A stretch of 64,000 nt of DNA from an uncultured Acetatifactor sp. (GTDB lineage Bacteria > Bacillota > Clostridia > Lachnospirales > Lachnospiraceae). The translations under genes and the position numbers were made by a program. The notes under the pieces are model-generated. The model saw only the letters and a program-made list of their open reading frames with translations, had not been told where the DNA came from and ran no database searches. Within the stretch, counting starts at the first letter, position 1. Each line of letters begins with the position of its first letter. Where the stretch lies: NCBI GenBank assembly GCA_947594835.1, contig CANQEH010000014.1:1-64000 (forward strand), given 5' to 3'. This document shows, one piece after another, positions 1 to 64,000 of this stretch.

Positions 1-2289
1 CCCTACCCTTCGGGACAGGGGCTTCATGTAGGCCATCCGCGGCCCTATACCGCGCTGGATATCGTGGCCAGAAAGCGGAGGATGCAGGGCTATAATGTGC
101 TTTATCCCATGGGATGGGACGCCTTTGGGCTTCCCACGGAGAATTACGCCATCAAGAACCATATCCATCCCAGAATCGTGACGAAAAACAATGTGGAACG
201 CTTTAAGAGCCAGCTTCATTCCCTGGGCTATTCCTTTGACTGGGAGAGAGAGGTGAATACCACCGATCCGGAGTATTATAAGTGGACCCAGTGGATTTTC
301 CTGAAGCTGTTTCAGGCGGGGTTGGCGTACAAGGCGGAAATGCCCATCAACTGGTGCACCTCCTGCAAGGTGGGGCTGGCCAATGAGGAAGTGGTAAACG
401 GCGTCTGCGAGCGCTGCGGTTCCGAGGTTGTGCGCAAGGTAAAGAGCCAGTGGATGTTAAAGATTACCGCCTATGCGGATCAGCTCATCGAGGGACTGGA
501 CACCGTGGACTATATCGAGCGGGTAAAGGTTTCCCAGAAAAACTGGATCGGAAAATCCCAGGGGGCGGAGGTGGATTTTAAGATCACCGGAAAAGAGGAG
601 ACGCTGCGGATTTATACCACGCGGCCGGACACTCTGTTTGGGGCAACCTACATGGTGATTTCGCCGGAGCATCCGCTGATCGAAACCTACCGGGAAGAGA
701 TACAAAACTATGACGAACTGGCCGCATACCGGGAACAGGCCGCCAGGAAATCCGACTTCGAGCGGACGGAGCTTGCGAAAGAAAAGACCGGCGTAGAGAT
801 CAAGGGGCTGACCGCCATCAACCCGGTAAACGGCAAGGAGATCCCCATCTGGATTTCCGACTATGTGCTGATGACATACGGCACCGGCGCCATCATGGCA
901 GTGCCGGCCCACGACGAGAGAGACTGGGAGTTTGCAAAGAAGTTTGGTCTGCCCATCCTGGAAGTGGTGGCGGGCAGCCCTGTCAGCGTACAGGAACAGG
1001 TGTATACCGATGTTGCCACGGGCACCCTGGTCAACTCAGGCTTTCTGGACGGGCTTTCCGTGGCCGACGCAAAGGAGCGGGTCATCGCGTTTCTGGAGGA
1101 AAAGGGCATCGGCTGCAGGAAGACCAACTTTAAGCTGCGGGACTGGGTTTTTTCCAGACAGCGTTACTGGGGCGAGCCCATTCCCATCGTGAAGTGTGAA
1201 AAATGCGGTTATGTGCCCCTTCCAGAGAGCGAACTGCCCCTGCTGCTGCCGGAAGTGGCCAGCTATGAGCCCACCGACAACGGGGAATCCCCTCTGGCCG
1301 CCATGGAGGACTGGGTGAACACCACCTGCCCCTGCTGTCAGGGCCCTGCAAAGCGGGAGACGGATACCATGCCCCAGTGGGCGGGTTCCTCCTGGTATTT
1401 CCTGCGCTATGTGGATCCGAAGAACAACTCGGCATTTGCGGGAGAGGAGGCCTTGAAATACTGGCTGCCTGTGGACTGGTACAACGGCGGGATGGAGCAC
1501 ACCACCCTGCACCTTCTCTACTCCAGGTTCTGGCACAGGTTTCTCTACGACCAGGGCTATGTGCCCTGCCCGGAGCCCTATCAGAAGCGCACCAGCCACG
1601 GCATGATCTTAGGCTCCAACGGGGAAAAGATGTCCAAGTCCAGGGGAAATGTGGTAAACCCGGACGATATCGTCAGGGAATACGGCGCAGACACCCTGCG
1701 CACCTACGAGATGTTCATCGGCGCCTTTGACTTAAGCGCCGCCTGGAGCGAGGACGGCGTCAAAGGCTGCCGCAGGTTTTTGGAGCGCGTGTGGAAGCTG
1801 CAGGACATCCTGACGCAGGAAGACGCATACAGCGCCGATCTGGAGATCAAGATGCACCAGACCATCCAGAAGGTGTCGGGTGATTTTGAAAATTTAAAGT
1901 ACAATACGGCCATTGCCGCCATGATGTCCCTGATCAACGAGTTTTACAAAAAGGGCAGGGTGACCAGGGGAGAGTACAAGACCCTTCTGACGCTGTTAAA
2001 CCCTGTTGCGCCCCATATCACGGAGGAACTGTGGTCAGCCGCCGGATTTCAGGGAAGGCTGTATCAGACAGCCTGGCCGGAGTACGACGCGGAGAAGACC
2101 GTGGAGAGCGCCGTGGAGATCGGCATCCAGGTAAACGGAAAGCTCAGGGCCGCCGTCACCGTGTCCAAGGACGAGGAAAAGGAAGCGGTTCTGGAGGCGG
2201 CAAAGAAGGCCCTGGGAGAGAAGCTGACCGGGACTGTGGTAAAAGAGATCTATGTGCCCGGTAGGCTGGTAAATTTTGTGGTAAAGTGA
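1..2289 (+). CDS. leuS: Leucyl-tRNA synthetase, 5'-truncated by window edge
   Basis: Class Ia aminoacyl-tRNA synthetase that charges tRNA-Leu in the cytoplasm. The frame is open from base 1: the codons before the GTG at 64 read on as family sequence (PYPSG, then HVGH as the HIGH motif), so the true start lies outside the window and roughly 40-45 residues are missing from a protein usually just over 800 long. Visible are a zinc-knuckle CTSC...CERC at about bases 358-425, the CP1 editing domain with [13 protein letters not shown] near 616-655, the catalytic KMSKS loop ([10 protein letters not shown], about 1621-1650), and the anticodon-binding and C-terminal tRNA-binding parts up to the TGA at 2287. 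Identification is secure; only the N-terminus is unseen. Confidence 0.97.
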
Positions 2290-2299
2290 CAGACAGGTC

Positions 2300-2596
2300 T
2301 TACAGCCCGGGCCCGTGAGACTTGGCCTTGGCCAGAATCTGGTCGATCTGCTGTAATTCCTCCTGGCTGGAATGACTGCGGATGGCAGCGATCGCCGCAG
2401 TCATCTCCTGGGGGGAAAAGGCCAGGTTCTTCTGTCTGGCCCGGGTCATCATGGGAAGCAGGGAAGCCATCAGCTCCTTCTGGCTTTTTCCCTGGCTTTC
2501 CGCAAACATCTCTCCCAGGAAGTCCAGTTTTTCTTTTGGGATATCTCTTACCAGAGGGTCCGACATCCACGCCGGACGGTTCGTGTTTTGTTCCAT
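2300..2596 (-). CDS. Small conserved-looking protein of unknown function
   Basis: 98-residue soluble, helix-rich protein; I do not recognise the family. It has no signal peptide or membrane segment. The middle (LDFLGEMFAESQGKSQKEL) and the Gln/Glu-rich tail (EELQQIDQILAKAKSHG) look like amphipathic helices. The start ATG at 2596 follows a weak AAAGGCG. It lies 30 bases downstream of the 171-residue gene on the same strand, so the two probably form a pair; both have the same short helical character with Met-rich stretches, which might mean they work together. The gene converges on leuS with only 10 bases between the stops. Confidence 0.7.
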   Translation of the reverse strand: MEQNTNRPAWMSDPLVRDIPKEKLDFLGEMFAESQGKSQKELMASLLPMMTRARQKNLAFSPQEMTAAIAAIRSHSSQEELQQIDQILAKAKSHGPGL

Positions 2597-2626
2597 AGGA
2601 TACGCCTTTCTGTTTTTGTGATGAAG

Positions 2627-3142
2627 TCAGGAGTCTGGGGACTGCTGCGGGCCCTTGCCCGGCATGGACTGGAACATCTGGAACAAATCAGCCATGGCGG
2701 AAGGATCCATTCCGCCTGCCCCTTCTGCTGCGTCTGGGAAAAAATCTTTCATGGTTTCCATCATTTCCATCATCTCCCGTATGTTTCCCAGGCTTGCCAG
2801 AAGGTTTTGGATGTTTTGGATTTTTTCCCGCTCGCCCGGGCTGCTGAACGGCAGCAATTCCTCTAAAAGCGAGAGGATGCCGCCTGTGTCTCCCGAAAAG
2901 GGGTCCAGAAAAAACGGTGTCCGCCCGGTCAGGATGGGGGGCCGTCCCCGGAAAAGGGGCTGGCGGGCCGGACGGCGCAGAAACTCCAGGGCATACTGCA
3001 GTTCCGAAAATTTGATATAGACGGCAAGGGCGCCCTGCTGTCCGGCAGGCAGGTAGGAGAGGAGCACTTTTAACATCTGGATGTGGTTTGTGGTGAGCAA
3101 TGCGTCAAACGCAGCGGTTGTTTCCTTTCCTTTCTCCTCCAT
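2627..3142 (-). CDS. Hypothetical helical protein, Met-rich C-terminal half
   Basis: 171 residues, no signal peptide or membrane span, family not recognised. The N-terminal half contains a helical segment about counting or contact surfaces (NHIQMLKVLLSYLP, then LQYALEFLRRP), followed by a proline/arginine-rich loop, and a C-terminal part with a striking run of Met and Glu (REMMEMMETMKDFFPD) and several more Met near the end (MADLFQMFQSMPG). Codon use matches neighbours and the length is well beyond chance for this strand, so it is probably real. It is upstream partner of the 98-residue gene at 2300-2596. No function is proposed. Confidence 0.7.
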   Translation of the reverse strand: MEEKGKETTAAFDALLTTNHIQMLKVLLSYLPAGQQGALAVYIKFSELQYALEFLRRPARQPLFRGRPPILTGRTPFFLDPFSGDTGGILSLLEELLPFSSPGEREKIQNIQNLLASLGNIREMMEMMETMKDFFPDAAEGAGGMDPSAMADLFQMFQSMPGKGPQQSPDS

Positions 3143-3240
3143 GGCAGAACCTGACCTTTCCTGGCAGTATCTTGTGGGGCGGCAGCCGATCTGTTTTATC
3201 GTATGATGCAGGGACGTCTCTTATGTGTCCCATCCCGGCA

Positions 3241-3281
3241 GAAAGAAGCGGCACAGGCGGGAAAAAGCCTGTGCCGCGCTT
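3241..3281 (-). terminator. Rho-independent terminator of the Cys-rich gene
   Basis: Perfect 11-base stem GCGGCACAGGC (3248-3258) with its complement at 3267-3277 and an 8-base loop. Read on the minus strand it lies just after the stop at 3288 and is followed by TTCTTTC. The plus-strand side also has four T, so weak bidirectional action is possible. Confidence 0.75.
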
Positions 3282-3287
3282 TTCGCT

Positions 3288-3572
3288 TTAGTTGTTGCAG
3301 CCGCAGCCGTTGCCGCCGCAGACGCTGGACAGAAGCAGGATGCAGATCAGCCACTCGCAGCAGCTTCCGCCGTTGTTGAACAGGCTGATGCCGTTGTTGC
3401 AGCCGCAGCCACAGCCGTTGCCGCTGCGCCCGAAGCCGTTGCCGTTTAAGAAAAACAGCAGGATCAGGATCCAGATCCAGCTGGAGCTGAATCCTCCATT
3501 GTTGCAGTTTGCAGTGCTTACGCCGTTGCAGGAATCGTTGCACCCGCAGTTAGCAGCAGTCAGATCGCTCAT
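3288..3572 (-). CDS. Cys/Gly/Asn-rich small membrane protein
   Basis: 94 residues with 13 cysteines. The start at 3572 is preferred over an upstream in-frame ATG at 3614 because CCTTTGGAGG sits 8 bases before it. The protein has a Cys/Asn-rich head (CGCNDSC), a first hydrophobic segment (about 31-42, SWIWILILLFFL), a spacer ending in NGCGCGCNNG, a second hydrophobic segment (about 73-82) and again NGCGCNN at the C-terminus, so it looks like an internal duplication of a membrane segment plus a Gly-Cys tail. Such chorion-like high-Cys short proteins are known from clostridial genomes without an established role. It is monocistronic: it has its own terminator at 3241-3281. Metal binding or disulfide cross-linking would be inference only. 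Confidence 0.8.
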   Translation of the reverse strand: MSDLTAANCGCNDSCNGVSTANCNNGGFSSSWIWILILLFFLNGNGFGRSGNGCGCGCNNGISLFNNGGSCCEWLICILLLSSVCGGNGCGCNN

Positions 3573-3700
3573 TGTGATAGCCTCCAAAGGTTTTTTATGG
3601 TTTATCTTATGCACCTGGGTTTGTCTATGTTTCGGGGGCGGGGGGAAAATTTACGGGCACAGCCATAAAAAAGGGAAAGATTGCCGGAAGCGCCGGGCAC

Positions 3701-3729
3701 TTGAAGCCCTGTGCGCTTTGTGCTATCAT
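3701..3729 (+). promoter_or_regulatory. Sigma-A-type promoter for the sortase operon
   Basis: TTGAAG (3701-3706), 17-base spacer, TATCAT (3724-3729), 61 bases before the srtB start. The gap 3573-3790 otherwise holds only the leader of the divergent Cys-rich gene. Confidence 0.6.
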
Positions 3730-3790
3730 AAAGGGGAAACGAGCAGTGTACCTGCGGCAGGGGATGAGGCAGCGCAGGCGAGGATAACGT

Positions 3791-4876
3791 ATGGTACAGA
3801 CAGGCTATCGCGTGGAGGGACGGCAGTTTCGCACCAAGAGCGACTACGCACAGGCGCTCCACGACAAAAAGATCATAGACCGCCTTCGGGCAGAAACCGA
3901 TTTAAAGGACAGAAGGCAGCTGGAAAAGTTAAAACATGACCTGCAGGGGGGCAGATATCGCTTCCTCACCCTGTTAGGGCAGGACTTTCAGGAAGAAATC
4001 GACAGGCGTCTGGAGCAGCTTGCCGGAAATCGCAGAAAAAATCTGGATGCAGACGTGGCCCGGGAATTAAAAAAACGGGAAAAGCGCCGGAAAATGCTCA
4101 TTGCCTTCTGCCTGGCCGCCGCTTTCGGCTGTATGGCATATCTGGGATGTTATTCTTATTTTAACAAGCGGACCGCCGATACCTACCAGTCCTTAAGCGA
4201 ATTGAAAGGCCGCGCCGCCGCAGAAGACCCTCCTTCCTCAGCAGAAGCTGCCCCCCGGTACACCTTAGACGGGGAGCGTCCGCCCCGGGAAATTCTGGAT
4301 GAATTTAAAAATTTATTAAATATCAACCAAAAACTAATTGGCTGGGTGAAAATTGACGATACAAATATAGATTACCCCGTTATGCAGACAGATGACAACG
4401 AGTACTACCTGACCCACAATTTAAATCAGGAGTATGACAAGAACGGCTCTATCTTTCTGGATAAGGACTGTGAGATAGAATACCCCAGCACCAACCTCAT
4501 CCTCTACGGGCACCATATGCGGAGCGGGCAGATGTTTGGCGGCCTGGATCGATACGAGGACGAAAGCTACTGGAAGGAACACCCGTATATCCAGTTCGAC
4601 ACGCTCTACGACAAGGGGATCTGGCAGGTCATGTATGTATTCCGCTCCAGGGTGTACCGCCAGGAGGAAATTGTCTTTAAGTACTATCAGTTTATTGATG
4701 CAAACAGCGAGCAGGAGTTTTACTCCAACATGAAGGAGATGGAGGCCCTGTCCTTATATGACACAGGCGTTACCGCTGAATACGGCGACCGGCTGCTGAC
4801 GCTGTCCACCTGCGATTACGAGGAGGACAATGGGCGGTTTGTGGTAGTGGCCAAAAAAGTGGAGACAAAGGAGTAA
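3791..4876 (+). CDS. srtB: Class B sortase with long cytoplasmic N-terminal extension
   Basis: Membrane-bound transpeptidase that cleaves a sorting motif and links the protein to the cell wall. 361 residues. About 100 charged, helical residues precede the single membrane segment (102-122), whereas canonical SrtB has the anchor at the extreme N-terminus; this extension would sit in the cytoplasm. The catalytic domain follows: YGHHM with catalytic His241, the TLSTC motif with Cys341, and Arg349 in GRFVVVAK. ATG at 3791 is weakly supported by an AGGCGAGGA upstream, but no better start fits. Six bases separate it from the next gene, whose product ends in a TPKTG sorting signal, so enzyme and substrate are co-transcribed. 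Clostridial SrtB enzymes are known to accept S/P-PxTG-like motifs rather than NPQTN. Confidence 0.92.
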   Translation: MVQTGYRVEGRQFRTKSDYAQALHDKKIIDRLRAETDLKDRRQLEKLKHDLQGGRYRFLTLLGQDFQEEIDRRLEQLAGNRRKNLDADVARELKKREKRRKMLIAFCLAAAFGCMAYLGCYSYFNKRTADTYQSLSELKGRAAAEDPPSSAEAAPRYTLDGERPPREILDEFKNLLNINQKLIGWVKIDDTNIDYPVMQTDDNEYYLTHNLNQEYDKNGSIFLDKDCEIEYPSTNLILYGHHMRSGQMFGGLDRYEDESYWKEHPYIQFDTLYDKGIWQVMYVFRSRVYRQEEIVFKYYQFIDANSEQEFYSNMKEMEALSLYDTGVTAEYGDRLLTLSTCDYEEDNGRFVVVAKKVETKE

Positions 4877-4882
4877 GGGGAA

Positions 4883-7800
4883 ATGACGGATAAAGGAGCG
4901 GCACAGGGAAAGATGCAGGAGAAGACACAGGGAAAGAAGAAAACGAAAAGACGTTTAAAGCGTTCCGTGAGAAAGACCTTCGGGGCGCTGTTTCTGGCGT
5001 CCGCCATCGCGGTGGCGGCCATCCCCACCCAGGGGCTGCAGGCGGCGGCCGATACGCCGATTCTTCGGTGGAGCAAAGAGGGGTCGGTCATCCCCACGGT
5101 GCAGGATTCAGACCCCATTTATTCCAACCAGGACGGCCGTTTTACCTTTGCCTGGGTGAAAAAGACCGGGGCCAGCAGCGACTATGCGGCGGTGATCCTG
5201 GGCTATGACGGGGGAACGCTGGCGGGAGGAAACCTGGTGATCCCGGACACGGTGGACGCCTACACGCGGCTCAACGCAAACGATGGCTCCGACAAGGGGT
5301 ATGTGGCCGTGAGCAGAAGCCATAAGCCGCTGTATTACCGGGTGCAGAGCGATTCGGTGCCGGATGGATATGAATATCTCCCCTGCACCAGGGACACTTA
5401 CAGCGTCTGGGGGACTGTAAACGGGGTAGAGCGCAGTCTGGAAGAATTCTGGTACAAGGATGAATCCGGCGAAGACCAGGACGCCAAAGACAATACCAAG
5501 TACAAAAAGGCCGGGCAGGACGTCAACGAGCAGTGGATCCGGAACGTGCCGGTGCTCTATATCGGGAACCAGACGCTGACGAAAAACCCGGATGTAAAAG
5601 CCGACAAAAACGGCGCGGTGAAGGAGTGGAAAATCGGCTCTGAGATTACAGAGCCGAAAGACGGCGTCTTTGCGGGGGAAAACAATATCACCCATCTGAC
5701 GGTGGGAGGGCAGCTGGAGGGCATCGGAAACTATGCCTTTTACAGCTGTGCCACGCTGAGCGGCATCACCCTGGGAAACGGCATCACCGAGATCGGCAAA
5801 TACGCGTTTGCCCAGTGCATCAATATGTCTTCCATCGGCCTGGGCTTTGACAGCAAGCTGTCTTATATCAGCGATTACACCTTTGAGGGCTGTACCGCGC
5901 TGAAGAGCTTCCAGCTTCCCGCCGGGGTGCAGAAGATCTATGACCATGCTTTCGACGGCTGCATCAGCTTAGAGACGGTGGATTTAGACGGCATCGCCGC
6001 AGGCGGGGCGGCTGCGGAAAAGTTTACCGCATTGACCCAGATGGGGGCTTATGTGTTCAAGGACTGTACCTCCCTGGAAGATCTGGTATTGCCGGTGGCC
6101 TTTTCCAATGCGGGGAGTGAGACAAACGGGAAATTAAACCTCAATAATTTCCAGGGCTGTTCCAACTTAAAGCGCATTTATGTGCGCAACCCGTCCTTAG
6201 ATCTGGAACCGGCCCGCAGCGGCGTCGAACCGAAGGAAGATTACTTTGAAGCGCAGGTGGATCCCACGTTTTACTTTGAGGCTGCTTCTGATGCCAAGGT
6301 ACACGCCTATACCCAGGCAAACGCCCTGGCGTTTAAATATGAGAACGAAGATAAATACGAGAAGATCATGATGGAGGAGGGATCCAAGCTGACCTACCAG
6401 GTGAACTCCAAGAATGAGCTTTTGTATTTCCACATAGACGGCGCGGTGAAAACAGTGACCATCCCCGCCGCCATCGGCCCTTACGGCATTTCCACCCTGG
6501 GGGCGAACTCTTTCAGCAATATCTGTGAGCTGGAACAGATCACGATCCCCCGCACGGTGAAACGGATCGTCTCCGGCGCCTTCCAGGGCTGCCACAATCT
6601 GAAGTGGGTCATTTTCACAGACCCCGACCCGGCGCTGTCCATCGAGCCGGACGCCTTCTGGACCCAGGAGACGGGGGGGCTCTGCGCCCACAAGGAAAGC
6701 TTAAGGGATAAGACCCCGGAGCTTCACTTTGCGGGCCCCATCGAAGACGAGACGGGGAAGCTTTCCGCGCCCTTTGTCTTCGCCATGACCCCGGGGGAGA
6801 CCATAGACAACGACAATCAGCCGGACGCCTATATCACATACCACAGCGGCTGGCCCACAAATCTGGAAGTCCGCTACAATCCCGCAACGGGGGCCAACGA
6901 ACTGATCAATTATCCCACCCTGTCCGAGATGGTGGAAGGGGTTTACACGGCAGAGGACTATCCCTATCTGACGGCGGGCCAGGCTGCCAATATGCAGAGC
7001 AGTGTCGACAAGTATCTCTCCGCCGCGTCCAATGGGGACAAAGACCCGCTTTCCGCCCTGAACACGGACGAGGCGGCGGCCATCACGGCGGCAAAGGATC
7101 TGGTGCTCCCGGCGGGGATCACAGGCATCCAGGAGGGCCTCTTTGTCAGGAAGGAAAGCGGCGCCGCAGAGGGCGGGCCGAAGGAAAAGAAGTCTGTGGA
7201 GAAGACCATCACTGCCGCAGGACTCAGCGAGATTGCGCCGGGTACCTTTAAGGGACATGAAAACCTGGTCAGCGTCGCGCTGCAGGATACCACAAAATCC
7301 GTCGGGGAATATGCCTTTGAAGGGTGTAAAAACTTAAGATCCGTGAGCCTGCCGGGCACCGTGCAGGAACTGGGAACCCGGCCTTTTAAGGGCTGCGGAC
7401 GTCTGGACACCGTGAATTTTGGAGGCGGGCCTTACTTTACCTGCGACAGGGGGATCATCTATGAGCTCTCCCCGTCCGGGGCAAAAGAGAAACTGGTGGA
7501 ATTTTTAGAGGGCAGGACGAATCCCATTGTGACGGCGGAGGAGACTGCTGGCGTGACGGAGCTCTATCCGGAAGCCTTTGCAGACACCGGCATCTCTACC
7601 GTGGACTTGAGCAAAACCACGATCAACACCGTGCCGGAAGGGGCGTTTTACAACACGAAAAACTTAGTCAGCGTGACCCTGCCCCGGCAGATGGAGGGAG
7701 GCACCATCGCAGACGGCGCCTTTGCAAAGAGTGCGCTCCGGGTGCTCACCATCCCGGGCCAATATGTCAACATGACGCCGGAGGCCTTCCAGGGCAATGA

Positions 7801-9358
7801 CCAGTACCAGGGAAAAGCCGAAAATTATCCTGACGAGCTGATCTTTGTCTGCGAGCCGGGCGGTATGGCGGACACGTTTGCAAAGCAGCACGGCATCGAC
7901 ACCGAGGAAAAGACGCCGGAAATTTACTATCAGGTCAGCTTCTGGTACTACGACGAAGACAATGAGCCCCAGCAGGTAGGGAAGACCCAGGAGGTGCAGC
8001 TGGGACAAAGCGCCCAGGAGCCGGAGCATCCCTCCAAGGAGGGCTATACCTTTTTGGAATGGCGGCCTAATACCTGGCAGGCGGTGACTGGCAACGAAAA
8101 ATACTGGGCAGAGTTTGTAAAGAGCGACACAGTCCTGTACACCGTGGTGTTCCAGGACTATAACGGCAAGGAGTTAAGCAGGCAGAGCGTGCCTGCAGGG
8201 GGCTCTGCGGTCATTCCCCAGAACCCTTACAGAGAGGGATATAAGTTTGACGGCTGGATGCTGTCCGGCGGGGACGGCGCGTATGTGACCAGTCTTTCCA
8301 ATGTGCAGAGCGATATGACGCTGCTTGCCCAGTACCATGTGCTCCAGCCGGGGGAGAACCCTGACAATCCCACAAGCCCTGGGGCGTCTGTCAGTCCCAG
8401 CGCTTCCGCAAAGCCCAGCGCCTCCGCCAGCCCCAGCGCTTCGGCGAGTCCCGGCGCCTCGGCCAGTCCCGGCGCGTTTTATACCCTGACGGTGCAAAAC
8501 GGCAGCGGCTCCGGCAGCTATCAGGTGGGTTCCCAGCCTGTCATTATCGCCAATAACCCCGCTACGGGGCAGGCTTTTGACTATTGGTCTGTGAGCCCTT
8601 CGGACGTCAAGATTGCCAGCACGATGCTGTCGGCGTCCATCGTCACCATGCCGGCTTCGGATGTGACGGTGACGGCCCACTATAAAGCGGCTGCCAGCAG
8701 CGGCAATACCGTCAGCGGCAACCAGACAAACCGGCCTAACAAGGTGGTGGAGACAGTGACAAACGGTTCTACCACGGTGGTCATTGACAAAAACGGCCTC
8801 TCCAACACCGGCGTGGTGTCCGCTACGGTAAACGGTTCCTCCGATCATTTCACGGTTAAGATTACGGAGACCAACGAGGCCACCGAGGCGGCCCTTCGGG
8901 CGCTGATGGCGGAGTACGGCTCCTTAGACCATGTGAAGTATTTCCCCATGGACATCTCGCTCTATGATTCCACGGGAACCAACCAGATTACGGACACCAC
9001 GGGCATTCAGGTGGACATCACCCTGCCCCTGCCCGATGCGCTGGCGGAGTATGCCGGCAACAACAAGGTGGCCAGCACCTTAAACGACAGGCTGGAGAGT
9101 CTGGACGCCAGGTTTACCACCATCGACGGCGTGTCCTGCGTGACCTTTACGGCGGAGCATTTTTCGCCCTATGTGATCTATGTGGACGTGGCAAACCTTT
9201 CCTCCGGCCAGGTGGCCGACAGTACGCCCAAGACGGGGGACGGCATCCATCCCAAGTGGTTTTTGTCCATCGGCTTAGCCTGCCTGTCCGTTGTGTTCTT
9301 TATGCAGAAGGATGGCGGGGAGCGCAAAAAAGCGAAAGTGAAGGCAAAGGCAAAATAA
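4883..9358 (+). CDS. Large wall-anchored BspA-type leucine-rich-repeat surface protein
   Basis: 1491 residues. Basic N-terminus then a signal h-region at about 32-48. BspA-like LRR_5 repeats (pattern IGNYAFYSC..L..I.L..GITEIG) occur in blocks at about 265-430, 525-580 and 735-985. Two Listeria-Bacteroides (InlB B-type) repeats follow at about 1013-1073 and 1086-1150 (EGYTFLEW, EGYKFDGW), then a Ser/Ala/Pro linker (1166-1196, SASASPSASASPG-like) and a third B-like domain (1199-1270). The C-terminus has TPKTG at 1448-1452, a hydrophobic segment and a Lys-rich tail: a sorting signal fitting the upstream sortase B. Family members mediate adhesion or host/cell contacts; the ligand here is unknown. 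It starts six bases after srtB and is followed by a smaller paralogue. Confidence 0.93.
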   Translation: MTDKGAAQGKMQEKTQGKKKTKRRLKRSVRKTFGALFLASAIAVAAIPTQGLQAAADTPILRWSKEGSVIPTVQDSDPIYSNQDGRFTFAWVKKTGASSDYAAVILGYDGGTLAGGNLVIPDTVDAYTRLNANDGSDKGYVAVSRSHKPLYYRVQSDSVPDGYEYLPCTRDTYSVWGTVNGVERSLEEFWYKDESGEDQDAKDNTKYKKAGQDVNEQWIRNVPVLYIGNQTLTKNPDVKADKNGAVKEWKIGSEITEPKDGVFAGENNITHLTVGGQLEGIGNYAFYSCATLSGITLGNGITEIGKYAFAQCINMSSIGLGFDSKLSYISDYTFEGCTALKSFQLPAGVQKIYDHAFDGCISLETVDLDGIAAGGAAAEKFTALTQMGAYVFKDCTSLEDLVLPVAFSNAGSETNGKLNLNNFQGCSNLKRIYVRNPSLDLEPARSGVEPKEDYFEAQVDPTFYFEAASDAKVHAYTQANALAFKYENEDKYEKIMMEEGSKLTYQVNSKNELLYFHIDGAVKTVTIPAAIGPYGISTLGANSFSNICELEQITIPRTVKRIVSGAFQGCHNLKWVIFTDPDPALSIEPDAFWTQETGGLCAHKESLRDKTPELHFAGPIEDETGKLSAPFVFAMTPGETIDNDNQPDAYITYHSGWPTNLEVRYNPATGANELINYPTLSEMVEGVYTAEDYPYLTAGQAANMQSSVDKYLSAASNGDKDPLSALNTDEAAAITAAKDLVLPAGITGIQEGLFVRKESGAAEGGPKEKKSVEKTITAAGLSEIAPGTFKGHENLVSVALQDTTKSVGEYAFEGCKNLRSVSLPGTVQELGTRPFKGCGRLDTVNFGGGPYFTCDRGIIYELSPSGAKEKLVEFLEGRTNPIVTAEETAGVTELYPEAFADTGISTVDLSKTTINTVPEGAFYNTKNLVSVTLPRQMEGGTIADGAFAKSALRVLTIPGQYVNMTPEAFQGNDQYQGKAENYPDELIFVCEPGGMADTFAKQHGIDTEEKTPEIYYQVSFWYYDEDNEPQQVGKTQEVQLGQSAQEPEHPSKEGYTFLEWRPNTWQAVTGNEKYWAEFVKSDTVLYTVVFQDYNGKELSRQSVPAGGSAVIPQNPYREGYKFDGWMLSGGDGAYVTSLSNVQSDMTLLAQYHVLQPGENPDNPTSPGASVSPSASAKPSASASPSASASPGASASPGAFYTLTVQNGSGSGSYQVGSQPVIIANNPATGQAFDYWSVSPSDVKIASTMLSASIVTMPASDVTVTAHYKAAASSGNTVSGNQTNRPNKVVETVTNGSTTVVIDKNGLSNTGVVSATVNGSSDHFTVKITETNEATEAALRALMAEYGSLDHVKYFPMDISLYDSTGTNQITDTTGIQVDITLPLPDALAEYAGNNKVASTLNDRLESLDARFTTIDGVSCVTFTAEHFSPYVIYVDVANLSSGQVADSTPKTGDGIHPKWFLSIGLACLSVVFFMQKDGGERKKAKVKAKAK

Positions 9359-9389
9359 ATTCCGGCTGCGGCCGGGAGGCAGAGAGTGT

Positions 9390-10793
9390 ATGAAAAAAGG
9401 AAGACGGTTTTGGGGCGCTTTGCTTGTGGCGGCGCTTGTGCTTGTACAGTTTCCTGGGGCGGAGGCGGATGCGGCGTCATCCGCCTCCGCACAGGATACC
9501 CGGGGAAAAGTCCTGGGAAGCACCCGGGTGGTGGGGAACCGGGCGGTGGTTCTATGGGATCCCGCGCAGTCCAGGGTGTATGACAGGGAGAAGCCGCCCG
9601 TGGGGCCGCCCCTGGCGGAGTTTGCGGCCAGGCAGGAGGGCGCTCTGCCCAAATACGCAGTTGTGGACGGAACCGTCATTGCAGACCAGGCCTTTTATCA
9701 GAGCAAGGAGCTGGGAGTGGTGGTGGTGCCCGAGGGGATCCGGGAGATCGGCGAGTTTGCCTACGCCAGAAGCTCTGTCACGGAGGTTTTGATCCCCGCA
9801 GGGGTACAGGCGGTGGGCTATGGAGCCTTTTACCACTGCGACAGCCTGTCCGGCGTGACCTTTTTGGGGCCGGTGGAGGACGTGGCGGCCAATGCCTTTG
9901 CCCATACGCTCTGGCTGGAGAAGTTTTTTGCTGACGGCGGCGGGGAGGGAAGCGATTTCCTCATCACCGGCGGGGTGCTTGTGGCCTACCGGGGAGAAGA
10001 ACAGACGGTGGCGGTGCCAGAGGGCGTGGAAGTAATCGCGGCGGAAGCCTTCAAGGGACATGGGGAGATCACATCCCTGACCCTGCCGGAGAGCCTGCGG
10101 GTTGTGGGCGAGGCGGCGTTTGAGGGGTGCAGCGGCCTGCGCAGCATCCAGCTCAACCAGGGACTTGAGAAGATAAAGGACAGGGCCTTTTCTGGCTGTA
10201 AAGCGAAACGGGTAACAGTGCCTGCCTCTGTGACGGAGGAGGGGCTGCTTGCCTTTGACGGGGTTTCCGTCGTCTATGAGGGAGAACCCCCGAAGCAGAC
10301 CTACGGGATTTCCGCCACCCGGCTGTCCAACGAGTCTTACCGGGATGTGCCGCCGGATCCGGAGGCAGTGGCGGCAGGCGTGGTGACAGAGGGGCCGGAA
10401 GGGGCAGGCGCCGTTTTGGAGGACGCCTCCCGGCTGTATACCCTGCAGATCAGCGTCGTCTCTGACCCCGTGGAGGCCGGGCGTGCCTTTGAGCGGACGT
10501 TTGGCCGGGGGATTCCAGATGGAAGCGTCGTTTACCAGATGGAGTTAAAGGACGCAAGCGATATCCCGATCTCCAGGCTGGGCAGCCGCACGCTGACGGT
10601 GACCCTGCCCCTGCCGGAAGGGCTGGAAGGGGTTCCCCTGCGGCTCTTCGGGCTGGATCGCAACGGTCAGCTGGAGGAACTTGCCCTGGAGCAGGACACA
10701 GAGGAGAGCGCAGGCAGGATCCGCTTTGGGGTAAAATTTGTTTCCCAGATTGTGTTGTGCCCCCAGGGGGAGGCGCCCGGCCAGGCAGACTGA
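9390..10793 (+). CDS. Secreted BspA-type leucine-rich-repeat protein, paralogue without anchor
   Basis: 467 residues with a clear signal peptide (MKKGRR, hydrophobic 8-21, cleavage near AEADA at about 25-28). LRR_5 repeats lie at about 95-300 (IREIGEFAYARSSVTEVLIP, VGYGAFYHCDSL). The C-terminal third resembles the pre-anchor domain of the preceding 1491-residue protein: both carry a VTLPLP motif, a charged linker and a closing strand ending in hydrophobic residues (SQIVLCP here, SPYVIYV there). There is no sorting motif, no trailing hydrophobic helix and no Lys tail, so the product should be released or bound non-covalently. The 31-base gap to the previous gene suggests the same operon. Substrate or partner unknown. 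Confidence 0.88.
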   Translation: MKKGRRFWGALLVAALVLVQFPGAEADAASSASAQDTRGKVLGSTRVVGNRAVVLWDPAQSRVYDREKPPVGPPLAEFAARQEGALPKYAVVDGTVIADQAFYQSKELGVVVVPEGIREIGEFAYARSSVTEVLIPAGVQAVGYGAFYHCDSLSGVTFLGPVEDVAANAFAHTLWLEKFFADGGGEGSDFLITGGVLVAYRGEEQTVAVPEGVEVIAAEAFKGHGEITSLTLPESLRVVGEAAFEGCSGLRSIQLNQGLEKIKDRAFSGCKAKRVTVPASVTEEGLLAFDGVSVVYEGEPPKQTYGISATRLSNESYRDVPPDPEAVAAGVVTEGPEGAGAVLEDASRLYTLQISVVSDPVEAGRAFERTFGRGIPDGSVVYQMELKDASDIPISRLGSRTLTVTLPLPEGLEGVPLRLFGLDRNGQLEELALEQDTEESAGRIRFGVKFVSQIVLCPQGEAPGQAD

Positions 10794-10852
10794 CCCCGGG
10801 CTGTTGACAGAACGGAAAGAACGCTGCGGCATATGATAACCCAAAGGGAGAT

Positions 10853-11821
10853 ATGCCGGGGCGTTTTTTGATGCAGAGGGTGCGCAGACAAGTGGAAGAT
10901 ATTTATGGGGACAGGACGGACGGCGGCCAGGGGGTGGTAGCGGCCCTGCTGGATACGGGGGTGGCGCTGCACCCGGATCTGGAGGGGCGCATCCTGTGCT
11001 TTCGGGATTTTGTAAACGACGAAAAGCCTAGACAGAGCCCGCTTATCCTGCCGGGAAGGGAATCCTATGACGACAACGGCCACGGCACTCATGTGGCGGG
11101 GATCCTCTGTGGCAGCGGGGCGCTCTCCCAGGGAAAGTACAGGGGACTTGCCCCGGGCGTGCGGCTGGCGGTGGGAAAAGTGCTGGACGGACAGGGGGAC
11201 GGTTCCGCAGACGCCATGCTGAAGGGCCTGGACTGGGTGCTGGCCCTGCGGGAGCGATACCCCATCCGCATCCTGAACATCTCCGTGGGCATCGGGGCTC
11301 TGGAGGATAAGGGGAAGGAGGCGGCATTGCAGGAAAAGCTGGAACAGATTTGGGACAGCGGGATCCTGGCGGTGTGCGCGGCGGGCAATAAGGGGCCCCG
11401 GGAGGGAAGCGTCTCCTCTGTGGGCGGCAATGCCAGGGTAGTGACGGTTGGGTGCCACGACGGCGCTTATTTTGCGGATATGCCGGGGCAGTGCCGGAAT
11501 TATTCCGGGAGGGGCCTGCCCGGGGCGGCGCATACAAAGCCGGATCTGGTGGCGCCGGGGACGGGGATCGTATCCTGCTGTCTCTTTTGCCGGAAGCGGC
11601 GGGAGCGCTATGTATCCCCTTATGTGGCAAAGAGCGGTACCTCCATGGCCACGCCCATCGTGTCCGCCGCCGCTGCCCTGGCGTTTGAAAGGGATCCCGG
11701 ACTCACCAATCAGGCCTGTAAGCTGAAACTGGAATACACCGCGGTGGATCTGGGGGAACCCTGGAATCTCCAGGGCTGGGGAATGGTGAACGTCAGGCGG
11801 CTTTTGGAAGAAACTTCTTGA
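10853..11821 (+). CDS. Subtilisin-family (S8) serine protease without signal peptide
   Basis: 322 residues. The catalytic triad is visible: Asp34 in LLDTGVALHPD, His78 in NGHGTHVAG and Ser264 in SGTSMATP; CAAGNKGP supplies the oxyanion Asn. There is no signal peptide, prodomain or anchor, as in intracellular serine proteases of the IspA/AprX kind, so a cytoplasmic role is the simplest reading; non-classical export cannot be excluded. Start choice is uncertain: AAGGGAG is only 2-3 bases from the ATG at 10853, while the in-frame ATG at 10871 has a weak CCGGGG nine bases upstream. The stop codon overlaps the -35 box of the next promoter. Its position after two surface proteins suggests, but does not prove, a maturation role. 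Confidence 0.9.
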   Translation: MPGRFLMQRVRRQVEDIYGDRTDGGQGVVAALLDTGVALHPDLEGRILCFRDFVNDEKPRQSPLILPGRESYDDNGHGTHVAGILCGSGALSQGKYRGLAPGVRLAVGKVLDGQGDGSADAMLKGLDWVLALRERYPIRILNISVGIGALEDKGKEAALQEKLEQIWDSGILAVCAAGNKGPREGSVSSVGGNARVVTVGCHDGAYFADMPGQCRNYSGRGLPGAAHTKPDLVAPGTGIVSCCLFCRKRRERYVSPYVAKSGTSMATPIVSAAAALAFERDPGLTNQACKLKLEYTAVDLGEPWNLQGWGMVNVRRLLEETS

Positions 11822-11846
11822 CAGGAGCGGTACGGTTGTATACAAT
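11818..11846 (+). promoter_or_regulatory. Strong sigma-A promoter of the citrate synthase operon
   Basis: TTGACA (11818-11823), spacer of exactly 17, TACAAT (11841-11846); the -35 overlaps the TGA of the protease gene. It drives the Re-citrate-synthase-like, GntR and icd genes. Confidence 0.75.
11836..11845. promoter_or_regulatory. Palindromic operator candidate TTGTATACAA
   Basis: Perfect 10-base palindrome overlapping the -10 box; a further GATACAA follows at 11847-11853. FCD-type GntR regulators commonly bind short T-GT..AC-A palindromes, and one is encoded as the second gene of this operon, so autorepression is inferred. Confidence 0.5.
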
Positions 11847-11924
11847 GATACAAACCAATCATATCGGGGGCGCAGGCCTGCGCATGGCCCGCGTCCTCAG
11901 CACAGGAAAGGAGCTTCAAACGCC

Positions 11925-13361
11925 ATGAAAGAGAGCGGTACCTTTCAGAATCGTCCCGTCACCATGAACCCCAACAACAATCTGCTGCAGATTGAGGAGC
12001 ATATGTACATATTGGACGACGTGGAAAAACCCAACGTGTTCCGCAATATGTTCCCCTATTCTGATATTCCAAAAATCCCTTTTAACGACAGAATCGTGCC
12101 CCACAATATGCCAAAGGAGATCTGGATCACCGACACCACCTTCCGGGATGGACAGCAGTCCAGAGCCCCTTACACCACGGAGCAGATCGTCACTATCTAC
12201 GACTATCTGCACCGGCTGGGCGGCCCCAACGGCATGATCCGTGCCAGCGAATTTTTCCTGTACAGCAAAAAGGACAGGGACGCGGTGTACAAGTGCATGG
12301 AGCGGGGGTATCAGTTCCCGGAGGTCACAAGCTGGATCCGGGCCTCCAAGGAGGATTTCAAGCTGGTCAAGGAGATCGGCATGAAGGAGACCGGTATTCT
12401 GGTGAGCTGTTCCGATTACCACATTTTCCTCAAGCTGAAAATGACCAGAAGGCAGGCCATGGATCACTATTTAAGCGTCATCCGGGACTGTCTGGAGGAG
12501 GGCATCAGCCCAAGGTGCCATCTGGAAGACATCACCCGTGCGGACATATACGGCTATGTGGTGCCCTTCTGTCTGGAGCTGATGAAGTTGATGGAGCAGT
12601 ATCAGATCCCCGTGAAGGTAAGGGCCTGCGACACCATGGGCTACGGCGTAAACTTCCCCGGCGCGGTGATTCCCCGCAGCGTCCAGGGCATCATCTATGC
12701 CCTTCACACCCACGCGGGCGTGCCCCAGGAGATGATCGAGTGGCACGGGCACAATGATTTTTACAAGGCGGTGAGCAATTCCACCACGGCCTGGCTCTAC
12801 GGCTGCTGCGGCATCAACACCTCCCTGTTTGGCATCGGGGAGCGCACGGGCAATACGCCCCTGGAGGCCATGGTATTTGAGTACGCCCAGTTAAAGGGCA
12901 GCCTAAACGGCATGGACACCACCGTGATCACGGAGCTGGCGGAATACTATGAGAAAGAGATCGGGTATCAGATCCCGCCCAGGACGCCTTTTGTGGGGAA
13001 AAACTTCAATGTGACCCGGGCCGGCATCCACGCGGACGGGCTGTTGAAAAACGAGGAGATCTACAATATCTTTGACACGGAAAAATTTTTAAACCGCCCC
13101 GTGCGGTGCGCCGTATCCAACACTTCCGGCCTGGCGGGCATCGCCCACTGGCTGAACACCTATTACCGGCTGACTGGGGAAGAACAGGTGGACAAAAATT
13201 CGGAGCTGGTGAGAGCGGTCAAAGAGTGGGTGGATCAGGAGTATGCAGACGGCCGCGTCACGGTGATGACCGATGAGGAGATCGTCGCCTGTGTGGAGCG
13301 GGTGTGCCGGGGGAGGCAGATCTTCTTTGCCCCGCTGGCGGGAGAGGGGAAAGACTGTTAA
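11925..13361 (+). CDS. Re-citrate synthase-like enzyme (homocitrate/isopropylmalate synthase superfamily)
   Basis: 478-residue DRE-TIM metallolyase: DTTFRDGQQ at about 69-77 gives the metal/acid loop, and WHGHND at about 272-277 carries the two metal-binding His. It lacks the long C-terminal LeuA regulatory domain of true 2-isopropylmalate synthase, and its N-terminal arm (ILDDVEKPNVFRNMFPY) is unlike homocitrate synthase. Clostridia that lack Si-citrate synthase use a Re-stereospecific enzyme from this superfamily (characterised in Clostridium kluyveri); the gene here is followed by a regulator and NADP-isocitrate dehydrogenase, which argues for condensation of oxaloacetate and acetyl-CoA in the route to 2-oxoglutarate. 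GenBank entries of this type are often mislabelled. AAAGGAG precedes the ATG by about ten bases. The citrate assignment is inferred from context. Confidence 0.75.
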   Translation: MKESGTFQNRPVTMNPNNNLLQIEEHMYILDDVEKPNVFRNMFPYSDIPKIPFNDRIVPHNMPKEIWITDTTFRDGQQSRAPYTTEQIVTIYDYLHRLGGPNGMIRASEFFLYSKKDRDAVYKCMERGYQFPEVTSWIRASKEDFKLVKEIGMKETGILVSCSDYHIFLKLKMTRRQAMDHYLSVIRDCLEEGISPRCHLEDITRADIYGYVVPFCLELMKLMEQYQIPVKVRACDTMGYGVNFPGAVIPRSVQGIIYALHTHAGVPQEMIEWHGHNDFYKAVSNSTTAWLYGCCGINTSLFGIGERTGNTPLEAMVFEYAQLKGSLNGMDTTVITELAEYYEKEIGYQIPPRTPFVGKNFNVTRAGIHADGLLKNEEIYNIFDTEKFLNRPVRCAVSNTSGLAGIAHWLNTYYRLTGEEQVDKNSELVRAVKEWVDQEYADGRVTVMTDEEIVACVERVCRGRQIFFAPLAGEGKDC

Positions 13362-13381
13362 AACAGACAGAAGGAATCGAT

Positions 13382-14065
13382 ATGGGAGAGTTTGACGTAA
13401 AGCAGGAAGTCACGGACAAGTATTCCCTGCGGGGCCGGGTGTTTCACCGGCTGCGGGAGGATATTTTAAGCGGCAAGTATGCGGAGCATGAAGAATTGAA
13501 GGAAGTCGCCATCGGCGAGGAGATGGGCGTCAGCCGCACCCCCGTGCGGGAGGCGTTCAGGCAGCTGGAGCTGGAGGGATTGATCCAGATTATTCCGAAC
13601 AAGGGGGCCTATGTCACGGGCATTACGCAAAAGGATGTGAAGGACATCTACCTGATCCGCTCCCGGCTGGAGGGGCTCTGCGCCCGCTGGGCCACGGAGC
13701 ACATCTCAAAAGAGCAGATGGACGAGATGGAGGAGAACGTATATCTGGCGGAATTTCACGCGCAGAAGGGCCATTTAGAGCAGCTTGCCCAGCTGGACAA
13801 CCGGTTCCACGACATCCTCTATGAGGCCTGCGACAGCAAGATACTGGAGCATCAGTTGAAGGATCTGCACCAGTATGTGCTCAGGGTGCGCAAAAAGACC
13901 CTGGCCAAGGAGAGCAGGGGCATACAGTCCAATAAGGAGCACCGCCAGATCATGGAGGCCATCCGGGATCAAAATCCCGACCTGGCGGAGCAGCTGGCAA
14001 ACCGGCATATGATAAACGCCTACGAAAACATGGTGGAAAACGGCTTGAAGGAAGCCTACTCATGA
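13382..14065 (+). CDS. GntR-family transcriptional regulator, FCD subfamily
   Basis: 227 residues. The ATG at 13382 is chosen over an earlier in-frame start because AGAAGGA lies 7 bases upstream and the earlier reading would overlap the previous gene with a non-family sequence. N-terminal winged helix (about 18-80) with the signature GVSRTPVREAFRQLELEGLI; C-terminal FCD all-helical effector domain from about 95 (RSRLEGLCARWA, LDNRFHDILYEACDS with likely metal-ligating Asp/His and a later EHRQIMEAI). Such proteins sense small carboxylates. Placed between citrate synthase and icd, it most likely controls this operon through the palindrome at 11836-11845; effector unknown, with citrate, isocitrate or 2-oxoglutarate being candidates. 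Confidence 0.9.
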   Translation: MGEFDVKQEVTDKYSLRGRVFHRLREDILSGKYAEHEELKEVAIGEEMGVSRTPVREAFRQLELEGLIQIIPNKGAYVTGITQKDVKDIYLIRSRLEGLCARWATEHISKEQMDEMEENVYLAEFHAQKGHLEQLAQLDNRFHDILYEACDSKILEHQLKDLHQYVLRVRKKTLAKESRGIQSNKEHRQIMEAIRDQNPDLAEQLANRHMINAYENMVENGLKEAYS

Positions 14066-14089
14066 CAGGGAAAAAGGAGGAATTGCAGT

Positions 14090-15301
14090 ATGGCGAAAAT
14101 TCAGATGACAACCCCCCTGGTGGAGATGGACGGGGACGAGATGACCAGAATCCTCTGGCGGATGATCAAGGAGGAGCTTTTGCTTCCCTACATCGACTTA
14201 AAGACAGAGTATTATGACCTGGGCCTGGAAAACCGCAACGCCACTGACGACCAGGTGACCGTGGACAGCGCAAAGGCCACCTTAAAGCACGGCGTGGCGG
14301 TAAAGTGTGCCACCATCACGCCAAACGGCGCCAGGATGAAGGAATATCAGCTCAAGGAGATGTGGAAAAGCCCCAACGGCACCGTCCGGGCCATCTTAGA
14401 CGGCACGGTGTTTCGCGCTCCCATTCTGGTCAAGGGCATTGTCCCCTATGTGAAAAACTGGGAGAAGCCGATCACCATCGCCCGTCACGCCTACGGCGAT
14501 GTGTACAAGAACACGGAGATCAAGGTGCCCGGCCCCGGGAAAGCGGAGCTTGTGTTTACCGCGCCCGACGGCACCCAGATTCGGGAAACCATCCACGAGT
14601 TTGACGGCCCCGGCATCCTCCAGGGCATCCACAACACGGAAAAATCCATCGAAAGCTTCGCCAGGGCCTGCTTTTCCTACGCGGTGGACACCAGACAGGA
14701 TCTGTGGTTTTCTACCAAAGACACCATCTCCAAAAAGTACGACCACACCTTTAAGGACATCTTCCAGGAGCTCTACGACAGGGAGTACCGGGAGAAGTTT
14801 GAAGAGCTGGGCATTGAATATTTCTATACGCTGATCGACGACGCGGTAGCCCGGGTCATCCGCTCCGAGGGCGGCTTTATCTGGGCCTGCAAGAATTACG
14901 ACGGCGATGTGATGAGCGATATGGTGGCAACGGCTTACGGGGATCTCTCCATGATGACCTCCGTGCTGGTGTCCCCAAGCGGCGTCTATGAGTATGAGGC
15001 GGCCCACGGCACGGTACAGCGCCACTACTATAAGCATTTAAAGGGGGAGGAGACCTCCACCAACTCCATCGCCACCATTTTTGCCTGGACCGGCGCGCTG
15101 AACAAGAGAGGGGAGCTGGACAAAAACAGCGAGCTTTGCGCATTTGCAAAGAGGCTGGAGCGGGCCTGCATCAAGACGGTGGAGGACGGGAAGATGACAA
15201 AGAGCCTGTCGCTCATCTCCACCTGTGAGCATCCTGTGATCTTAAACAGCCTGGACTTTATCAAAGCCATCCGGGAGACGTTCGACGCCCTGGAAGGATA
15301 G
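14090..15301 (+). CDS. icd: NADP-dependent isocitrate dehydrogenase, eukaryote-like homodimeric type
   Basis: 403 residues, the normal length of the dimeric type II IDH. Oxidatively decarboxylates isocitrate to 2-oxoglutarate with NADP+. Family sequence runs throughout: [13 protein letters not shown] at the N-terminus, [17 protein letters not shown] with substrate-binding Arg, the metal-binding Asp segment ([15 protein letters not shown]), and [12 protein letters not shown] near the cofactor site. An AAAAAGGAGG lies 8 bases before the ATG. It is the third gene of the citrate synthase-gntR-icd unit and together they provide carbon for glutamate synthesis plus NADPH. Aconitase, which is needed in between, is not in this operon. 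It converges with the ABC-F gene, 15 bases apart, without an obvious terminator. Confidence 0.95.
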
Positions 15302-15316
15302 AGGCTGGGGAAAACA

Positions 15317-17236
15317 TCATTCCGCCAGCTCCGCCCAGGTGTCATAGAGGCCGCTCAATTCCCGGTTTACTTGTTCCTGGGCGGCGGTCAGCTGGTTTAA
15401 CATCTCCACCTGCGTGCCCACCGCAGGGTCGGAAAGCTGCGCCTCCAGTTCCCGGAGGCGTTCTTCCAGTGCGGCAATCCGCCCTTCGCATTTTTTCAGG
15501 TCGTTTTCCTTTTTGCGCAGTCTCGCCTGCTCCTCCTTTTGGGCCTTCCAGTCCAGCCTGCCCTCGGACAGGGCGGGGGAGGAGGCGCTTTTTGCGGACA
15601 CAGAATCAGGATCGCAGGAGGAGACGGCCTGCGCCCTGGATTTTTCCAGATAGTCGTCGTAATTTCCAAGATAGTTGACCAGCCGCCCTCCCTCCAGATC
15701 CAGGATCCTTGTGGCGGTGCGGTTGATAAAATAGCGGTCGTGGGAGACGTAGAGCAGCGTCCCTTCATAGCCGTTTAACGCATCCTCCAAAATCTCCTTG
15801 GAGGGGACGTCTAAATGGTTGGTGGGCTCGTCCAGGATGAGGAAGTTTGCGTTTCCCAGCATGAGCTTTGCCAGGGAGACCCGTCCCCTTTCCCCGCCGC
15901 TTAAATCGCTTATCTGTTTGAACACGTCGTCGCCGGTGAACAAAAAGGATGCCAGCACATTGCGGATCTCCGTGTTGGTGAGGGTGGGGTAGGTGTCGGA
16001 GAGCTCCTGAAACAATGTCTTCTCCCCGTGGAGCACCTGGTGCTCCTGGTCGTAGTAGCCGATCTCCACATTGCTGCCAAGCGAAAACGTGCCGCTGTCC
16101 GGGGCAATCAGCCCGTTTATGATCTTTAACAGGGTGGTCTTCCCGGTGCCGTTGTCCCCGATGATGGCAATATGCTCCCCCCGCCGGATCTCGAAACTGA
16201 CGTCTTCAAACAGTCTGTTTCTGCCGAAGGCCTTGCCCAGGTGGGACACGGTTAAGACGTCGTTTCCCGAGAGAAGTCTTGGGGTAAGGGTAAGGCGCAT
16301 CCCGGAGGCGTCCTCCGCAGGTTTTGCGAGAACCTCCATCCGTCCCAGCAGCTTTTCCCGGCTCTCGGCGCGTTTGATGGACTTTTCCCGGTTAAAGGAG
16401 CGGAGCCTTTCGATCACTTCCTCCTGATGGCGGATCTCCTTCTGCTGGTTTAAGTAAGCGCTCCATGCGGCGGCGCGGAGCATTTCCTTTTTGGCGGCGT
16501 AAGCGGAATAATTTCCCTGGAACATGGCGGCTTTCGTCTGATCCAGTTCGATGATCTTTGTGACCACCTTGTCCAGAAAATAGCGGTCGTGGGAGACGAT
16601 GAACACGGCGCCCTTGTAGTTTGACAGGTAAGTCTCCAGCCAGGCGATGGAATTTAAGTCCAGGTGGTTGGTGGGCTCGTCCAAAATGATCAGGTCAGGC
16701 TTCTGCAGGAGGAGCTTCCCCAGGGCCACCCGGGTCTTCTGTCCGCCGGAGAGGGTGGAGACGGGACGCCCGAAGTCCTCCTCCGAAAACCCAAGCCCCT
16801 TTAAAACGCCGGTTACCTCGCTCTTGTAGGCGTAGCCGTCCCCTGTCTCAAAGGCGTGGGTCAGGTTGGCATACTGCTGCATCAGGGTTTTTAATTCCTC
16901 CCCCGCGCTGTGCTGCATGGCCTGCTCGCAGTCCCGGATGCGCTGTTCCAGGCGGATGAGCTCCCGTTTGACGGAGAGCAGCTCCTCATAGATGGTGTTT
17001 TCGGTGTCCACTGCGTCATTCTGCGCCAGATAGCCGAAGGTTTTGTCTTTGGCGAAAGCCACCGTGCCCTCGTCCGGCTGCATCCGGCCCACAATGATGC
17101 GCAGCAGCGTGGTCTTTCCCACGCCGTTTTTCCCCACGAGGGCCGCTTTTTCGTAGTCTTCTATATGAAAACTGACATTTTTTAAGATGCTGGTATCGGC
17201 AAATGCCTTGGAAAGGTTCTGACAGGAAAGTATCAT
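15317..17236 (-). CDS. ydiF: ABC-F family ATPase, YdiF type
   Basis: 639-residue soluble protein with two ABC cassettes and no membrane domain. Walker A motifs GKNGVGKTT and GDNGTGKTT; signature motifs LSGGQKTRVALGK and LSGGERGRVSLAK; Walker B LIILDEPTNHLD and FLILDEPTNHLD. The linker between cassettes (the P-site interaction motif, about 245-320) is Arg/Lys-rich, and a coiled-coil C-terminal domain starts near 545. ABC-F proteins act on ribosomes, relieving stalls or giving resistance to antibiotics. In Bacillus subtilis ydiF also neighbours rex, which supports the name by synteny. GGAGG lies 8 bases before the ATG at 17236 and a promoter at 17258-17286. Nothing marks it as an antibiotic-resistance variant. 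Confidence 0.92.
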   Translation of the reverse strand: MILSCQNLSKAFADTSILKNVSFHIEDYEKAALVGKNGVGKTTLLRIIVGRMQPDEGTVAFAKDKTFGYLAQNDAVDTENTIYEELLSVKRELIRLEQRIRDCEQAMQHSAGEELKTLMQQYANLTHAFETGDGYAYKSEVTGVLKGLGFSEEDFGRPVSTLSGGQKTRVALGKLLLQKPDLIILDEPTNHLDLNSIAWLETYLSNYKGAVFIVSHDRYFLDKVVTKIIELDQTKAAMFQGNYSAYAAKKEMLRAAAWSAYLNQQKEIRHQEEVIERLRSFNREKSIKRAESREKLLGRMEVLAKPAEDASGMRLTLTPRLLSGNDVLTVSHLGKAFGRNRLFEDVSFEIRRGEHIAIIGDNGTGKTTLLKIINGLIAPDSGTFSLGSNVEIGYYDQEHQVLHGEKTLFQELSDTYPTLTNTEIRNVLASFLFTGDDVFKQISDLSGGERGRVSLAKLMLGNANFLILDEPTNHLDVPSKEILEDALNGYEGTLLYVSHDRYFINRTATRILDLEGGRLVNYLGNYDDYLEKSRAQAVSSCDPDSVSAKSASSPALSEGRLDWKAQKEEQARLRKKENDLKKCEGRIAALEERLRELEAQLSDPAVGTQVEMLNQLTAAQEQVNRELSGLYDTWAELAE

Positions 17237-17257
17237 GGTATTGTTCCTCCAAAAGAG

Positions 17258-17286
17258 ATTTTATACAATTTTTTCGCTCCGGGCAA
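17258..17286 (-). promoter_or_regulatory. Promoter for the ABC-F gene
   Basis: On the minus strand TTGCCC (17286-17281), 17 bases, TAAAAT (17263-17258), about 20 bases before the start codon region. It fires away from the rex promoter. Confidence 0.6.
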
Positions 17287-17295
17287 GTCTATTCA

Positions 17296-17324
17296 TTGAC
17301 AAGATTTTAACAGTTTGCTACACT
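17296..17324 (+). promoter_or_regulatory. Promoter for rex
   Basis: TTGACA (17296-17301), 17-base spacer, TACACT (17319-17324). The spacer contains TTTTAACA (17305-17312), which matches only one half of a Rex box, so autoregulation is not established. Confidence 0.7.
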
Positions 17325-17355
17325 ATAGAAAAGATGTAAGGAGGTACATTTCCCT

Positions 17356-18003
17356 TTGGAGGAGAAAGAGATTTCGCAGGCTGTGATAGGGCGGCTTCCC
17401 AGATATTTCCGTTACCTTGGGGAATTGAAGGACAGCGGCATCGAGAGGATATCGTCCCAGGACTTGAGCGGGCTGATGAAGGTAACCGCGTCACAGATAC
17501 GCCAGGACTTCAACAATTTCGGCGGTTTTGGCCAGCAGGGTTACGGCTACAACGTGGAATACCTCTACAGCGAGATTGGAAAGATTTTAGGGCTGGACAG
17601 GCTGCATTACTATATCATCATCGGCGCCGGGAACCTGGGCAGGGCGCTGGGAAATTATACGAACTTTGAACGCCGCGGTTTCCTCTTAAAGGGAATGTTT
17701 GACCAGGATCCGGAAAAGATCGGGCAAAAGGTGCGGGAGATCCAGGTGCGGCCCATGGAGGAACTGGAGGACTTTATCGACGCAAACAACATCGACATTG
17801 CGGTGCTGACCATCCCGAAGGCAGGGGCGGTGGAAATCGCGGAGCGGCTGGCAGGAACCCAGGTGCGGGCGATCTGGAATTTCGCCCATGTGGACCTGAA
17901 TGTGCCGGAGGGGATACAGGTGGAGAACGTACACCTCTCCGACAGCCTGATGAAGCTGTCCTACAATCTGAACCGCTATATGCAGGAACACCAGAAGGCC
18001 TGA
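17356..18003 (+). CDS. rex: Redox-sensing transcriptional repressor Rex
   Basis: 215 residues. Winged-helix DNA-binding domain at about 1-80 (ISQAVIGRLPRYFRYLGEL, SSQDLSGLMKVTASQIRQD, FGGFGQQGYGYNVEYL), then a Rossmann fold with IIIGAGNLGRAL that binds NADH, and a C-terminal domain-swapped helix. Rex represses fermentation and respiration genes until NADH/NAD+ rises. The start is a TTG at 17356: AAGGAGG lies at 17338-17344 and the family N-terminus begins exactly there. Translation from TTG plus an 11-base spacing may limit its level. It is followed 16 bases later by the coiled-coil gene. Neighbour nnrD repairs damaged NAD(P)H, another link with pyridine nucleotides. Confidence 0.95.
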   Translation: MEEKEISQAVIGRLPRYFRYLGELKDSGIERISSQDLSGLMKVTASQIRQDFNNFGGFGQQGYGYNVEYLYSEIGKILGLDRLHYYIIIGAGNLGRALGNYTNFERRGFLLKGMFDQDPEKIGQKVREIQVRPMEELEDFIDANNIDIAVLTIPKAGAVEIAERLAGTQVRAIWNFAHVDLNVPEGIQVENVHLSDSLMKLSYNLNRYMQEHQKA

Positions 18004-18019
18004 CAGGAGGTGGCAGCCC

Positions 18020-18727
18020 ATGAAACGCAAGTCGGGAAAAGTAAGGCAGGAGGCTTTTGAGGAGGCTTTAAGAGGCAAGAAGGTACCGATACTGACTCTG
18101 GACAGCAAATGGTACAGGCTGCTGGACGAAAATACCCGGGCCGCGGTAAAGGGCACGGAAGAACAGTTAAACGGGCTTTTAAAGCGCCAGGGCAAGCTGA
18201 ATACGGAGTCAAAAGAAATCCACAAGCTCAAGCGCAGGCTGATGGACGAGATGGTGCCTTTGGTGACGGAGGCGGAGCAGACCGGCGACAAGGCCCTGGA
18301 CAAGAAGGTGGACCAGAACAAAAAGCTGGTGGAGGACTGCAGCAGGCGGATGGAGGAATACAAGGATGAGCTGAAGGAGCTTCCAAGGCAGATCAACCGG
18401 CTCAACAACCAGCTGATGCTGGCCACCATGGACTGCTGTTATGACGCCATGCAGGGGAATACGGAGGAAATCCAGCGCATTGAGGCCTGGGTGAAGGAGA
18501 TCCGCATCGAGCTGAAAAAGAACCTGGTGCGGAAACAGGAGATGGAGCAGCAAAACCACGAGATCTACTCCTATATGCACGACGTGTTCGGAGCCGATGT
18601 GGTGGATTTGTTTGATATGCAGTATAACCCGGAGAAAAAACGGCCGCAGATGCCCCAGCGGGAAAAGCGTGCAAAGGCGCACGGAAGGCAGGCCGGCCCT
18701 GACGGCAGGGACGGGGAAGGGATATAG
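18020..18727 (+). CDS. Coiled-coil protein of unknown function
   Basis: 235 residues, highly charged, with no signal peptide and no membrane segment. Nearly the whole length from about 40 to 190 reads as heptad-like helix (LNGLLKRQGKLNTESKEIHK, CSRRMEEYKDELKELPRQIN, IRIELKKNLVRKQEMEQQ), with a short conserved-looking N-terminal block (KVPILTLDSKWYRLL) and a basic, disordered tail rich in Arg, Lys and Gln. The family is not recognised. It lies 16 bases after rex, so it is probably co-transcribed, and is closed by the terminator at 18737-18764. A structural or scaffold role would be a guess from composition only. Confidence 0.8.
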   Translation: MKRKSGKVRQEAFEEALRGKKVPILTLDSKWYRLLDENTRAAVKGTEEQLNGLLKRQGKLNTESKEIHKLKRRLMDEMVPLVTEAEQTGDKALDKKVDQNKKLVEDCSRRMEEYKDELKELPRQINRLNNQLMLATMDCCYDAMQGNTEEIQRIEAWVKEIRIELKKNLVRKQEMEQQNHEIYSYMHDVFGADVVDLFDMQYNPEKKRPQMPQREKRAKAHGRQAGPDGRDGEGI

Positions 18728-18736
18728 TGACAACAA

Positions 18737-18764
18737 CCGGGACTGCTGGCAGTCTCGGTTTTTT
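18737..18764 (+). terminator. Rho-independent terminator after the rex operon
   Basis: Stem CCGGGACTGC (18737-18746) pairs with GCAGTCTCGG (18749-18758), one G-T wobble, followed by six T. It separates the rex unit from nnrD. Confidence 0.85.
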
Positions 18765-18852
18765 CGGCAAAAACCATCCCGTACATCGAGAGGATCCTCT
18801 GTTTGTCTTTGAGCGAAGACAAATGGCTTTGCGGCAGATGAGAAATGGAGAA

Positions 18853-18914
18853 AAGTTTGACAGTAAACTTTCAAATTTTGATTGGTATGTGCGCTGAAGC
18901 ACGCTGGGGGTATA
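18853..18914 (+). repeat. 62-base repeated leader, copy A (upstream of nnrD)
   Basis: AT-rich block with 58 of 62 bases identical to copy B at 27734-27795. It contains a near-palindrome TTTGACAGTAAACTTTCAAA (18857-18876), a second, imperfect inverted repeat around GCGCTGAAGC, and ends in CTGGGGGTATA, whose G run serves as ribosome binding site. The ATG of nnrD begins three bases later. The gap 18728-18852 upstream also holds a perfect 8-base hairpin (TTTGTCTT, 18802-18823) and the palindrome GAGGATCCTC (18790-18799). Confidence 0.85.
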
Positions 18915-18917
18915 AAA

Positions 18918-20432
18918 ATGAAGTATGTGGTGACTGCGCAGGAAATGCGCCGATATGATGCAAATACCGTGGAAAAGATCGGGATCCCGGCCATGGTTCT
19001 GATGGAGCGGGCGGCCCTGGCGCTTCTGGAGGCAGTGCGGCGGCACGGGAAGGCGCTGGAAAAGCGGGGAATCTGCCCGGAGCGGCGGACCGCCCTGGTG
19101 CTTGCGGGGACGGGAAACAACGGCGGCGACGGGCTTGCCCTGGCCAGGCTTTTGTGCGAGGAAGGCTTTGAGACGGAGGTCTGGACGGTGGGGGAGCAGG
19201 AGAAGGCCACGCCCCAGTGGAAGGCCCAGTGGGAGATTCTGCAGCACTACCCGGCGGAAATGGTCACAAAACCGAAAAGCCGGGAATATACTGTTGTAAT
19301 CGACGCCCTGTTAGGCCTGGGGCTGTCGAGGGAGCTCTCCGGGGCGTACAAAAAGGCGGCCCTGGCCCACAAAAAAATCCAGGGCTATCGGATTGCCGTG
19401 GATCTGCCAAGCGGCGTGGACGCCGATACGGGAAAGATCTGGGGCAGCGCCCTGCAGGCGGACGAGACGGTGACCTTCGGGTTCTGCAAGCGGGGCCTTC
19501 TGCTGTATCCCGGCTGCCTCTGGGCGGGGAAGGTGACGGTGGCGGACATCGGCATCTCCCAGGCCGCTTTTTACGGGGAGACGCCCGGGATGTTCTCTCT
19601 GGATGAGCCCGCCGGGAAGCTGTTCCCTCCCAGAGAGGCCGCAGGCCACAAGGGAACCTTCGGGAAGGTGCTTCTGCTTGCGGGGAGCGCCAATATGGCG
19701 GGAGCGGCCATCCTGGCCGCAAGGGCCGCCTATCGGTCGGGAGCGGGCATGGTGAAGGTGATCACGGCCCGGGAAAACCGGGTGATTCTCCAGGAGACGG
19801 TGCCGGAGGCCCTTTTGGGCGCCTATGAAGAGCTGGAGGAGAGCCTTGCCTGGGCGGATGTGGCGGCGCTGGGGCCGGGGTTTGGAACCGGGAAGGAAGT
19901 CTGCGCCTGTCTGGAAAAGGTCATCTCCTGCGGGGAGAAGCCGCTTTTGCTGGATGCGGACGGGCTGAACCTGCTGGCGGCGCATCCGGCGTACCAGGAG
20001 GAGCTGGCCCGCCAGGCGGCTGGCGGCAGGACATTGATCCTCACGCCCCATGTGGGGGAGCTTTCCAGGCTGTCCGGGGAGAAAACAGAGATCGTCAGGG
20101 AGCGGCTGTGGGAATCCGGGCAGGCGCTGGCCGGGCGGCTGCACGCCGTGGTGGCGGCAAAGGACGCAAAGAGCTTTGTCTGTGCCGAGGGCAGGCCCCT
20201 GTGCCTGAACCAGAGCGGCAACAGCGGCATGGCCACTGCCGGAAGCGGCGACGTGCTGACGGGGATTCTGGCGGGATTTCTGGCCCAGGGGGAAGAACCC
20301 TTCCGGGCGGTATGCGCCGGGGTGCGCCTGCACGGACTTTTGGGGGATCAGGTCTCCCGCAGGAAAGGGGAGCACGCCTGTATGGCCGGCGATCTGGTGG
20401 AGGAATTGGAGCGGATGCACTTTTTTGATTAA
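18918..20432 (+). CDS. nnrD: Bifunctional NAD(P)H-hydrate epimerase / ADP-dependent hydrate dehydratase
   Basis: 504 residues. Repairs NADHX and NADPHX, the hydrated forms of the cofactors: the N-terminal YjeF_N domain (about 1-215; GTGNNGGDGLALARLL, LPSGVDADTG) epimerises, and the C-terminal ribokinase-like domain (about 225-504; GSANMAGAAILAARAAYRSG, SGNSGMATAGSGDVLTGI) dehydrates at the cost of ADP. The ATG at 18918 is preferred over an upstream TTG at 18882, which lies inside the repeated leader. The gene sits after rex and before the mazF-like toxin gene, an order in which nnrD-type genes are often found next to alr/ndoA in Firmicutes; alr is absent here. Confidence 0.95.
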   Translation: MKYVVTAQEMRRYDANTVEKIGIPAMVLMERAALALLEAVRRHGKALEKRGICPERRTALVLAGTGNNGGDGLALARLLCEEGFETEVWTVGEQEKATPQWKAQWEILQHYPAEMVTKPKSREYTVVIDALLGLGLSRELSGAYKKAALAHKKIQGYRIAVDLPSGVDADTGKIWGSALQADETVTFGFCKRGLLLYPGCLWAGKVTVADIGISQAAFYGETPGMFSLDEPAGKLFPPREAAGHKGTFGKVLLLAGSANMAGAAILAARAAYRSGAGMVKVITARENRVILQETVPEALLGAYEELEESLAWADVAALGPGFGTGKEVCACLEKVISCGEKPLLLDADGLNLLAAHPAYQEELARQAAGGRTLILTPHVGELSRLSGEKTEIVRERLWESGQALAGRLHAVVAAKDAKSFVCAEGRPLCLNQSGNSGMATAGSGDVLTGILAGFLAQGEEPFRAVCAGVRLHGLLGDQVSRRKGEHACMAGDLVEELERMHFFD

Positions 20433-20536
20433 ACCGGCACTGCCCGGCAACACTAATAGCGGGGAAGGCAAAAACAGGCGTTTCCCCGGAAAAGTTTTAA
20501 GCCGCGGGAAGCGGCGTGCCGGGAGGTGTATGGAAA

Positions 20537-20878
20537 ATGAGACGAGGCGATGTGTATTACGCGGATTTAAGGCCTGTGGTGGGCTCCGAGCAGGGAGGCA
20601 TCCGGCCTGTCCTGATCGTGCAGAACGATGTGGGAAACAGGCACAGCCCTACGGTCATCTGCGCCGCCATCACGTCCAAGATGAATAAGGCGAAGCTGCC
20701 CACCCACATTGAATTGAACTCCGCCCTCTACGATATGGACAAAGATTCCGTGGTGCTCTTAGAGCAGCTCCGCACCATTGATAAAACCAGGCTGAAGGAT
20801 AAGGTCTGCCATCTGGACGGAGAGATCATGCGCAAAGTGGACAGGGCGCTGATGATCAGTCTGGAACTGCATACATAG
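20537..20878 (+). CDS. MazF/EndoA-type mRNA interferase without visible antitoxin
   Basis: 113 residues, PemK/MazF family. The ATG at 20537 is chosen because GGGAGGTG lies 10 bases upstream and [10 protein letters not shown] is the family N-terminus; an earlier in-frame GTG at 20516 adds non-family residues. Visible are RGD near the start, [39 protein letters not shown], the pattern of Firmicute EndoA. These enzymes cleave single-stranded RNA at short sites and are held by a small antitoxin encoded just upstream. Here only 104 bases separate it from nnrD, holding a hairpin (20460-20488) but no antitoxin gene. It therefore looks like an orphan, either controlled by a distant antitoxin or with low activity. 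Confidence 0.9.
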
Positions 20879-20908
20879 GATTGAAGAAGCTGAGATTGAA
20901 GAAGCTGA
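20879..20908 (+). repeat. Exact tandem duplication, 2 x 15 bases
   Basis: GATTGAAGAAGCTGA occurs twice head to tail immediately after the mazF stop and 11 bases before the next -35 box. Possibly a slippage product; a regulator site is possible but unsupported. Confidence 0.8.
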
Positions 20909-20919
20909 CGATGTTTCTA

Positions 20920-20948
20920 TTGAAAAAATACGAAAAACAGGATATGAT
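20920..20948 (+). promoter_or_regulatory. Promoter of the REC-GGDEF gene
   Basis: TTGAAA (20920-20925), 17-base spacer, TATGAT (20943-20948), 45 bases before the start codon. Confidence 0.7.
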
Positions 20949-20993
20949 ACTACCAGAACCGATGCGCAAAAGAAAAGGAGCATTTTATTTCGG

Positions 20994-22370
20994 ATGAAAA
21001 CGATACTTGTGGTAGATGACGACAAACTGAATCTCACGGTGGTGAGCCAGGTGTTGAGCGGCACCTACGACGCGGTCTCCGTCAAGAACGGAGAAGAAGC
21101 CCTGGACTACCTGGCAGAGAAGACGTGCGACGTGATCCTGCTGGATATCAATATGCCGGGCATGAACGGGTTTGAACTGCTGGAAGAGATCCGTAAGCTG
21201 GAGCAGTGCCAGCACATTCCCGTGATCTTCCTGACCGGGGAAAAGGATGTGGAGACGGAAACCCGCTGCTTCAAGGAGGGGGCTGTGGATTTTATCGCAA
21301 AGCCTTTCGTCCCCGCCGTCATGCTTTCCAGAATCGGCAGGGCGCTGGAAATGGAAGAGCTGCGGCGCTCCCTTGCAGACCGGCTGGAGCAGAAGACCCA
21401 GGAAGTGTCCCACATCAAGAGCAAGGCATATCAGGATGTGCTCACCGGCCTGTGGAACCGGGAATACGCGGAGGAGACCATCAACAGGATGATCGCCGAA
21501 GGGGAACAGGGCGCGCTGTTTATGATCGATATGGACAATTTCAAACTGATCAACGACCATTACAGCCATCTGGCGGGGGACGAGATGTTAAAAATGTTCG
21601 CGGACACGCTGCGGGCGTTCGCCGGGGAGGAAGACGTGCTCTGCCGTCTGGGCGGCGATGAATTTATCGCATTTGTGAAGGACGTGACTGACAAAAAGGA
21701 GCTGAGCGGGCGTGCGGCAAAGATTATTCTGGATCTGTGCCGTAAGATCAAGGAGTGCCGCTATGATACGGACACCTCCGTGTCCATCGGCATTGCCAGG
21801 ACCCCGGAGGACGGAACCACGTTCGACAAGCTCTATCACGCGGCGGACAAAGCCCTCTACTACGTCAAGAAGAACGGCAAAAACGCGTACTATTTTTACA
21901 ATGAAGCGCTGATGGGCGGGGACGGCGCCGGGGAGACCACGGTAGATTTAAACTATCTGCAGGAGATGATGAGCCGCAAGGACAACGGCAGGAAAACCTA
22001 TTTTATGGATTTCGGCAGCTTTCATCACGTCTATAATTTTATCCGCCGGTTTGTGGAGCGGAGCGAACACGATGTGCAGACGGTGCTTTTTACCGTGAAG
22101 GGAGCCGGGGAGGAACAGCCGGACGCGGCGGAGACAGAGCTTGCCCTGAAGCTCCTGGAACAAGCCATCTACGATTCCCTGCGGCGCTCGGACATCTCCA
22201 CCAGATATTCCAACAGGCAGCTGATTGTGATCCTGATGGACGCCAACAATGAAAACGGCGACATGGTGGCGGAACGCATCGTGCGGAACTTTAAAGGGCT
22301 TTACGACCGGGGAAAGGTGAGCGTAGAATACGGCATCGCCCGTTTGGAAGGCCGTAAGCAGATCTCTTAG
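20994..22370 (+). CDS. Response regulator with GGDEF domain and degenerate second GGDEF-like tail
   Basis: 458 residues. Receiver domain 1-120 with acidic pocket VVDDD and phospho-acceptor Asp51 in ILLDINMPGMNG. A GGDEF domain follows at about 140-300 (DVLTGLWNRE, MIDMDNFKLINDHYSH, RLGGDEFIAF with GGDEF at 220-224), so it should make cyclic di-GMP. The inhibitory I-site Arg is absent: the equivalent positions read GEED. The last 130 residues (SLRRSDISTRYSNRQLIVIL, NGDMVAERIVRNFKGLY) look like a second GGDEF fold that has lost its active-site signature. No histidine kinase is adjacent. AGGAG is 13 bases upstream, a long spacing. It could influence the type IV pili encoded 30 kb away, but nothing in the sequence shows this. 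Confidence 0.92.
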   Translation: MKTILVVDDDKLNLTVVSQVLSGTYDAVSVKNGEEALDYLAEKTCDVILLDINMPGMNGFELLEEIRKLEQCQHIPVIFLTGEKDVETETRCFKEGAVDFIAKPFVPAVMLSRIGRALEMEELRRSLADRLEQKTQEVSHIKSKAYQDVLTGLWNREYAEETINRMIAEGEQGALFMIDMDNFKLINDHYSHLAGDEMLKMFADTLRAFAGEEDVLCRLGGDEFIAFVKDVTDKKELSGRAAKIILDLCRKIKECRYDTDTSVSIGIARTPEDGTTFDKLYHAADKALYYVKKNGKNAYYFYNEALMGGDGAGETTVDLNYLQEMMSRKDNGRKTYFMDFGSFHHVYNFIRRFVERSEHDVQTVLFTVKGAGEEQPDAAETELALKLLEQAIYDSLRRSDISTRYSNRQLIVILMDANNENGDMVAERIVRNFKGLYDRGKVSVEYGIARLEGRKQIS

Positions 22371-22380
22371 GGCACGGTTA

Positions 22381-22409
22381 TTGACGGATTTCATGCAAAA
22401 TGATATATT
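22381..22409 (+). promoter_or_regulatory. Promoter of the CNNM/CBS gene
   Basis: TTGACG (22381-22386), spacer 17, TATATT (22404-22409), just after the stop of the GGDEF gene. Confidence 0.65.
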
Positions 22410-22463
22410 AGGTATGTGCTGCGGCATAAGTTTGAAAATGAATTTGGAGGAAAAGAAATCAAT

Positions 22464-23879
22464 ATGGACGACGGGCCTACTGCCAGTATGACCTTGCTGT
22501 TTTTTGCACTGCTTCTGATCGACATTTTTTTCTACGGGTTTCAGGCAGCGCTGGAGGGTTTGAGCGAGAAGGAGATTGAGAAAAGAGCCCAGGAGGAAAA
22601 GGACAAAAAATCCATCCGGCTGCAGGGGATGTTACAGTCCCCTGCCGCTTTTTGGCAGACCTTCCAGATGGTCGCCACGCTGGCTAATGTGACCATCGGC
22701 GTGGCTTATCTCAGCGTCCTGATCAGATTCTTTTCCGACAGGTTTGCGCTGTTTGCGGCGGAACGCTTTGAGGCCTCTGAGGGGATGCTCCATGTGACCA
22801 CAGCCGCGGCCGTGGCCCTGTCCATCGTGCTGCTTCTGTACATAACGCTGACGCTGGGCATCCTGCTTCCGAGGCAGGCGGCGCTGCGGGCGCCGGAGAG
22901 ATGGGCCTATGCCTGCGTTACGCCGGTGTACATCACGGTGAAGCTGTTTTCCCCCTTCACGGGGCTTTCTTCCCTGACTGCCCGGGGCATCCTGCGGCTG
23001 TTCGGCATCCGGGCAGACGAGGGCGAGGCGGACGTGACGGAGGAGGAGATCATCAATATCATCAACGAGGGCCATGAGCAGGGCGTGATACAGGCCAGCG
23101 AGGCCCAGATGATATCCAATATCTTTGCCTTCGGGGACAAGGAAGTCCAGGATATAATGACCCACCGCAACAGCATTGTGGCCATCGACGCAGGCCTGTC
23201 CTTAAAAGAGGCCATCGACCTGATGCTGTCGGGCACCAACAGCCGCTATCCGGTCTATGAGGAGAACATCGACCATATCATCGGCATCCTGCACCTGAAG
23301 GACGCCATGCGGTTCCAGCGGGATGAGGAAAATACGGACCGCCCCCTGCGGGAGACGGAAGGGCTGCTCAGGGAGGCCTGGTTTGTGCCCCAGACCAAAA
23401 ACATTGACGAGCTGTTCCGGGAGATGCAGGCCCAGAAGCAGCAGATGGCGGTGGTGGTGGACGAGTACGGCCAGACGGACGGGCTGGTGGCGATGGAGGA
23501 CATTCTGGAGGAGATCGTGGGGAATATCCTGGACGAGTACGACACAGACAGCGATTCCCTGCAGGAGGAGAAGGGCAAGGATCAGTATGTGCTGGAGGGG
23601 AAGAACCGGCTGGAGGAGCTGGAAGGGCTTCTGGACGTGTCCTTTGCAGACGAGCAGTGCGAGACGCTGAACGGTTTCCTCATCTCCCGGCTGGACAGAA
23701 TCCCGGAGCCGGACGAGCAGTTCGATGTGGACTACGGCGGCTACAATTTCAAGATCCTCTCCGTGGAGAACAAGATGATACAGCGGGTGCTGGTCACCAG
23801 GCTTCCCTCCCAGGAGGAGACGGGGGAACAGGGCCGGGCCGGGGGCGAAACAGTGCTTGAAGAGACGCCCCAAAAATGA
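22464..23879 (+). CDS. HlyC/CorC-type (CNNM) membrane protein with CBS pair
   Basis: 471 residues. N-terminal DUF21/CNNM membrane domain with about four hydrophobic segments (at about 8-30, 65-90, 110-135 and a re-entrant stretch near 145-170), then a cytosolic CBS pair (about 200-330; VQDIMTHRNSIVAID, DGLVAMEDILEEIVGNILDEY) and a C-terminal CorC_HlyC domain (from about 380). The family is linked to magnesium/cobalt efflux; the haemolysin label is historical. The ATG at 22464 follows GGAGG (22446-22450) at 13 bases; an earlier GTG at 22416 is in frame but has no ribosome site. It carries its own promoter, and that of yebC lies in its last codons. Confidence 0.9.
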   Translation: MDDGPTASMTLLFFALLLIDIFFYGFQAALEGLSEKEIEKRAQEEKDKKSIRLQGMLQSPAAFWQTFQMVATLANVTIGVAYLSVLIRFFSDRFALFAAERFEASEGMLHVTTAAAVALSIVLLLYITLTLGILLPRQAALRAPERWAYACVTPVYITVKLFSPFTGLSSLTARGILRLFGIRADEGEADVTEEEIINIINEGHEQGVIQASEAQMISNIFAFGDKEVQDIMTHRNSIVAIDAGLSLKEAIDLMLSGTNSRYPVYEENIDHIIGILHLKDAMRFQRDEENTDRPLRETEGLLREAWFVPQTKNIDELFREMQAQKQQMAVVVDEYGQTDGLVAMEDILEEIVGNILDEYDTDSDSLQEEKGKDQYVLEGKNRLEELEGLLDVSFADEQCETLNGFLISRLDRIPEPDEQFDVDYGGYNFKILSVENKMIQRVLVTRLPSQEETGEQGRAGGETVLEETPQK

Positions 23880-23885
23880 TATGAT
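23857..23885 (+). promoter_or_regulatory. Promoter of yebC inside the end of the CBS gene
   Basis: TTGAAG (23857-23862), 17 bases, TATGAT (23880-23885), 31 bases before the yebC start. Confidence 0.65.
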
Positions 23886-23916
23886 AAAAAAGTAACGGGA
23901 GACGAAAGGAGCTATT

Positions 23917-24645
23917 ATGTCGGGACATTCAAAATTTGCCAACATCAAGCATAAAAAGGAAAAAAATGATGCGGCAAAGGGAAAGATATTTACCATCATC
24001 GGCCGTGAGATTGCAGTGGCTGTAAAGGAAGGGGGGCCGGACCCCGGCAACAATTTCAAGCTGGCCACGGTGATCGCGAAAGCGAAGGCAAACAATATGC
24101 CCAACGACACCATTGAGCGGGGCATCAAAAAAGCGGCCGGGGACGTGGAAAACGTCAATTACGAGTATGTGACCTATGAGGGGTACGGGCCAAACGGCAT
24201 CGCCATCATCGTGGACGCCCTGACGGACAACAAAAACCGCACCGCGGCAAACGTGCGCAGCGCCTTTACCAAGGGGCAGGGAAATGTGGGAACGCCGGGC
24301 TGCGTCTCCTTTATGTTCGACAAAAAGGGACAGATCATCATCGACAGGGAGGAATGCGAACTGGATGCGGACGACCTGATGATGCTTGCCCTGGACGCGG
24401 GGGCAGAGGACTTTGCTGAGGAGGAGGACAGCTTTCAGGTGCTCACCGACCCGGATGGGTTTGAGGCGGTGCGCAAAGCCCTGGAGGATGCGGGCGTGCC
24501 CATGCTCAGCGCGGAAGTGACCATGATTCCGCAGAATTATGTGGAACTGACCGATGAGACTGCGATCCGGAACCTGCAGAGGACGCTGGATATTCTGGAT
24601 GCGGACGACGACGTCCAGGCAGTATATCACAACTGGGACGAGTAA
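23917..24645 (+). CDS. yebC: YebC/PmpR family (TACO1) protein
   Basis: 242 residues, the usual length. Begins [20 protein letters not shown], the family signature, and continues with [15 protein letters not shown] and [13 protein letters not shown]. Members have been described as transcription regulators, and newer work places them on ribosomes as elongation helpers at difficult motifs; the latter role is likely the general one. GAAAGGAG lies 7 bases before the ATG and a promoter overlaps the preceding gene. A perfect 7-base hairpin (GCTGCGC, 24646-24662) follows the stop but lacks a T run, so read-through into the glycosyltransferase is likely. Confidence 0.95.
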
Positions 24646-24734
24646 GCTGCGCCCTGCGCAGCGGGAAAGCGGCGCGCGCTCACAGGGTGTGCGCCCTTTG
24701 TTTCGGAAACGCCATGGAGGAAAGGAAAAGCCCA

Positions 24735-25700
24735 ATGGAAAGATTAGCCATTGTAGTTCCCTGTTACAATGAGGAGGAAGTGTTAAAAATTGCATCCAAG
24801 GCCCTGCGGGAGGTGCTGGCGGATCTGATCGGCAAGGGGAAGATCGCGCCGGACAGCTTTATCCTGTTTGTCAATGACGGAAGCAGGGACAGAACCTGGG
24901 AACTGATCGAGGAGGAGCACAGGCAGTACCCTGGCCAGGTGTGCGGCGTGAAGCTGGCGGCCAATGTGGGACATCAGTTTGCGCTGACGGCGGGGCTTGT
25001 CACAGCCAAAGACATGAGCGACGTGACTGTCTCCATCGATGCGGATCTTCAGGACGATGTATCGGTCATCGAGGAGATGATCGACAAGTTCCACGAGGGC
25101 TGTGATATCGTTTACGGCGTGCGCAGGGAGCGGAAGACCGACACCTTCTTCAAGCGTGTTTCGGCCCAGGCCTTTTACCGGCTGATGGATCTGATGGGCG
25201 TAAAGACCGTGTACAACCATGCGGATTTCAGGCTCATGTCCAAAAGGGCGGTGGAGGAGTTTTCCAGATATAAGGAGACCAACCTGTTTTTGCGGGGTAT
25301 TATGCCCCTGATCGGCTATCGGACGGACAGCGTGTACTACGACCGCAAAGAGCGCGTGGCGGGAAAGTCCAAATACCCGTTGAAAAAGATGCTGGCGCTG
25401 GCCTTCAACGGGATTTCCTCCTTCAGCGTAAAGCCCATCAGCCTGATCTTAGGTGTGGGAATGCTGATTCTGTGCGTGTCGGCGCTGGCGGCGGTCTATG
25501 CGCTGATTTCCTATTTTACCGGCCATGTGGTGCCGGGCTGGACTTCCCTCATCCTGTCCATCTGGTTTTTGGGCGGCCTGCAGCTTCTGGCGGTGGGCCT
25601 GGTGGGGCTCTACATCGGGAAAATCTACATCGAGGTGAAGGAGAGACCCAGATACAATATTGAACAGGTTTTGAGGGCCGACAGGGAGAAGGAAATGTGA
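24735..25700 (+). CDS. Polyprenyl-phosphate glycosyltransferase, GT2, GtrB/DPM1-like
   Basis: 321 residues. N-terminal GT-A fold: VVPCYNEEE, FVNDGSRDRTWELI, and the catalytic/metal ADLQDDVSVIEEMI, with YGVRRERKTDTFFKR downstream as in the GtrB/DPM family that moves a sugar from a nucleotide donor to undecaprenyl phosphate on the inner membrane face. Two C-terminal membrane helices are at about 225-255 and 265-295. The ATG at 24735 is chosen over 24687 because family sequence starts there and GGAGGAAAGG precedes it. One base separates its stop from the next gene, a polytopic membrane protein, which fits a pair in which the second protein flips or transfers the lipid-linked sugar. Confidence 0.9.
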   Translation: MERLAIVVPCYNEEEVLKIASKALREVLADLIGKGKIAPDSFILFVNDGSRDRTWELIEEEHRQYPGQVCGVKLAANVGHQFALTAGLVTAKDMSDVTVSIDADLQDDVSVIEEMIDKFHEGCDIVYGVRRERKTDTFFKRVSAQAFYRLMDLMGVKTVYNHADFRLMSKRAVEEFSRYKETNLFLRGIMPLIGYRTDSVYYDRKERVAGKSKYPLKKMLALAFNGISSFSVKPISLILGVGMLILCVSALAAVYALISYFTGHVVPGWTSLILSIWFLGGLQLLAVGLVGLYIGKIYIEVKERPRYNIEQVLRADREKEM

Positions 25701-25701
25701 A

Positions 25702-27567
25702 ATGAGTTGGAAGAAGACGGGATTCAGCTATTTGATGTGGGCGGTATATACTCTGTTTGCAGGCTGGGCGCTGGTGCAGATGGCGGTAGCGCTGTCCTTT
25801 TCTATGGGCCTCGGGGCGTATGAGGGCTATGGGATGGCGGCGGGGATCTGCCTGTTAGCCGGACTTTGCGTGTTTTTGCTGCACCGCGTCTGCGCAAAGC
25901 CGAAGCAGCCCTCTAACGGCATGAGCGTCTCCCTGGTCACCGAGGCCGTGGCCGTGGTGGTACTTTTGATCCTGGGACTTTTACTGCGGATGGACGGGAT
26001 GTCCGGACTGGGGGGACAGGAGGATCTGCCCGGTGCAGCTTACTTTGAAAAAGCCCGGGTGGCGGAAGGGCAGTCTGTGCCCCGGGAGGCAGGCTGCGCG
26101 GAGTATCTGTACCTGAAGCTTCTGCATCTATTGTTCGTGTTTTTGGGAAACAATATGACGCCCGGGCTCTGGCTGCAGGTGATCCTGCAGCTTCTGGCGG
26201 GTCTTCTCTTGTACCTTGGCATCCGGAGGTTCGGGGGCGTTCTGTCCGGTTTGATCTTTCTCAGCTTTTTGATGTGCGGGGAGACCGGGGTGAAGGAGGC
26301 GCTTTCGCTGTCCCCGGATGCGCTGTATCTGCTTTTGTTTGCAGTTGGGCTTTTGCTCTGCGCAGGCAGGAAGGTGCAGGAGTTAAAGCCTGGCTGGTTT
26401 GCGGCCGCAGGCTGCGCGGCGGGTCTTGCGCTGTATCTGGACGTGTCCGGCGGGCTGCTTCTGGTGTTTCTGGGAGCGGCAGCCTTGTCGGGGGACGGGG
26501 AGGCGAAAAAGAGGCGGCTTCTGGCCATGGGCGCGGGACTTTTGGGGACGGCGCTCATGTTTATCGTCTCCGCAGGGGCAGATGCGCTTGCGTCGGGCAG
26601 GGCTCTTCCTGGCACGCTGGCGGCGTGGGCAGAGCTGTATCAGCCCAGGATCGTGTCCCTGGAGGGCGGATATTATTTCAGCGTGATGGAAGGGAGCCTG
26701 CTGACGCTGCTTTTTGTGTTCGGCGTGTTCAGCTTCTGGTGCAGCAAAAAATGGGAGCGCATGAGCGTCTGGGTGGCGGCAGGCTGTGCGGCGGGGCTGG
26801 CGTCGGGTCTTGGAATGCTCCAGGAAGCCCTTTCCCCTGTCATATTGTTTTTGACGTTTCTTGCCGCCCTTGCGGGCCTGGGCGTGGAGGGCTCCTTCCG
26901 GGGAGAACTGGCGCCTGAGACGGCGGGAGAAGCGCCCCTGGGTGCCGCCCCGTCTGAGGGAGAGAAAGACGCCTCCGGCGAAAAGAAGAAGGCTTCCGGC
27001 AAAAATGCGGCAGGCAAGGGCAGGGCAAAGTCCCATGAAAAGCCTGGCGCCAGGCAGCACGGGAAGCCTGCCGGGAAGGCACTTGCCGGGGAACAGCAGG
27101 AGATCAGGCTGCCCAAGTATCTGCAGGGCACGGCCGCCATCCCGTTTTTGAAGGAGGAGACAGAGCCTGAGCCCCAGCAGGAAGAGGCAGTACTGGAAGT
27201 GGAGGAAGCTGCGTCTGAGTCTGCAATGGCAACGGTGTCTGGGGACGAAGCGCAGGAAGAGCCGGAAGCTGCGCCTGTACCTGGCCGGGGAGAGGAAACT
27301 GCCCTGGAAGTGGAGGAATCTGCGTCTGAGTCTGCAATGGCAACGGTGTCTGGGGACGAAGCGCAGGAAGGGCCGGAAGCTGCGCCTGACGCTGGGACGG
27401 AACCTGCGCCTGAGAGCCGGGACAGCGCCCCTCGATACATAGAAAATCCCCTGCCTCTGCCCAAGCCTCACCAGAAGAAGGTGCTGGACTATGATTATCC
27501 CCTGGAGCCGGGAAAAGAGGACTATGATCTCCAGGTGGAGGACGGCGACGATTTTGATCTGACATAA
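25702..27567 (+). CDS. Polytopic membrane protein with acidic, internally duplicated tail
   Basis: 621 residues. The first 400 are strongly hydrophobic with roughly ten membrane segments and no clear motif; organisation and partner suggest a GT-C-type glycosyltransferase, but I see no confirmed DxD or similar signature, so this stays inference. From about 400 the protein becomes a low-complexity tail, first Lys/Ala/Gly-rich (KKKASGKNAAGKGRAKSHEK), then acidic and Glu/Ala-rich with two copies of a segment containing ASESAMATVSGDEAQE (DNA repeat, 27193-27388), ending in VEDGDDFDL. The tail is likely cytoplasmic and disordered. Co-transcribed with the GT2 gene (one base apart) and closed by the terminator at 27588-27618. 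Confidence 0.8.
   Translation: MSWKKTGFSYLMWAVYTLFAGWALVQMAVALSFSMGLGAYEGYGMAAGICLLAGLCVFLLHRVCAKPKQPSNGMSVSLVTEAVAVVVLLILGLLLRMDGMSGLGGQEDLPGAAYFEKARVAEGQSVPREAGCAEYLYLKLLHLLFVFLGNNMTPGLWLQVILQLLAGLLLYLGIRRFGGVLSGLIFLSFLMCGETGVKEALSLSPDALYLLLFAVGLLLCAGRKVQELKPGWFAAAGCAAGLALYLDVSGGLLLVFLGAAALSGDGEAKKRRLLAMGAGLLGTALMFIVSAGADALASGRALPGTLAAWAELYQPRIVSLEGGYYFSVMEGSLLTLLFVFGVFSFWCSKKWERMSVWVAAGCAAGLASGLGMLQEALSPVILFLTFLAALAGLGVEGSFRGELAPETAGEAPLGAAPSEGEKDASGEKKKASGKNAAGKGRAKSHEKPGARQHGKPAGKALAGEQQEIRLPKYLQGTAAIPFLKEETEPEPQQEEAVLEVEEAASESAMATVSGDEAQEEPEAAPVPGRGEETALEVEESASESAMATVSGDEAQEGPEAAPDAGTEPAPESRDSAPRYIENPLPLPKPHQKKVLDYDYPLEPGKEDYDLQVEDGDDFDLT
27193..27388 (+). repeat. In-frame 111-base tandem duplication within the membrane protein tail
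   Basis: 85-base blocks 27193-27277 and 27304-27388 differ at two positions and lie 111 bases apart, a multiple of three. A recent coding duplication that lengthens the disordered acidic tail. Confidence 0.9.
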
Positions 27568-27587
27568 CGGATGCGTTTGAGGTACAA

Positions 27588-27618
27588 AGCCCTGCCGGAG
27601 ACGGCGGGGCTGTTTTTT
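27588..27618 (+). terminator. Rho-independent terminator after the GT2/membrane protein pair
   Basis: AGCCCTGCCG (27588-27597) and CGGCGGGGCT (27602-27611) form a 10-base stem with one wobble and loop GAGA, followed by six T at 27613-27618. Confidence 0.88.
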
Positions 27619-27733
27619 CTGCCAGATCTTTCCGCATTTTGGCGGGCGCTTTCCATGTGTATTTTTCCCCGGAAACGGGCAATGCTAACAAGGCATAGGT
27701 TTGGAGCGCCTGCGGAAAAAACGGGAGAGGTAT

Positions 27734-27795
27734 AAGTTTGAAAGTAAACTTTCAAATTTTGATTTGTATGCGTGCTGAAGCACGCTGGGGGTATA
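27734..27795 (+). repeat. 62-base repeated leader, copy B (upstream of tepA)
   Basis: Copy of 18853-18914 with four substitutions. Here both inverted repeats are perfect: TTTGAAAGT-AA-ACTTTCAAA (27737-27756) and GCGTGCT-GA-AGCACGC (27769-27784). It again ends in CTGGGGGTATA and the tepA ATG follows after three bases. The preceding 115 bases (27619-27733) hold no gene. Confidence 0.87.
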
Positions 27796-27798
27796 GTT

Positions 27799-28500
27799 AT
27801 GGCAGAGGAAAAACAGGACAAGCAGATTGAAAAAGAGGAACACACAGACGAGCGCATTGAGAAGACGGGCCAGGTGACCCTGGACGAAAACGAACAGCTG
27901 GACAGGATCCACCTGCTCTCCATCATCGGGGAGATAGAGGGGCATGAGAATCTTTCCAACAACTCCAAAACTACAAAATATGAACACATCCTGCCAAGCC
28001 TGGCGGCCATTGAGGACAGCAGGAACATCCAGGGTGTCCTGGTGCTCTTAAACACCATGGGCGGGGATGTGGAGGCGGGTCTGGCCATTGCGGAGATGAT
28101 CGCCTCTTTAAGCAAGCCGACGGTGTCTCTGGTGTTAGGTGGTAGCCATTCCATCGGTGTCCCCATCGCGGTGAGCACGGATTACTCTTATATCGTGGAA
28201 ACAGGCACCATGGTGATCCATCCGGTGCGGATGAGCGGCATGGTCATCGGCGTGCCCCAGACCTTTGACTACTTTAAACTGATCCAGGATCGGATCACCG
28301 GGTTTGTCTGCAGCCACTGCGGCGTCACCAAGGAGATGCTGGAGCAGCTGATGCTGGAGACGGGCGTTTTGACGAAAGATGTGGGCACCATTCTGGTGGG
28401 GCAGGAGGCGGTGGAATACGGCATCATCGACGAGGTAGGGGGAATCGACAAAGCCATGGCCAAGCTGCACGAGCTGATCGGGGAAAAATATGGCGCTTGA
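27799..28500 (+). CDS. tepA: ClpP-class serine protease homologue, TepA/YmfB type
   Basis: 233 residues. ClpP/crotonase fold: NTMGGDVEAGLAIAEMI, the nucleophile Ser in GGSHSIGVPIAV and the catalytic His in TMVIHPVRMSG. The N-terminus is a charged Glu/Lys/Asp stretch (about 1-40) without a signal peptide. In Bacillus subtilis the homologue TepA lies beside spoIIIE, as here; it was reported to assist early protein translocation and spore-related processes, but the substrate is unclear. The ATG at 27799 is preferred over a GTG at 27772 that lies inside the repeated leader. A promoter for ftsK lies directly downstream, so tepA may be its own unit. Confidence 0.9.
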   Translation: MAEEKQDKQIEKEEHTDERIEKTGQVTLDENEQLDRIHLLSIIGEIEGHENLSNNSKTTKYEHILPSLAAIEDSRNIQGVLVLLNTMGGDVEAGLAIAEMIASLSKPTVSLVLGGSHSIGVPIAVSTDYSYIVETGTMVIHPVRMSGMVIGVPQTFDYFKLIQDRITGFVCSHCGVTKEMLEQLMLETGVLTKDVGTILVGQEAVEYGIIDEVGGIDKAMAKLHELIGEKYGA

Positions 28501-28508
28501 ACTGGGGG

Positions 28509-28537
28509 ATGACAAGTCCAGATAAAAATGATATAAT
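28509..28537 (+). promoter_or_regulatory. Promoter of ftsK
   Basis: ATGACA (28509-28514), 17 bases, consensus TATAAT (28532-28537), 34 bases before the ATG. Confidence 0.7.
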
Positions 28538-28571
28538 TGTAGCGATATTTAAGACAAGGAAGGTATGAGAA

Positions 28572-31277
28572 ATGGCAGCTACCAATGGAAGGAGAACCGC
28601 ATCTTCCGGCACCCGCGGGCGAAGCTCCGGCTCCAGACAGACCCAGGCCGCGCGGAAAAAAGAAGAAGCGCTCCGGGCGGAGCAGGATCAGAAGCTGTTC
28701 CACGAGATTGGCCTGATCGTGCTGTTTGCTGCAATGGTGTTTTTGTTTTTCTGCAATTTCGGTATCATCGGCCCCGCAGGCAATGCGGTCAGCGGCTTTC
28801 TGTTCGGTTTGTTCGGCCTTTTGGCCTACGCCGTCCCGGTGCTTTTGTTTCTGGCAACGGCTTTCTGGTTTGCAAATGGGGGAAATCCCAACGCCCTGCG
28901 GAAGCTGATCTCCGGCATTGTGCTGTTTCTGGCTGCCGGCATTTTCTGCGATATGGTCACAAATATTTCCGCTTCCCTAAACGGTTACAGCGCAAAGGTC
29001 CTGTATGAAAGCTGCCGGGACGCCCGCTCCGGCGGGGGGATTCTGGCGGGAAGTCTCAGTTATCTGCTGAGGCACTACCTGGGCACCCTGGGGGCAGTGC
29101 TGGTGCTGATCCTCACAGCGGCGGTGAGCTTTATCCTGCTGACGGGGAAATCCCTGATAAGCGGCGTGGCAAACGGAGGAAGCCGTATGCGGGAGATTTC
29201 CCGGGAGGAGGCCAGACGCCGCAGGGAATACGTCTTAGAGCGCCGTGAGGAACAGGAAAAACAGCGCGCCCTGCGGGAGGAGGAACGCAGACGGAAGACG
29301 GAGGAGAAGGAAAACGAGAAGATCCTGCGCATGGAGAAAAAGGTTTCCGGCGTGATGCTGGACACGGCGCTGCCCAGACAGGGCGGAAACACCCGCAGGG
29401 ACGACGTACATGAAATCATGTTCACGGGGACGGAGGAGGAAGGACAGTCCTTGGGCGCTTCCCAGGAACCGGCCCTGGACTTTGAAAAGATACGCATCCG
29501 CAGTATGCATCAGGTGACGGTACAAGAGGAGGAAACCGATCAGGAGGACGCCTATGAAGAGACATTTCCCCAGGAAATGGCCGGAGAGGACGCCCTGCCC
29601 TGTGAGGAGGAGCCTTTGGAGGAAGCCTTTGGGGAGCCCTTTGCAGAACCTTCCCCAGAGCCGCCTGCCTGGAAGGCGCCCTCCCATCCGGAGGCCGGCC
29701 TGTCCGGCGCGGGGGACGCCATCAGAATCCACAAGGAGGGGGATGGGGAGCAGCTGAGGCCAAAGGCCGTCCAGGAGAGCGGCGTTAAGCCGGAGCGGAA
29801 GTTCCCCAAAAAGTATTTGTTCCCGCCGATCTCCAAGCTGCAAAAAGGCGTCGGCGCGGTGGGGGATTCCACAGCGGAACTGAAAGAAACTGCCCTGCGC
29901 CTGCAGCAGACCTTACATACCTTTGGCGTCAGGGTGACCATCACCGATATCAGCCAGGGCCCCAGCGTGACCCGCTATGAGCTGCAGCCGGAGCAGGGCG
30001 TGAAGGTGTCTAAGATCGTGGGTCTGGCGGACGATATCAAGTTAAACCTTGCCGCAACGGATATCCGGATCGAGGCGCCCATCCCCGGCAAGGCAGCCAT
30101 CGGGATTGAGGTGCCCAACAAGGAGAATATGCCGGTGGCCCTGCGGGATCTTCTGGAGAGCAAAGAGTTCAAGGAATTTCCCTCCAACCTGGCCTTTGCA
30201 GTGGGAAAGGACATTGCGGGCAAGGTGGTGGTGGCGGATATCGCCAAGATGCCCCATATGCTCATTGCCGGCGCCACCGGTTCCGGCAAATCCGTCTGCA
30301 TCAATACGCTGATCATGAGCATCTTGTACAAGGCGCACCCGGATGACGTGAAACTGATTATGATCGACCCCAAGGTGGTGGAGCTAAGCGTCTACAACGG
30401 GATCCCCCACCTTCTGATTCCTGTGGTGACGGATCCCAAGAAAGCCTCTGCGGCGCTTCACTGGGGCGTCTCGGAAATGGAAGACCGCTATCGGAAGTTT
30501 GCGGACTGGAATGTGCGTGATTTAAAGGGCTACAATAAAAAGGCCGAGTCCATGGGGGAAAGCGGCGGCGAAACCGTATCCAAACTCCCGCAGATCGTCA
30601 TCATTGTGGACGAGCTGGCGGATCTGATGATGGTCTCTCCCGGGGAGGTGGAGGAGTCCATCTGCCGCCTGGCCCAGCTGGCCAGGGCTGCAGGCATCCA
30701 TCTGATCATCGCCACCCAGCGGCCCAGCGTGGATGTGATCACCGGCCTGATCAAGGCCAATATGCCCAGCCGGGTGGCCTTCTCCGTGTCCAGCGGCGTG
30801 GACTCCCGCACCATCCTGGATATGAACGGCGCAGAAAAGCTTTTGGGGAAGGGGGATATGCTCTTTTATCCCCAGGGGTATTCCAAGCCTGCCCGTATCC
30901 AGGGGGCCTTTGTGTCCGACAAAGAGGTCTCCGACGTGGTAGATTTTTTAAAGAACCAGACCCTGGGAAACGTGTATGCGGAGGACATCGAGGAGAAGAT
31001 CAAGAATCTGGGAAGCGGCGCTGCGGGAGGGCCGGGAGGTGGCTCCGACTCAGCTCTGGACGAGCTGTTTGAGAAAGCGGGCCGTTTTATCATCGACAAG
31101 GACAAGGCCTCCATCGGGATGCTGCAGCGGGTGTTAAAGGTAGGGTTTAACCGGGCGGCCCGCATCATGGATCAGCTGAGCGAGTACGGCGTGGTAGGCG
31201 AAGAGGAGGGCACAAAGCCCCGGAAGGTTTTGATGGGTATGGAGCAGTTTGAACAGCTTCTGGAGGAGATCCTGTAA
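28572..31277 (+). CDS. ftsK: DNA translocase FtsK/SpoIIIE
   Basis: 901 residues. A basic N-terminus (about 1-45), four membrane segments (about 45-195), a long low-complexity acidic linker (about 215-400), then the RecA-like motor: beta-domain entry [20 protein letters not shown], Walker [13 protein letters not shown] and Walker [14 protein letters not shown]. The C-terminal winged-helix gamma domain (about 830-901; [23 protein letters not shown]) would read orienting sequences. It moves chromosome DNA through the closing septum and, in sporulating species, into the forespore. Proximity to tepA favours SpoIIIE-type orthology. The start ATG at 28572 follows GAAGGTATGAGAA, moderate only. Confidence 0.95.
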
Positions 31278-31333
31278 AGCGGCTGCAAGGGCCCTCAGAG
31301 GCTTCCATACGAAACATTAAAGGAGAACGGCAA

Positions 31334-33004
31334 GTGAAGACGGATATTGAGATCGCCCAGGAGGCGGCGTTAGAACCGATTCTGGAAGTGGGCAGGCGCA
31401 TGGGCCTGGGCGAGGAGGATTTGGAGTGTTACGGCAGATATAAGGCGAAACTGACGGAGGAGTGCCTGGCCCGGCTGGAGGAAAAGCCGGACGGCAAGCT
31501 GATTCTGGTGACTGCCATCAACCCCACCCCTGCCGGGGAGGGGAAGACCACCACCAGCGTAGGTTTAAGCCAGGCTTTCGGCAGGCTGGGAAAACGCGCG
31601 GTGCTGGCTCTCAGGGAGCCTTCCCTGGGCCCCTGCTTTGGCTTAAAGGGAGGCGCCGCGGGAGGCGGGTATGCCCAGGTAGTGCCCATGGAGGACATCA
31701 ACCTGCACTTTACCGGGGATTTCCACGCCATTACGTCCGCCAACAACCTGCTGGCGGCAATGTTGGACAACCACATCCAGCAGGGGAACGAGCTGGGCAT
31801 TGACACCCGGCAGGTGGTCTGGAAGCGGTGTGAAGACATGAACGACAGGGTTCTGCGCAACATCGTGGTGGGGCTCGGAAATAAGGCAGACGGCGTGGTG
31901 CGGGAAGACCACTTCGTCATCACCGTGGCCAGCGAGATCATGGCGATCCTGTGCCTGGCGGAGAATATGCAGGATCTGAAAAACCGGCTGGGCCGCATCA
32001 TCGTTGCCTACGATTACCAGGGCCGTCCTGTGACGGCCAGCCAGTTAAACGCCGTGGGGGCCATGGCGGCGCTGCTAAAGGACGCCATAAAGCCCAATCT
32101 GGTACAGACTCTGGAACATACGCCGGTGCTGATCCACGGGGGGCCATTTGCCAATATCGCCCACGGCTGCAACTCCGTGCGGGCCACCCGGGCGGCGTTA
32201 AAGCTGGCGGATTACTGTATCACGGAGGCGGGCTTTGGCGCGGATCTGGGCGCAGAAAAGTTTTTTGACATCAAGTGCCGCCTGGCAGGGCTGAAGCCGG
32301 ATGCGGCGATTTTAGTTGCAACGGTGCGTGCGTTAAAGTACAACGGCGGCGTGGCAAAGGAGAATCTGGGCGCAGAGGATCTGGAGGCGCTGGGGCGCGG
32401 CATCGTCAATCTGGAAAAGCATATAGAAAACCTGCACAAATACGGCGTGCCTGTGGTGGTGACGCTCAATTCCTTTGTGACGGACACGGCGGCGGAGACC
32501 GCGTTTGTGAAGGAGTTCTGCGAGAGCAGAGGCTGTGCGTTCGCCGTCTCTGAGGTCTGGGAGAAGGGCGGAGAGGGCGGCATCAGCCTGGCAGAAAAAG
32601 TGATAGAGACTCTGCAGGAGAAGGAGAGCGCTTTTGCGCCGGTCTACGGGGACGCCCTCTCTCTGGAGGAAAAGATTATCTGTGTGGCAAAAGAAATTTA
32701 CGGCGCGGGAAGCGTGGCCTTTGCCCAGGCGGCGCGGCGGCAGTTAAAAAAGCTGGAGGAGCTTGGCTTTTCCTCCCTTCCCGTGTGTATCGCCAAGAAT
32801 CCCTACTCCCTGTCCGACGACCCTGCCAGACTGGGCCGCCCGGAAGGGTTCGAGCTCACCGTGAGGGAGGCTTACGTCTCCGCGGGGGCCGGCTTTGTGG
32901 TGGCGCTGACCGGGGATGTGGTGACCATGCCGGGACTGCCCAGACGGCCTGCGGCCATGGGGATAGACGTGAATGATGAGGGTGTGATCACCGGGCTGTT
33001 CTAG
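31334..33004 (+). CDS. fhs: Formate-tetrahydrofolate ligase
   Basis: 556 residues, the normal length. ATP-dependent formation of 10-formyl-tetrahydrofolate from formate, feeding purine synthesis and one-carbon or acetogenic metabolism. Visible: the P-loop-like [43 protein letters not shown], and [13 protein letters not shown] near the C-terminus. Starts at a GTG (31334) with AAAGGAGAA at good spacing. No other Wood-Ljungdahl or folate genes are adjacent, so its use here, acetogenic or biosynthetic, cannot be decided from the window. Confidence 0.96.
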
Positions 33005-33026
33005 GTGCGAAGGAGAGAAGCGAACC

Positions 33027-34484
33027 ATGAAGTGTCCGAATTGCGGAGAGGAGATGGGCGACGGTGTCCTGTACTGCCAGCACTGCGGCCATGAGATACA
33101 TATCGTCCCAGACTTTGAGCCTGAGCTGGAGCAGAACATACAGCAGGTAATCAAGGGCATCCGGGAGGACATCGAGGAGGATCTTCCTGACAAGGAAGGG
33201 AAGGAGCCGGAGAAAAAGCGCAGGCGCTTCCTGATCCCGGCATTGATCGCCGCTTTGGTGCTTTCGGCTTCCCTTGGCATGGGGGTATGGGCCTGGCTGC
33301 ACAATTCCCTTTCCTACCAGGTGAACCGGGCCGGGCAGTGCGCGGCCCAGGAAAAGTATGACAAGGCCATCCGCTATTACAAGCGGGCCCTGGAATTGGA
33401 TTCCGGCAATACAGATCTGCTCTTCTGTCTGGCGGAGATGTATTACCGCAAGAACAACAAAGTGGAGTATGAGTACCTTCTGCGGGAGATCGTAAAGCAG
33501 AAGGACGCAACCGTGGAGCAGTTAGACGGGGCTTACAGCAGACTGATCGCCATCTACCGCGACAGGGGAGATTACGAAACCATCAACCAGCTTCTGCTCT
33601 CCAGCGGCAACAAGCAGCTGATCTCGCTGTACCAGGCGTATATCGCGGAACCGCCGGAATTCAGCGTGGTGGAGGGATATTATACCAACATTCAGGCGTT
33701 AAAGCTCTCCGCCAGCGGAAACGGCAGGATTTACTATACGCTGGACGGCACGGATCCCGATGAAACCAGCGGGCAGTATACCATGCCCATTATCCTGGAA
33801 GACGGGGATCATGTGGTCAAGGCGGTGTTCATCAATGAAAAAGGCATTGTCAGCGATATCGTCACAAAGGAGTACCACATCGAGAACGACCGGATCCCCG
33901 CGCCGGAGGTGAGCGTGGTCAGCGGCGATTACACAAGGCCCCTGGATATCGAGGTGCTGGGACTGGAGGAGGGGGAAGAAGTCTATTACACCACCGACGG
34001 CTCTACTCCCACATACGCTTCCAGCGTGTACACAAGGCCGATCCATATGCCCCTGGGGGAATCCCACTACAAGTTTGCCAGGGTGGTAGAGGGGGTGACG
34101 GGGGATGTGACGGAACGGGTCTATAATCTGGAGCTGCAGGCGGGCTACACGCCGGCCCAGGCGGTAGATATCGCAGAAGCATACGCCCTGGAGAGCGGCA
34201 GGGTCTTTGACGAGGCAGGGCATTTTGGAGACACCGGCGCCATGTATATCTACGAATTCCTCTATGCGGCCACCCTGTCCGACGACAGTGATTACTATGT
34301 GATCGCGGAGGTACAGAGGGAGGCGGACAATGTGACCCAGGTGCGGACGGGGAATTTTTACGCGGTCAATGTCTACGGCGGCACGCTGTACCAGCTGCAG
34401 CCGGACGGCGCGGGCAGGCTGCGGAATCTGGTTGTGACCGGGGCGCAGGAAGAAGCAGCGGAAGGAGCGGCCAACACTGGCTGA
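33027..34484 (+). CDS. Zinc-ribbon, single-pass membrane protein with TPR and chitobiase-like domains
   Basis: 485 residues. N-terminal zinc ribbon CPNCGEEMGDGVLYCQHCG, an acidic/basic linker, one membrane segment (about 71-93), a TPR stretch (about 105-190; YDKAIRYYKRALELDSGN), then two copies of the chitobiase/beta-hexosaminidase C-terminal type module (YYTLDGTDPDETSG and YYTTDGSTPTYASSVYTRPI, about 235-375) and a C-terminal globular part. The zinc ribbon is inside and the TPR plus beta modules outside the membrane. Such modules occur in surface and glycan-associated proteins; function unknown. A ribosome site GAAGGAGAG precedes the ATG. A second zinc-ribbon membrane protein lies beyond nfnAB. 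Confidence 0.85.
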   Translation: MKCPNCGEEMGDGVLYCQHCGHEIHIVPDFEPELEQNIQQVIKGIREDIEEDLPDKEGKEPEKKRRRFLIPALIAALVLSASLGMGVWAWLHNSLSYQVNRAGQCAAQEKYDKAIRYYKRALELDSGNTDLLFCLAEMYYRKNNKVEYEYLLREIVKQKDATVEQLDGAYSRLIAIYRDRGDYETINQLLLSSGNKQLISLYQAYIAEPPEFSVVEGYYTNIQALKLSASGNGRIYYTLDGTDPDETSGQYTMPIILEDGDHVVKAVFINEKGIVSDIVTKEYHIENDRIPAPEVSVVSGDYTRPLDIEVLGLEEGEEVYYTTDGSTPTYASSVYTRPIHMPLGESHYKFARVVEGVTGDVTERVYNLELQAGYTPAQAVDIAEAYALESGRVFDEAGHFGDTGAMYIYEFLYAATLSDDSDYYVIAEVQREADNVTQVRTGNFYAVNVYGGTLYQLQPDGAGRLRNLVVTGAQEEAAEGAANTG

Positions 34485-34566
34485 AAAAGCCGCAGGAAGG
34501 CAAGGTTTGTACCTGGGAAATGCGGACATCCGCATCACCCAGGCTACGGAAAGGAAGGTCAGGAAG

Positions 34567-35445
34567 ATGTATCGGATTTTGAAAAAGGAAAAACTCACCG
34601 AAAACACGTATCTGATGGAAGTGGAGGCAAAGCGGGTCGCCGGAACCTGTGAGCCCGGGCAGTTTGTCATCGTGAGAACCGATGCGGAGGCAGAGCGGAT
34701 CCCTCTTACCGTCTGCGACTATGACAGGGAAAAGGGGAGCGTGGCCATCGTGTTCCAGTGCGTGGGCGCCGCAACCTACAAGATGGCCCGCCTGGAGGAA
34801 GGGGACTGCTTCCAGGACTTTGTGGGGCCCCTGGGACGGCCTTCCGAATTGGTAAGCCAGCCCCTGGAAGAGCTGAAAAAGAAGCGCATCCTGTTTGTGG
34901 CGGGAGGCGTGGGCGCCGCGCCGGTCTATCCCCAGGTGAAGTGGCTCCATGAGCGGGGAGTGAAGGCGGACGTCATCGTGGGCAGCAAGACGAAGGACCT
35001 GCTGATTTTAGAGCATGAGCTGGAGGCGGTGGCGGGCAGCCTGTATGTGACGACCGACGACGGCTCTTACGGCAGAAGCGGCATGGTGACCCAGACCATC
35101 AAGGAGCTGGCGGCGGAGGGAAAGCAGTACGACCTCTGCATCGCCATCGGGCCCATGATTATGATGAAATTCGTCTGCCTGCTCACCAAGGAGATGGGAC
35201 TTCCCACGGTGGTCAGCTTAAACCCGATCATGGTGGACGGCACGGGGATGTGCGGCGCCTGCCGGGTGACCGTTGGGGGCCAGGTGAAATTCGCCTGTGT
35301 GGACGGGCCGGAGTTCGACGGGCACCAGGTGAATTTTGACGAAGCCATGAGACGGCAGCAGATTTACAAGACGCAGGAGGGCAGGGCCATGTTAAAGCTG
35401 AAAGAGGGCGACACCCATCACGGCGGATGTCATCAGTGTCAATAG
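34567..35445 (+). CDS. nfnA: NfnA: FAD/NAD-binding and [2Fe-2S] subunit of NADH-dependent ferredoxin:NADP oxidoreductase
   Basis: 292 residues. Ferredoxin-reductase-like fold: CEPGQFVIVRTDAEAERIPL binds FAD, then FVAGGVGAAPVYPQ and GSKTKDLLI for NAD, and a C-terminal cysteine cluster DGTGMCGACRVT...FACVDGPEFDGH that holds the [2Fe-2S] centre. With the next gene it forms the electron-bifurcating Nfn complex, which reduces NADP+ with both ferredoxin and NADH. The ATG at 34567, after GGAAGGTCAGGA, is chosen over an upstream TTG at 34507 because MYRILKKE is the family start. Alternative names (sulfide dehydrogenase beta, dihydroorotate dehydrogenase electron transfer subunit) are paralogue labels; pairing with nfnB settles it. 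Confidence 0.9.
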   Translation: MYRILKKEKLTENTYLMEVEAKRVAGTCEPGQFVIVRTDAEAERIPLTVCDYDREKGSVAIVFQCVGAATYKMARLEEGDCFQDFVGPLGRPSELVSQPLEELKKKRILFVAGGVGAAPVYPQVKWLHERGVKADVIVGSKTKDLLILEHELEAVAGSLYVTTDDGSYGRSGMVTQTIKELAAEGKQYDLCIAIGPMIMMKFVCLLTKEMGLPTVVSLNPIMVDGTGMCGACRVTVGGQVKFACVDGPEFDGHQVNFDEAMRRQQIYKTQEGRAMLKLKEGDTHHGGCHQCQ

Positions 35446-35464
35446 ACGGAAAGGGGTGGATAGG

Positions 35465-36853
35465 ATGATGGATGTTTTGAAGAAGGTACCTGTGAGAGAG
35501 CAGGATGCAAAGGAGCGGGCAGCCAATTTTGAGGAAGTCTGCCTGGGGTATGACGAGGCGGAGGCAAGACAGGAGGCAGAGCGCTGCATCAACTGTAAAA
35601 ACGCCCAGTGCGTGAAGGGCTGCCCTGTGGCCATCAACATTCCCGGCTTTATCGAGAAGGTAAAAGAGGGGGATATGGCGCAGGCCTATCGGATCATCAG
35701 CGAATCCAGCGCCCTGCCCGCCGTCTGCGGACGGGTCTGCCCCCAGGAGAGCCAGTGCGAGGGGAAGTGCATCCGGGGCATCAAGGGAGAACCCATCGCC
35801 ATCGGCAAACTGGAGCGCTATGTGGCGGACTGGGCCAGGGAGAACGGCTTAAAGCCCCAGGAGGCTGCGGAAAAGAAGGGGAAGAAGGTGGCGGTCATCG
35901 GCTCCGGCCCGGCGGGACTGACCTGCGCGGGGGATCTGGCGAAGATGGGATACGAGGTGACGATCTTTGAGGCCCTCCATGAGCCCGGCGGCGTTTTGGT
36001 GTACGGCATCCCGGAGTTTCGTCTTCCCAAGCAGGACGTGGTGGCCAGGGAGATTGAAAATGTTAAGGCCCTGGGCGTGCGGATCGAGACAAACGTGGTG
36101 GTGGGCAAGTCCGTGACCATCGACAGCCTCATGGAGGACGAAGGGTTCGACGCGGTGTTTATCGGTTCCGGCGCAGGCCTGCCCAAGTTTATGGGGATCC
36201 CCGGGGAAAATGCAAACGGCGTGTTCTCCGCGAACGAATACCTGACCCGGAGCAACCTGATGAAGGCCTTTGACGGGGATGCAGAGACACCCATCATGCA
36301 GAGCAGGAAGGTGGCCGTAGTGGGAGGCGGAAACGTGGCCATGGACGCGGCCAGGACAGCTCTCCGGCTGGGGGCGGAGGTTCACATCGTCTACCGCAGG
36401 AGCGAGGAGGAGCTGCCTGCCAGGGTGGAGGAGGTGCACCATGCCAAGGAGGAGGGAATCCAGTTTGACCTTCTCACCAACCCCGTGGAAATTCTGAGTG
36501 ATGAAAACGGCTGGGTGAAGGGCATGAAATGTATCAGGATGGAGCTGGGCGAGCCGGACGCCTCGGGAAGGCGCAGGCCTGTGGAGATACCGGGTTCCGA
36601 GTTCACCATGGAGCTTGACACGGTGATCATGTCCCTGGGTACCTCCCCCAATCCTTTGATCTCTTCCACCACGGAGGGTCTGGAGACGGACAAGTGGAAA
36701 TGTATCGTGGCGGATGAGGCGGATGGCCGCACCACCAAGGAGGGCGTATATGCCGGAGGCGACGCTGTGACCGGCGCGGCTACGGTGATCCTGGCCATGG
36801 GGGCCGGAAAAGCGGCTGCAAAGGGGATTGACGAGTATTTAAGCGGCAAGTAA
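35465..36853 (+). CDS. nfnB: NfnB: NADPH-binding [4Fe-4S] flavoprotein of the Nfn complex (GltA-like)
   Basis: 462 residues. The N-terminal domain carries two [4Fe-4S] clusters (CINCKNAQCVKGCPV, CGRVCPQESQCEGKC), followed by two Rossmann folds: VIGSGPAGLTCAGDLAKMGY for FAD and VVGGGNVAMDAARTALRLGA for NADP(H), and a closing YAGGDAVTGAATVILAMGAGK. The family also includes the small subunit of glutamate synthase, but here it follows nfnA by 19 bases and no large GltB is nearby, so the bifurcating Nfn role is preferred. The ATG at 35465 with AAAGGGGTGG eight bases upstream is chosen over the GTG at 35456. The pair balances ferredoxin, NADH and NADPH pools in anaerobes. Confidence 0.9.
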   Translation: MMDVLKKVPVREQDAKERAANFEEVCLGYDEAEARQEAERCINCKNAQCVKGCPVAINIPGFIEKVKEGDMAQAYRIISESSALPAVCGRVCPQESQCEGKCIRGIKGEPIAIGKLERYVADWARENGLKPQEAAEKKGKKVAVIGSGPAGLTCAGDLAKMGYEVTIFEALHEPGGVLVYGIPEFRLPKQDVVAREIENVKALGVRIETNVVVGKSVTIDSLMEDEGFDAVFIGSGAGLPKFMGIPGENANGVFSANEYLTRSNLMKAFDGDAETPIMQSRKVAVVGGGNVAMDAARTALRLGAEVHIVYRRSEEELPARVEEVHHAKEEGIQFDLLTNPVEILSDENGWVKGMKCIRMELGEPDASGRRRPVEIPGSEFTMELDTVIMSLGTSPNPLISSTTEGLETDKWKCIVADEADGRTTKEGVYAGGDAVTGAATVILAMGAGKAAAKGIDEYLSGK

Positions 36854-36886
36854 CCGGGGATGGATTGGCAAAAGGGGGGATCAGCG

Positions 36887-37537
36887 ATGCCTTGGTGCCC
36901 AAAGTGCAAAAGTGAGTACAGGGAGGGATTTAGCGTCTGCGCGGACTGCGGGGAAAAGCTGGTGGAGCAGGAGCCTGGAGGACAGCAGCCTGAGGAGAGG
37001 GAAAACCCGGATGTTCAGGAGACGAAAGAGCAGGCGGAGGGCCTGGAGCGGCCCGCCTTCCCCCAGGACTTCCCCTACCAGGACAGCTCCCAGAAAGCGG
37101 AGGATAACCGCTCCTCAGGCTGGGTTCTCCTGGCGGTGAGCGCCATGGGGTTTTTGTTTTCCGGCCTGTGCATGGCGGGGGTGCTGCCGGTACAGATCGG
37201 CAATCCATACCTGTTTAACGGGGTGCTCCTGACTTTGAGCCTGCTGTTTTTGATCACGGGGATCATGTCCATCCGCACGGCAGTGATCTTTGAGAGGAAG
37301 GCGGCCTCCGAAAACACCCTGCGCGGCGCCATGCTGGAATGGTGCAGCCAGAACTTAAGGGCCGCAGAGATCGACGAAGCGATCCACGCCGCCGGACTGC
37401 CGGAGGAGGTGCGCTACTTTGACCGCACCGCCTACGTCAAGGAGAGGCTCAACCGCCAGTTTGTCAATCTGGATCAGGGCTTTTTGGATCGGTTTGTGGA
37501 CGATCAGGTCTATGCAATGGTTTTTGAGAAGGAATGA
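36887..37537 (+). CDS. Zinc-ribbon protein with two membrane helices
   Basis: 216 residues, function unknown. N-terminal zinc ribbon MPWCPKCKSEYREGFSVCAD (with CADCG next), an acidic, Glu/Gln-rich linker to about 75, two membrane helices (at about 85-107 and 114-135) and a soluble C-terminal domain (NTLRGAMLEWCSQNLRAAEI, NRQFVNLDQGFLDRFVDD). The ATG at 36887 has AAAGGGGGG at six bases, better than the in-frame ATG at 36860. Together with the protein at 33027 it brackets nfnAB, so both may belong to one transcription unit, but there is no mechanistic link visible. It overlaps nothing and is six bases from rlmH. Confidence 0.8.
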   Translation: MPWCPKCKSEYREGFSVCADCGEKLVEQEPGGQQPEERENPDVQETKEQAEGLERPAFPQDFPYQDSSQKAEDNRSSGWVLLAVSAMGFLFSGLCMAGVLPVQIGNPYLFNGVLLTLSLLFLITGIMSIRTAVIFERKAASENTLRGAMLEWCSQNLRAAEIDEAIHAAGLPEEVRYFDRTAYVKERLNRQFVNLDQGFLDRFVDDQVYAMVFEKE

Positions 37538-37543
37538 GCGGGC

Positions 37544-38023
37544 ATGAAGATCACCCTGGTCTGTGTGGGAAAGCTGAAAGAGAAATTTTACCGGGAGGCT
37601 GTGGCGGAGTACGCCAAACGCCTGGGCCGGTACTGTAAGCTGGAGATTGTGGAGGTGGCGGACGAGATGACGCCGGAGGGCGCTTCCCCCGCCCAGGAGG
37701 AAAAGCTTCTGGCAAGGGAGGCAGGACGCATTCTGGAAAAGCTGAAACCGGACGCCTTTGTGTGCACCCTGGAGATCCAGGGGAGAAGGATGACCAGCCA
37801 GGGGTTTGCGGACTGGATGGAAGGGCTTGCCTTGAGGGGAAACAGCCACCTTGCCTTTGTGATAGGCGGCTCCCTGGGGCTGCACCCCAGGGTGAGGGAG
37901 CGCTCCGACTATGCCTTAAGCTTTTCCGACATGACGTTTCCCCACCAGCTGATGCGGGTCATTCTCTGCGAACAGATCTACCGCGCCTTCCGCATCCAGG
38001 CGGGGGAGCCTTATCATAAGTGA
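37544..38023 (+). CDS. rlmH: 23S rRNA pseudouridine-1915 N3-methyltransferase
   Basis: 159 residues, SPOUT fold, the standard size. It methylates pseudouridine 1915 in helix 69 of 23S rRNA on the 70S ribosome. Family blocks are complete: MKITLVCVGKLKEKFYREAV at the start, AFVIGGSLGLHP as the SAM-binding knot, and SFSDMTFPHQLMRVIL, with EQIYRAFRIQAGEPYHK at the C-terminus. A terminator (38029-38062) closes the unit. Confidence 0.97.
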   Translation: MKITLVCVGKLKEKFYREAVAEYAKRLGRYCKLEIVEVADEMTPEGASPAQEEKLLAREAGRILEKLKPDAFVCTLEIQGRRMTSQGFADWMEGLALRGNSHLAFVIGGSLGLHPRVRERSDYALSFSDMTFPHQLMRVILCEQIYRAFRIQAGEPYHK

Positions 38024-38028
38024 CCGGG

Positions 38029-38062
38029 AAAACCCATTGGGGCAAAAGCCTCAGTGGGTTTT
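38029..38062 (+). terminator. Rho-independent terminator after rlmH
   Basis: AAAACCCATTGGGGC pairs over 15 bases (two wobbles) with GCCTCAGTGGGTTTT around the loop AAAA (38044-38047). The closing TTTT is short, so it may attenuate rather than stop transcription into yhaO, whose ribosome site begins just after it. Confidence 0.7.
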
Positions 38063-38079
38063 AGAGGGAAAAGGGAAAC

Positions 38080-39198
38080 ATGAGCGAAAACACCATCAAA
38101 CTGATCCACTGTGCAGACCTGCATCTGGACGCCAGGATGACCTCCCAGCTGCCCAGGGAAAAGGCCAGGGAGCGGCGGGCGGAGCTTCTGCACACTTTCG
38201 ACAGGATGCTGGACTGGGCGCAGGAGCACCGGGTGGATGCCATTCTCATCGCCGGAGACTTGTTTGACACGAAAAACATCTCTGCCGCGGCAAAAAACAC
38301 TGTGCGGGAGGGGATTCTGGCCCATCCGGACATCCAGTTTTTTTATCTGCGGGGCAATCATGACGCGGACGGATTTCTGGGGAGCCTGGAGGAACTGCCG
38401 GGGAATTTAAAACTGTTTGAGGCCCAGCAGTGGCTCACCTATCTGCTGGCCCAGGGCAGAGTTGCCGTCACGGGGGCGGAGCTTTGCGGGGAAACGAAGG
38501 AGCGGCTTTTCTCCTCCCTGGCGCTGGACGGGGATCGTTTCAACATTGTGCTCCTCCACGGACAGGAGGCGGACAGTGCGCCCCGGGAGGGCGCGGAGGT
38601 CATCCCCTTGAGACTGTTAAAAAACAGAGGGATAGACTACCTGGCCCTGGGACATATCCACGCCTACAAGTCAGCGCCCCTGGACGCCAGGGGCGTATAC
38701 TGCTATCCGGGCTGTCTGGAGGGCAGAGGGTTTGACGAGTGCGGCCTTCACGGCTTTGTCTATCTGGAGATCGACCCGGAGCAGAAAACCTGCCGAAAGG
38801 AGTTTGTACCCTTTGCGAGACGGCAGATCTGCCGCCTGGAGGTGGATGTGACAGGCTGTGCCTCAGGGGCGCAGATTGCAGCCCTGGTACGGGAGCGGCT
38901 GGAAAAGGAGGGGCTTTCCCCGGAGAGCCTGGTGAAGATCTGTCTGGTGGGACAGGTGGACATCTCCTGTGAAAAAAACCTGGATTTTCTGGAAAAGAAG
39001 CTGGAGCCGGAGTTTTACTGCGTCAGGCTCTCCGACGAGACCACCCTGCAGGTGGACTATGGCAGGTTTGCCCTGGACGCATCCTTAAAAGGGGAGTTCG
39101 TGCGGCTGGTAGAACAGGCGCAGGACTTAAGCGCCGGGGAGAAGGCGGAGGTGATCCGCTGCGGCATCCGGGCGCTCTCCGGGGAGGAACCGATGTAA
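38080..39198 (+). CDS. yhaO: Metallophosphoesterase, SbcD/Mre11-like nuclease, YhaO type
   Basis: 372 residues. The calcineurin-like core is complete: HCADLHLDA, DAILIAGDLFDTKN, FYLRGNHDADGF and later LLHGQEADS and LALGHIHAYKS supply the metal-binding Asp, His and Asn residues of SbcD/Mre11-type enzymes. The C-terminal capping region (about 260-372) is present. It probably works with the SMC-like ATPase encoded 16 bases downstream, as in the B. subtilis yhaO-yhaN pair, to process DNA ends. It is not SbcD in the strict sense because the partner is YhaN rather than SbcC. Confidence 0.92.
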   Translation: MSENTIKLIHCADLHLDARMTSQLPREKARERRAELLHTFDRMLDWAQEHRVDAILIAGDLFDTKNISAAAKNTVREGILAHPDIQFFYLRGNHDADGFLGSLEELPGNLKLFEAQQWLTYLLAQGRVAVTGAELCGETKERLFSSLALDGDRFNIVLLHGQEADSAPREGAEVIPLRLLKNRGIDYLALGHIHAYKSAPLDARGVYCYPGCLEGRGFDECGLHGFVYLEIDPEQKTCRKEFVPFARRQICRLEVDVTGCASGAQIAALVRERLEKEGLSPESLVKICLVGQVDISCEKNLDFLEKKLEPEFYCVRLSDETTLQVDYGRFALDASLKGEFVRLVEQAQDLSAGEKAEVIRCGIRALSGEEPM

Positions 39199-39214
39199 AG
39201 GAAAGGGGGCTGCC

Positions 39215-41911
39215 ATGCGTCTGCTTCGCTGCCACATTGAAAATTTTGGAAAACTGTCGGATCTGACGCTTGATTTTGAACAGGGCCTGAACGTGATCTG
39301 CCGGGAGAACGGCTGGGGGAAAAGCACGCTTGCGGCCTTTCTCAAGGTGATGCTCTACGGCTTTGGGGAGGAGAAGTCCCGGGATGAGTTCAAAAATGAG
39401 AGAAAGCGCTTTTTCCCCTGGCAGGGGGGCGTCTACGGGGGCAGCCTGGAATTTGAGGCGGGGGGCCGCCGCTATGTGGTAAACCGCACCTTCGGGGCGA
39501 AGGAGCGGGAGGACCGCTTCAGCCTGCGGGAGGCGGACACCAACTTGGAATCCAATGATTACTCCGTGCGTCTGGGGGAGGAATTGTTCTCCCTGGACTG
39601 CAGCTCCTTCTGCCGCACGGTCTTTGTGTCCCAGAGCGACTGCGAGACCGTTTCCACCGACGCGGTCAATGCAAAGATCGGGAATCTGGCGGAGGCCACC
39701 GACGACATCAACAATTTTGAGAGCGCCAACCAGCGCTTTCTCAATTTATTGAACCAGTTAAGCCCCACCCGTAAGACCGGCGCCCTCTATCGGAAAAAGG
39801 AGGAACTGACAAGGCTCCAGATGGAGGTCCGGGCCGGGGAGGGCGTTTTGCGCGCCCTGGAGGAAGCAGGCGGGCGTCTTGCGGAAAAGCAGATGCGCCA
39901 GAGGCAGATGCAGGAGGAGCAGGCCCTGCTTCTGCAAAAGCAGAAGGAGGCAGGGGAGAGGAAGGAGCTTCTGGCAAAACGGGAAGCGTATGAGGCGCTC
40001 TGCCGCTCCATGGGGGAGAGGAAAGAGGCATATGAAAGGGAGCGCGCCTATTTCCCCGGAGAGCTTCCTGAGAAGGAGAAGCTGCGGGAACAGATTGGGG
40101 AAAGCCTGGAGCTTGCGGCTGTGAAGGAATCCGTCAGGTTAAGCGGGATGACGCCGGAGGAGTCCAGGGAGTATGCGGCGCTTCGTCTTGTGTTTGCCCA
40201 GGGAATGCCGGAGAAAAACAGGATACAGGAATGGGAAGAAAAGGCCGCAAACCTTCAGGCACAAAGGATCGCGCTGGCGGAGAGCAGGCCGGATCCCCAG
40301 GATGAGGAGCGGTTTCTCTCCTACCAGGCCAGATTTGCGGAAGGGATGCCCCAGCCGGAGGAAGTGGACCGGCTGATGGGGGACTGGAAGCGCTGTCTGG
40401 AAAAGAAAAGCGTGCTGGAGCAGAAGCGCATCCATTTTCTCACCCTGCAGGAACTGGACAGGGGAAAAGAGCAGGGGAAGCCGGAGAAGAAGGACACAGG
40501 CCGGGGAATGTTCCTGATCCTGGCGGGAGCGCTGTTTCTCTTTGCCGGGATTTGTCTGGCAGGCCTCCGGATAGGCGGCCCTTTACCGGGGATTCTCCTG
40601 GCCGGGTTTGGGGCGGGCTGCCTGGCGGTAAGATGCGCCGGAAGCTTCCTGCAAAAAGGCGGGAAATCCTCCCCGCCCCAGGAGGAAGCGCCGAGAGAGC
40701 GGACGACCCTGGAGCGGTTTGAACAGGAGATCCTTCAGGACGAAGCCTTTATCCAAAAGACGCAGGGACGGACGGAAGAGTTTCTGGAGAGGTATGGGAT
40801 CCTCTGGGAGCGGGAGGAGGATATTCTGGACTGCCTCTATGGCTTCAAAGGCCAGATACGGGATTATATCACTTTGTCCAATCGAAGGCGGCTGGCAGAT
40901 ACCCGGCAGATGGAGGAGGAAGCCGGGCGGCTTGACCGGGAATTGTCCCAGTTTCTTTCCGGTTATTTTCCGGGGACGCCCATCCCGGAGACGGAGTATC
41001 CTGCCAGGCTCCATGAGCTGAAGGAGATGGCAGCTTCCTGCGAAAGACTTCAGAAAAAGGAAAAACAGTACGCCCGGTCGATGCAGGAGTACCGCAGCCG
41101 CCTGGCCGCACTGGAGACCTTTGTGAGGAGCCTGGGCATGGAGCCGGAGCCGGAGGGGGAGGATCTGCAGGCGAAGCTCCTTCAGGCGCAGAGCCATCTG
41201 CAGAGCCTGGAGGCCAGCAGGCGGGAATATGAGGACGCAAGGGCAAAGAAGGAAGCCTTTGAGGAGAGGGAGCCCATGGAGGCGATCCTGGGGGAAAGCC
41301 CCGGAGAGGGGCCGGAGGAATCCGCCGGGTATGCCGCCCGGATCGAGGAACTGTCCAGAATGCTGGAGCAGATGTACCAGGCCGTGGCGGAGGAGAACAG
41401 GCAGATTCTCTCCCTGCGGGAGGAGGCCGATCGGATCGAGGAGGAGAAAAAAGCCCTGGAAGTCTTGCAGGAGGAATATCAGCGGCAGCTGGAGCGATAC
41501 CGCCTGTTACAAAAGTCCAGGGAGCTGTTAGAGCAGGCAAAAATTTCATTTACGGCCAGGTACACAGCCCCCATCCGAAAGAGCCTGGGAAACTACTTTA
41601 CCCTCTTATCCGGGGAGAGCGGGGAGCGGCTCCATGTGGACGCCAACACGAAGGTGACCCTGGACGAGCAGGGGATGCAGCGGGAGCCCAGATTTTTCAG
41701 CGCAGGCTACCGGGATCTTCTGGGCATCTGCATGAGGATGGCGCTGGTGGACGCCATGTACAAAGAGGAGAAGCCTTTTGTCATCTTTGACGACCCCTTT
41801 GCCAATCTGGACGGGGAAAAGCTGTCCGGCGCAGGGGAAGTGCTAAAGCAGATCGGGGAGCAGTACCAGGTATTGTATTTCACCTGCCATGAGAGCAGAT
41901 GCTGGTGTTGA
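39215..41911 (+). CDS. yhaN: SMC/Rad50-like ATPase, YhaN type
   Basis: 898 residues. The N-terminal ATPase half starts MRLLRCHIENFGKLSDLTLD with Walker A ENGWGKSTLAAFL (about 29-41). Long coiled-coil arms lie at about 170-430 and 480-750. Between them are two hydrophobic stretches (about 432-470, FLILAGALFLFAGICLAG) that replace the zinc hook of Rad50, as in YhaN relatives, so the arms may be membrane-tethered. The C-terminal ATPase half has the signature region RFFSAGYRDLLGICMRMAL and Walker B FVIFDDPFANLD (about 855-866). It presumably powers the YhaO nuclease on DNA ends. The final Cys-rich residues (HESRCWC) are unremarkable. Confidence 0.9.
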   Translation: MRLLRCHIENFGKLSDLTLDFEQGLNVICRENGWGKSTLAAFLKVMLYGFGEEKSRDEFKNERKRFFPWQGGVYGGSLEFEAGGRRYVVNRTFGAKEREDRFSLREADTNLESNDYSVRLGEELFSLDCSSFCRTVFVSQSDCETVSTDAVNAKIGNLAEATDDINNFESANQRFLNLLNQLSPTRKTGALYRKKEELTRLQMEVRAGEGVLRALEEAGGRLAEKQMRQRQMQEEQALLLQKQKEAGERKELLAKREAYEALCRSMGERKEAYERERAYFPGELPEKEKLREQIGESLELAAVKESVRLSGMTPEESREYAALRLVFAQGMPEKNRIQEWEEKAANLQAQRIALAESRPDPQDEERFLSYQARFAEGMPQPEEVDRLMGDWKRCLEKKSVLEQKRIHFLTLQELDRGKEQGKPEKKDTGRGMFLILAGALFLFAGICLAGLRIGGPLPGILLAGFGAGCLAVRCAGSFLQKGGKSSPPQEEAPRERTTLERFEQEILQDEAFIQKTQGRTEEFLERYGILWEREEDILDCLYGFKGQIRDYITLSNRRRLADTRQMEEEAGRLDRELSQFLSGYFPGTPIPETEYPARLHELKEMAASCERLQKKEKQYARSMQEYRSRLAALETFVRSLGMEPEPEGEDLQAKLLQAQSHLQSLEASRREYEDARAKKEAFEEREPMEAILGESPGEGPEESAGYAARIEELSRMLEQMYQAVAEENRQILSLREEADRIEEEKKALEVLQEEYQRQLERYRLLQKSRELLEQAKISFTARYTAPIRKSLGNYFTLLSGESGERLHVDANTKVTLDEQGMQREPRFFSAGYRDLLGICMRMALVDAMYKEEKPFVIFDDPFANLDGEKLSGAGEVLKQIGEQYQVLYFTCHESRCWC

Positions 41912-41956
41912 CTCCTGCGCTTTCAATTGCTAAAATGTCAATGGGAGGAAACGACG

Positions 41957-42931
41957 ATGAAAGAAATATCAAAGCTGATGGAGTACCGCCCGGGAGTGCG
42001 GGTGGTGGACGCCACGCTGCGGGACGGCGGGCTGGTAAACGATTTTCATTTTGACGACGAGTTTGTAAAGGCGCTGTACCAGACGAATCTGCGGGCGGGC
42101 GTGGACTATATGGAGTTCGGCTACAAGGCTTCCCGGGAGATGTTTGACGAGAATCAGTTCGGGAAGTGGAAGTTCAGCAGGGACGAGGACATCCGCAGGA
42201 TCGTCGGCGACAACGATACCGATTTGAAGATTTCGGTCATGGCGGACGTGGGACGCTGTGATTACAAGCAGGACATTTTAAACCGGGCGGACAGCCCCAT
42301 CGACCTGATCCGGGTGGCGACTTATTTAAACACCATCCCCGGGGCGGTGGAAATGATCGAGGACGCCGCAAAGAAGGGCTATGAGGTGAGCTGCAACATT
42401 ATGGCCATCTCCAACGCCCAGGAGGGGGATCTGAGGGCTGCGCTGGATATCCTGGGCCAGACCCCTGTGGAAGTGTTTTACATTGTGGACAGCTTCGGCG
42501 CCATGTACCCGGAGCAGATCGCCCGCCTGGCGGATCTGTATCTGGAAATGGCGGCGAAATATGGAAAGAAGGTGGGCATCCACGCCCATGACAACCAGAA
42601 GCTTGCCTTTGCCAACACCATTGAGGCGGTGGGGGACGGGGTGGACTGGCTGGACGCAACCTATGCGTCCATGGGCCGGGGAGCGGGAAACTGCGCCATG
42701 GAGCTGCTTCTTGGCTTTTTAAAGAATCCCAAGTACAGCGTATATCCGGCCATTCAGTTCATCGACAAGTATATCGGCAGGCTGAAAGAGGACGGCGTTG
42801 TCTGGGGGTATGACCTGCAGTATCTGATGACGGGGCTTTTAAACCAGCACCCCAGGAGCGCCATCCAGTTCACCAGGGAAGGGCGCAGGGACTATGCGGA
42901 GTTTTACCGGGAGGTTGTGGCCCAGGACTAA
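41957..42931 (+). CDS. DRE-TIM aldolase-family enzyme of unknown substrate
   Basis: 324 residues; the ATG at 41957 has GGGAGG at eight bases and is preferred over the in-frame start at 41927. VVDATLRDGGLVNDFHF is the DRE-TIM metal loop, VIDMEFGYKAS-like VDYMEFGYKAS follows, and GIHAHDNQKLAFANTIEA carries the HxH metal pair. This matches the catalytic domain of 4-hydroxy-2-oxovalerate aldolases and HMG-CoA lyases; the communication domain of DmpG-type aldolases is missing. Relatives without that domain occur next to sugar or surface-polymer genes. The following gene is a membrane protein of different base composition, so a shared role is only a possibility. Substrate unknown. Confidence 0.8.
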   Translation: MKEISKLMEYRPGVRVVDATLRDGGLVNDFHFDDEFVKALYQTNLRAGVDYMEFGYKASREMFDENQFGKWKFSRDEDIRRIVGDNDTDLKISVMADVGRCDYKQDILNRADSPIDLIRVATYLNTIPGAVEMIEDAAKKGYEVSCNIMAISNAQEGDLRAALDILGQTPVEVFYIVDSFGAMYPEQIARLADLYLEMAAKYGKKVGIHAHDNQKLAFANTIEAVGDGVDWLDATYASMGRGAGNCAMELLLGFLKNPKYSVYPAIQFIDKYIGRLKEDGVVWGYDLQYLMTGLLNQHPRSAIQFTREGRRDYAEFYREVVAQD

Positions 42932-42967
42932 AAAGAGCAGGACATTTCGACTGCAAGGAGACATTTT

Positions 42968-44545
42968 ATGAACTACAACGTTAAAGATCGGATTTTCCGA
43001 AAGCCCATGGAACTGTGCTTGCTTCTTTTGATGTGCGCCCAGATGGTTCTGATCGCTTACAGCAATCTGACCATGATAGACTTACATCTCGACTGCGACA
43101 GCGCAAAATTGTTGGAACATATCGTCAAGATGTGGGAGGAAAAGAGTCTGGCAATCCCACACTGGAGTTATACCACCACGGTGGAGTGGGACTGCACTAC
43201 GCTGTTTGCACTGCCGCTCTACGGTCTGACAAAAAATATTTACCTTGCCTGCGGCCTGTCGGACATCCTGCTGATGTTGCTTTTATCGGCGGCTGTATTC
43301 TTTGTGTTTGACGGAGAAGAGAAGCTGTACCCTCTGCTTGCTGTCAATCTGATTCTCCTTCCCTATCGGATGGGAATGTTGGACTATTACAATATGCTCT
43401 TTTTTGCCGGGAGCCAGTATGTTGTAAAGGTGATGATCCCACTGCTGGCGGTTGGACTGATTTTGAAGGCGGAGAAAGAAAACGGGAAGAGCAGATGGAA
43501 ACTGCCTTGTATCGGAGCCGGATACTTGGCACTGCTGTTTCTCAGCACCGCTTCCAGCGGCATCTATGTGACGGCCTGTGCCATTGTGCCGGTGGCAGCG
43601 GTGTATCTTCTCTATAAAGCGTCACGCTGGGAGAGGATCCCCAGGCCGCTCTGGATTCTCGGGGGGGTAACGCTTGTCTGTGTCCTTGTGGGCATAAAGC
43701 TGAACGCAGTGCTTCTGGGCGCGGCCAGGGCCGACGGGATGATGTTTACCAGTGTCTACCAGATGTTAGGCGGCGTCAGTTCCTGCTTCTTTGGTCTGTT
43801 TGAACTGGTGGGTGCGAATACCACTGCTATGGACACCCGGGTCTTTTCCATGGCGGGTATCCAGCAGCTTGGAAAGCACATCCTGCTGACGGCTGTCTTA
43901 GTATGCGGCGCGGTTGCCCTGGCAAAGTGTATCAAAAAACAGGGGAATCTTAGAAATGTGCTTCTCCTTTCCATCTTTTTGTGGAATTACTATATCTTGA
44001 CGATCACCAATGTGCGGTACGGTGCCGATACATTTGAGTACAGGTATCACCTGATCGGGTTGCTGCCCCTGCTGTGTGTTGCCGTCTCTTTGGCCGGGAA
44101 ATGGCTTTTGGCTCTGGATAGAAGACCGCAGAAACTCTTTTTTTCCGTTGGCTTTGCAATGCTGTGCGCATTGAGCGGCCTCTCCTTCCGGGAAGTCTAC
44201 CTGCGCCCGGAGGAATATGCTGATCTGAAAGGATTATGCCGGTACTTCGATGGCAAGGATCTGGATGTCATCTATCTGTATTACGGGATCAGCGATTCGG
44301 AAATCTGCAGGGTGCTGGACAACAGCCACCTGTACCTGCATCTGGGAGAGGACGGAACCAGCTGGGTTTACGACTATTACGAACGCTATCAGGGCCTGCC
44401 TTTTCAGACGGAAAATGCGGTGGTTGCTGTGGCAATGGACGATGCAGAGCACTATCAGGGAGACACGTTTCAGATACAGGGAAGGACACTGGTCAAATTT
44501 GATGAAGCAGGCGGCAGAAGCCTTTACACGTTTGTAACGGAATGA
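42968..44545 (+). CDS. Polytopic membrane protein, AT-richer than its neighbours
   Basis: 525 residues with about ten to twelve hydrophobic segments up to residue 420, then a soluble C-terminal part (from about 410, YLRPEEYADLKGLCRYFDG, VLDNSHLYLHLGEDGTSWVY). The family is not recognised. A large first extracellular loop (LHLDCDSAKLLEHIVKMWEE, then IPHWSYTTTVEWD) and overall plan resemble GT-C glycosyltransferases or O-antigen-type membrane proteins, but no catalytic signature is certain. Sampled lines (43381-43440, 43981-44040) are 43% GC against about 58-60% around it, pointing to recent transfer or a different selection regime. AAGGAG precedes the ATG. Confidence 0.8.
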   Translation: MNYNVKDRIFRKPMELCLLLLMCAQMVLIAYSNLTMIDLHLDCDSAKLLEHIVKMWEEKSLAIPHWSYTTTVEWDCTTLFALPLYGLTKNIYLACGLSDILLMLLLSAAVFFVFDGEEKLYPLLAVNLILLPYRMGMLDYYNMLFFAGSQYVVKVMIPLLAVGLILKAEKENGKSRWKLPCIGAGYLALLFLSTASSGIYVTACAIVPVAAVYLLYKASRWERIPRPLWILGGVTLVCVLVGIKLNAVLLGAARADGMMFTSVYQMLGGVSSCFFGLFELVGANTTAMDTRVFSMAGIQQLGKHILLTAVLVCGAVALAKCIKKQGNLRNVLLLSIFLWNYYILTITNVRYGADTFEYRYHLIGLLPLLCVAVSLAGKWLLALDRRPQKLFFSVGFAMLCALSGLSFREVYLRPEEYADLKGLCRYFDGKDLDVIYLYYGISDSEICRVLDNSHLYLHLGEDGTSWVYDYYERYQGLPFQTENAVVAVAMDDAEHYQGDTFQIQGRTLVKFDEAGGRSLYTFVTE

Positions 44546-44556
44546 AGATAAAAAAT

Positions 44557-44584
44557 TTGAATTTTCCCTTCGGATGTGTATACT
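44557..44584 (+). promoter_or_regulatory. Promoter of the polA operon
   Basis: TTGAAT (44557-44562), 16 bases, TATACT (44579-44584), 70 bases before the anti-sigma-like gene. Confidence 0.6.
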
Positions 44585-44654
44585 AACAGATGAGCTCATA
44601 TGGACGCGAAGCGGACGACAGGATTGGGAGAGTACCCCGGCTGGCAGGTGAGAG

Positions 44655-44975
44655 ATGGACTGCAAGGATTATGAGAGGCAGATACCCGGCTTTATAGAGG
44701 GCAGTCTGGACTATGAGACACAGAAAAAGTTTTTTCAGCATATCAAACAATGCAAAAACTGTATGGAGGAGCTGACCATACAGTTTCTGGTGACGGAGGG
44801 CGTACACCGGCTGGAGAACGGGAACGCCTTCGACCTGCAGGGGGAATTAAACCAGCTTCTGGAGGAGACCGGAAGGCGCATCCGGCGGCGCACCATGATT
44901 CTGGGCGTGGGGCTGGCACTGGAGATCGCGGCAGCCGGGATTCTGGCGGGGTGCATCCTCTGGGTTCTGATATAG
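44655..44975 (+). CDS. Zinc-finger (zf-HC2), single-pass anti-sigma-like protein
   Basis: 106 residues. An N-terminal zinc finger of the anti-sigma type (Cys3, His29, Cys33, Cys36 in QHIKQCKNCMEEL) followed by a helical stretch and one C-terminal membrane helix (about 80-106). Proteins of this plan bind an ECF sigma factor at the membrane, yet no sigma factor gene is adjacent. The gene heads an operon with polA and coaE: only 20 bases separate it from polA. It may act on a sigma factor encoded elsewhere, or serve a different membrane-associated regulatory role. ATG at 44655 has only a weak GGCAGGTGAGAG before it. Confidence 0.78.
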   Translation: MDCKDYERQIPGFIEGSLDYETQKKFFQHIKQCKNCMEELTIQFLVTEGVHRLENGNAFDLQGELNQLLEETGRRIRRRTMILGVGLALEIAAAGILAGCILWVLI

Positions 44976-44995
44976 AGACAGGCGGGAGATGATCC

Positions 44996-47716
44996 ATGGG
45001 TACAAGTTTGAAATTGGTATTGATAGACGGACATAGTATCTTAAACAGGGCGTTTTACGGGGTGCCCCTTTTGAGCAATGCCCAGGGTCTCCACACCAAC
45101 GCGGTATACGGCTTTCTGAATATCCTCTTTAAGATTCTGGAGGAGGAGAAGCCAGACTTTCTGGCGGTGGCGTTTGACGTGCACGCGCCCACCTTCCGGC
45201 ATGAGATGTATTCGGACTACAAGGGAACCAGAAAGGCCATGCCGGAGGAACTGCGGGAACAGGTGCCGGTGATGAAAGAGGTGCTCCGGGCCATGGACGT
45301 GGCCATCGTGGAGCAGGCAGGTCTGGAAGCGGACGACATTTTAGGCACCCTGGCAAAGAAAGCCCAGGCGGAAGGGATCTGGGTGTCTCTGGTGTCCGGG
45401 GACAGGGATCTCTTGCAGATCGCAGACGAGAAGATCAAGATCCGGATTCCCAAGACGAAATCCGGGAAAACCCAGATAGAAGACTATTACCCGGAGGATG
45501 TAAAGCGCACCTATCAGGTGACGCCCGCCCAGTTTATCGACTTAAAAGCCCTGATGGGGGATACCGCGGACAATATCCCCGGCGTGCCGAAGGTGGGGGA
45601 GAAGACGGCCACGGAGCTGATGGTGCAGTACGGTTCCCTGGAAAACATCTACGCCCATGCGGAGGAGATTTCCAAAAAGAGTGTGCGGGAATCCCTGCTC
45701 CAGAACCGGGATCTGGCAGACTTAAGCAGGACGCTTGCCACCATCCGGACGGACTGCGGCCTTACCCTGGACTATGAAAAGGCCAGGGCGGAAGGGTTTT
45801 ACACCCAGGCAGCCTATGAACTCTTTAAAAAGCTGGAATTTAAAAACCTGCTTTCCCGGTTTGACGAAAAGGCGGCGGGAAGGGGCGGGGAGGAAATCAG
45901 CGCCTCTTTTCACATAGAAAGCTCCCTGGAAGACTTCCTGGGCCGTCTCTGCCCCGGGAAAACGGCGGGAAGACCGGGCCTTTATCTGGCGGTGGAGAAG
46001 GGACGGCTCTGGGGCGCGGCCCTCTCCCTAGAGAGCGGCGAGACTTACTTTTACCAGCCTCCCCTGTTAAAAGAGCCGGAAGAGATACAGCTTAGCATCT
46101 TCGGCTCAGAGGAAGAAGGGGATGCCTTGGACAAGGCAGCCGGGGAAGAGACCCTGCTGCGGGAAGCCCTCATCCGGTTTTCCGGGGAAGTCCCCCTGGC
46201 AGTCTTTGACGTCAAGGGACAGTACGGGTATCTGTGCCGGGAGGATGGGACGCGGTATTTTGACGTTTTGATCGGGGCCTATCTCTTAAACCCCTTAAAG
46301 AGCGACTACGACGCGGAGGCGGTGGCCGGGGAGCACCTGGGGATGACGATCCCGGGGAGGGCGGAGCTTTTGGGGAAGGCAGGGTTTGCCCAGGCGGCCG
46401 GGGAGCGGCCGGAAGCCTTTGCAGAATACTGTTGCTATGAAGCCTGTGTGGCCAGGGCTGCCGCAGGCCCCCTGGAGGAAAAGCTGAAAAAAGCCGGCAT
46501 GGACCGGCTGATGGAAGAGATCGAGATGCCCCTGACCCTGGTTCTCTATGAGATGGAGAGAGAGGGCGTTTTAGTCCGCCGCGCAGAGCTGAAAAGCTAC
46601 GGCGACGCGCTGGTACAGCGCATCCAGGAGCTGGAGCAGAGCATCTGCAGCCAGGCGGGGGAGACCTTTAACATCAATTCTCCCAAACAGCTGGGAGAAA
46701 TCCTGTTTGAAAAGCTCCATCTGCCCGGCGGCAAAAAGACGAAGACCGGGTATTCCACGGCGGCGGATGTGCTGGAAAAGCTGGCGGAGGACGCTCCCAT
46801 TGTGCGGGATATCTTAGAGTACAGGGGGCTGGTGAAATTAAAGAGCACCTATGCGGACGGCCTGGCGGCCTGCATTGCCGGGGACGGGCGCATCCACACG
46901 AGCTTCAACCAGACCATCACCGCCACAGGGCGCATCAGCTCCACAGAGCCAAATCTGCAGAACATCCCCATGCGCATGGAACTGGGGCGGCAGATCCGGA
47001 AGGTGTTTGTCCCCCGGGAGGGCTGCGTGCTGATGGATGCGGACTACTCCCAGATAGAGTTAAGGGTGCTGGCCCATATGTCCGGGGATGAACAGCTCAT
47101 CGAGGCCTACCGCACGGAGCAGGACATCCACCGCATCACCGCCGCAAAGGTGTTCCACACCCCGCCCCAGCAGGTGACAGATCTGCAGCGGCGAAACGCC
47201 AAGGCGGTCAATTTTGGCATTGTCTACGGCATCAGTTCCTTTGGGCTGAGCCAGGATCTGAGCATCAGCAGGAAAGAGGCGGCGGCGTACATTGACCAGT
47301 ATTTTGCCACCTACCCCAAGGTGAAGGCCTTCCTGGACAGCCTGGTGGCCAGCGCGAAGGAGACGGGGTATGCCGTCACCCTCTTTGGCAGGAGGCGTCC
47401 CATCCCGGAACTGTCCTCCTCTAACTTTATGCAGCGCTCTTTCGGGGAGCGGGCAGCCATGAATTCCCCGATCCAGGGCACCGCGGCGGACATCATGAAG
47501 ATCGCCATGATTAAGGTGTGGCGCGCCCTGCGGGAAGCGGATTTAAAGTCAAGATTGATTCTGCAGGTGCACGACGAACTGGTGGTGGAGACTTACCTTA
47601 CAGAGGAGGAACAGGTGCGCAGGATTCTGACCGAAAACATGAAGGAGGCCGCGGATCTTGCGGTGACGCTGGAGGTGGATCTTCACACCGGGAAGAACTG
47701 GTACGAAGCAAAATGA
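44996..47716 (+). CDS. polA: DNA polymerase I
   Basis: 906 residues. The 5'-3' exonuclease domain (about 1-290) shows LVLIDGHSILNRAFYG, DVHAPTFRHEMYSDYKGTR and VSGDRDLLQIAD. The 3'-5' exonuclease region (about 305-480) is degenerate: the canonical D-x-E pair is absent (GLYLAVEKGRLWG), so there is no proofreading, as in Bacillus and Thermus. The polymerase domain has motif A DYSQIELRVLAHMSGDE, motif B RRNAKAVNFGIVYGISSFGL and motif C LQVHDELVVE. It fills gaps and removes RNA primers. GGGAG lies 7 bases before the ATG. The stop overlaps the coaE start (ATGA), so the two are translationally coupled. Confidence 0.97.
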   Translation: MGTSLKLVLIDGHSILNRAFYGVPLLSNAQGLHTNAVYGFLNILFKILEEEKPDFLAVAFDVHAPTFRHEMYSDYKGTRKAMPEELREQVPVMKEVLRAMDVAIVEQAGLEADDILGTLAKKAQAEGIWVSLVSGDRDLLQIADEKIKIRIPKTKSGKTQIEDYYPEDVKRTYQVTPAQFIDLKALMGDTADNIPGVPKVGEKTATELMVQYGSLENIYAHAEEISKKSVRESLLQNRDLADLSRTLATIRTDCGLTLDYEKARAEGFYTQAAYELFKKLEFKNLLSRFDEKAAGRGGEEISASFHIESSLEDFLGRLCPGKTAGRPGLYLAVEKGRLWGAALSLESGETYFYQPPLLKEPEEIQLSIFGSEEEGDALDKAAGEETLLREALIRFSGEVPLAVFDVKGQYGYLCREDGTRYFDVLIGAYLLNPLKSDYDAEAVAGEHLGMTIPGRAELLGKAGFAQAAGERPEAFAEYCCYEACVARAAAGPLEEKLKKAGMDRLMEEIEMPLTLVLYEMEREGVLVRRAELKSYGDALVQRIQELEQSICSQAGETFNINSPKQLGEILFEKLHLPGGKKTKTGYSTAADVLEKLAEDAPIVRDILEYRGLVKLKSTYADGLAACIAGDGRIHTSFNQTITATGRISSTEPNLQNIPMRMELGRQIRKVFVPREGCVLMDADYSQIELRVLAHMSGDEQLIEAYRTEQDIHRITAAKVFHTPPQQVTDLQRRNAKAVNFGIVYGISSFGLSQDLSISRKEAAAYIDQYFATYPKVKAFLDSLVASAKETGYAVTLFGRRRPIPELSSSNFMQRSFGERAAMNSPIQGTAADIMKIAMIKVWRALREADLKSRLILQVHDELVVETYLTEEEQVRRILTENMKEAADLAVTLEVDLHTGKNWYEAK

Positions 47717-48330
47717 AAAGAAAGCTGAAATTTATCGGCATCACCGGGGGCGTGGGAGCCGGGAAAACGGAACTGCTCCGCTACATCCAGGCCCACTACC
47801 GCTGTGAGGTCTATCTGGCCGACCGGGTGGCAGAGGGGCTGCAGCAGCCGGGGCAGCCCTGTTTTCAGGCGCTTGTGGCGCTTTTGGGGCCGCAGATACT
47901 GACGCGGGAGGGCGCTCTTGACCGGGGGAAACTGTCGGAGCGCATTTTCCGGGATCCGGGTCTTTTGGCACAGGTCAATTCAATCGTCCACCCGGCGGTG
48001 AAGGAATATCTGCTCCGGGCGTTTGAACAGGTGCGCACCCAGGGGGAGAAGGAACTCTTTTTCGTGGAGGCGGCCCTGCTCATAGAGGGCGGTTACCGGC
48101 AGATTGCGGACGAACTGTGGTATGTCTACGCCAGAGAGGAGATCCGCAGGGAACGGCTGAGACGCCTGCGGGGCTACGACGAGGGAAAGATTGAGAGGAT
48201 CATGGGAAACCAGCTAAGCGACAAGGCGTTTCGGGAAAGCTGCGACTTTGTCATAGACAACAGCGGTTCCCTGGAGGAGAGCTGCAGGCAGATCGACAAA
48301 AAACTGGAGGCTTTTACATGGCAGGAGTGA
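47713..48330 (+). CDS. coaE: Dephospho-CoA kinase
   Basis: 205 residues. The last step of coenzyme A synthesis: phosphorylates dephospho-CoA at the ribose 3'-OH. P-loop GITGGVGAGKTELL at the N-terminus, followed by ADRVAEGLQQPGQPCFQ, RIFRDPGLLAQVNSIVHPAV and FVEAALLIEGG. The start ATG overlaps the polA stop by four bases and its end overlaps the next gene by 13. The polA-coaE order is common in Firmicutes. The LID arginine region (RRERLRRLRGYDEGKIERIM) is intact. Confidence 0.95.
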   Translation: MKRKLKFIGITGGVGAGKTELLRYIQAHYRCEVYLADRVAEGLQQPGQPCFQALVALLGPQILTREGALDRGKLSERIFRDPGLLAQVNSIVHPAVKEYLLRAFEQVRTQGEKELFFVEAALLIEGGYRQIADELWYVYAREEIRRERLRRLRGYDEGKIERIMGNQLSDKAFRESCDFVIDNSGSLEESCRQIDKKLEAFTWQE

Positions 48331-50564
48331 GAGAGGCACAGGGCCAGCTGGTGTTTGGCCTGGATATCGGCACGAGAAGCATCGTGGGCACCGTGGGCTA
48401 TTTAAACGGCGGCAGGTTCCATGTGCTGGGACAGAGGATCAAAGAACATGACACCCGCTCCATGCTGGACGGGCAGATCCACGATATCGGCAGGGTGGCG
48501 GCCTCCATCGCCCATGTCAAAGAGCTGCTGGAGGAGGATTTGAACCGGAAACTGACGGAAGTCTGCATTGCCGCCGCCGGACGGGTACTGCGCACCGTCA
48601 CCACCCATGTGGAGCAGGCCTTTGAGGAAGACCACCAGGTGACCCAGGAGGACGTGTATGCCCTGTCCACCCTGGGGGTGGAGCGTGCCTATGAAGAATT
48701 TCAGGGAAATAACGACACGGAGATGAAATTTTACTGCGTGGGATACACGCCCATGCGCTACTATATGAACGGCTACCAGATCGGCAACCTGGAGGGACAT
48801 AAGGTGCGCCGCATGGCGGTGGATCTGATCGCCACTTTCCTGCCGGACGACGTGGTGGACGGCCTGTATAAGGCGGTGGAGACGGCGGGCCTCCATGTGG
48901 CCAATCTGACCTTGGAGCCCATCGCCGCCATCCAGCTTGCCATCCCGGAGAAATTCCGGATGCTGAACATGGCGTTGGTGGACGTGGGGGCCGGAACCAG
49001 CGATATCTCCATCACAAAGGACGGCACCATCACCGCCTACGGCATGATCCCCGTGGCGGGGGACAGCCTGACGGAGCTTCTGGTGCAGCACTGCCTGGTG
49101 GATTTTGACACCGCGGAATGGATCAAGCGCCAGGCGGGAGAGCAGGAATCCGTGGAATACCAGGACATTATGGGACTGCCCCAGGCCATCACCGCGGAGG
49201 AGGTGGCCCAGGTGCTTTCCCCCAAGGTGCAGGAGATGGCAAAGCTGGCGGCGGACTGCATCAAGGAATTGAACGGTGGAAAATCTGTGAGCGCCGTGTT
49301 TGTGGTGGGCGGCGGGGGCATGATCCCGGGCTACACCGAGAGCCTGGCCCAGGAGCTTGGCATCGCCAGGGAGCGTGTGGCCATCCGGGGGCAGGAGGTG
49401 ATGCAGGCCATCCAGTTTGAAGTGGAGGATCCCCGCCGGGATTCCCTCATGGTGACCCCCATCGGCATCTGCCTGAGCTATTACGAGCAGAGCAATAATT
49501 TTATCTTTGTGGACTTTAACGGCAGACGGGTGAAGCTCTACGACAACGGCAGGCTGTCCGTGGCGGACGCGGCCATGCAGTCCGACGTCACCAACGAGGA
49601 GCTGTTCCCCAGGCGCGGGAAGCCCCTGACCTTTTCCGTCAACGGGAAAAGCCGTATCCTGCGGGGCCAGCAGGGGGAAGCGGCCCTGATCCGGGTCAAC
49701 GGGGAACCCGGGGACATTCATACCCAGGTGAGAAACGGAGATCGGATAGAGGTGGTGCCCTCCACAGCGGGGGAGGCGGCGTCCCTGGAGCTGGGGCGGC
49801 TGCCGGAGCTGGAAAAGCGGCTCCATGTGGCGGTAAACGGAGCCAGGATCGACCTGCCCAGAACCGCCTATGTCAACGGGGAGCGAAAGAACGAGTACTA
49901 TCTCATTCAGGACGACGACGAGATTCAGGTGCAGAATTTTTACACGGTGGAAGAAATTGCCAGATTCATGGATGTGCCCCTGGGCGGCGCCATTTTGGTC
50001 AACGACGCCCCTGCCCAGAGACAGACCCGGATCTATGAAAATTTCACGCTGTCCTTTAAAGTGGGCGAAGACCTCACCTATGCGGATTTAGAGGAGGAGA
50101 CGGCGGAGGAGGCCGCGGCCCGGAGAGCGGCCAGGGAAGCTGCAAGGCAGGCGGCGGAGGAAACTGCGAGAGAAGCCGCGGAGGCGGCAGTGCTTGCGGC
50201 GGTTCAGGAGGCCGCAGGCGACGTTTCCTTAAGCGCTGCGGCGGATGGACAGAAGACGCCTTCAGAAGTTGGGACGGCCCAGGCAGGCCCGGATCCGGCT
50301 TTCGGAACTCCTGCCCCTGCCGGAGGGGTATCTCCTTTGGTGGAGCTGACCGTGACCGCAAACGGGCAGCCTGTGACCTTAAAGGGGAAAGCAGGATATG
50401 TGTTTGTGGATATCTTTGACTTTATCCGGTTCGATTTAAACGATTCCAGGGGCCGGAACATCGTGACCCTGCTAAACGGCAGGAGAGCGGGGTATATGGA
50501 GCCTTTAGGGGAGGGCGATGTGATTGAAATCTACTGGGAAGACAGAAAAGAGAGGTCGCTATGA
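48318..50564 (+). CDS. FtsA/PilM-related ATPase with long C-terminal extension
   Basis: 748 residues. The N-terminal 370 residues follow the FtsA/actin-like pattern: GLDIGTRSIVGTVGYL (phosphate 1), MALVDVGAGTSDISI (phosphate 2), MIPVAGDSLTELLV and VFVVGGGGMIPGYTESLAQE (adenosine). Beyond it, two or three small beta-rich modules (about 370-580; TVEEIARFMDVPLGGAILV), an Ala-rich charged helical linker (about 590-635) and a terminal module (ELTVTANGQPVTLKGKAGY, VIEIYWEDRK). FtsA in the strict sense is near 420 residues and has a C-terminal amphipathic helix, so this is a separate clostridial relative whose extension resembles ubiquitin-like folds. Overlap with coaE and walJ suggests tight co-translation. 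Cell-envelope or division role is inferred. Confidence 0.82.
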   Translation: MAGVREAQGQLVFGLDIGTRSIVGTVGYLNGGRFHVLGQRIKEHDTRSMLDGQIHDIGRVAASIAHVKELLEEDLNRKLTEVCIAAAGRVLRTVTTHVEQAFEEDHQVTQEDVYALSTLGVERAYEEFQGNNDTEMKFYCVGYTPMRYYMNGYQIGNLEGHKVRRMAVDLIATFLPDDVVDGLYKAVETAGLHVANLTLEPIAAIQLAIPEKFRMLNMALVDVGAGTSDISITKDGTITAYGMIPVAGDSLTELLVQHCLVDFDTAEWIKRQAGEQESVEYQDIMGLPQAITAEEVAQVLSPKVQEMAKLAADCIKELNGGKSVSAVFVVGGGGMIPGYTESLAQELGIARERVAIRGQEVMQAIQFEVEDPRRDSLMVTPIGICLSYYEQSNNFIFVDFNGRRVKLYDNGRLSVADAAMQSDVTNEELFPRRGKPLTFSVNGKSRILRGQQGEAALIRVNGEPGDIHTQVRNGDRIEVVPSTAGEAASLELGRLPELEKRLHVAVNGARIDLPRTAYVNGERKNEYYLIQDDDEIQVQNFYTVEEIARFMDVPLGGAILVNDAPAQRQTRIYENFTLSFKVGEDLTYADLEEETAEEAAARRAAREAARQAAEETAREAAEAAVLAAVQEAAGDVSLSAAADGQKTPSEVGTAQAGPDPAFGTPAPAGGVSPLVELTVTANGQPVTLKGKAGYVFVDIFDFIRFDLNDSRGRNIVTLLNGRRAGYMEPLGEGDVIEIYWEDRKERSL

Positions 50565-51361
50565 GACTTTGCAGCATTGCCAGCGGCAGCAGCGGAAACT
50601 GTGTCTATGTGGGATCTGAGGCCACCCACCTTCTGGTGGACGCGGGCATCAGCGGAAAGCGTGTGGAGGCCGGGTTAAACCAGCTGGGCCTGACGGGCAG
50701 GGATCTGGACGGTATCCTGGTCACCCATGAGCACTCAGACCACATAAGCGGCCTGGGCGTCCTGGCCCGGAAATACCGGGTTCCCATCTACGCCACAGAG
50801 GGTACCATCCGGGCGATCCGGAATAACGACGGCCTGCGGGAGCTGGACGAGAGCTTTTTCTGCCGGGTGCGGGAGGACGAGAAGATCATCATCAAGGATC
50901 TGACCGTGAACCCCATGCATATCTCCCATGACGCCGCCCAGCCGGTGGGATACCGTATCTCCTATGGGAACAAAAGGGCGGCGGTCTGCACGGATCTTGG
51001 CGTGTACGACGAGTACACGGTGGAGTGCCTGCGGGGCGTGAACGTGCTTCTGCTGGAGGCAAACCACGACGTGAATATGCTTCAGGTGGGGCCTTATCCC
51101 TATTATTTAAAAAAGAGGATCTTAGGGGAGCGGGGCCACCTCTCCAACGAAAACTCCGGAAGACTGCTGTGCCGCATCCTGCACGACGGCCTGCAGGCCG
51201 TGCTCTTAGGGCATCTGAGCAAGGAAAACAACCTGCCGGAGCTTGCCTATGAGTCGGTGCGCATGGAGATCGAGATGGGGGATACCCCCTACAAGGCCGG
51301 GGATTTTGACATCCGGGTGGCGGGAAGAAACGAGATGTCCGCCGTGATTCGGATCGCGTGA
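50561..51361 (+). CDS. walJ: MBL-fold hydrolase, WalJ/YycJ type
   Basis: 266 residues. Metallo-beta-lactamase fold with SIASGSSGNCVYVGSEATHLL at the N-terminus and THEHSDHISGLGVLARKY (HxHxDH) as metal centre, plus VNPMHISHDAA, ADLGVYDEYT-like TDLGVYDEY and LLLEANHDVNML. Homologues in the WalRK locus act as a 5'-3' exonuclease, possibly in DNA repair; the walRK genes are not here. Start overlaps the preceding gene by four bases (ATGA). The gene is complete with no unusual features. Confidence 0.92.
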   Translation: MRLCSIASGSSGNCVYVGSEATHLLVDAGISGKRVEAGLNQLGLTGRDLDGILVTHEHSDHISGLGVLARKYRVPIYATEGTIRAIRNNDGLRELDESFFCRVREDEKIIIKDLTVNPMHISHDAAQPVGYRISYGNKRAAVCTDLGVYDEYTVECLRGVNVLLLEANHDVNMLQVGPYPYYLKKRILGERGHLSNENSGRLLCRILHDGLQAVLLGHLSKENNLPELAYESVRMEIEMGDTPYKAGDFDIRVAGRNEMSAVIRIA

Positions 51362-51381
51362 AGGAAAGGAATGGAAAAGCT

Positions 51382-51654
51382 ATGGAAAAGACGATTATAA
51401 CCGTGGTGGGAAAAGACACGGTGGGCATTATTGCCAGGGTCTGCACCTATCTGGCGGAAAACGGGGTCAACATTCTGGATATCTCCCAGACCATCGTCCA
51501 GGAATATTTTAACATGATGATGATCGTGGACATCGGCGCGGCAAAGAAGCCCTTCGGGCAGATGTCCGACGAGCTGGCCGCCCTGGGACAGGAGATCGGC
51601 GTGGCCATCAAATGCCAGAAAGAAGAAATTTTTGATATGATGCACCGAATTTGA
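51382..51654 (+). CDS. ACT-domain protein of the UPF0237 type
   Basis: 90 residues, one ACT domain: MEKTIITVVGKDTVGIIARV at the N-terminus, ENGVNILDISQTIVQEYFNM, and IGVAIKCQKEEIFDMMHRI at the C-terminus. Such proteins bind small ligands, often amino acids, and usually precede a UPF0210-type gene; here the next gene is pilB, so the partner is missing. The ATG at 51382 with AAAGGAATGG upstream is preferred over a GTG at 51358 overlapping walJ. It ends the polA operon: a terminator follows at 51688-51715. Confidence 0.9.
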   Translation: MEKTIITVVGKDTVGIIARVCTYLAENGVNILDISQTIVQEYFNMMMIVDIGAAKKPFGQMSDELAALGQEIGVAIKCQKEEIFDMMHRI

Positions 51655-51687
51655 CGGAAAAAATTACCGGATGGGACGGCAAAGGAG

Positions 51688-51715
51688 GGCACTGCGCGGG
51701 CAGAGCCTGTTTTTT
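51688..51715 (+). terminator. Rho-independent terminator ending the polA operon
   Basis: GGCACTGC (51688-51695) pairs with GCAGAGCC (51700-51707) apart from one A-A mismatch, loop GCGG, then TG and six T. Confidence 0.8.
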
Positions 51716-51771
51716 GTGCGTTTTTGTATAAAAGATACAGAAAAATTAAATTTTTTTTGGTAAAAAATAGT

Positions 51772-51801
51772 TTTCCGATCCGGCCCAAAATGTAGTATCA
51801 T
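51772..51801 (+). promoter_or_regulatory. Possible promoter of the pilus operon
   Basis: TTTCCG (51772-51777), 18 bases, TATCAT (51796-51801). The -35 is poor, but an AT-rich tract (51720-51770) lies upstream as an UP-element would. A small hairpin (AAAACT 51813-51818 with AGTTTT 51829-51834) follows. No riboswitch is recognised in 51716-51870. Confidence 0.35.
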
Positions 51802-51870
51802 AAAATTAGGTGAAAACTGACTTTTTTTAGTTTTTTGCCGGGATCCTTGCTTGGAGGGAATGCGAAAGAG

Positions 51871-53604
51871 ATGTTGGAAAAACGTGTCATGGGATATGGC
51901 AGGAAGAAGCGCCTGGGAGACCTTCTGGTGGAGGCTGGCTCCATCACCCAGGAGCAGCTGGCGCAGGCGCTGGCAGCCCAGAAGGAAGACAAAAAAGGTT
52001 CCAGGCTGGGCGACGTGCTGGTGGATTTAAATTTCGTGACCGAGCAACAGATCGTAGACGCCCTGCAGAAGCAGCTTGGCTATCAGGGGGTGACCCTGGC
52101 CAGGGAGCGGGTGGGTGAGGAAGTGACCCGCCTCATGGACGAGACCCTGCTTCGCCGGTACAACCTGATGCCCTTTGGCTTCAGCGAGAAAAATCCGAAT
52201 ATCTTAAAGGTCGCCATGAGCGATCCCCTGGACATCAGGGCCATAGACGATATCTCCATCATCACCGGGTTTCAGGTAGAGGTGTATGTGACCACCCAGA
52301 AGGACGTGGCCGCCGCCATTGACCGCTACTACGGGAATGTGGAGGCCATGAAAGTGGCCCAGCAGTACACCAGGGAGCGGGAGGAGTTCAACAGGGAGCG
52401 CCAGGTCGTGGAAGAGACGGACGACGCGGCCTTAAACAACGCCCCCATCGTCAGGCTGGTGCGCCAGGTGGTGGAGCAGGCGGTGCGCAAGAGGGCCAGC
52501 GATATCCACATCGAGCCCATGGACAGCAAGCTGCGCATCCGCTACCGGGTGGACGGCGTCCTGCAGGAGGGGATGCTCCACGAGATCACCCTTCACCCGG
52601 CCATGATCGCCCGCATCAAGATCGTCAGCGGACTGGATATCTCCGAGAAGAGAAAGCCCCAGGACGGCAGGGCGACGTACGTTGTGGACGGCCAGCAGTA
52701 CGATATCCGCGTCTCCCTCCTGCCCACGGTCTACGGAGAGAAATGCGTTCTGCGTCTGACCCACAAAAAGGCCCTTACCCGGGACAAAAGGGAGCTCGGC
52801 TTTCCGCCCCGGGAGCTGGAAAAATTTGAAAAGATACTGAGCCATCCAAACGGGATTATCCTGGTGACCGGGCCCACCGGAAGCGGTAAGTCCACCACCC
52901 TCTACACCGCCTTAAGCGAGTTAAACACCGAGGGCGTGAACATCATCACCGTGGAAGACCCGGTGGAAGCGGACATTCCCGGCATCAACCAGGTACAGGT
53001 CAACGAAAAGGCGGGGCTTACTTTTGCAAACGCCCTCCGCTCCATTTTGAGGCAGGATCCCGATATCATTATGATCGGGGAGATCCGCGACCAGGAGACG
53101 GCGGAGATCGCTGTAAAGGCGTCCATCACAGGACATCTGGTAGTCAGCACCCTGCACACCAACAGCGCCGCCAGCACCGTTACCCGTCTGGCGGACATGG
53201 GGGTGGAAAATTATCTGATCGCGGATTCCGTCGTGGGGGTCATCGCCCAGCGCCTGCTGCGCCGGGTCTGCCCCGACTGCCACACCATGAAAGAGGCGGA
53301 CGAATTTGACCTGGAGACGCTGGGGCAGCCAAAGAGGGAGACGCCCCTGATGATCCCCCAGGCCAGCCACCGGGACTGCTTGACCTGCGGCGGCTCCGGC
53401 TACCGCGGACGGATCGGCGTCTATGAGATTATGCCGGTGACCCCGGCCCTGAAACATTCGATCAGCCAGGGGGACAACTCCGATCAGATCGAAAAGCTGG
53501 CGGTGAAGGAGGGCATGACGACGCTGCGCAGGGCGGCCTCGGACTATGTGCTCCAGGGCATCACCACGGTGGAGGAAGTAAAGCGGATCACCTACGAAGA
53601 CTAG
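51871..53604 (+). CDS. pilB: Type IV pilus assembly ATPase PilB
   Basis: 577 residues from the ATG at 51871 (GGAGGG 12 bases upstream; an in-frame TTG at 51835 is less likely). The N-terminal T2SSE_N/MshEN-like domain (about 10-150) has KKRLGDLLVEAGSITQEQL. The motor domain shows Walker A GPTGSGKSTTLYTAL, an Asp-box VEDPVEADIPGINQVQVNE, Walker B DPDIIMIGEIRDQETAE and His-box GHLVVSTLHTNSA, with a zinc-binding CPDCHTM...CLTCGGSGYRGR. It drives pilus extension by cycling at the base of the machine. N-terminal MshEN-type domains in some PilB proteins bind c-di-GMP, but the key motif is not certain here. Confidence 0.95.
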   Translation: MLEKRVMGYGRKKRLGDLLVEAGSITQEQLAQALAAQKEDKKGSRLGDVLVDLNFVTEQQIVDALQKQLGYQGVTLARERVGEEVTRLMDETLLRRYNLMPFGFSEKNPNILKVAMSDPLDIRAIDDISIITGFQVEVYVTTQKDVAAAIDRYYGNVEAMKVAQQYTREREEFNRERQVVEETDDAALNNAPIVRLVRQVVEQAVRKRASDIHIEPMDSKLRIRYRVDGVLQEGMLHEITLHPAMIARIKIVSGLDISEKRKPQDGRATYVVDGQQYDIRVSLLPTVYGEKCVLRLTHKKALTRDKRELGFPPRELEKFEKILSHPNGIILVTGPTGSGKSTTLYTALSELNTEGVNIITVEDPVEADIPGINQVQVNEKAGLTFANALRSILRQDPDIIMIGEIRDQETAEIAVKASITGHLVVSTLHTNSAASTVTRLADMGVENYLIADSVVGVIAQRLLRRVCPDCHTMKEADEFDLETLGQPKRETPLMIPQASHRDCLTCGGSGYRGRIGVYEIMPVTPALKHSISQGDNSDQIEKLAVKEGMTTLRRAASDYVLQGITTVEEVKRITYED

Positions 53605-53701
53605 CGGTGACAGACAGAAACGATAGATTTGCGCCGCCCCGGTGCGGGAACGCTCCAAAGCGGAGACGAACTGGCCGCAGGGCGGCGGAAGGTGAGGACA
53701 A

Positions 53702-54916
53702 ATGGCAGGCGCCACAACCTTTAAATATGAGATCGTGGACGCGGGCGGCAAGCTGAGAAAGGGCACCATTGACTCGGTCAATCAGGATGCGGCCGCCGCG
53801 GCCTTAAAAGCCCAGGGAAATTTTGTGGTTTCCCTAAAACCCGCCAACGTCATGGAAAGGGATCTGGAGATCCATATCGGCAGGGCGGTGAAGCCCCGGG
53901 AACTCAGCATTTTCTGCAGGCAGTTCCAGAGCATCCTAAACGCAGGCGTCACTGTGATCGAGGCGCTGGGGATGCTGGGGGAGCAGACGGAAAACAAGGC
54001 GTTCCAGAAAGCCATCCTGAATGTGCGGGACGCGGTGCAGAAGGGCGAGACCCTGTCAAACGCCATGGCGGCTTACCCAAAGATTTTTCCCAACATCATG
54101 CTGCACATGGTGGCGGCGGGAGAGGCGTCGGGAAGCCTGGACGTGGCCTTCGACCGGATCGGGCGGCAGTTTGAAAAGGACGCACATCTGGCGGGGCTCG
54201 TGGGAAAGAGCATGATCTATCCGATTGTGCTCATCGTGGTCATCATCGCTGTGGTGGCCATCATGATGATTAAGATCGTGCCCACCTTTACGGCCACGTT
54301 TTCCCAGGTGGGGGCGGAGTTGCCGGCGATCACCAGGGCCGTCATGGGCGTCAGCGATTTTCTGGTGGGTTCCTGGTATTATTTTCTGGGCGGCATCGCA
54401 GTTTTCATCCTGCTGCTCAGGGAAGTGAAAAAGACCGAGTGGGGCGCTTTGTTCTTTGGGCGGCTGAGCTTAAGGCTCCCCCTCTTTGGCAGTCTGACCA
54501 TCAAGTCCGCCAGCGCAAACCTGGCCAGGACATTGAGCACATTGATGGCGGCTGGTATTTCTCTGATGGAGTCCGTCAAGCTGGTACAGCGGATCGTGAA
54601 AAACGCCGTCGTCCAGCAGGCTCTGAAGCAGGCGGAAAAGGATGTGACGGAAGGACGGACCCTGTCCGCGTCCCTGGAGGATACCGACGTCTTTCCCCCC
54701 ATGGTGTATCACATGATACGGATCGGGGAGGAGACCGGTAATCTGGAGAGTATGCTGGATAAGATCTCCGACTATTACGAGGAAGAGGTGGAGATGGCCA
54801 CCCAATCCCTGATGGCGGCGCTGGAACCGCTGCTCATCGTCATGATGGCGCTCATCGTGGTGCCCATCCTCTTAGCCATCATGACCCCGATGTTCAGCCT
54901 GTACAACAGCCTGTAA
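53702..54916 (+). CDS. pilC: Type IV pilus inner-membrane platform protein PilC
   Basis: 404 residues. GspF/PilC fold: ELSIFCRQFQSILNAGVTVI, NVRDAVQKGETLSNAM, and RIGRQFEKDAHLAGLVGKSM in the first half, with repeated platform structure in the second (ISLMESVKLVQRIVKNAVV, MVYHMIRIGEETGNLESMLD). Three membrane helices at about 165-195, 215-240 and 370-400. The start has GGAAGGTGAGGA before the ATG. It sits between PilB and the pilin and couples the motor to pilin extraction. Confidence 0.95.
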   Translation: MAGATTFKYEIVDAGGKLRKGTIDSVNQDAAAAALKAQGNFVVSLKPANVMERDLEIHIGRAVKPRELSIFCRQFQSILNAGVTVIEALGMLGEQTENKAFQKAILNVRDAVQKGETLSNAMAAYPKIFPNIMLHMVAAGEASGSLDVAFDRIGRQFEKDAHLAGLVGKSMIYPIVLIVVIIAVVAIMMIKIVPTFTATFSQVGAELPAITRAVMGVSDFLVGSWYYFLGGIAVFILLLREVKKTEWGALFFGRLSLRLPLFGSLTIKSASANLARTLSTLMAAGISLMESVKLVQRIVKNAVVQQALKQAEKDVTEGRTLSASLEDTDVFPPMVYHMIRIGEETGNLESMLDKISDYYEEEVEMATQSLMAALEPLLIVMMALIVVPILLAIMTPMFSLYNSL

Positions 54917-55001
54917 CGGGGCGGCTGGAAGATCACCGGCGGTCTGCCGCGGACCGCTTGATGATAGATGTAAAATATTATGGGAAAAGGAGAAGGTAAA
55001 C

Positions 55002-55529
55002 ATGAAACAGGAAAAGAAAATGCAAAAGAATCTCTTCCGCAAGGAAAATGGCAACAAGGGTTTCTCCCTGGTCGAGCTGATCATCGTGATGGCAATCATG
55101 GCGATCCTGACCGGTATCGTGGGGACACAGGTGGTGCCTTACATCAATAAGGCAAAGGAGGCGAAGGATCTGCAGATCATCAGTGCCTTTGGCACGGCGG
55201 CGGTTTCTGCTTACACGTTCCATGCAGAGGAGTTTCCCGCAGATAAAGTTACAATTGTCATAGGCACTGCAAACGGAGTTAGTGAATCAAGTAAAGGTGT
55301 AGAAACTACCTGGAAGAGTGAAATCAGCACATTGACAGGTTATACGGATATTAACGCAGTCAAGAATGCAATGACCTCTGATCTTAAGACTACTCTAACA
55401 GGTATTGCCATTGTGTTTGACCCCGCTGCTGGCACAATTACAGCAAATGCTTATGACGCCTCTGGGACAGTACTGGAGCCCGTGACGTCCTTTATCGGTG
55501 CCACTGCCACACCGGGCGCCGGCGGCTGA
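55002..55529 (+). CDS. pilA: Major type IV prepilin PilA with AT-rich exposed region
   Basis: 175 residues. A 20-residue leader MKQEKKMQKNLFRKENGNKG precedes the cleavage site, then FSLVELIIVMAIMAILTG with Glu5 in place and a hydrophobic spine. A charged segment (NKAKEAKDLQIISAF) continues the helix; the remaining 110 residues are Thr/Ser/Ala/Asp-rich and beta-like. The base composition changes: 55261-55440 is 76 of 180 GC (42%) against about 58% in neighbours, and codon use shifts with it. The variable globular part may have been replaced by recombination. AAAAGGAGAAGG gives a strong ribosome site. Order (after platform, before peptidase) suggests the major pilin. Confidence 0.92.
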   Translation: MKQEKKMQKNLFRKENGNKGFSLVELIIVMAIMAILTGIVGTQVVPYINKAKEAKDLQIISAFGTAAVSAYTFHAEEFPADKVTIVIGTANGVSESSKGVETTWKSEISTLTGYTDINAVKNAMTSDLKTTLTGIAIVFDPAAGTITANAYDASGTVLEPVTSFIGATATPGAGG

Positions 55530-55544
55530 CGTTCGTTTACCCGC

Positions 55545-55566
55545 GGACGGGCGGCAAAACCCGTCC
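55545..55566 (+). other. Hairpin between pilA and pilD
   Basis: Perfect 7-base stem GGACGGG (55545-55551) with CCCGTCC (55560-55566) and an 8-base loop, no T run. It could stabilise the pilA message or lower read-through, giving excess pilin. Confidence 0.5.
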
Positions 55567-55608
55567 AATGGATTTGAATCAAAAGGATAAAGGAGGAATC
55601 CACAGTCT

Positions 55609-56379
55609 ATGCCGGAACATTCCGCAATCCTGCTCTATCTGGTCATTTTCCTATACGGAATCCTCATCGGCAGTTTTGTGAATGTGTGCATCCTGCGGCT
55701 TCCGGCGGGGGAGAGCCTGCTTGCAGGCTCCCACTGCACGCGCTGCGGACACAGGCTTTCCTGGTATGACCTGTTTCCTCTGTTTTCTTACTTATGGCTC
55801 AAGGGCAGATGCCGGTACTGCGGGGCAGGGATCTCCCCCCAGTACCCTCTGGTGGAAGCGTTGAACGGGGCGCTGTATGTGACCGTTTTTCTGGCGGAGG
55901 GCGTCTGCCCAAAGAGCGTACTGCACTGTCTGATGGCGTCTGCCCTGCTGGTGATCAGCGTGGTGGACTGGCGGACGTTTGAGATCCCCCCGTCCTGCAG
56001 TCTGTTCCTGCTTCTCTTGGGGGTGGCGGGGACTGCGCTGGATCTGCCCCATCTGTGGGAACATCTGATCGGGCTGATCCTGGTGTCCGGCTTTTTGTAT
56101 TTGATCTACCTTTTCTCCAGCGGCAGGGCCGTGGGGGGAGGGGATGTGAAACTGATGGGGGCGGCGGGCCTTCTTCTGGGCTGGAAGCTGATTTTGCTCT
56201 CATTCTTTCTGGGATGTATCTTAGGCTCCGTGATCCATGTGATCCGCATGAAGGTAAGCAAGGCGGATCGGGTATTGGCCATGGGGCCTTATCTGGCGGC
56301 AGGAATTTTTATCTGCGCACTGTGGGGGGAACGTTTTCTGGACTGGTATCTGCGCCTTGCGCTGGGAAACGCTCCGTGA
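55609..56379 (+). CDS. pilD: Type IV prepilin peptidase PilD
   Basis: 256 residues, A24 aspartic membrane protease. Segments of the family are visible: GSFVNVCILRLP, a zinc-binding set CTRCGH and CRYCG (Cys43/46/68/71), catalytic Asp120 in SVVDWRTFEIP and Asp179 in GGGDVKLMGAAG. About seven membrane helices. It removes the leader from all prepilins in this cluster and methylates the new N-terminus. AAAGGAGGA precedes the ATG by about 11 bases. Confidence 0.95.
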   Translation: MPEHSAILLYLVIFLYGILIGSFVNVCILRLPAGESLLAGSHCTRCGHRLSWYDLFPLFSYLWLKGRCRYCGAGISPQYPLVEALNGALYVTVFLAEGVCPKSVLHCLMASALLVISVVDWRTFEIPPSCSLFLLLLGVAGTALDLPHLWEHLIGLILVSGFLYLIYLFSSGRAVGGGDVKLMGAAGLLLGWKLILLSFFLGCILGSVIHVIRMKVSKADRVLAMGPYLAAGIFICALWGERFLDWYLRLALGNAP

Positions 56380-56427
56380 GGGGGCGGTGCCTTTTCGGAA
56401 TCAGAAAAACTAGGAGTTGCACACGAC

Positions 56428-58065
56428 ATGGCGAAGAAGGTTTTGACAATTGAACTGGGGGCATGGTGGACCAAGGTCGTCCTGACGGAGCCCTACAAGC
56501 GCTTCCCGCAGATTCTGGATCTGTTTTATTTCCGCACCCCGGAACACACGGTGGAGGACGGATTTGTACGGGATCGGGAGACGTTTCTGGCGGCCCTTCA
56601 GGAGGAGCTGGCAGCCCGCAGGATCACGGTGCGGGACGTGATCTTTATCATCAATTCCACCAAGGTCATCATCCGGGAAGTCTCCATCCCCTTTGTGAAG
56701 GATAGACTGCTTCCCAGCGTGGTGGAAACCCAGGCCAAAGAATTTTTCCCCATGGATATCTCCAACTATACCATTTCTTTCCGAAAGATGGAGGAGTACA
56801 CCGAGGAGGAGAAAAAGAAGCTGAAGCTTCTGCTGATCGCCGTCCCGGACAATCTCCTGAACAATTACAGGGCCCTGGCGGAAAACGGGGGCTTTTCGGT
56901 GGAATCCTACGAGTACATCGGAAACGCCGCGGTATCCTTTGCCAAGGCCAATTACGAGGGAAACAGCGTGCTGGTGCAGCTGGATGAAAACGAGACCATC
57001 ATCAGCATTATCGTCAATAAAAAGACAGTGTTCCAGCGGGTGGCCCCAAACGGCTACGGCTCCACCCTGGCCACCGTGCTGGATCACCCGGTTCTGGGGG
57101 CCCAGGACGAGTCCAGCGCCTATTATTTCCTCATCACCCACGACGTTTTGTTCAAGCGGCCCCGGGTGGTCAATTCCGGCTCCAGGGCGGACGAGAGGAA
57201 GCAGGCGGAGCTGGACAATGCGTACACGGAGATCCGGGACGCCTTGAGCTATCACATCCGGGTGGTGTACACCGCCATCGAATACTATTTAAACCAGTCC
57301 AAAAAAGAGTTCCACGGGGTGCTCAGGCTGGTGGGCGACGGCGCCAGGATCGCGGGCCTTGCCAAATTATTCGCGGATGAGATCAATCTGGAGGTAGCTC
57401 CCTCCGACGCCATCTCCCAGGTTCGCCTGTCAAAGCACATCTCCCTGGAGGAGGCTTCGGAGGTAGATTTTACCGCCGCCATCGGAGCAGGCATCTCTCC
57501 CCTGGGGATTAAACCCAGGGAACAGGCGGCCAGGGAGGCGAAAAAGAGCAACTTAAAGGCCGCTTATGTGCTGTTTGCCGGGTCGGCTGCGGCCAGCGTG
57601 GCGCTGGTGGCCACAGGGTGGCTGCGATACAGCCTGGCGGCTGCGGAGGCGGACAGACTGGAAACGCGGATCGGGGAGCTTTCCTATGTGCAGCAGATTT
57701 ACGACGAAAATGTGGCGGTGACGGGCAGGGCGGCGGAGTACAGCTCCTTTGACGCCCTGACAAAAAACGAAAACGAGAGATTTTTAGACCTTCTGGCCGG
57801 GCTGGAGGCCTGCCTGCCCCGGACGGTACAGGTGCAGAGCCTGTCGGTGGCAAATGGCATGATCACCATGAGCGTGACCAGCCCGGATAAGCTGACCACC
57901 GCCCAGATGCTCATGTATTTTTACGATATGCCGGTGCTGACCAATGTGGCCATCCCCTCCATGACGGAGGGAACCACCCCTTCCGGCAGGATCCAGTGGC
58001 AGTATTCCGTGAGCGCCGTCTATGCCCCGGAAGACCCGGAGCAGACAGGACAGGAGGCAATGTAA
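56428..58065 (+). CDS. pilM: PilM-PilN fusion protein
   Basis: 545 residues. The first 370 form a PilM-type actin-like domain (MAKKVLTIELGAWWTKVVLT, FIINSTKVIIREVSIPFV, VQLDENETIISIIVNKK). A membrane segment follows (about 376-403, SAAASVALVATGW), then a PilN-like periplasm-facing part (about 405-545; NERFLDLLAGLEACLPRTVQ, TAQMLMYFYDMPVLTNVAIP). In Gram-negatives pilM and pilN are separate genes; the fusion places the actin-like domain in the cytoplasm and the beta-rich part outside. With PilO it aligns the platform. No separate pilN is present, which supports the fusion reading. Confidence 0.85.
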   Translation: MAKKVLTIELGAWWTKVVLTEPYKRFPQILDLFYFRTPEHTVEDGFVRDRETFLAALQEELAARRITVRDVIFIINSTKVIIREVSIPFVKDRLLPSVVETQAKEFFPMDISNYTISFRKMEEYTEEEKKKLKLLLIAVPDNLLNNYRALAENGGFSVESYEYIGNAAVSFAKANYEGNSVLVQLDENETIISIIVNKKTVFQRVAPNGYGSTLATVLDHPVLGAQDESSAYYFLITHDVLFKRPRVVNSGSRADERKQAELDNAYTEIRDALSYHIRVVYTAIEYYLNQSKKEFHGVLRLVGDGARIAGLAKLFADEINLEVAPSDAISQVRLSKHISLEEASEVDFTAAIGAGISPLGIKPREQAAREAKKSNLKAAYVLFAGSAAASVALVATGWLRYSLAAAEADRLETRIGELSYVQQIYDENVAVTGRAAEYSSFDALTKNENERFLDLLAGLEACLPRTVQVQSLSVANGMITMSVTSPDKLTTAQMLMYFYDMPVLTNVAIPSMTEGTTPSGRIQWQYSVSAVYAPEDPEQTGQEAM

Positions 58066-58068
58066 CCA

Positions 58069-58800
58069 ATGAAAAAAACCAAAATGTCCGATTCGGAAGT
58101 ACGGCTTCTGCTGATCTTTTTGTCGCTGCTTTTGTTCGGAGGGGCTTATTGGTTCGGGTTTCACCGGATGGTGACCAGGGCCCAGGCCATAGAGGAACAG
58201 AATCAGGCGCAGCAGAAACAGCTCAATGAACTGGAAGCCATGGTGGGCAGGCAGGGCCAGGTGGAGGAGGAGACGGAGGCGCTCAGGCAGGAGATGGAGA
58301 AAATTGTTTCCAGATACCCCTCGGCCCTGCCCACAGAAAAGGTGCTCTCCGTGATCCAGAATATGGAAGACGCCTCCGGGGCCCATATCTCCAACATCAA
58401 TTTCCAGATGGGAACCCAGCTGATGGGGTTTTCCAATACCGTGGAGGGGCAGGAGAAGCCGCCCGTGGGATATTTCTCCTCGGTGAGCATGAACTACACC
58501 GCTTCCTATGAAGCGATGAAACAGATGGTATACTATTTCAACACCCTGGCGGACCGGTGCACGGTGCCCGCCATCTCCGCGGTCTACGACCAGGAGACGG
58601 ATCAGCTTACCGGGATGGTCACCGTAAACCTGTATTATCTCACCAATACGGGCAGGGAGTATGAGGCCCCGGCGTTTGGCAGTTATCCAAACGGCGTGGA
58701 CAGCATCTTCGGAGGCGGGAGCGCCGGATGGCCCGCCGGGGAGACGGATCAGGCGGAAGGCAGCGCGGAAGATGACGCCGCCGGGGAAGGCGGGGTCTGA
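58069..58800 (+). CDS. pilO: PilO-like alignment protein
   Basis: 243 residues. One N-terminal membrane helix (about 12-30), a coiled-coil (about 40-85; EEQNQAQQKQLNELEAM), then a beta-rich extracellular domain (about 95-215; YPSALPTEKVLSVIQNMED, MNYTASYEAMKQMVYYFN) and a Gly/Ala/Glu-rich tail. This is the PilO plan. GGAGG lies about 14 bases before the start, and 3 bases follow the pilMN stop. Sequence identity to characterised PilO is low as usual; the call rests on topology and position. Confidence 0.82.
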   Translation: MKKTKMSDSEVRLLLIFLSLLLFGGAYWFGFHRMVTRAQAIEEQNQAQQKQLNELEAMVGRQGQVEEETEALRQEMEKIVSRYPSALPTEKVLSVIQNMEDASGAHISNINFQMGTQLMGFSNTVEGQEKPPVGYFSSVSMNYTASYEAMKQMVYYFNTLADRCTVPAISAVYDQETDQLTGMVTVNLYYLTNTGREYEAPAFGSYPNGVDSIFGGGSAGWPAGETDQAEGSAEDDAAGEGGV

Positions 58801-58846
58801 AACAGAAGGGCTCTGACAGTGGAAAGGCTGCGGCAGGATCGGGAGT

Positions 58847-60007
58847 ATGGAGAAAAGAAACTGGACGGACACAAGAAACTTAAAAGATGAAAACGCCGGT
58901 TTTTCCTTGATCGAAGTGATCCTGGCCATGACCATCCTGGCGCTGATTTCCATTCCTCTGATGAATTATTTTACGGATTCTCTGCGCTACAGCGCCCAGA
59001 TGGCGAACCGGCAGAAGGCCACCGCCCTGGCCCAGCAGGTCACGGAGGAGATGAAGGCGGAGACCCAGCTGATCCGGAGGGAGCCTTTGGCGGACGGGAC
59101 GGACGGCTACCAGGCGCCCCTTCTCACGGCCCAGGCCGCAGAGGGAGGCTACGGCCTTTCCATGACGGAGCCCTCCGGGAGCAGTTTCCGGACAGACGGG
59201 AAAGGGAAGGCGGTCTTTGCGGGCGCGGTAGAGTTTTCCGGGGTTTCCTATGATCTGCGGATCACCCTTGAGACGGAGGCGGCAGCCCCGCAGCAGTCCG
59301 CCGCCTACGGCGTCGATGACGCCACGGACGTGATGGGGCTCCAGCGGGATCAGCAGGCGGAGGCGGCGGTGTATTTCATGGCGGCCCAGCGCGATGACTG
59401 CGCAAAAAACGGCGGCGTTCCCTGGACATACGACCAGACCCTGGCGCACATGGGCCGGAGGGCTTATGTGGACGTCGGCTGGGAGGCGGGGAAGGGCTAT
59501 GCCGTGAAGATCTGGTATGAGTACAGCTGCCCGGAGGCCCATGCGCCGTCTGCCTCTTACCGGGGGGTTTACCTGGCGGATACCCGGGTGGAATCCCTGA
59601 AAAACATCTATCTGCTGTACGAAAAGAACGGCACGGAGAACAGGGATTATGTGAGCGTAAAGCTGGATGCGGCGGCAAAAAACGCCCTGGATCTGGCGGG
59701 GCTTCCCCTGCCGTCCCTGCATCTGATCTGCCAGGATCCGGCGGAGGACATCAGTTACCAGCTTGTGTTGGACCAGTCCGGCAGCGCGGCGCGTCTGACC
59801 GATATCCGCTCCAATATCCGCCTGGCGGACAGGACGGGAAAGGTGTCGGAGGTGATAGGCGGCGCAGAGATGGATCTGCAGGCGGAGCCGTTAATCTCCA
59901 TTGGGGCGGGCGCCCGGCTAGTGGAAATCCACACGGAGGTTTACCTGGCGGGCCATGCGGAGAGCGGGGCGGCCCTGGCGGTGATGGAGACAACGAAAGT
60001 TGAGTAA
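58847..60007 (+). CDS. Minor prepilin, PilV/GspI-like
   Basis: 386 residues. Prepilin leader ends at NAG with cleavage before FSLIEVILAM (Glu5 present), hydrophobic stretch to about 40 (FSLIEVILAMTILALISIP). A long beta-rich part follows, with a central segment of low complexity and a terminal region (EVIGGAEMDLQAEPL, GAALAVMETTKVE). Probably a tip or initiation pilin like GspI/PilV. CGGGAGT before the ATG. The size is large for a minor pilin. Confidence 0.85.
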   Translation: MEKRNWTDTRNLKDENAGFSLIEVILAMTILALISIPLMNYFTDSLRYSAQMANRQKATALAQQVTEEMKAETQLIRREPLADGTDGYQAPLLTAQAAEGGYGLSMTEPSGSSFRTDGKGKAVFAGAVEFSGVSYDLRITLETEAAAPQQSAAYGVDDATDVMGLQRDQQAEAAVYFMAAQRDDCAKNGGVPWTYDQTLAHMGRRAYVDVGWEAGKGYAVKIWYEYSCPEAHAPSASYRGVYLADTRVESLKNIYLLYEKNGTENRDYVSVKLDAAAKNALDLAGLPLPSLHLICQDPAEDISYQLVLDQSGSAARLTDIRSNIRLADRTGKVSEVIGGAEMDLQAEPLISIGAGARLVEIHTEVYLAGHAESGAALAVMETTKVE

Positions 60008-60027
60008 GTCCGCAGCGAGGTGTTGTT

Positions 60028-62235
60028 ATGGGTAATTGGTCTTTAAGAGGACAGAACCGGGGCGCTTCCCTGGTGGCGGTGCTGATCGCAATGATCTTTG
60101 TGATGACCATCGGCGGCATTGTGATGAACGTGACGGTCACCAATATCCGGATGCGGGAGGCGGAAGCCTCCTCCAAACAGAATTTTTACAGCGCCGAGGA
60201 GATTTTAGACGAGATCACCTCCGGGCTGAACCGTTCCGCCTCCGAGGCCATGAGCCAGGCCTATGCGGGAATTATGGCGGATTACCGCAATATTGTGCAG
60301 TCCGGCTCGGATCTGCAGGCTGCCTTTGCCCGGGCCTATCTGGAAAAGCTGACGGCGGTGTTTCGGGATCCGGACAAAGACGTCAAGGTGACCACGGATC
60401 CGCTGGATGTGGGGAAAGTGGACTATATGTGGGGGCATTACGACCAGAAGGAGATGACCTCACGCTGGGCCCAGGTGCGGGGCTATGATCGTGTGGAAGA
60501 ACTGACAAACAGCCAGGACTACACCTATCTGGATCACGGGGAGGAGAATCTGACCTTTACCGCAGACTTTTCAAGCGGCCTTTTCACCCTGCAGAACGTG
60601 AAGGTTTCTTACCGGGACGACCGGGGCTATGCCACCACCATCTCCACGGATCTGGTGTTCCACACCCCGGCCTTAAATTTTCAAAAGTCCGGCAGCGTGA
60701 TGGAATATATGAAGTACGCCCTGATTGCTGACCAGGGCATCCGGGCGGCGGGCGTGGGCAATGTGAACGTAAAGGGCAGCGTCTACGCGGGAGCGGAGGG
60801 CATTGTCACGGATCACAACAGCCTGCCGGTGACCTTGACCGGAAGCAATATCGTTACCCGGGGGGACATCCAGGTACAGCCCGGCTCCCGGCTGGAAATC
60901 GGGACGGGAAGCGACAGGATCTGGGCGGAGAACATTGTCACCCTGCCCCTGTCCACCACGGAAGGCGGAGATCCCGCGTCCCTGTCCATCCATGGGAACT
61001 GCTATGTGGCGGACGATCTGACGATAAACGGATACAACAGCACGGTCACCCTCCGGGGCAGCTATTACGGCTATAATTTCAAGGAAAGCTACACTGGCTC
61101 TGCGTCGGGGGACGGAAGCTCTGATTTCTCCAGCGCCATGGTGCTCAACGGGGAAGGGGGAAGGCTGGATCTGTCCGGCCTGGATTACCTGATGCTGGCG
61201 GGCCGCACCTTCCTCTCCAAGGGAAGCGGTGCAAACAGCGATATCATGCTGGGGGAATCCCTGTCTGTCAGGACGAACCAGCTTGCGTACAGCGTGCCGG
61301 AGCGGTTTCTGGATCTGACGAAGGACCCGGTCGTCTTCCAGGTGGACGGGGCGGCGGGTTATGCCGCCTCTGCGGGCGTGGGCGACGTCTCCGCCTATGT
61401 GGATCTGGGAGACCCCGTGATGGCTTACCGCTATATGGAAAACGGCGTGGAGCGGAGAAGGTATTATCTGAAATTTAAGGGCGAGCAGGAGGCCAACCAG
61501 TTTTTTACGGACTATTGGAATGCAAACACAACCAGGCTTTCCGCCTACGGGGATCCCTATGCGGTGGCGATCCAGATAGACGGCGATACGCTTTTTAGCT
61601 TAAAGGGCGATATCCTGTACCGGAACGCGGGGGATTCCTTAAGAGAGCGGCCTGTGTCCATCTCCCCCGGGGACTGGGAGCCGGACGGCGTGTATTACGT
61701 CTATGCGGACAGACTGGCAGTCAATTATATGGCGCTGCAGATGTATCTGGAGGATTCCTACCAGGGGATCGATTCTTCCCGGATCCATTTCTATAAAAAC
61801 GGAAGCGCGGGAGAAATCGACAAGACCATGGACCCGCTGGTGGAAAACCTGATCTGGACAGAGGAGATCACGGAGAACAGATCTGTGACAAACGCGGAGG
61901 GGGATACGGTCAATATCGTGAAAAACGACGGAGCCGGCGCTTATCCGGTGACGGCGGGACGGGGCGTCGTGGTGGCCACCGGGGACGTGCAGGTGAAGGG
62001 AAATTTTACCGGCATGATTATCGCCGGGGGAACCATTCAATTTGACAACAATGTCACCGTCACGGCGGATGAGCTTCTGGTGGCGAAGCTGTTTGCCGAG
62101 GACGCTGCCCGGGAGGAGGGCCCTGTGTTTGCGAATCTCTTCAAGGGGTACAGCATAGCTGGGGGAAGCGTCGTGAGCACAGAGCAGACGAGCCAGTATC
62201 TGACGTATGAAAACTGGACCCGGACGGAGGAATGA
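60028..62235 (+). CDS. Very large prepilin-like protein without Glu5, PilX/GspK-like
   Basis: 735 residues. The N-terminus has NRG followed by ASLVAVLIAMIFVMTIGG: a prepilin-like leader, but position 5 after the cleavage site is Ala rather than Glu, as in GspK and PilX at the pilus tip. The ectodomain contains coiled-coil-like helix (about 50-80), a beta-helix-like region (about 225-370; GVGNVNVKGSVYAGAEG, IHGNCYVADDLTING) and bactofilin-like repeats near the end (VVVATGDVQVKGNFTGMII). It may be a tip adhesin. Ribosome site GCGAGGTG. Largest protein of the pilus cluster. Confidence 0.8.
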   Translation: MGNWSLRGQNRGASLVAVLIAMIFVMTIGGIVMNVTVTNIRMREAEASSKQNFYSAEEILDEITSGLNRSASEAMSQAYAGIMADYRNIVQSGSDLQAAFARAYLEKLTAVFRDPDKDVKVTTDPLDVGKVDYMWGHYDQKEMTSRWAQVRGYDRVEELTNSQDYTYLDHGEENLTFTADFSSGLFTLQNVKVSYRDDRGYATTISTDLVFHTPALNFQKSGSVMEYMKYALIADQGIRAAGVGNVNVKGSVYAGAEGIVTDHNSLPVTLTGSNIVTRGDIQVQPGSRLEIGTGSDRIWAENIVTLPLSTTEGGDPASLSIHGNCYVADDLTINGYNSTVTLRGSYYGYNFKESYTGSASGDGSSDFSSAMVLNGEGGRLDLSGLDYLMLAGRTFLSKGSGANSDIMLGESLSVRTNQLAYSVPERFLDLTKDPVVFQVDGAAGYAASAGVGDVSAYVDLGDPVMAYRYMENGVERRRYYLKFKGEQEANQFFTDYWNANTTRLSAYGDPYAVAIQIDGDTLFSLKGDILYRNAGDSLRERPVSISPGDWEPDGVYYVYADRLAVNYMALQMYLEDSYQGIDSSRIHFYKNGSAGEIDKTMDPLVENLIWTEEITENRSVTNAEGDTVNIVKNDGAGAYPVTAGRGVVVATGDVQVKGNFTGMIIAGGTIQFDNNVTVTADELLVAKLFAEDAAREEGPVFANLFKGYSIAGGSVVSTEQTSQYLTYENWTRTEE

Positions 62236-62288
62236 GCTCCCGGGAGGACTGAAAAACGAAACAGGGCGGAAGCCGGATCGGAGAAGCC

Positions 62289-62843
62289 ATGGGCGCGCAG
62301 GGACGCAATGTCTGGAAAAATCATATAGGGGACAGGGCGGGGTTTTCCCTGGTGGAGCTGGTGGTGGTGATCGCCGTGATGGCCGTGCTGGCCGGAGCCT
62401 CCGTCTCATTGATGGGATATCTGCGCTACGCGGACACAGAAAAGGCTGTGGCGGCGGTGACGGATCGTCTGGAGAGCCAGCGGATCACCGCGATGAGCCA
62501 GGGCGACGTCCAGTACCTGTATCTCTACCAGCTCTCCGACGGATACTATATGAAGGTGCTGGCGGGGAGCGGGGGAAAGTTAGACAGCTTCAACGGCGCC
62601 CTGCTTGACCACAGCGGTGTCAAGGTATGCGGGAAGGGCATGGAGATCCGCATCGGCAGCTCCACGGGCGCCCGTATCGCCGGGAACGCCATCGCCCGTA
62701 TCGCCTATACCAGAAGCGGCGTTTTCTCAGAGGATACCAACCTCTTTTCGGGAACCGAAACCCAGGCGAAACTGGTGTTTTTGGGGAACAACCCACGCAG
62801 CATCTGCCTGGTGAAGGGGACGGGGAAGGTGTTTGAGGAGTGA
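62289..62843 (+). CDS. Minor prepilin, FimT/GspH-like
   Basis: 184 residues. Leader MGAQGRNVWKNHIGDRAG, then FSLVELVVVIAVMAVLAG with Glu5. The globular part (about 45-184) has the GspH/FimT pattern: a long helix (YADTEKAVAAVTDRLESQRI), then beta strands (VQYLYLYQLSDGYYMKVL). One of a set of four minor pilins. Its stop (62841-62843) is just before a short tandem repeat. Confidence 0.88.
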   Translation: MGAQGRNVWKNHIGDRAGFSLVELVVVIAVMAVLAGASVSLMGYLRYADTEKAVAAVTDRLESQRITAMSQGDVQYLYLYQLSDGYYMKVLAGSGGKLDSFNGALLDHSGVKVCGKGMEIRIGSSTGARIAGNAIARIAYTRSGVFSEDTNLFSGTETQAKLVFLGNNPRSICLVKGTGKVFEE

Positions 62844-62883
62844 GAAGTCCGCGGGTGAGAAGCTGCGCGCGCCAGGGCACACC

Positions 62884-62919
62884 GGGTGTACCGGCGGATG
62901 TACCGGCGGGTGTATCGGA
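62884..62919 (+). repeat. 12-base tandem repeat, three units
   Basis: Units at 62884, 62896 and 62908 share GG-TGTACCGGC, the last diverged to TGTATCGGA. Lies between two minor prepilin genes. Confidence 0.7.
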
Positions 62920-63192
62920 TAGAAGCAAAACAGGCAAAAAGAAGGATCGGGCAGTGGACATGGACGGCATCAGGGTTGGAAAAGAGGAGAGCAGGGTTTT
63001 GAGGGACAGCCGGGGGATGTCTCTGATTGAACTGCTCATTTCCGTCTCCATGGCCGCTATCATCCTGGGGGCGGCGGCGCTGTTCATCCGGCGGGCCATG
63101 CAGAGCTACGACACGGCTACCTCCGCCATCGACCTGCAGATGGAGGCCCATGTGCTGTTGGAGCAGATGGCCGCCTGGGTGATGGAGGGGAA

Positions 63193-63284
63193 CCGGGTGG
63201 AGGTGACCCCGGAGAATGTGTCTGGCGGGGCACGCTGTAAATGACCAGCACATTCTCCGGGTGGAGGTGACCCCGGAGAATGTG
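63193..63284 (+). repeat. 28-base direct repeats bounding the insertion
   Basis: 63193-63220 and 63257-63284 are identical over 28 bases (CCGGGTGGAGGTGACCCCGG then AGAATGTG), spaced 64 bases. Recombination or slippage between them removes exactly the interrupting segment. Confidence 0.95.
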
Positions 63285-63313
63285 CTGGTCATTTACAGCG
63301 TGCCCCGCCAGAC
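63220..63313. repeat. Perfect 42-base inverted repeat with 10-base loop
   Basis: 63220-63261 is the exact reverse complement of 63272-63313; the spacer 63262-63271 reads TGGAGGTGAC. It starts in GTCTGGCGGGGCACGCTG and would extrude as a long cruciform or hairpin. Confidence 0.95.
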
Positions 63314-63796
63314 CGGGGAAACCCTTCTGCCGGACGGGACGACCCTGGATGAAAACGGGCGCGTGGTTCCCACCACGGGCCCCAAGGTCACGGAGGCGCC
63401 CGCTTCCAAACGGCTGGTGTGGATGGAGGGGGATGGGCTTTACATGGTGGTGCGGCAGGGGATTGCGGACCCGGACAGCGATACGACCCCGAGGCCGGAC
63501 GTATCGGAAGCCGTCCGGGAGAACTGTATCAGCCAGTATATGGCCGCGTTTCAACCTGCCTGGGATCCAGATCGGGGGCTTTTGAGCCTGGAGGTTCAGA
63601 TGCAGGAGGGAAAACAGGAGTACGCCATCCGGGATGAGATCAAGATGCGAAACAGCGCAAGTTCCCCCGCCCCGTCTTCCGCCCCGTAGGGAGCAGGGCC
63701 CAAACCCGCAGGGGAAGACTGGACGGATCGAAGTATTTAGCCGAAATAGATATGACAGATGGTTTGCCGTCTGATACGGCAGAAATGGGGCAGCGT

Positions 63797-64000
63797 ATGA
63801 AGAGACTGGAAAAACGGGTGATATCGGTTGTGTTGATTCTGGCCATGCTGGCGACGATGGTCAGGATGTCGCCTGCGCAGGATAAGGTGGCGTATGCCGC
63901 CATATCGGGCGGCGACCGGGTGAGAGGCGCTGTGAACAGCATCACAGAGCTTCCCCAATACGGCAGAGCTGACTACCAGACGCTGGAAAAAGGCGCCAGG
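63797..64000 (+). CDS. Exported protein of unknown function, 3'-truncated by window edge
   Basis: 68 codons are visible before the window ends. The ATG at 63797 has GGGG 7 bases upstream; an in-frame ATG at 63752 adds 15 hydrophilic residues and is less likely. The N-terminus (MKRLEKRVISVVLILAMLAT) is a signal peptide or membrane anchor, and then MSPAQDKVAYAAISGGDRVR and QYGRADYQTLEKGAR follow. The family cannot be called. Its position straight after the minor pilins suggests a pilus-related or surface role. The preceding 107 bases contain nothing recognisable. Confidence 0.6.
   Translation, partial: MKRLEKRVISVVLILAMLATMVRMSPAQDKVAYAAISGGDRVRGAVNSITELPQYGRADYQTLEKGAR

Follow-up and report, generated by a model that had tools for sequence, protein, structure and literature searches.

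The minor prepilin gene close to the right-hand end of the window (the whole stretch of DNA analysed, 64,000 nt) is divided between two reading frames by a 64-nt insertion that forms part of a perfect inverted repeat. The question is whether this division arose by mutation, serves as a reversible switch of the pilus or was introduced in the course of sequencing. The following features were determined at the locus.

62999-63244, plus strand: 5' part of the minor prepilin gene, with TTG start, GAGGAG box and N-terminal methylation motif
63258-63689, plus strand: 3' part of the prepilin gene (C-terminal domain), recognised by its match to the joined protein (E 7e-93) and the orthologue alignment
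63193-63220, plus strand: direct repeat copy 1, 28 nt, containing the ancestral quasi-palindrome
63193-63197 and 63208-63212, plus strand: ancestral quasi-palindrome CCGGG/CCCGG with a loop of 10 nt
63220-63261, plus strand: left arm of the inverted repeat (fold-back copy), 42 nt, 100% complementary to the right arm
63221-63284, plus strand: 64-nt insertion, of which the first 36 nt repeat the coding sequence further downstream in reverse complement and the other 28 nt are the second repeat copy
63257-63284, plus strand: direct repeat copy 2, 28 nt, 100% identical to copy 1
63262-63271, no strand assigned: hairpin loop TGGAGGTGAC, 10 nt, identical to the loop of the ancestral 5-bp hairpin
63272-63313, plus strand: right arm of the inverted repeat (original coding sequence), 42 nt, continuing the reading frame of the relatives

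Architecture of the interrupted prepilin gene

The first-pass annotation had described a perfect 42-nt inverted repeat with a 10-nt loop, perfect 28-nt direct repeats and an insertion in which the coding sequence that follows recurs in reverse complement, and the determined coordinates agree with this on all three points. The two direct-repeat copies are spaced by 64 nt. The predicted folding energy of the structure as single-stranded DNA was -64.2 kcal/mol, compared with a mean of -18.9 kcal/mol for shuffled sequences (z = -16.6). The genome is a 2.76-Mb draft of 47 contigs with 97% completeness; its closest named matches are uncultured Acetatifactor MAGs and Roseburia faecis, which places it in the Lachnospiraceae. 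An 854-kb sample of it (about 31%) was scanned for inverted repeats. The next-longest perfect short-loop inverted repeat in this sample was 28 nt, and none of the other inverted repeats was accompanied by a junction direct repeat of at least 12 nt. The z-score of the fold and the lack of comparable repeats in the 854 kb place the structure far beyond chance. A transcription terminator was rejected, as the structure lies inside the coding sequence and no run of T follows it. A MITE, another mobile element or a member of a repeat family was rejected as well, since both arms consist of coding sequence of the prepilin gene itself and the sole match of the insert in the genome was the locus itself.

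The 5' part of the gene terminates at an aberrant TGA (63242-63244) within the insertion and the C-terminal part continues in a different frame, as had been annotated. When 63221-63284 are removed, the joined frame is open for the expected 221 codons from ATG 62960. From TTG 62999, situated 8 nt behind GAGGAG, it comprises 208 codons with the product start MRDSRGMSLIELL. The TTG is more likely to be the real start, because the proteins of the relatives begin there (MRKDNRGLTLIEL and similar). A match to PF07963, the prepilin methylation motif, was obtained over the cut-off at the N-terminus, which together with the setting in a pilus operon identifies the product as a type IV minor prepilin. 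The predicted truncated product has 81 residues from the TTG or 94 from the ATG. It would contain the N-terminal helix and the native sequence through ...TPENV, followed by SGGARCK, with the C-terminal domain gone. The split gene is thus probably a null or pseudogene allele. The following pilus genes precede it.

51835-53604: PilB-like ATPase
53702-54916: PilC-like protein
55002-55529: pilin
55609-56379: prepilin-peptidase-like protein, as read from the sequence
56428-58065: PilM/PilN-like protein
58847 and 62289: positions of further prepilins

Orthologues and the ancestral state

The comparison with orthologues that had been proposed in the first-pass annotation was carried out with eight distinct sequences from genus mates and Roseburia (L005, L006, L007, L008, L019, L020, L021 and L022; L004 is the same contig as L021). 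An intact frame was found in every one of these related Lachnospiraceae, with no interruption across the insertion site. The site itself corresponds to a length-variable turn between ...EGNRVEV and VLVIY.... This turn is about as short as in the joined frame in four of the eight (L005, L006, L007, L008), 13-15 residues longer in three (L019, L020, L021) and intermediate in L022. Neither direct repeats nor an insert were present at the site in the eight orthologues, and within or close to the gene their short-loop inverted repeats did not exceed 11 nt. Because all the orthologues are uninterrupted and some have the short spacing of the joined gene, the comparison, which rests on orthologues of 33-47% identity, indicates that the insert is derived and that the site was empty in the ancestor. 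A search of viral contigs for a same-species counterpart of the locus returned nothing.

Expression of the insert, by frameshifting or by re-initiation at ATG 63216, could in principle yield a functional longer pilin or a two-part protein, and the two frames do overlap around 63216-63244. However, there is no convincing slippery heptamer and no well-placed ribosome-binding site, the re-initiated product would lack the prepilin leader and the membrane helix, and no relative has such an arrangement. The chance that the insert is expressed in this way is therefore close to nil.

Reconstruction of a probable template switch

It is probable that a single recent template switch, associated with the quasi-palindrome, inserted the 64 bases into the minor prepilin gene and produced the null allele. 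A replication template switch had been among the first explanations offered, and it is supported by an exact two-switch reconstruction, a hairpin primer already available in the ancestor and near-homology at the return point. The letters of the sequence, the intact orthologues and the exactness of the reconstruction are direct observations, while the identity of the nascent strand is proposed from primer logic only, and the origin in vivo and the loss of function are likewise presumed.

In the reconstruction, the coordinates follow the empty-site numbering with the left repeat copy kept. The path leaves the plus strand after 63219/63220, takes the reverse complement of ancestral 63213-63249 and resumes at 63193, which reproduces the observed sequence with zero mismatches. 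The switch points have 12 equivalent placements, and the limits of the copied stretch are ambiguous by the 5-nt CCGGG. The primer stem CCGGG/CCCGG was present in the empty site with the same 10-nt loop as in the present hairpin. For comparison, 5-bp stems of G and C only, with loops of 3-20, begin at 0.26% of the positions in the window.

According to the proposed mechanism, the nascent minus strand, growing from right to left, would arrive at 63193, where its 3' end CCCGG would fold back over 10 nt onto the CCGGG freshly made opposite 63208-63212. The folded end would then be extended by 37 nt on its own strand, with 63213-63249 being copied. Finally, it would leave the hairpin and resume on the plus-strand template at 63219/63220, where the near-homology CCAG(A)C would assist the return, and about 28 nt would thereby be copied a second time. 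These steps would yield the 42-nt hairpin, perfect and set between the 28-nt direct repeats, together with the premature TGA and the frameshift.

The exact homology at the return point 63219/63220 is 1 nt, and CCAG(A)C pairs with CCAGC over 5 nt with one bulged base. Of the 85 positions compared around it, 63218 alone has a longer one-bulge match (6 nt), so that the return point ranks second, and random pairs reach a 5-nt one-bulge match in 0.9% of trials. This near-homology is suggestive of a template switch and is not a proof.

The order of the switch points decides whether intra-strand self-copying is possible (PMC7954356). By this rule, self-copying is excluded when the event is read from left to right, because the departure point then comes before the copied stretch. 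The reading from right to left, i.e. minus-strand synthesis, permits an intra-strand switch because the copied stretch is behind the 3' end. The GC skew of the window is +0.125 (plus strand G-rich). If the plus strand has the leading-strand sense, as this composition would suggest, the nascent minus strand would be the lagging one. Quasi-palindrome mutations in E. coli, where template switching at such sites is an established mechanism, show strand biases of their own (PMC7202029).

Origin of the insertion in the cell or in vitro

The flawless repeats are equally expected from a recent mutation and from an artefact. In the latter case, a fold-back chimera primed by the hairpin in vitro, during whole-genome amplification or library preparation, would have become the consensus. 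Library-preparation chimeras of this kind are documented at inverted repeats and share the hairpin priming (PMC10908179), and PMC6218980 describes them for whole-genome amplification, after which such chimeras are a well-known product. The genome, moreover, is a draft in 47 contigs. In contrast, the described library chimeras appear as soft-clipped reads with one junction and at low frequency (PMC10908179), whereas the present structure has two junctions, the second being required for the return to the original template, and constitutes the consensus sequence. Amplification artefacts should also be scattered, yet no second case was seen in 854 kb. A genome-wide fold-back problem, caused by amplified DNA or hypermutation, was rejected on the same sample, which contained no other arm of at least 30 nt and no other direct-repeat signature.

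The first-pass annotation had also considered a chimeric assembly. Clean reads are an unlikely source of it: the homologies at the junctions, 1 and 5 nt, do not reach the length of any k-mer used in assembly, and a de Bruijn graph would not be expected to create the path from them. As such homologies would be unable to join k-mer paths, molecules with both junctions must presumably have been sequenced. What stands of this explanation is a chimera of the sequenced molecule itself, formed during amplification or library preparation, to which we assign a minor but real chance.

Possible reversibility of the insertion

The insert could also be regarded as part of an on/off contingency locus, in which its deletion between the 28-nt repeats would occur at a useful frequency, restore the pilin and be selected for. 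Perfect 28-nt direct repeats 64 nt apart around a strong hairpin are a favourable substrate for slippage, and loss of the insert by this route, i.e. reversion, may occur, being physically possible. All the remaining pilus genes that were checked have open frames, the split prepilin being the sole lesion seen in the system, and PilT is encoded elsewhere in the genome, outside the pilus operon. However, the insert was gained in a rare, single event, which leaves the cycle with no return path at a similar rate. The sequence is unique in the genome, with no recombinase site or repeat family. Known pilin phase-variation systems use conserved repeats or recombinases; here, too, a DNA change would switch a pilus gene between on and off, but the prepilin insert is neither conserved nor recurrent. 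As no orthologue has repeats of either orientation at the site and the longest short-loop inverted repeat among them is 11 nt, a conserved switch was rejected, and the reversible control suggested in the first-pass annotation found no support as a system. A contingency locus is therefore very improbable.

Tolerance of such a hairpin raises the matter of the hairpin nuclease SbcCD. Neither SbcC nor SbcD exceeded its curated cut-off in this genome, so hairpins may be tolerated. The SbcC cut-off was reached in only one of 14 control genomes, which makes the absence of SbcC weak evidence. The best SbcD match lies in the window beside a second gene:

38080-39198: SbcD/Mre11-like phosphoesterase, more distant and below the SbcD cut-off
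39215-41911: large SMC-like ATPase, 898 aa, adjoining the phosphoesterase

We take this pair (38080-41911) to resemble YhaO/YhaN, and the genome seems to be without canonical SbcCD, which would fit with hairpin tolerance. The closed relative G006 likewise has no SbcD over the cut-off, yet no comparable palindrome was found in the 400 kb scanned. The members of the genus are split, some with and some without SbcD over the cut-off.

In a lineage with no recognisable SbcCD, the template-switch hairpin and its 28-nt repeats might form a metastable allele, a switch created by the copying error in a single step and reverting often enough to give a mixed piliated and non-piliated population. This is improbable too, if slightly less so than a selected contingency locus. 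The literature yielded nothing directly usable on slippage rates across palindromes.

Comparison with known systems

The nearest class to the proposed template switch is that of quasi-palindrome mutations, known from the lacZ QP reporters and the thyA hotspot of E. coli, rIIB of phage T4 and CYC1 of yeast. In these, copying of the nascent strand starts from a short imperfect inverted repeat, which thereby becomes a longer perfect one; the process is intramolecular and returns to the original template (PMC7202029). The prepilin locus likewise combines an imperfect ancestral inverted repeat, a more perfect derived one and one switch out with one back. The change here would go far beyond the few-base corrections scored in the reporters, since the 5-bp stem would have been lengthened to 42 bp, 64 nt gained on balance and 28 nt duplicated. 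The four-point model of short-range template switches in primates also applies, as the fragments L->1, 2->3 reversed and 4->R explain every base. In contrast to the primate cases, the present one is a single event in a bacterial gene, known from one assembled sequence. No directly usable survey of template switches in bacterial genomes was found in the literature.

The insert thus exemplifies a type of mutation already described, or is a sequencing artefact; it is notable for its length and clarity and is not a new genetic switch. If real, it provides a long and clean natural case, from an uncharacterised gut Lachnospiraceae, of a mutation class for which most work has been done in E. coli reporters, yeast and primates. 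The two switch points are readable, and the strong hairpin that resulted could revert. For annotation, it is a warning that a split gene can stem from a fold-back copy, whether made in vivo or in vitro.

Further features of the pilus region and the genome

The pilus operon also encodes a 735-aa protein (60028-62235), which has a hydrophobic N-terminus like a PilX-type pilin and no match in Pfam or NCBIfam. Downstream of the prepilin, a 1704-aa protein with no NCBIfam match starts at 63752 and extends through 64000 and beyond (L023:8752-13866); it contains a long stretch of Pro/Ser/Thr/Gly repeats. Elsewhere in the same genome, at L033:11019-11309, direct and inverted repeats of 24-30 nt (CCCGGCGCTGCCAGGGGGCTTTTC) are clustered and resemble a small repeat family.
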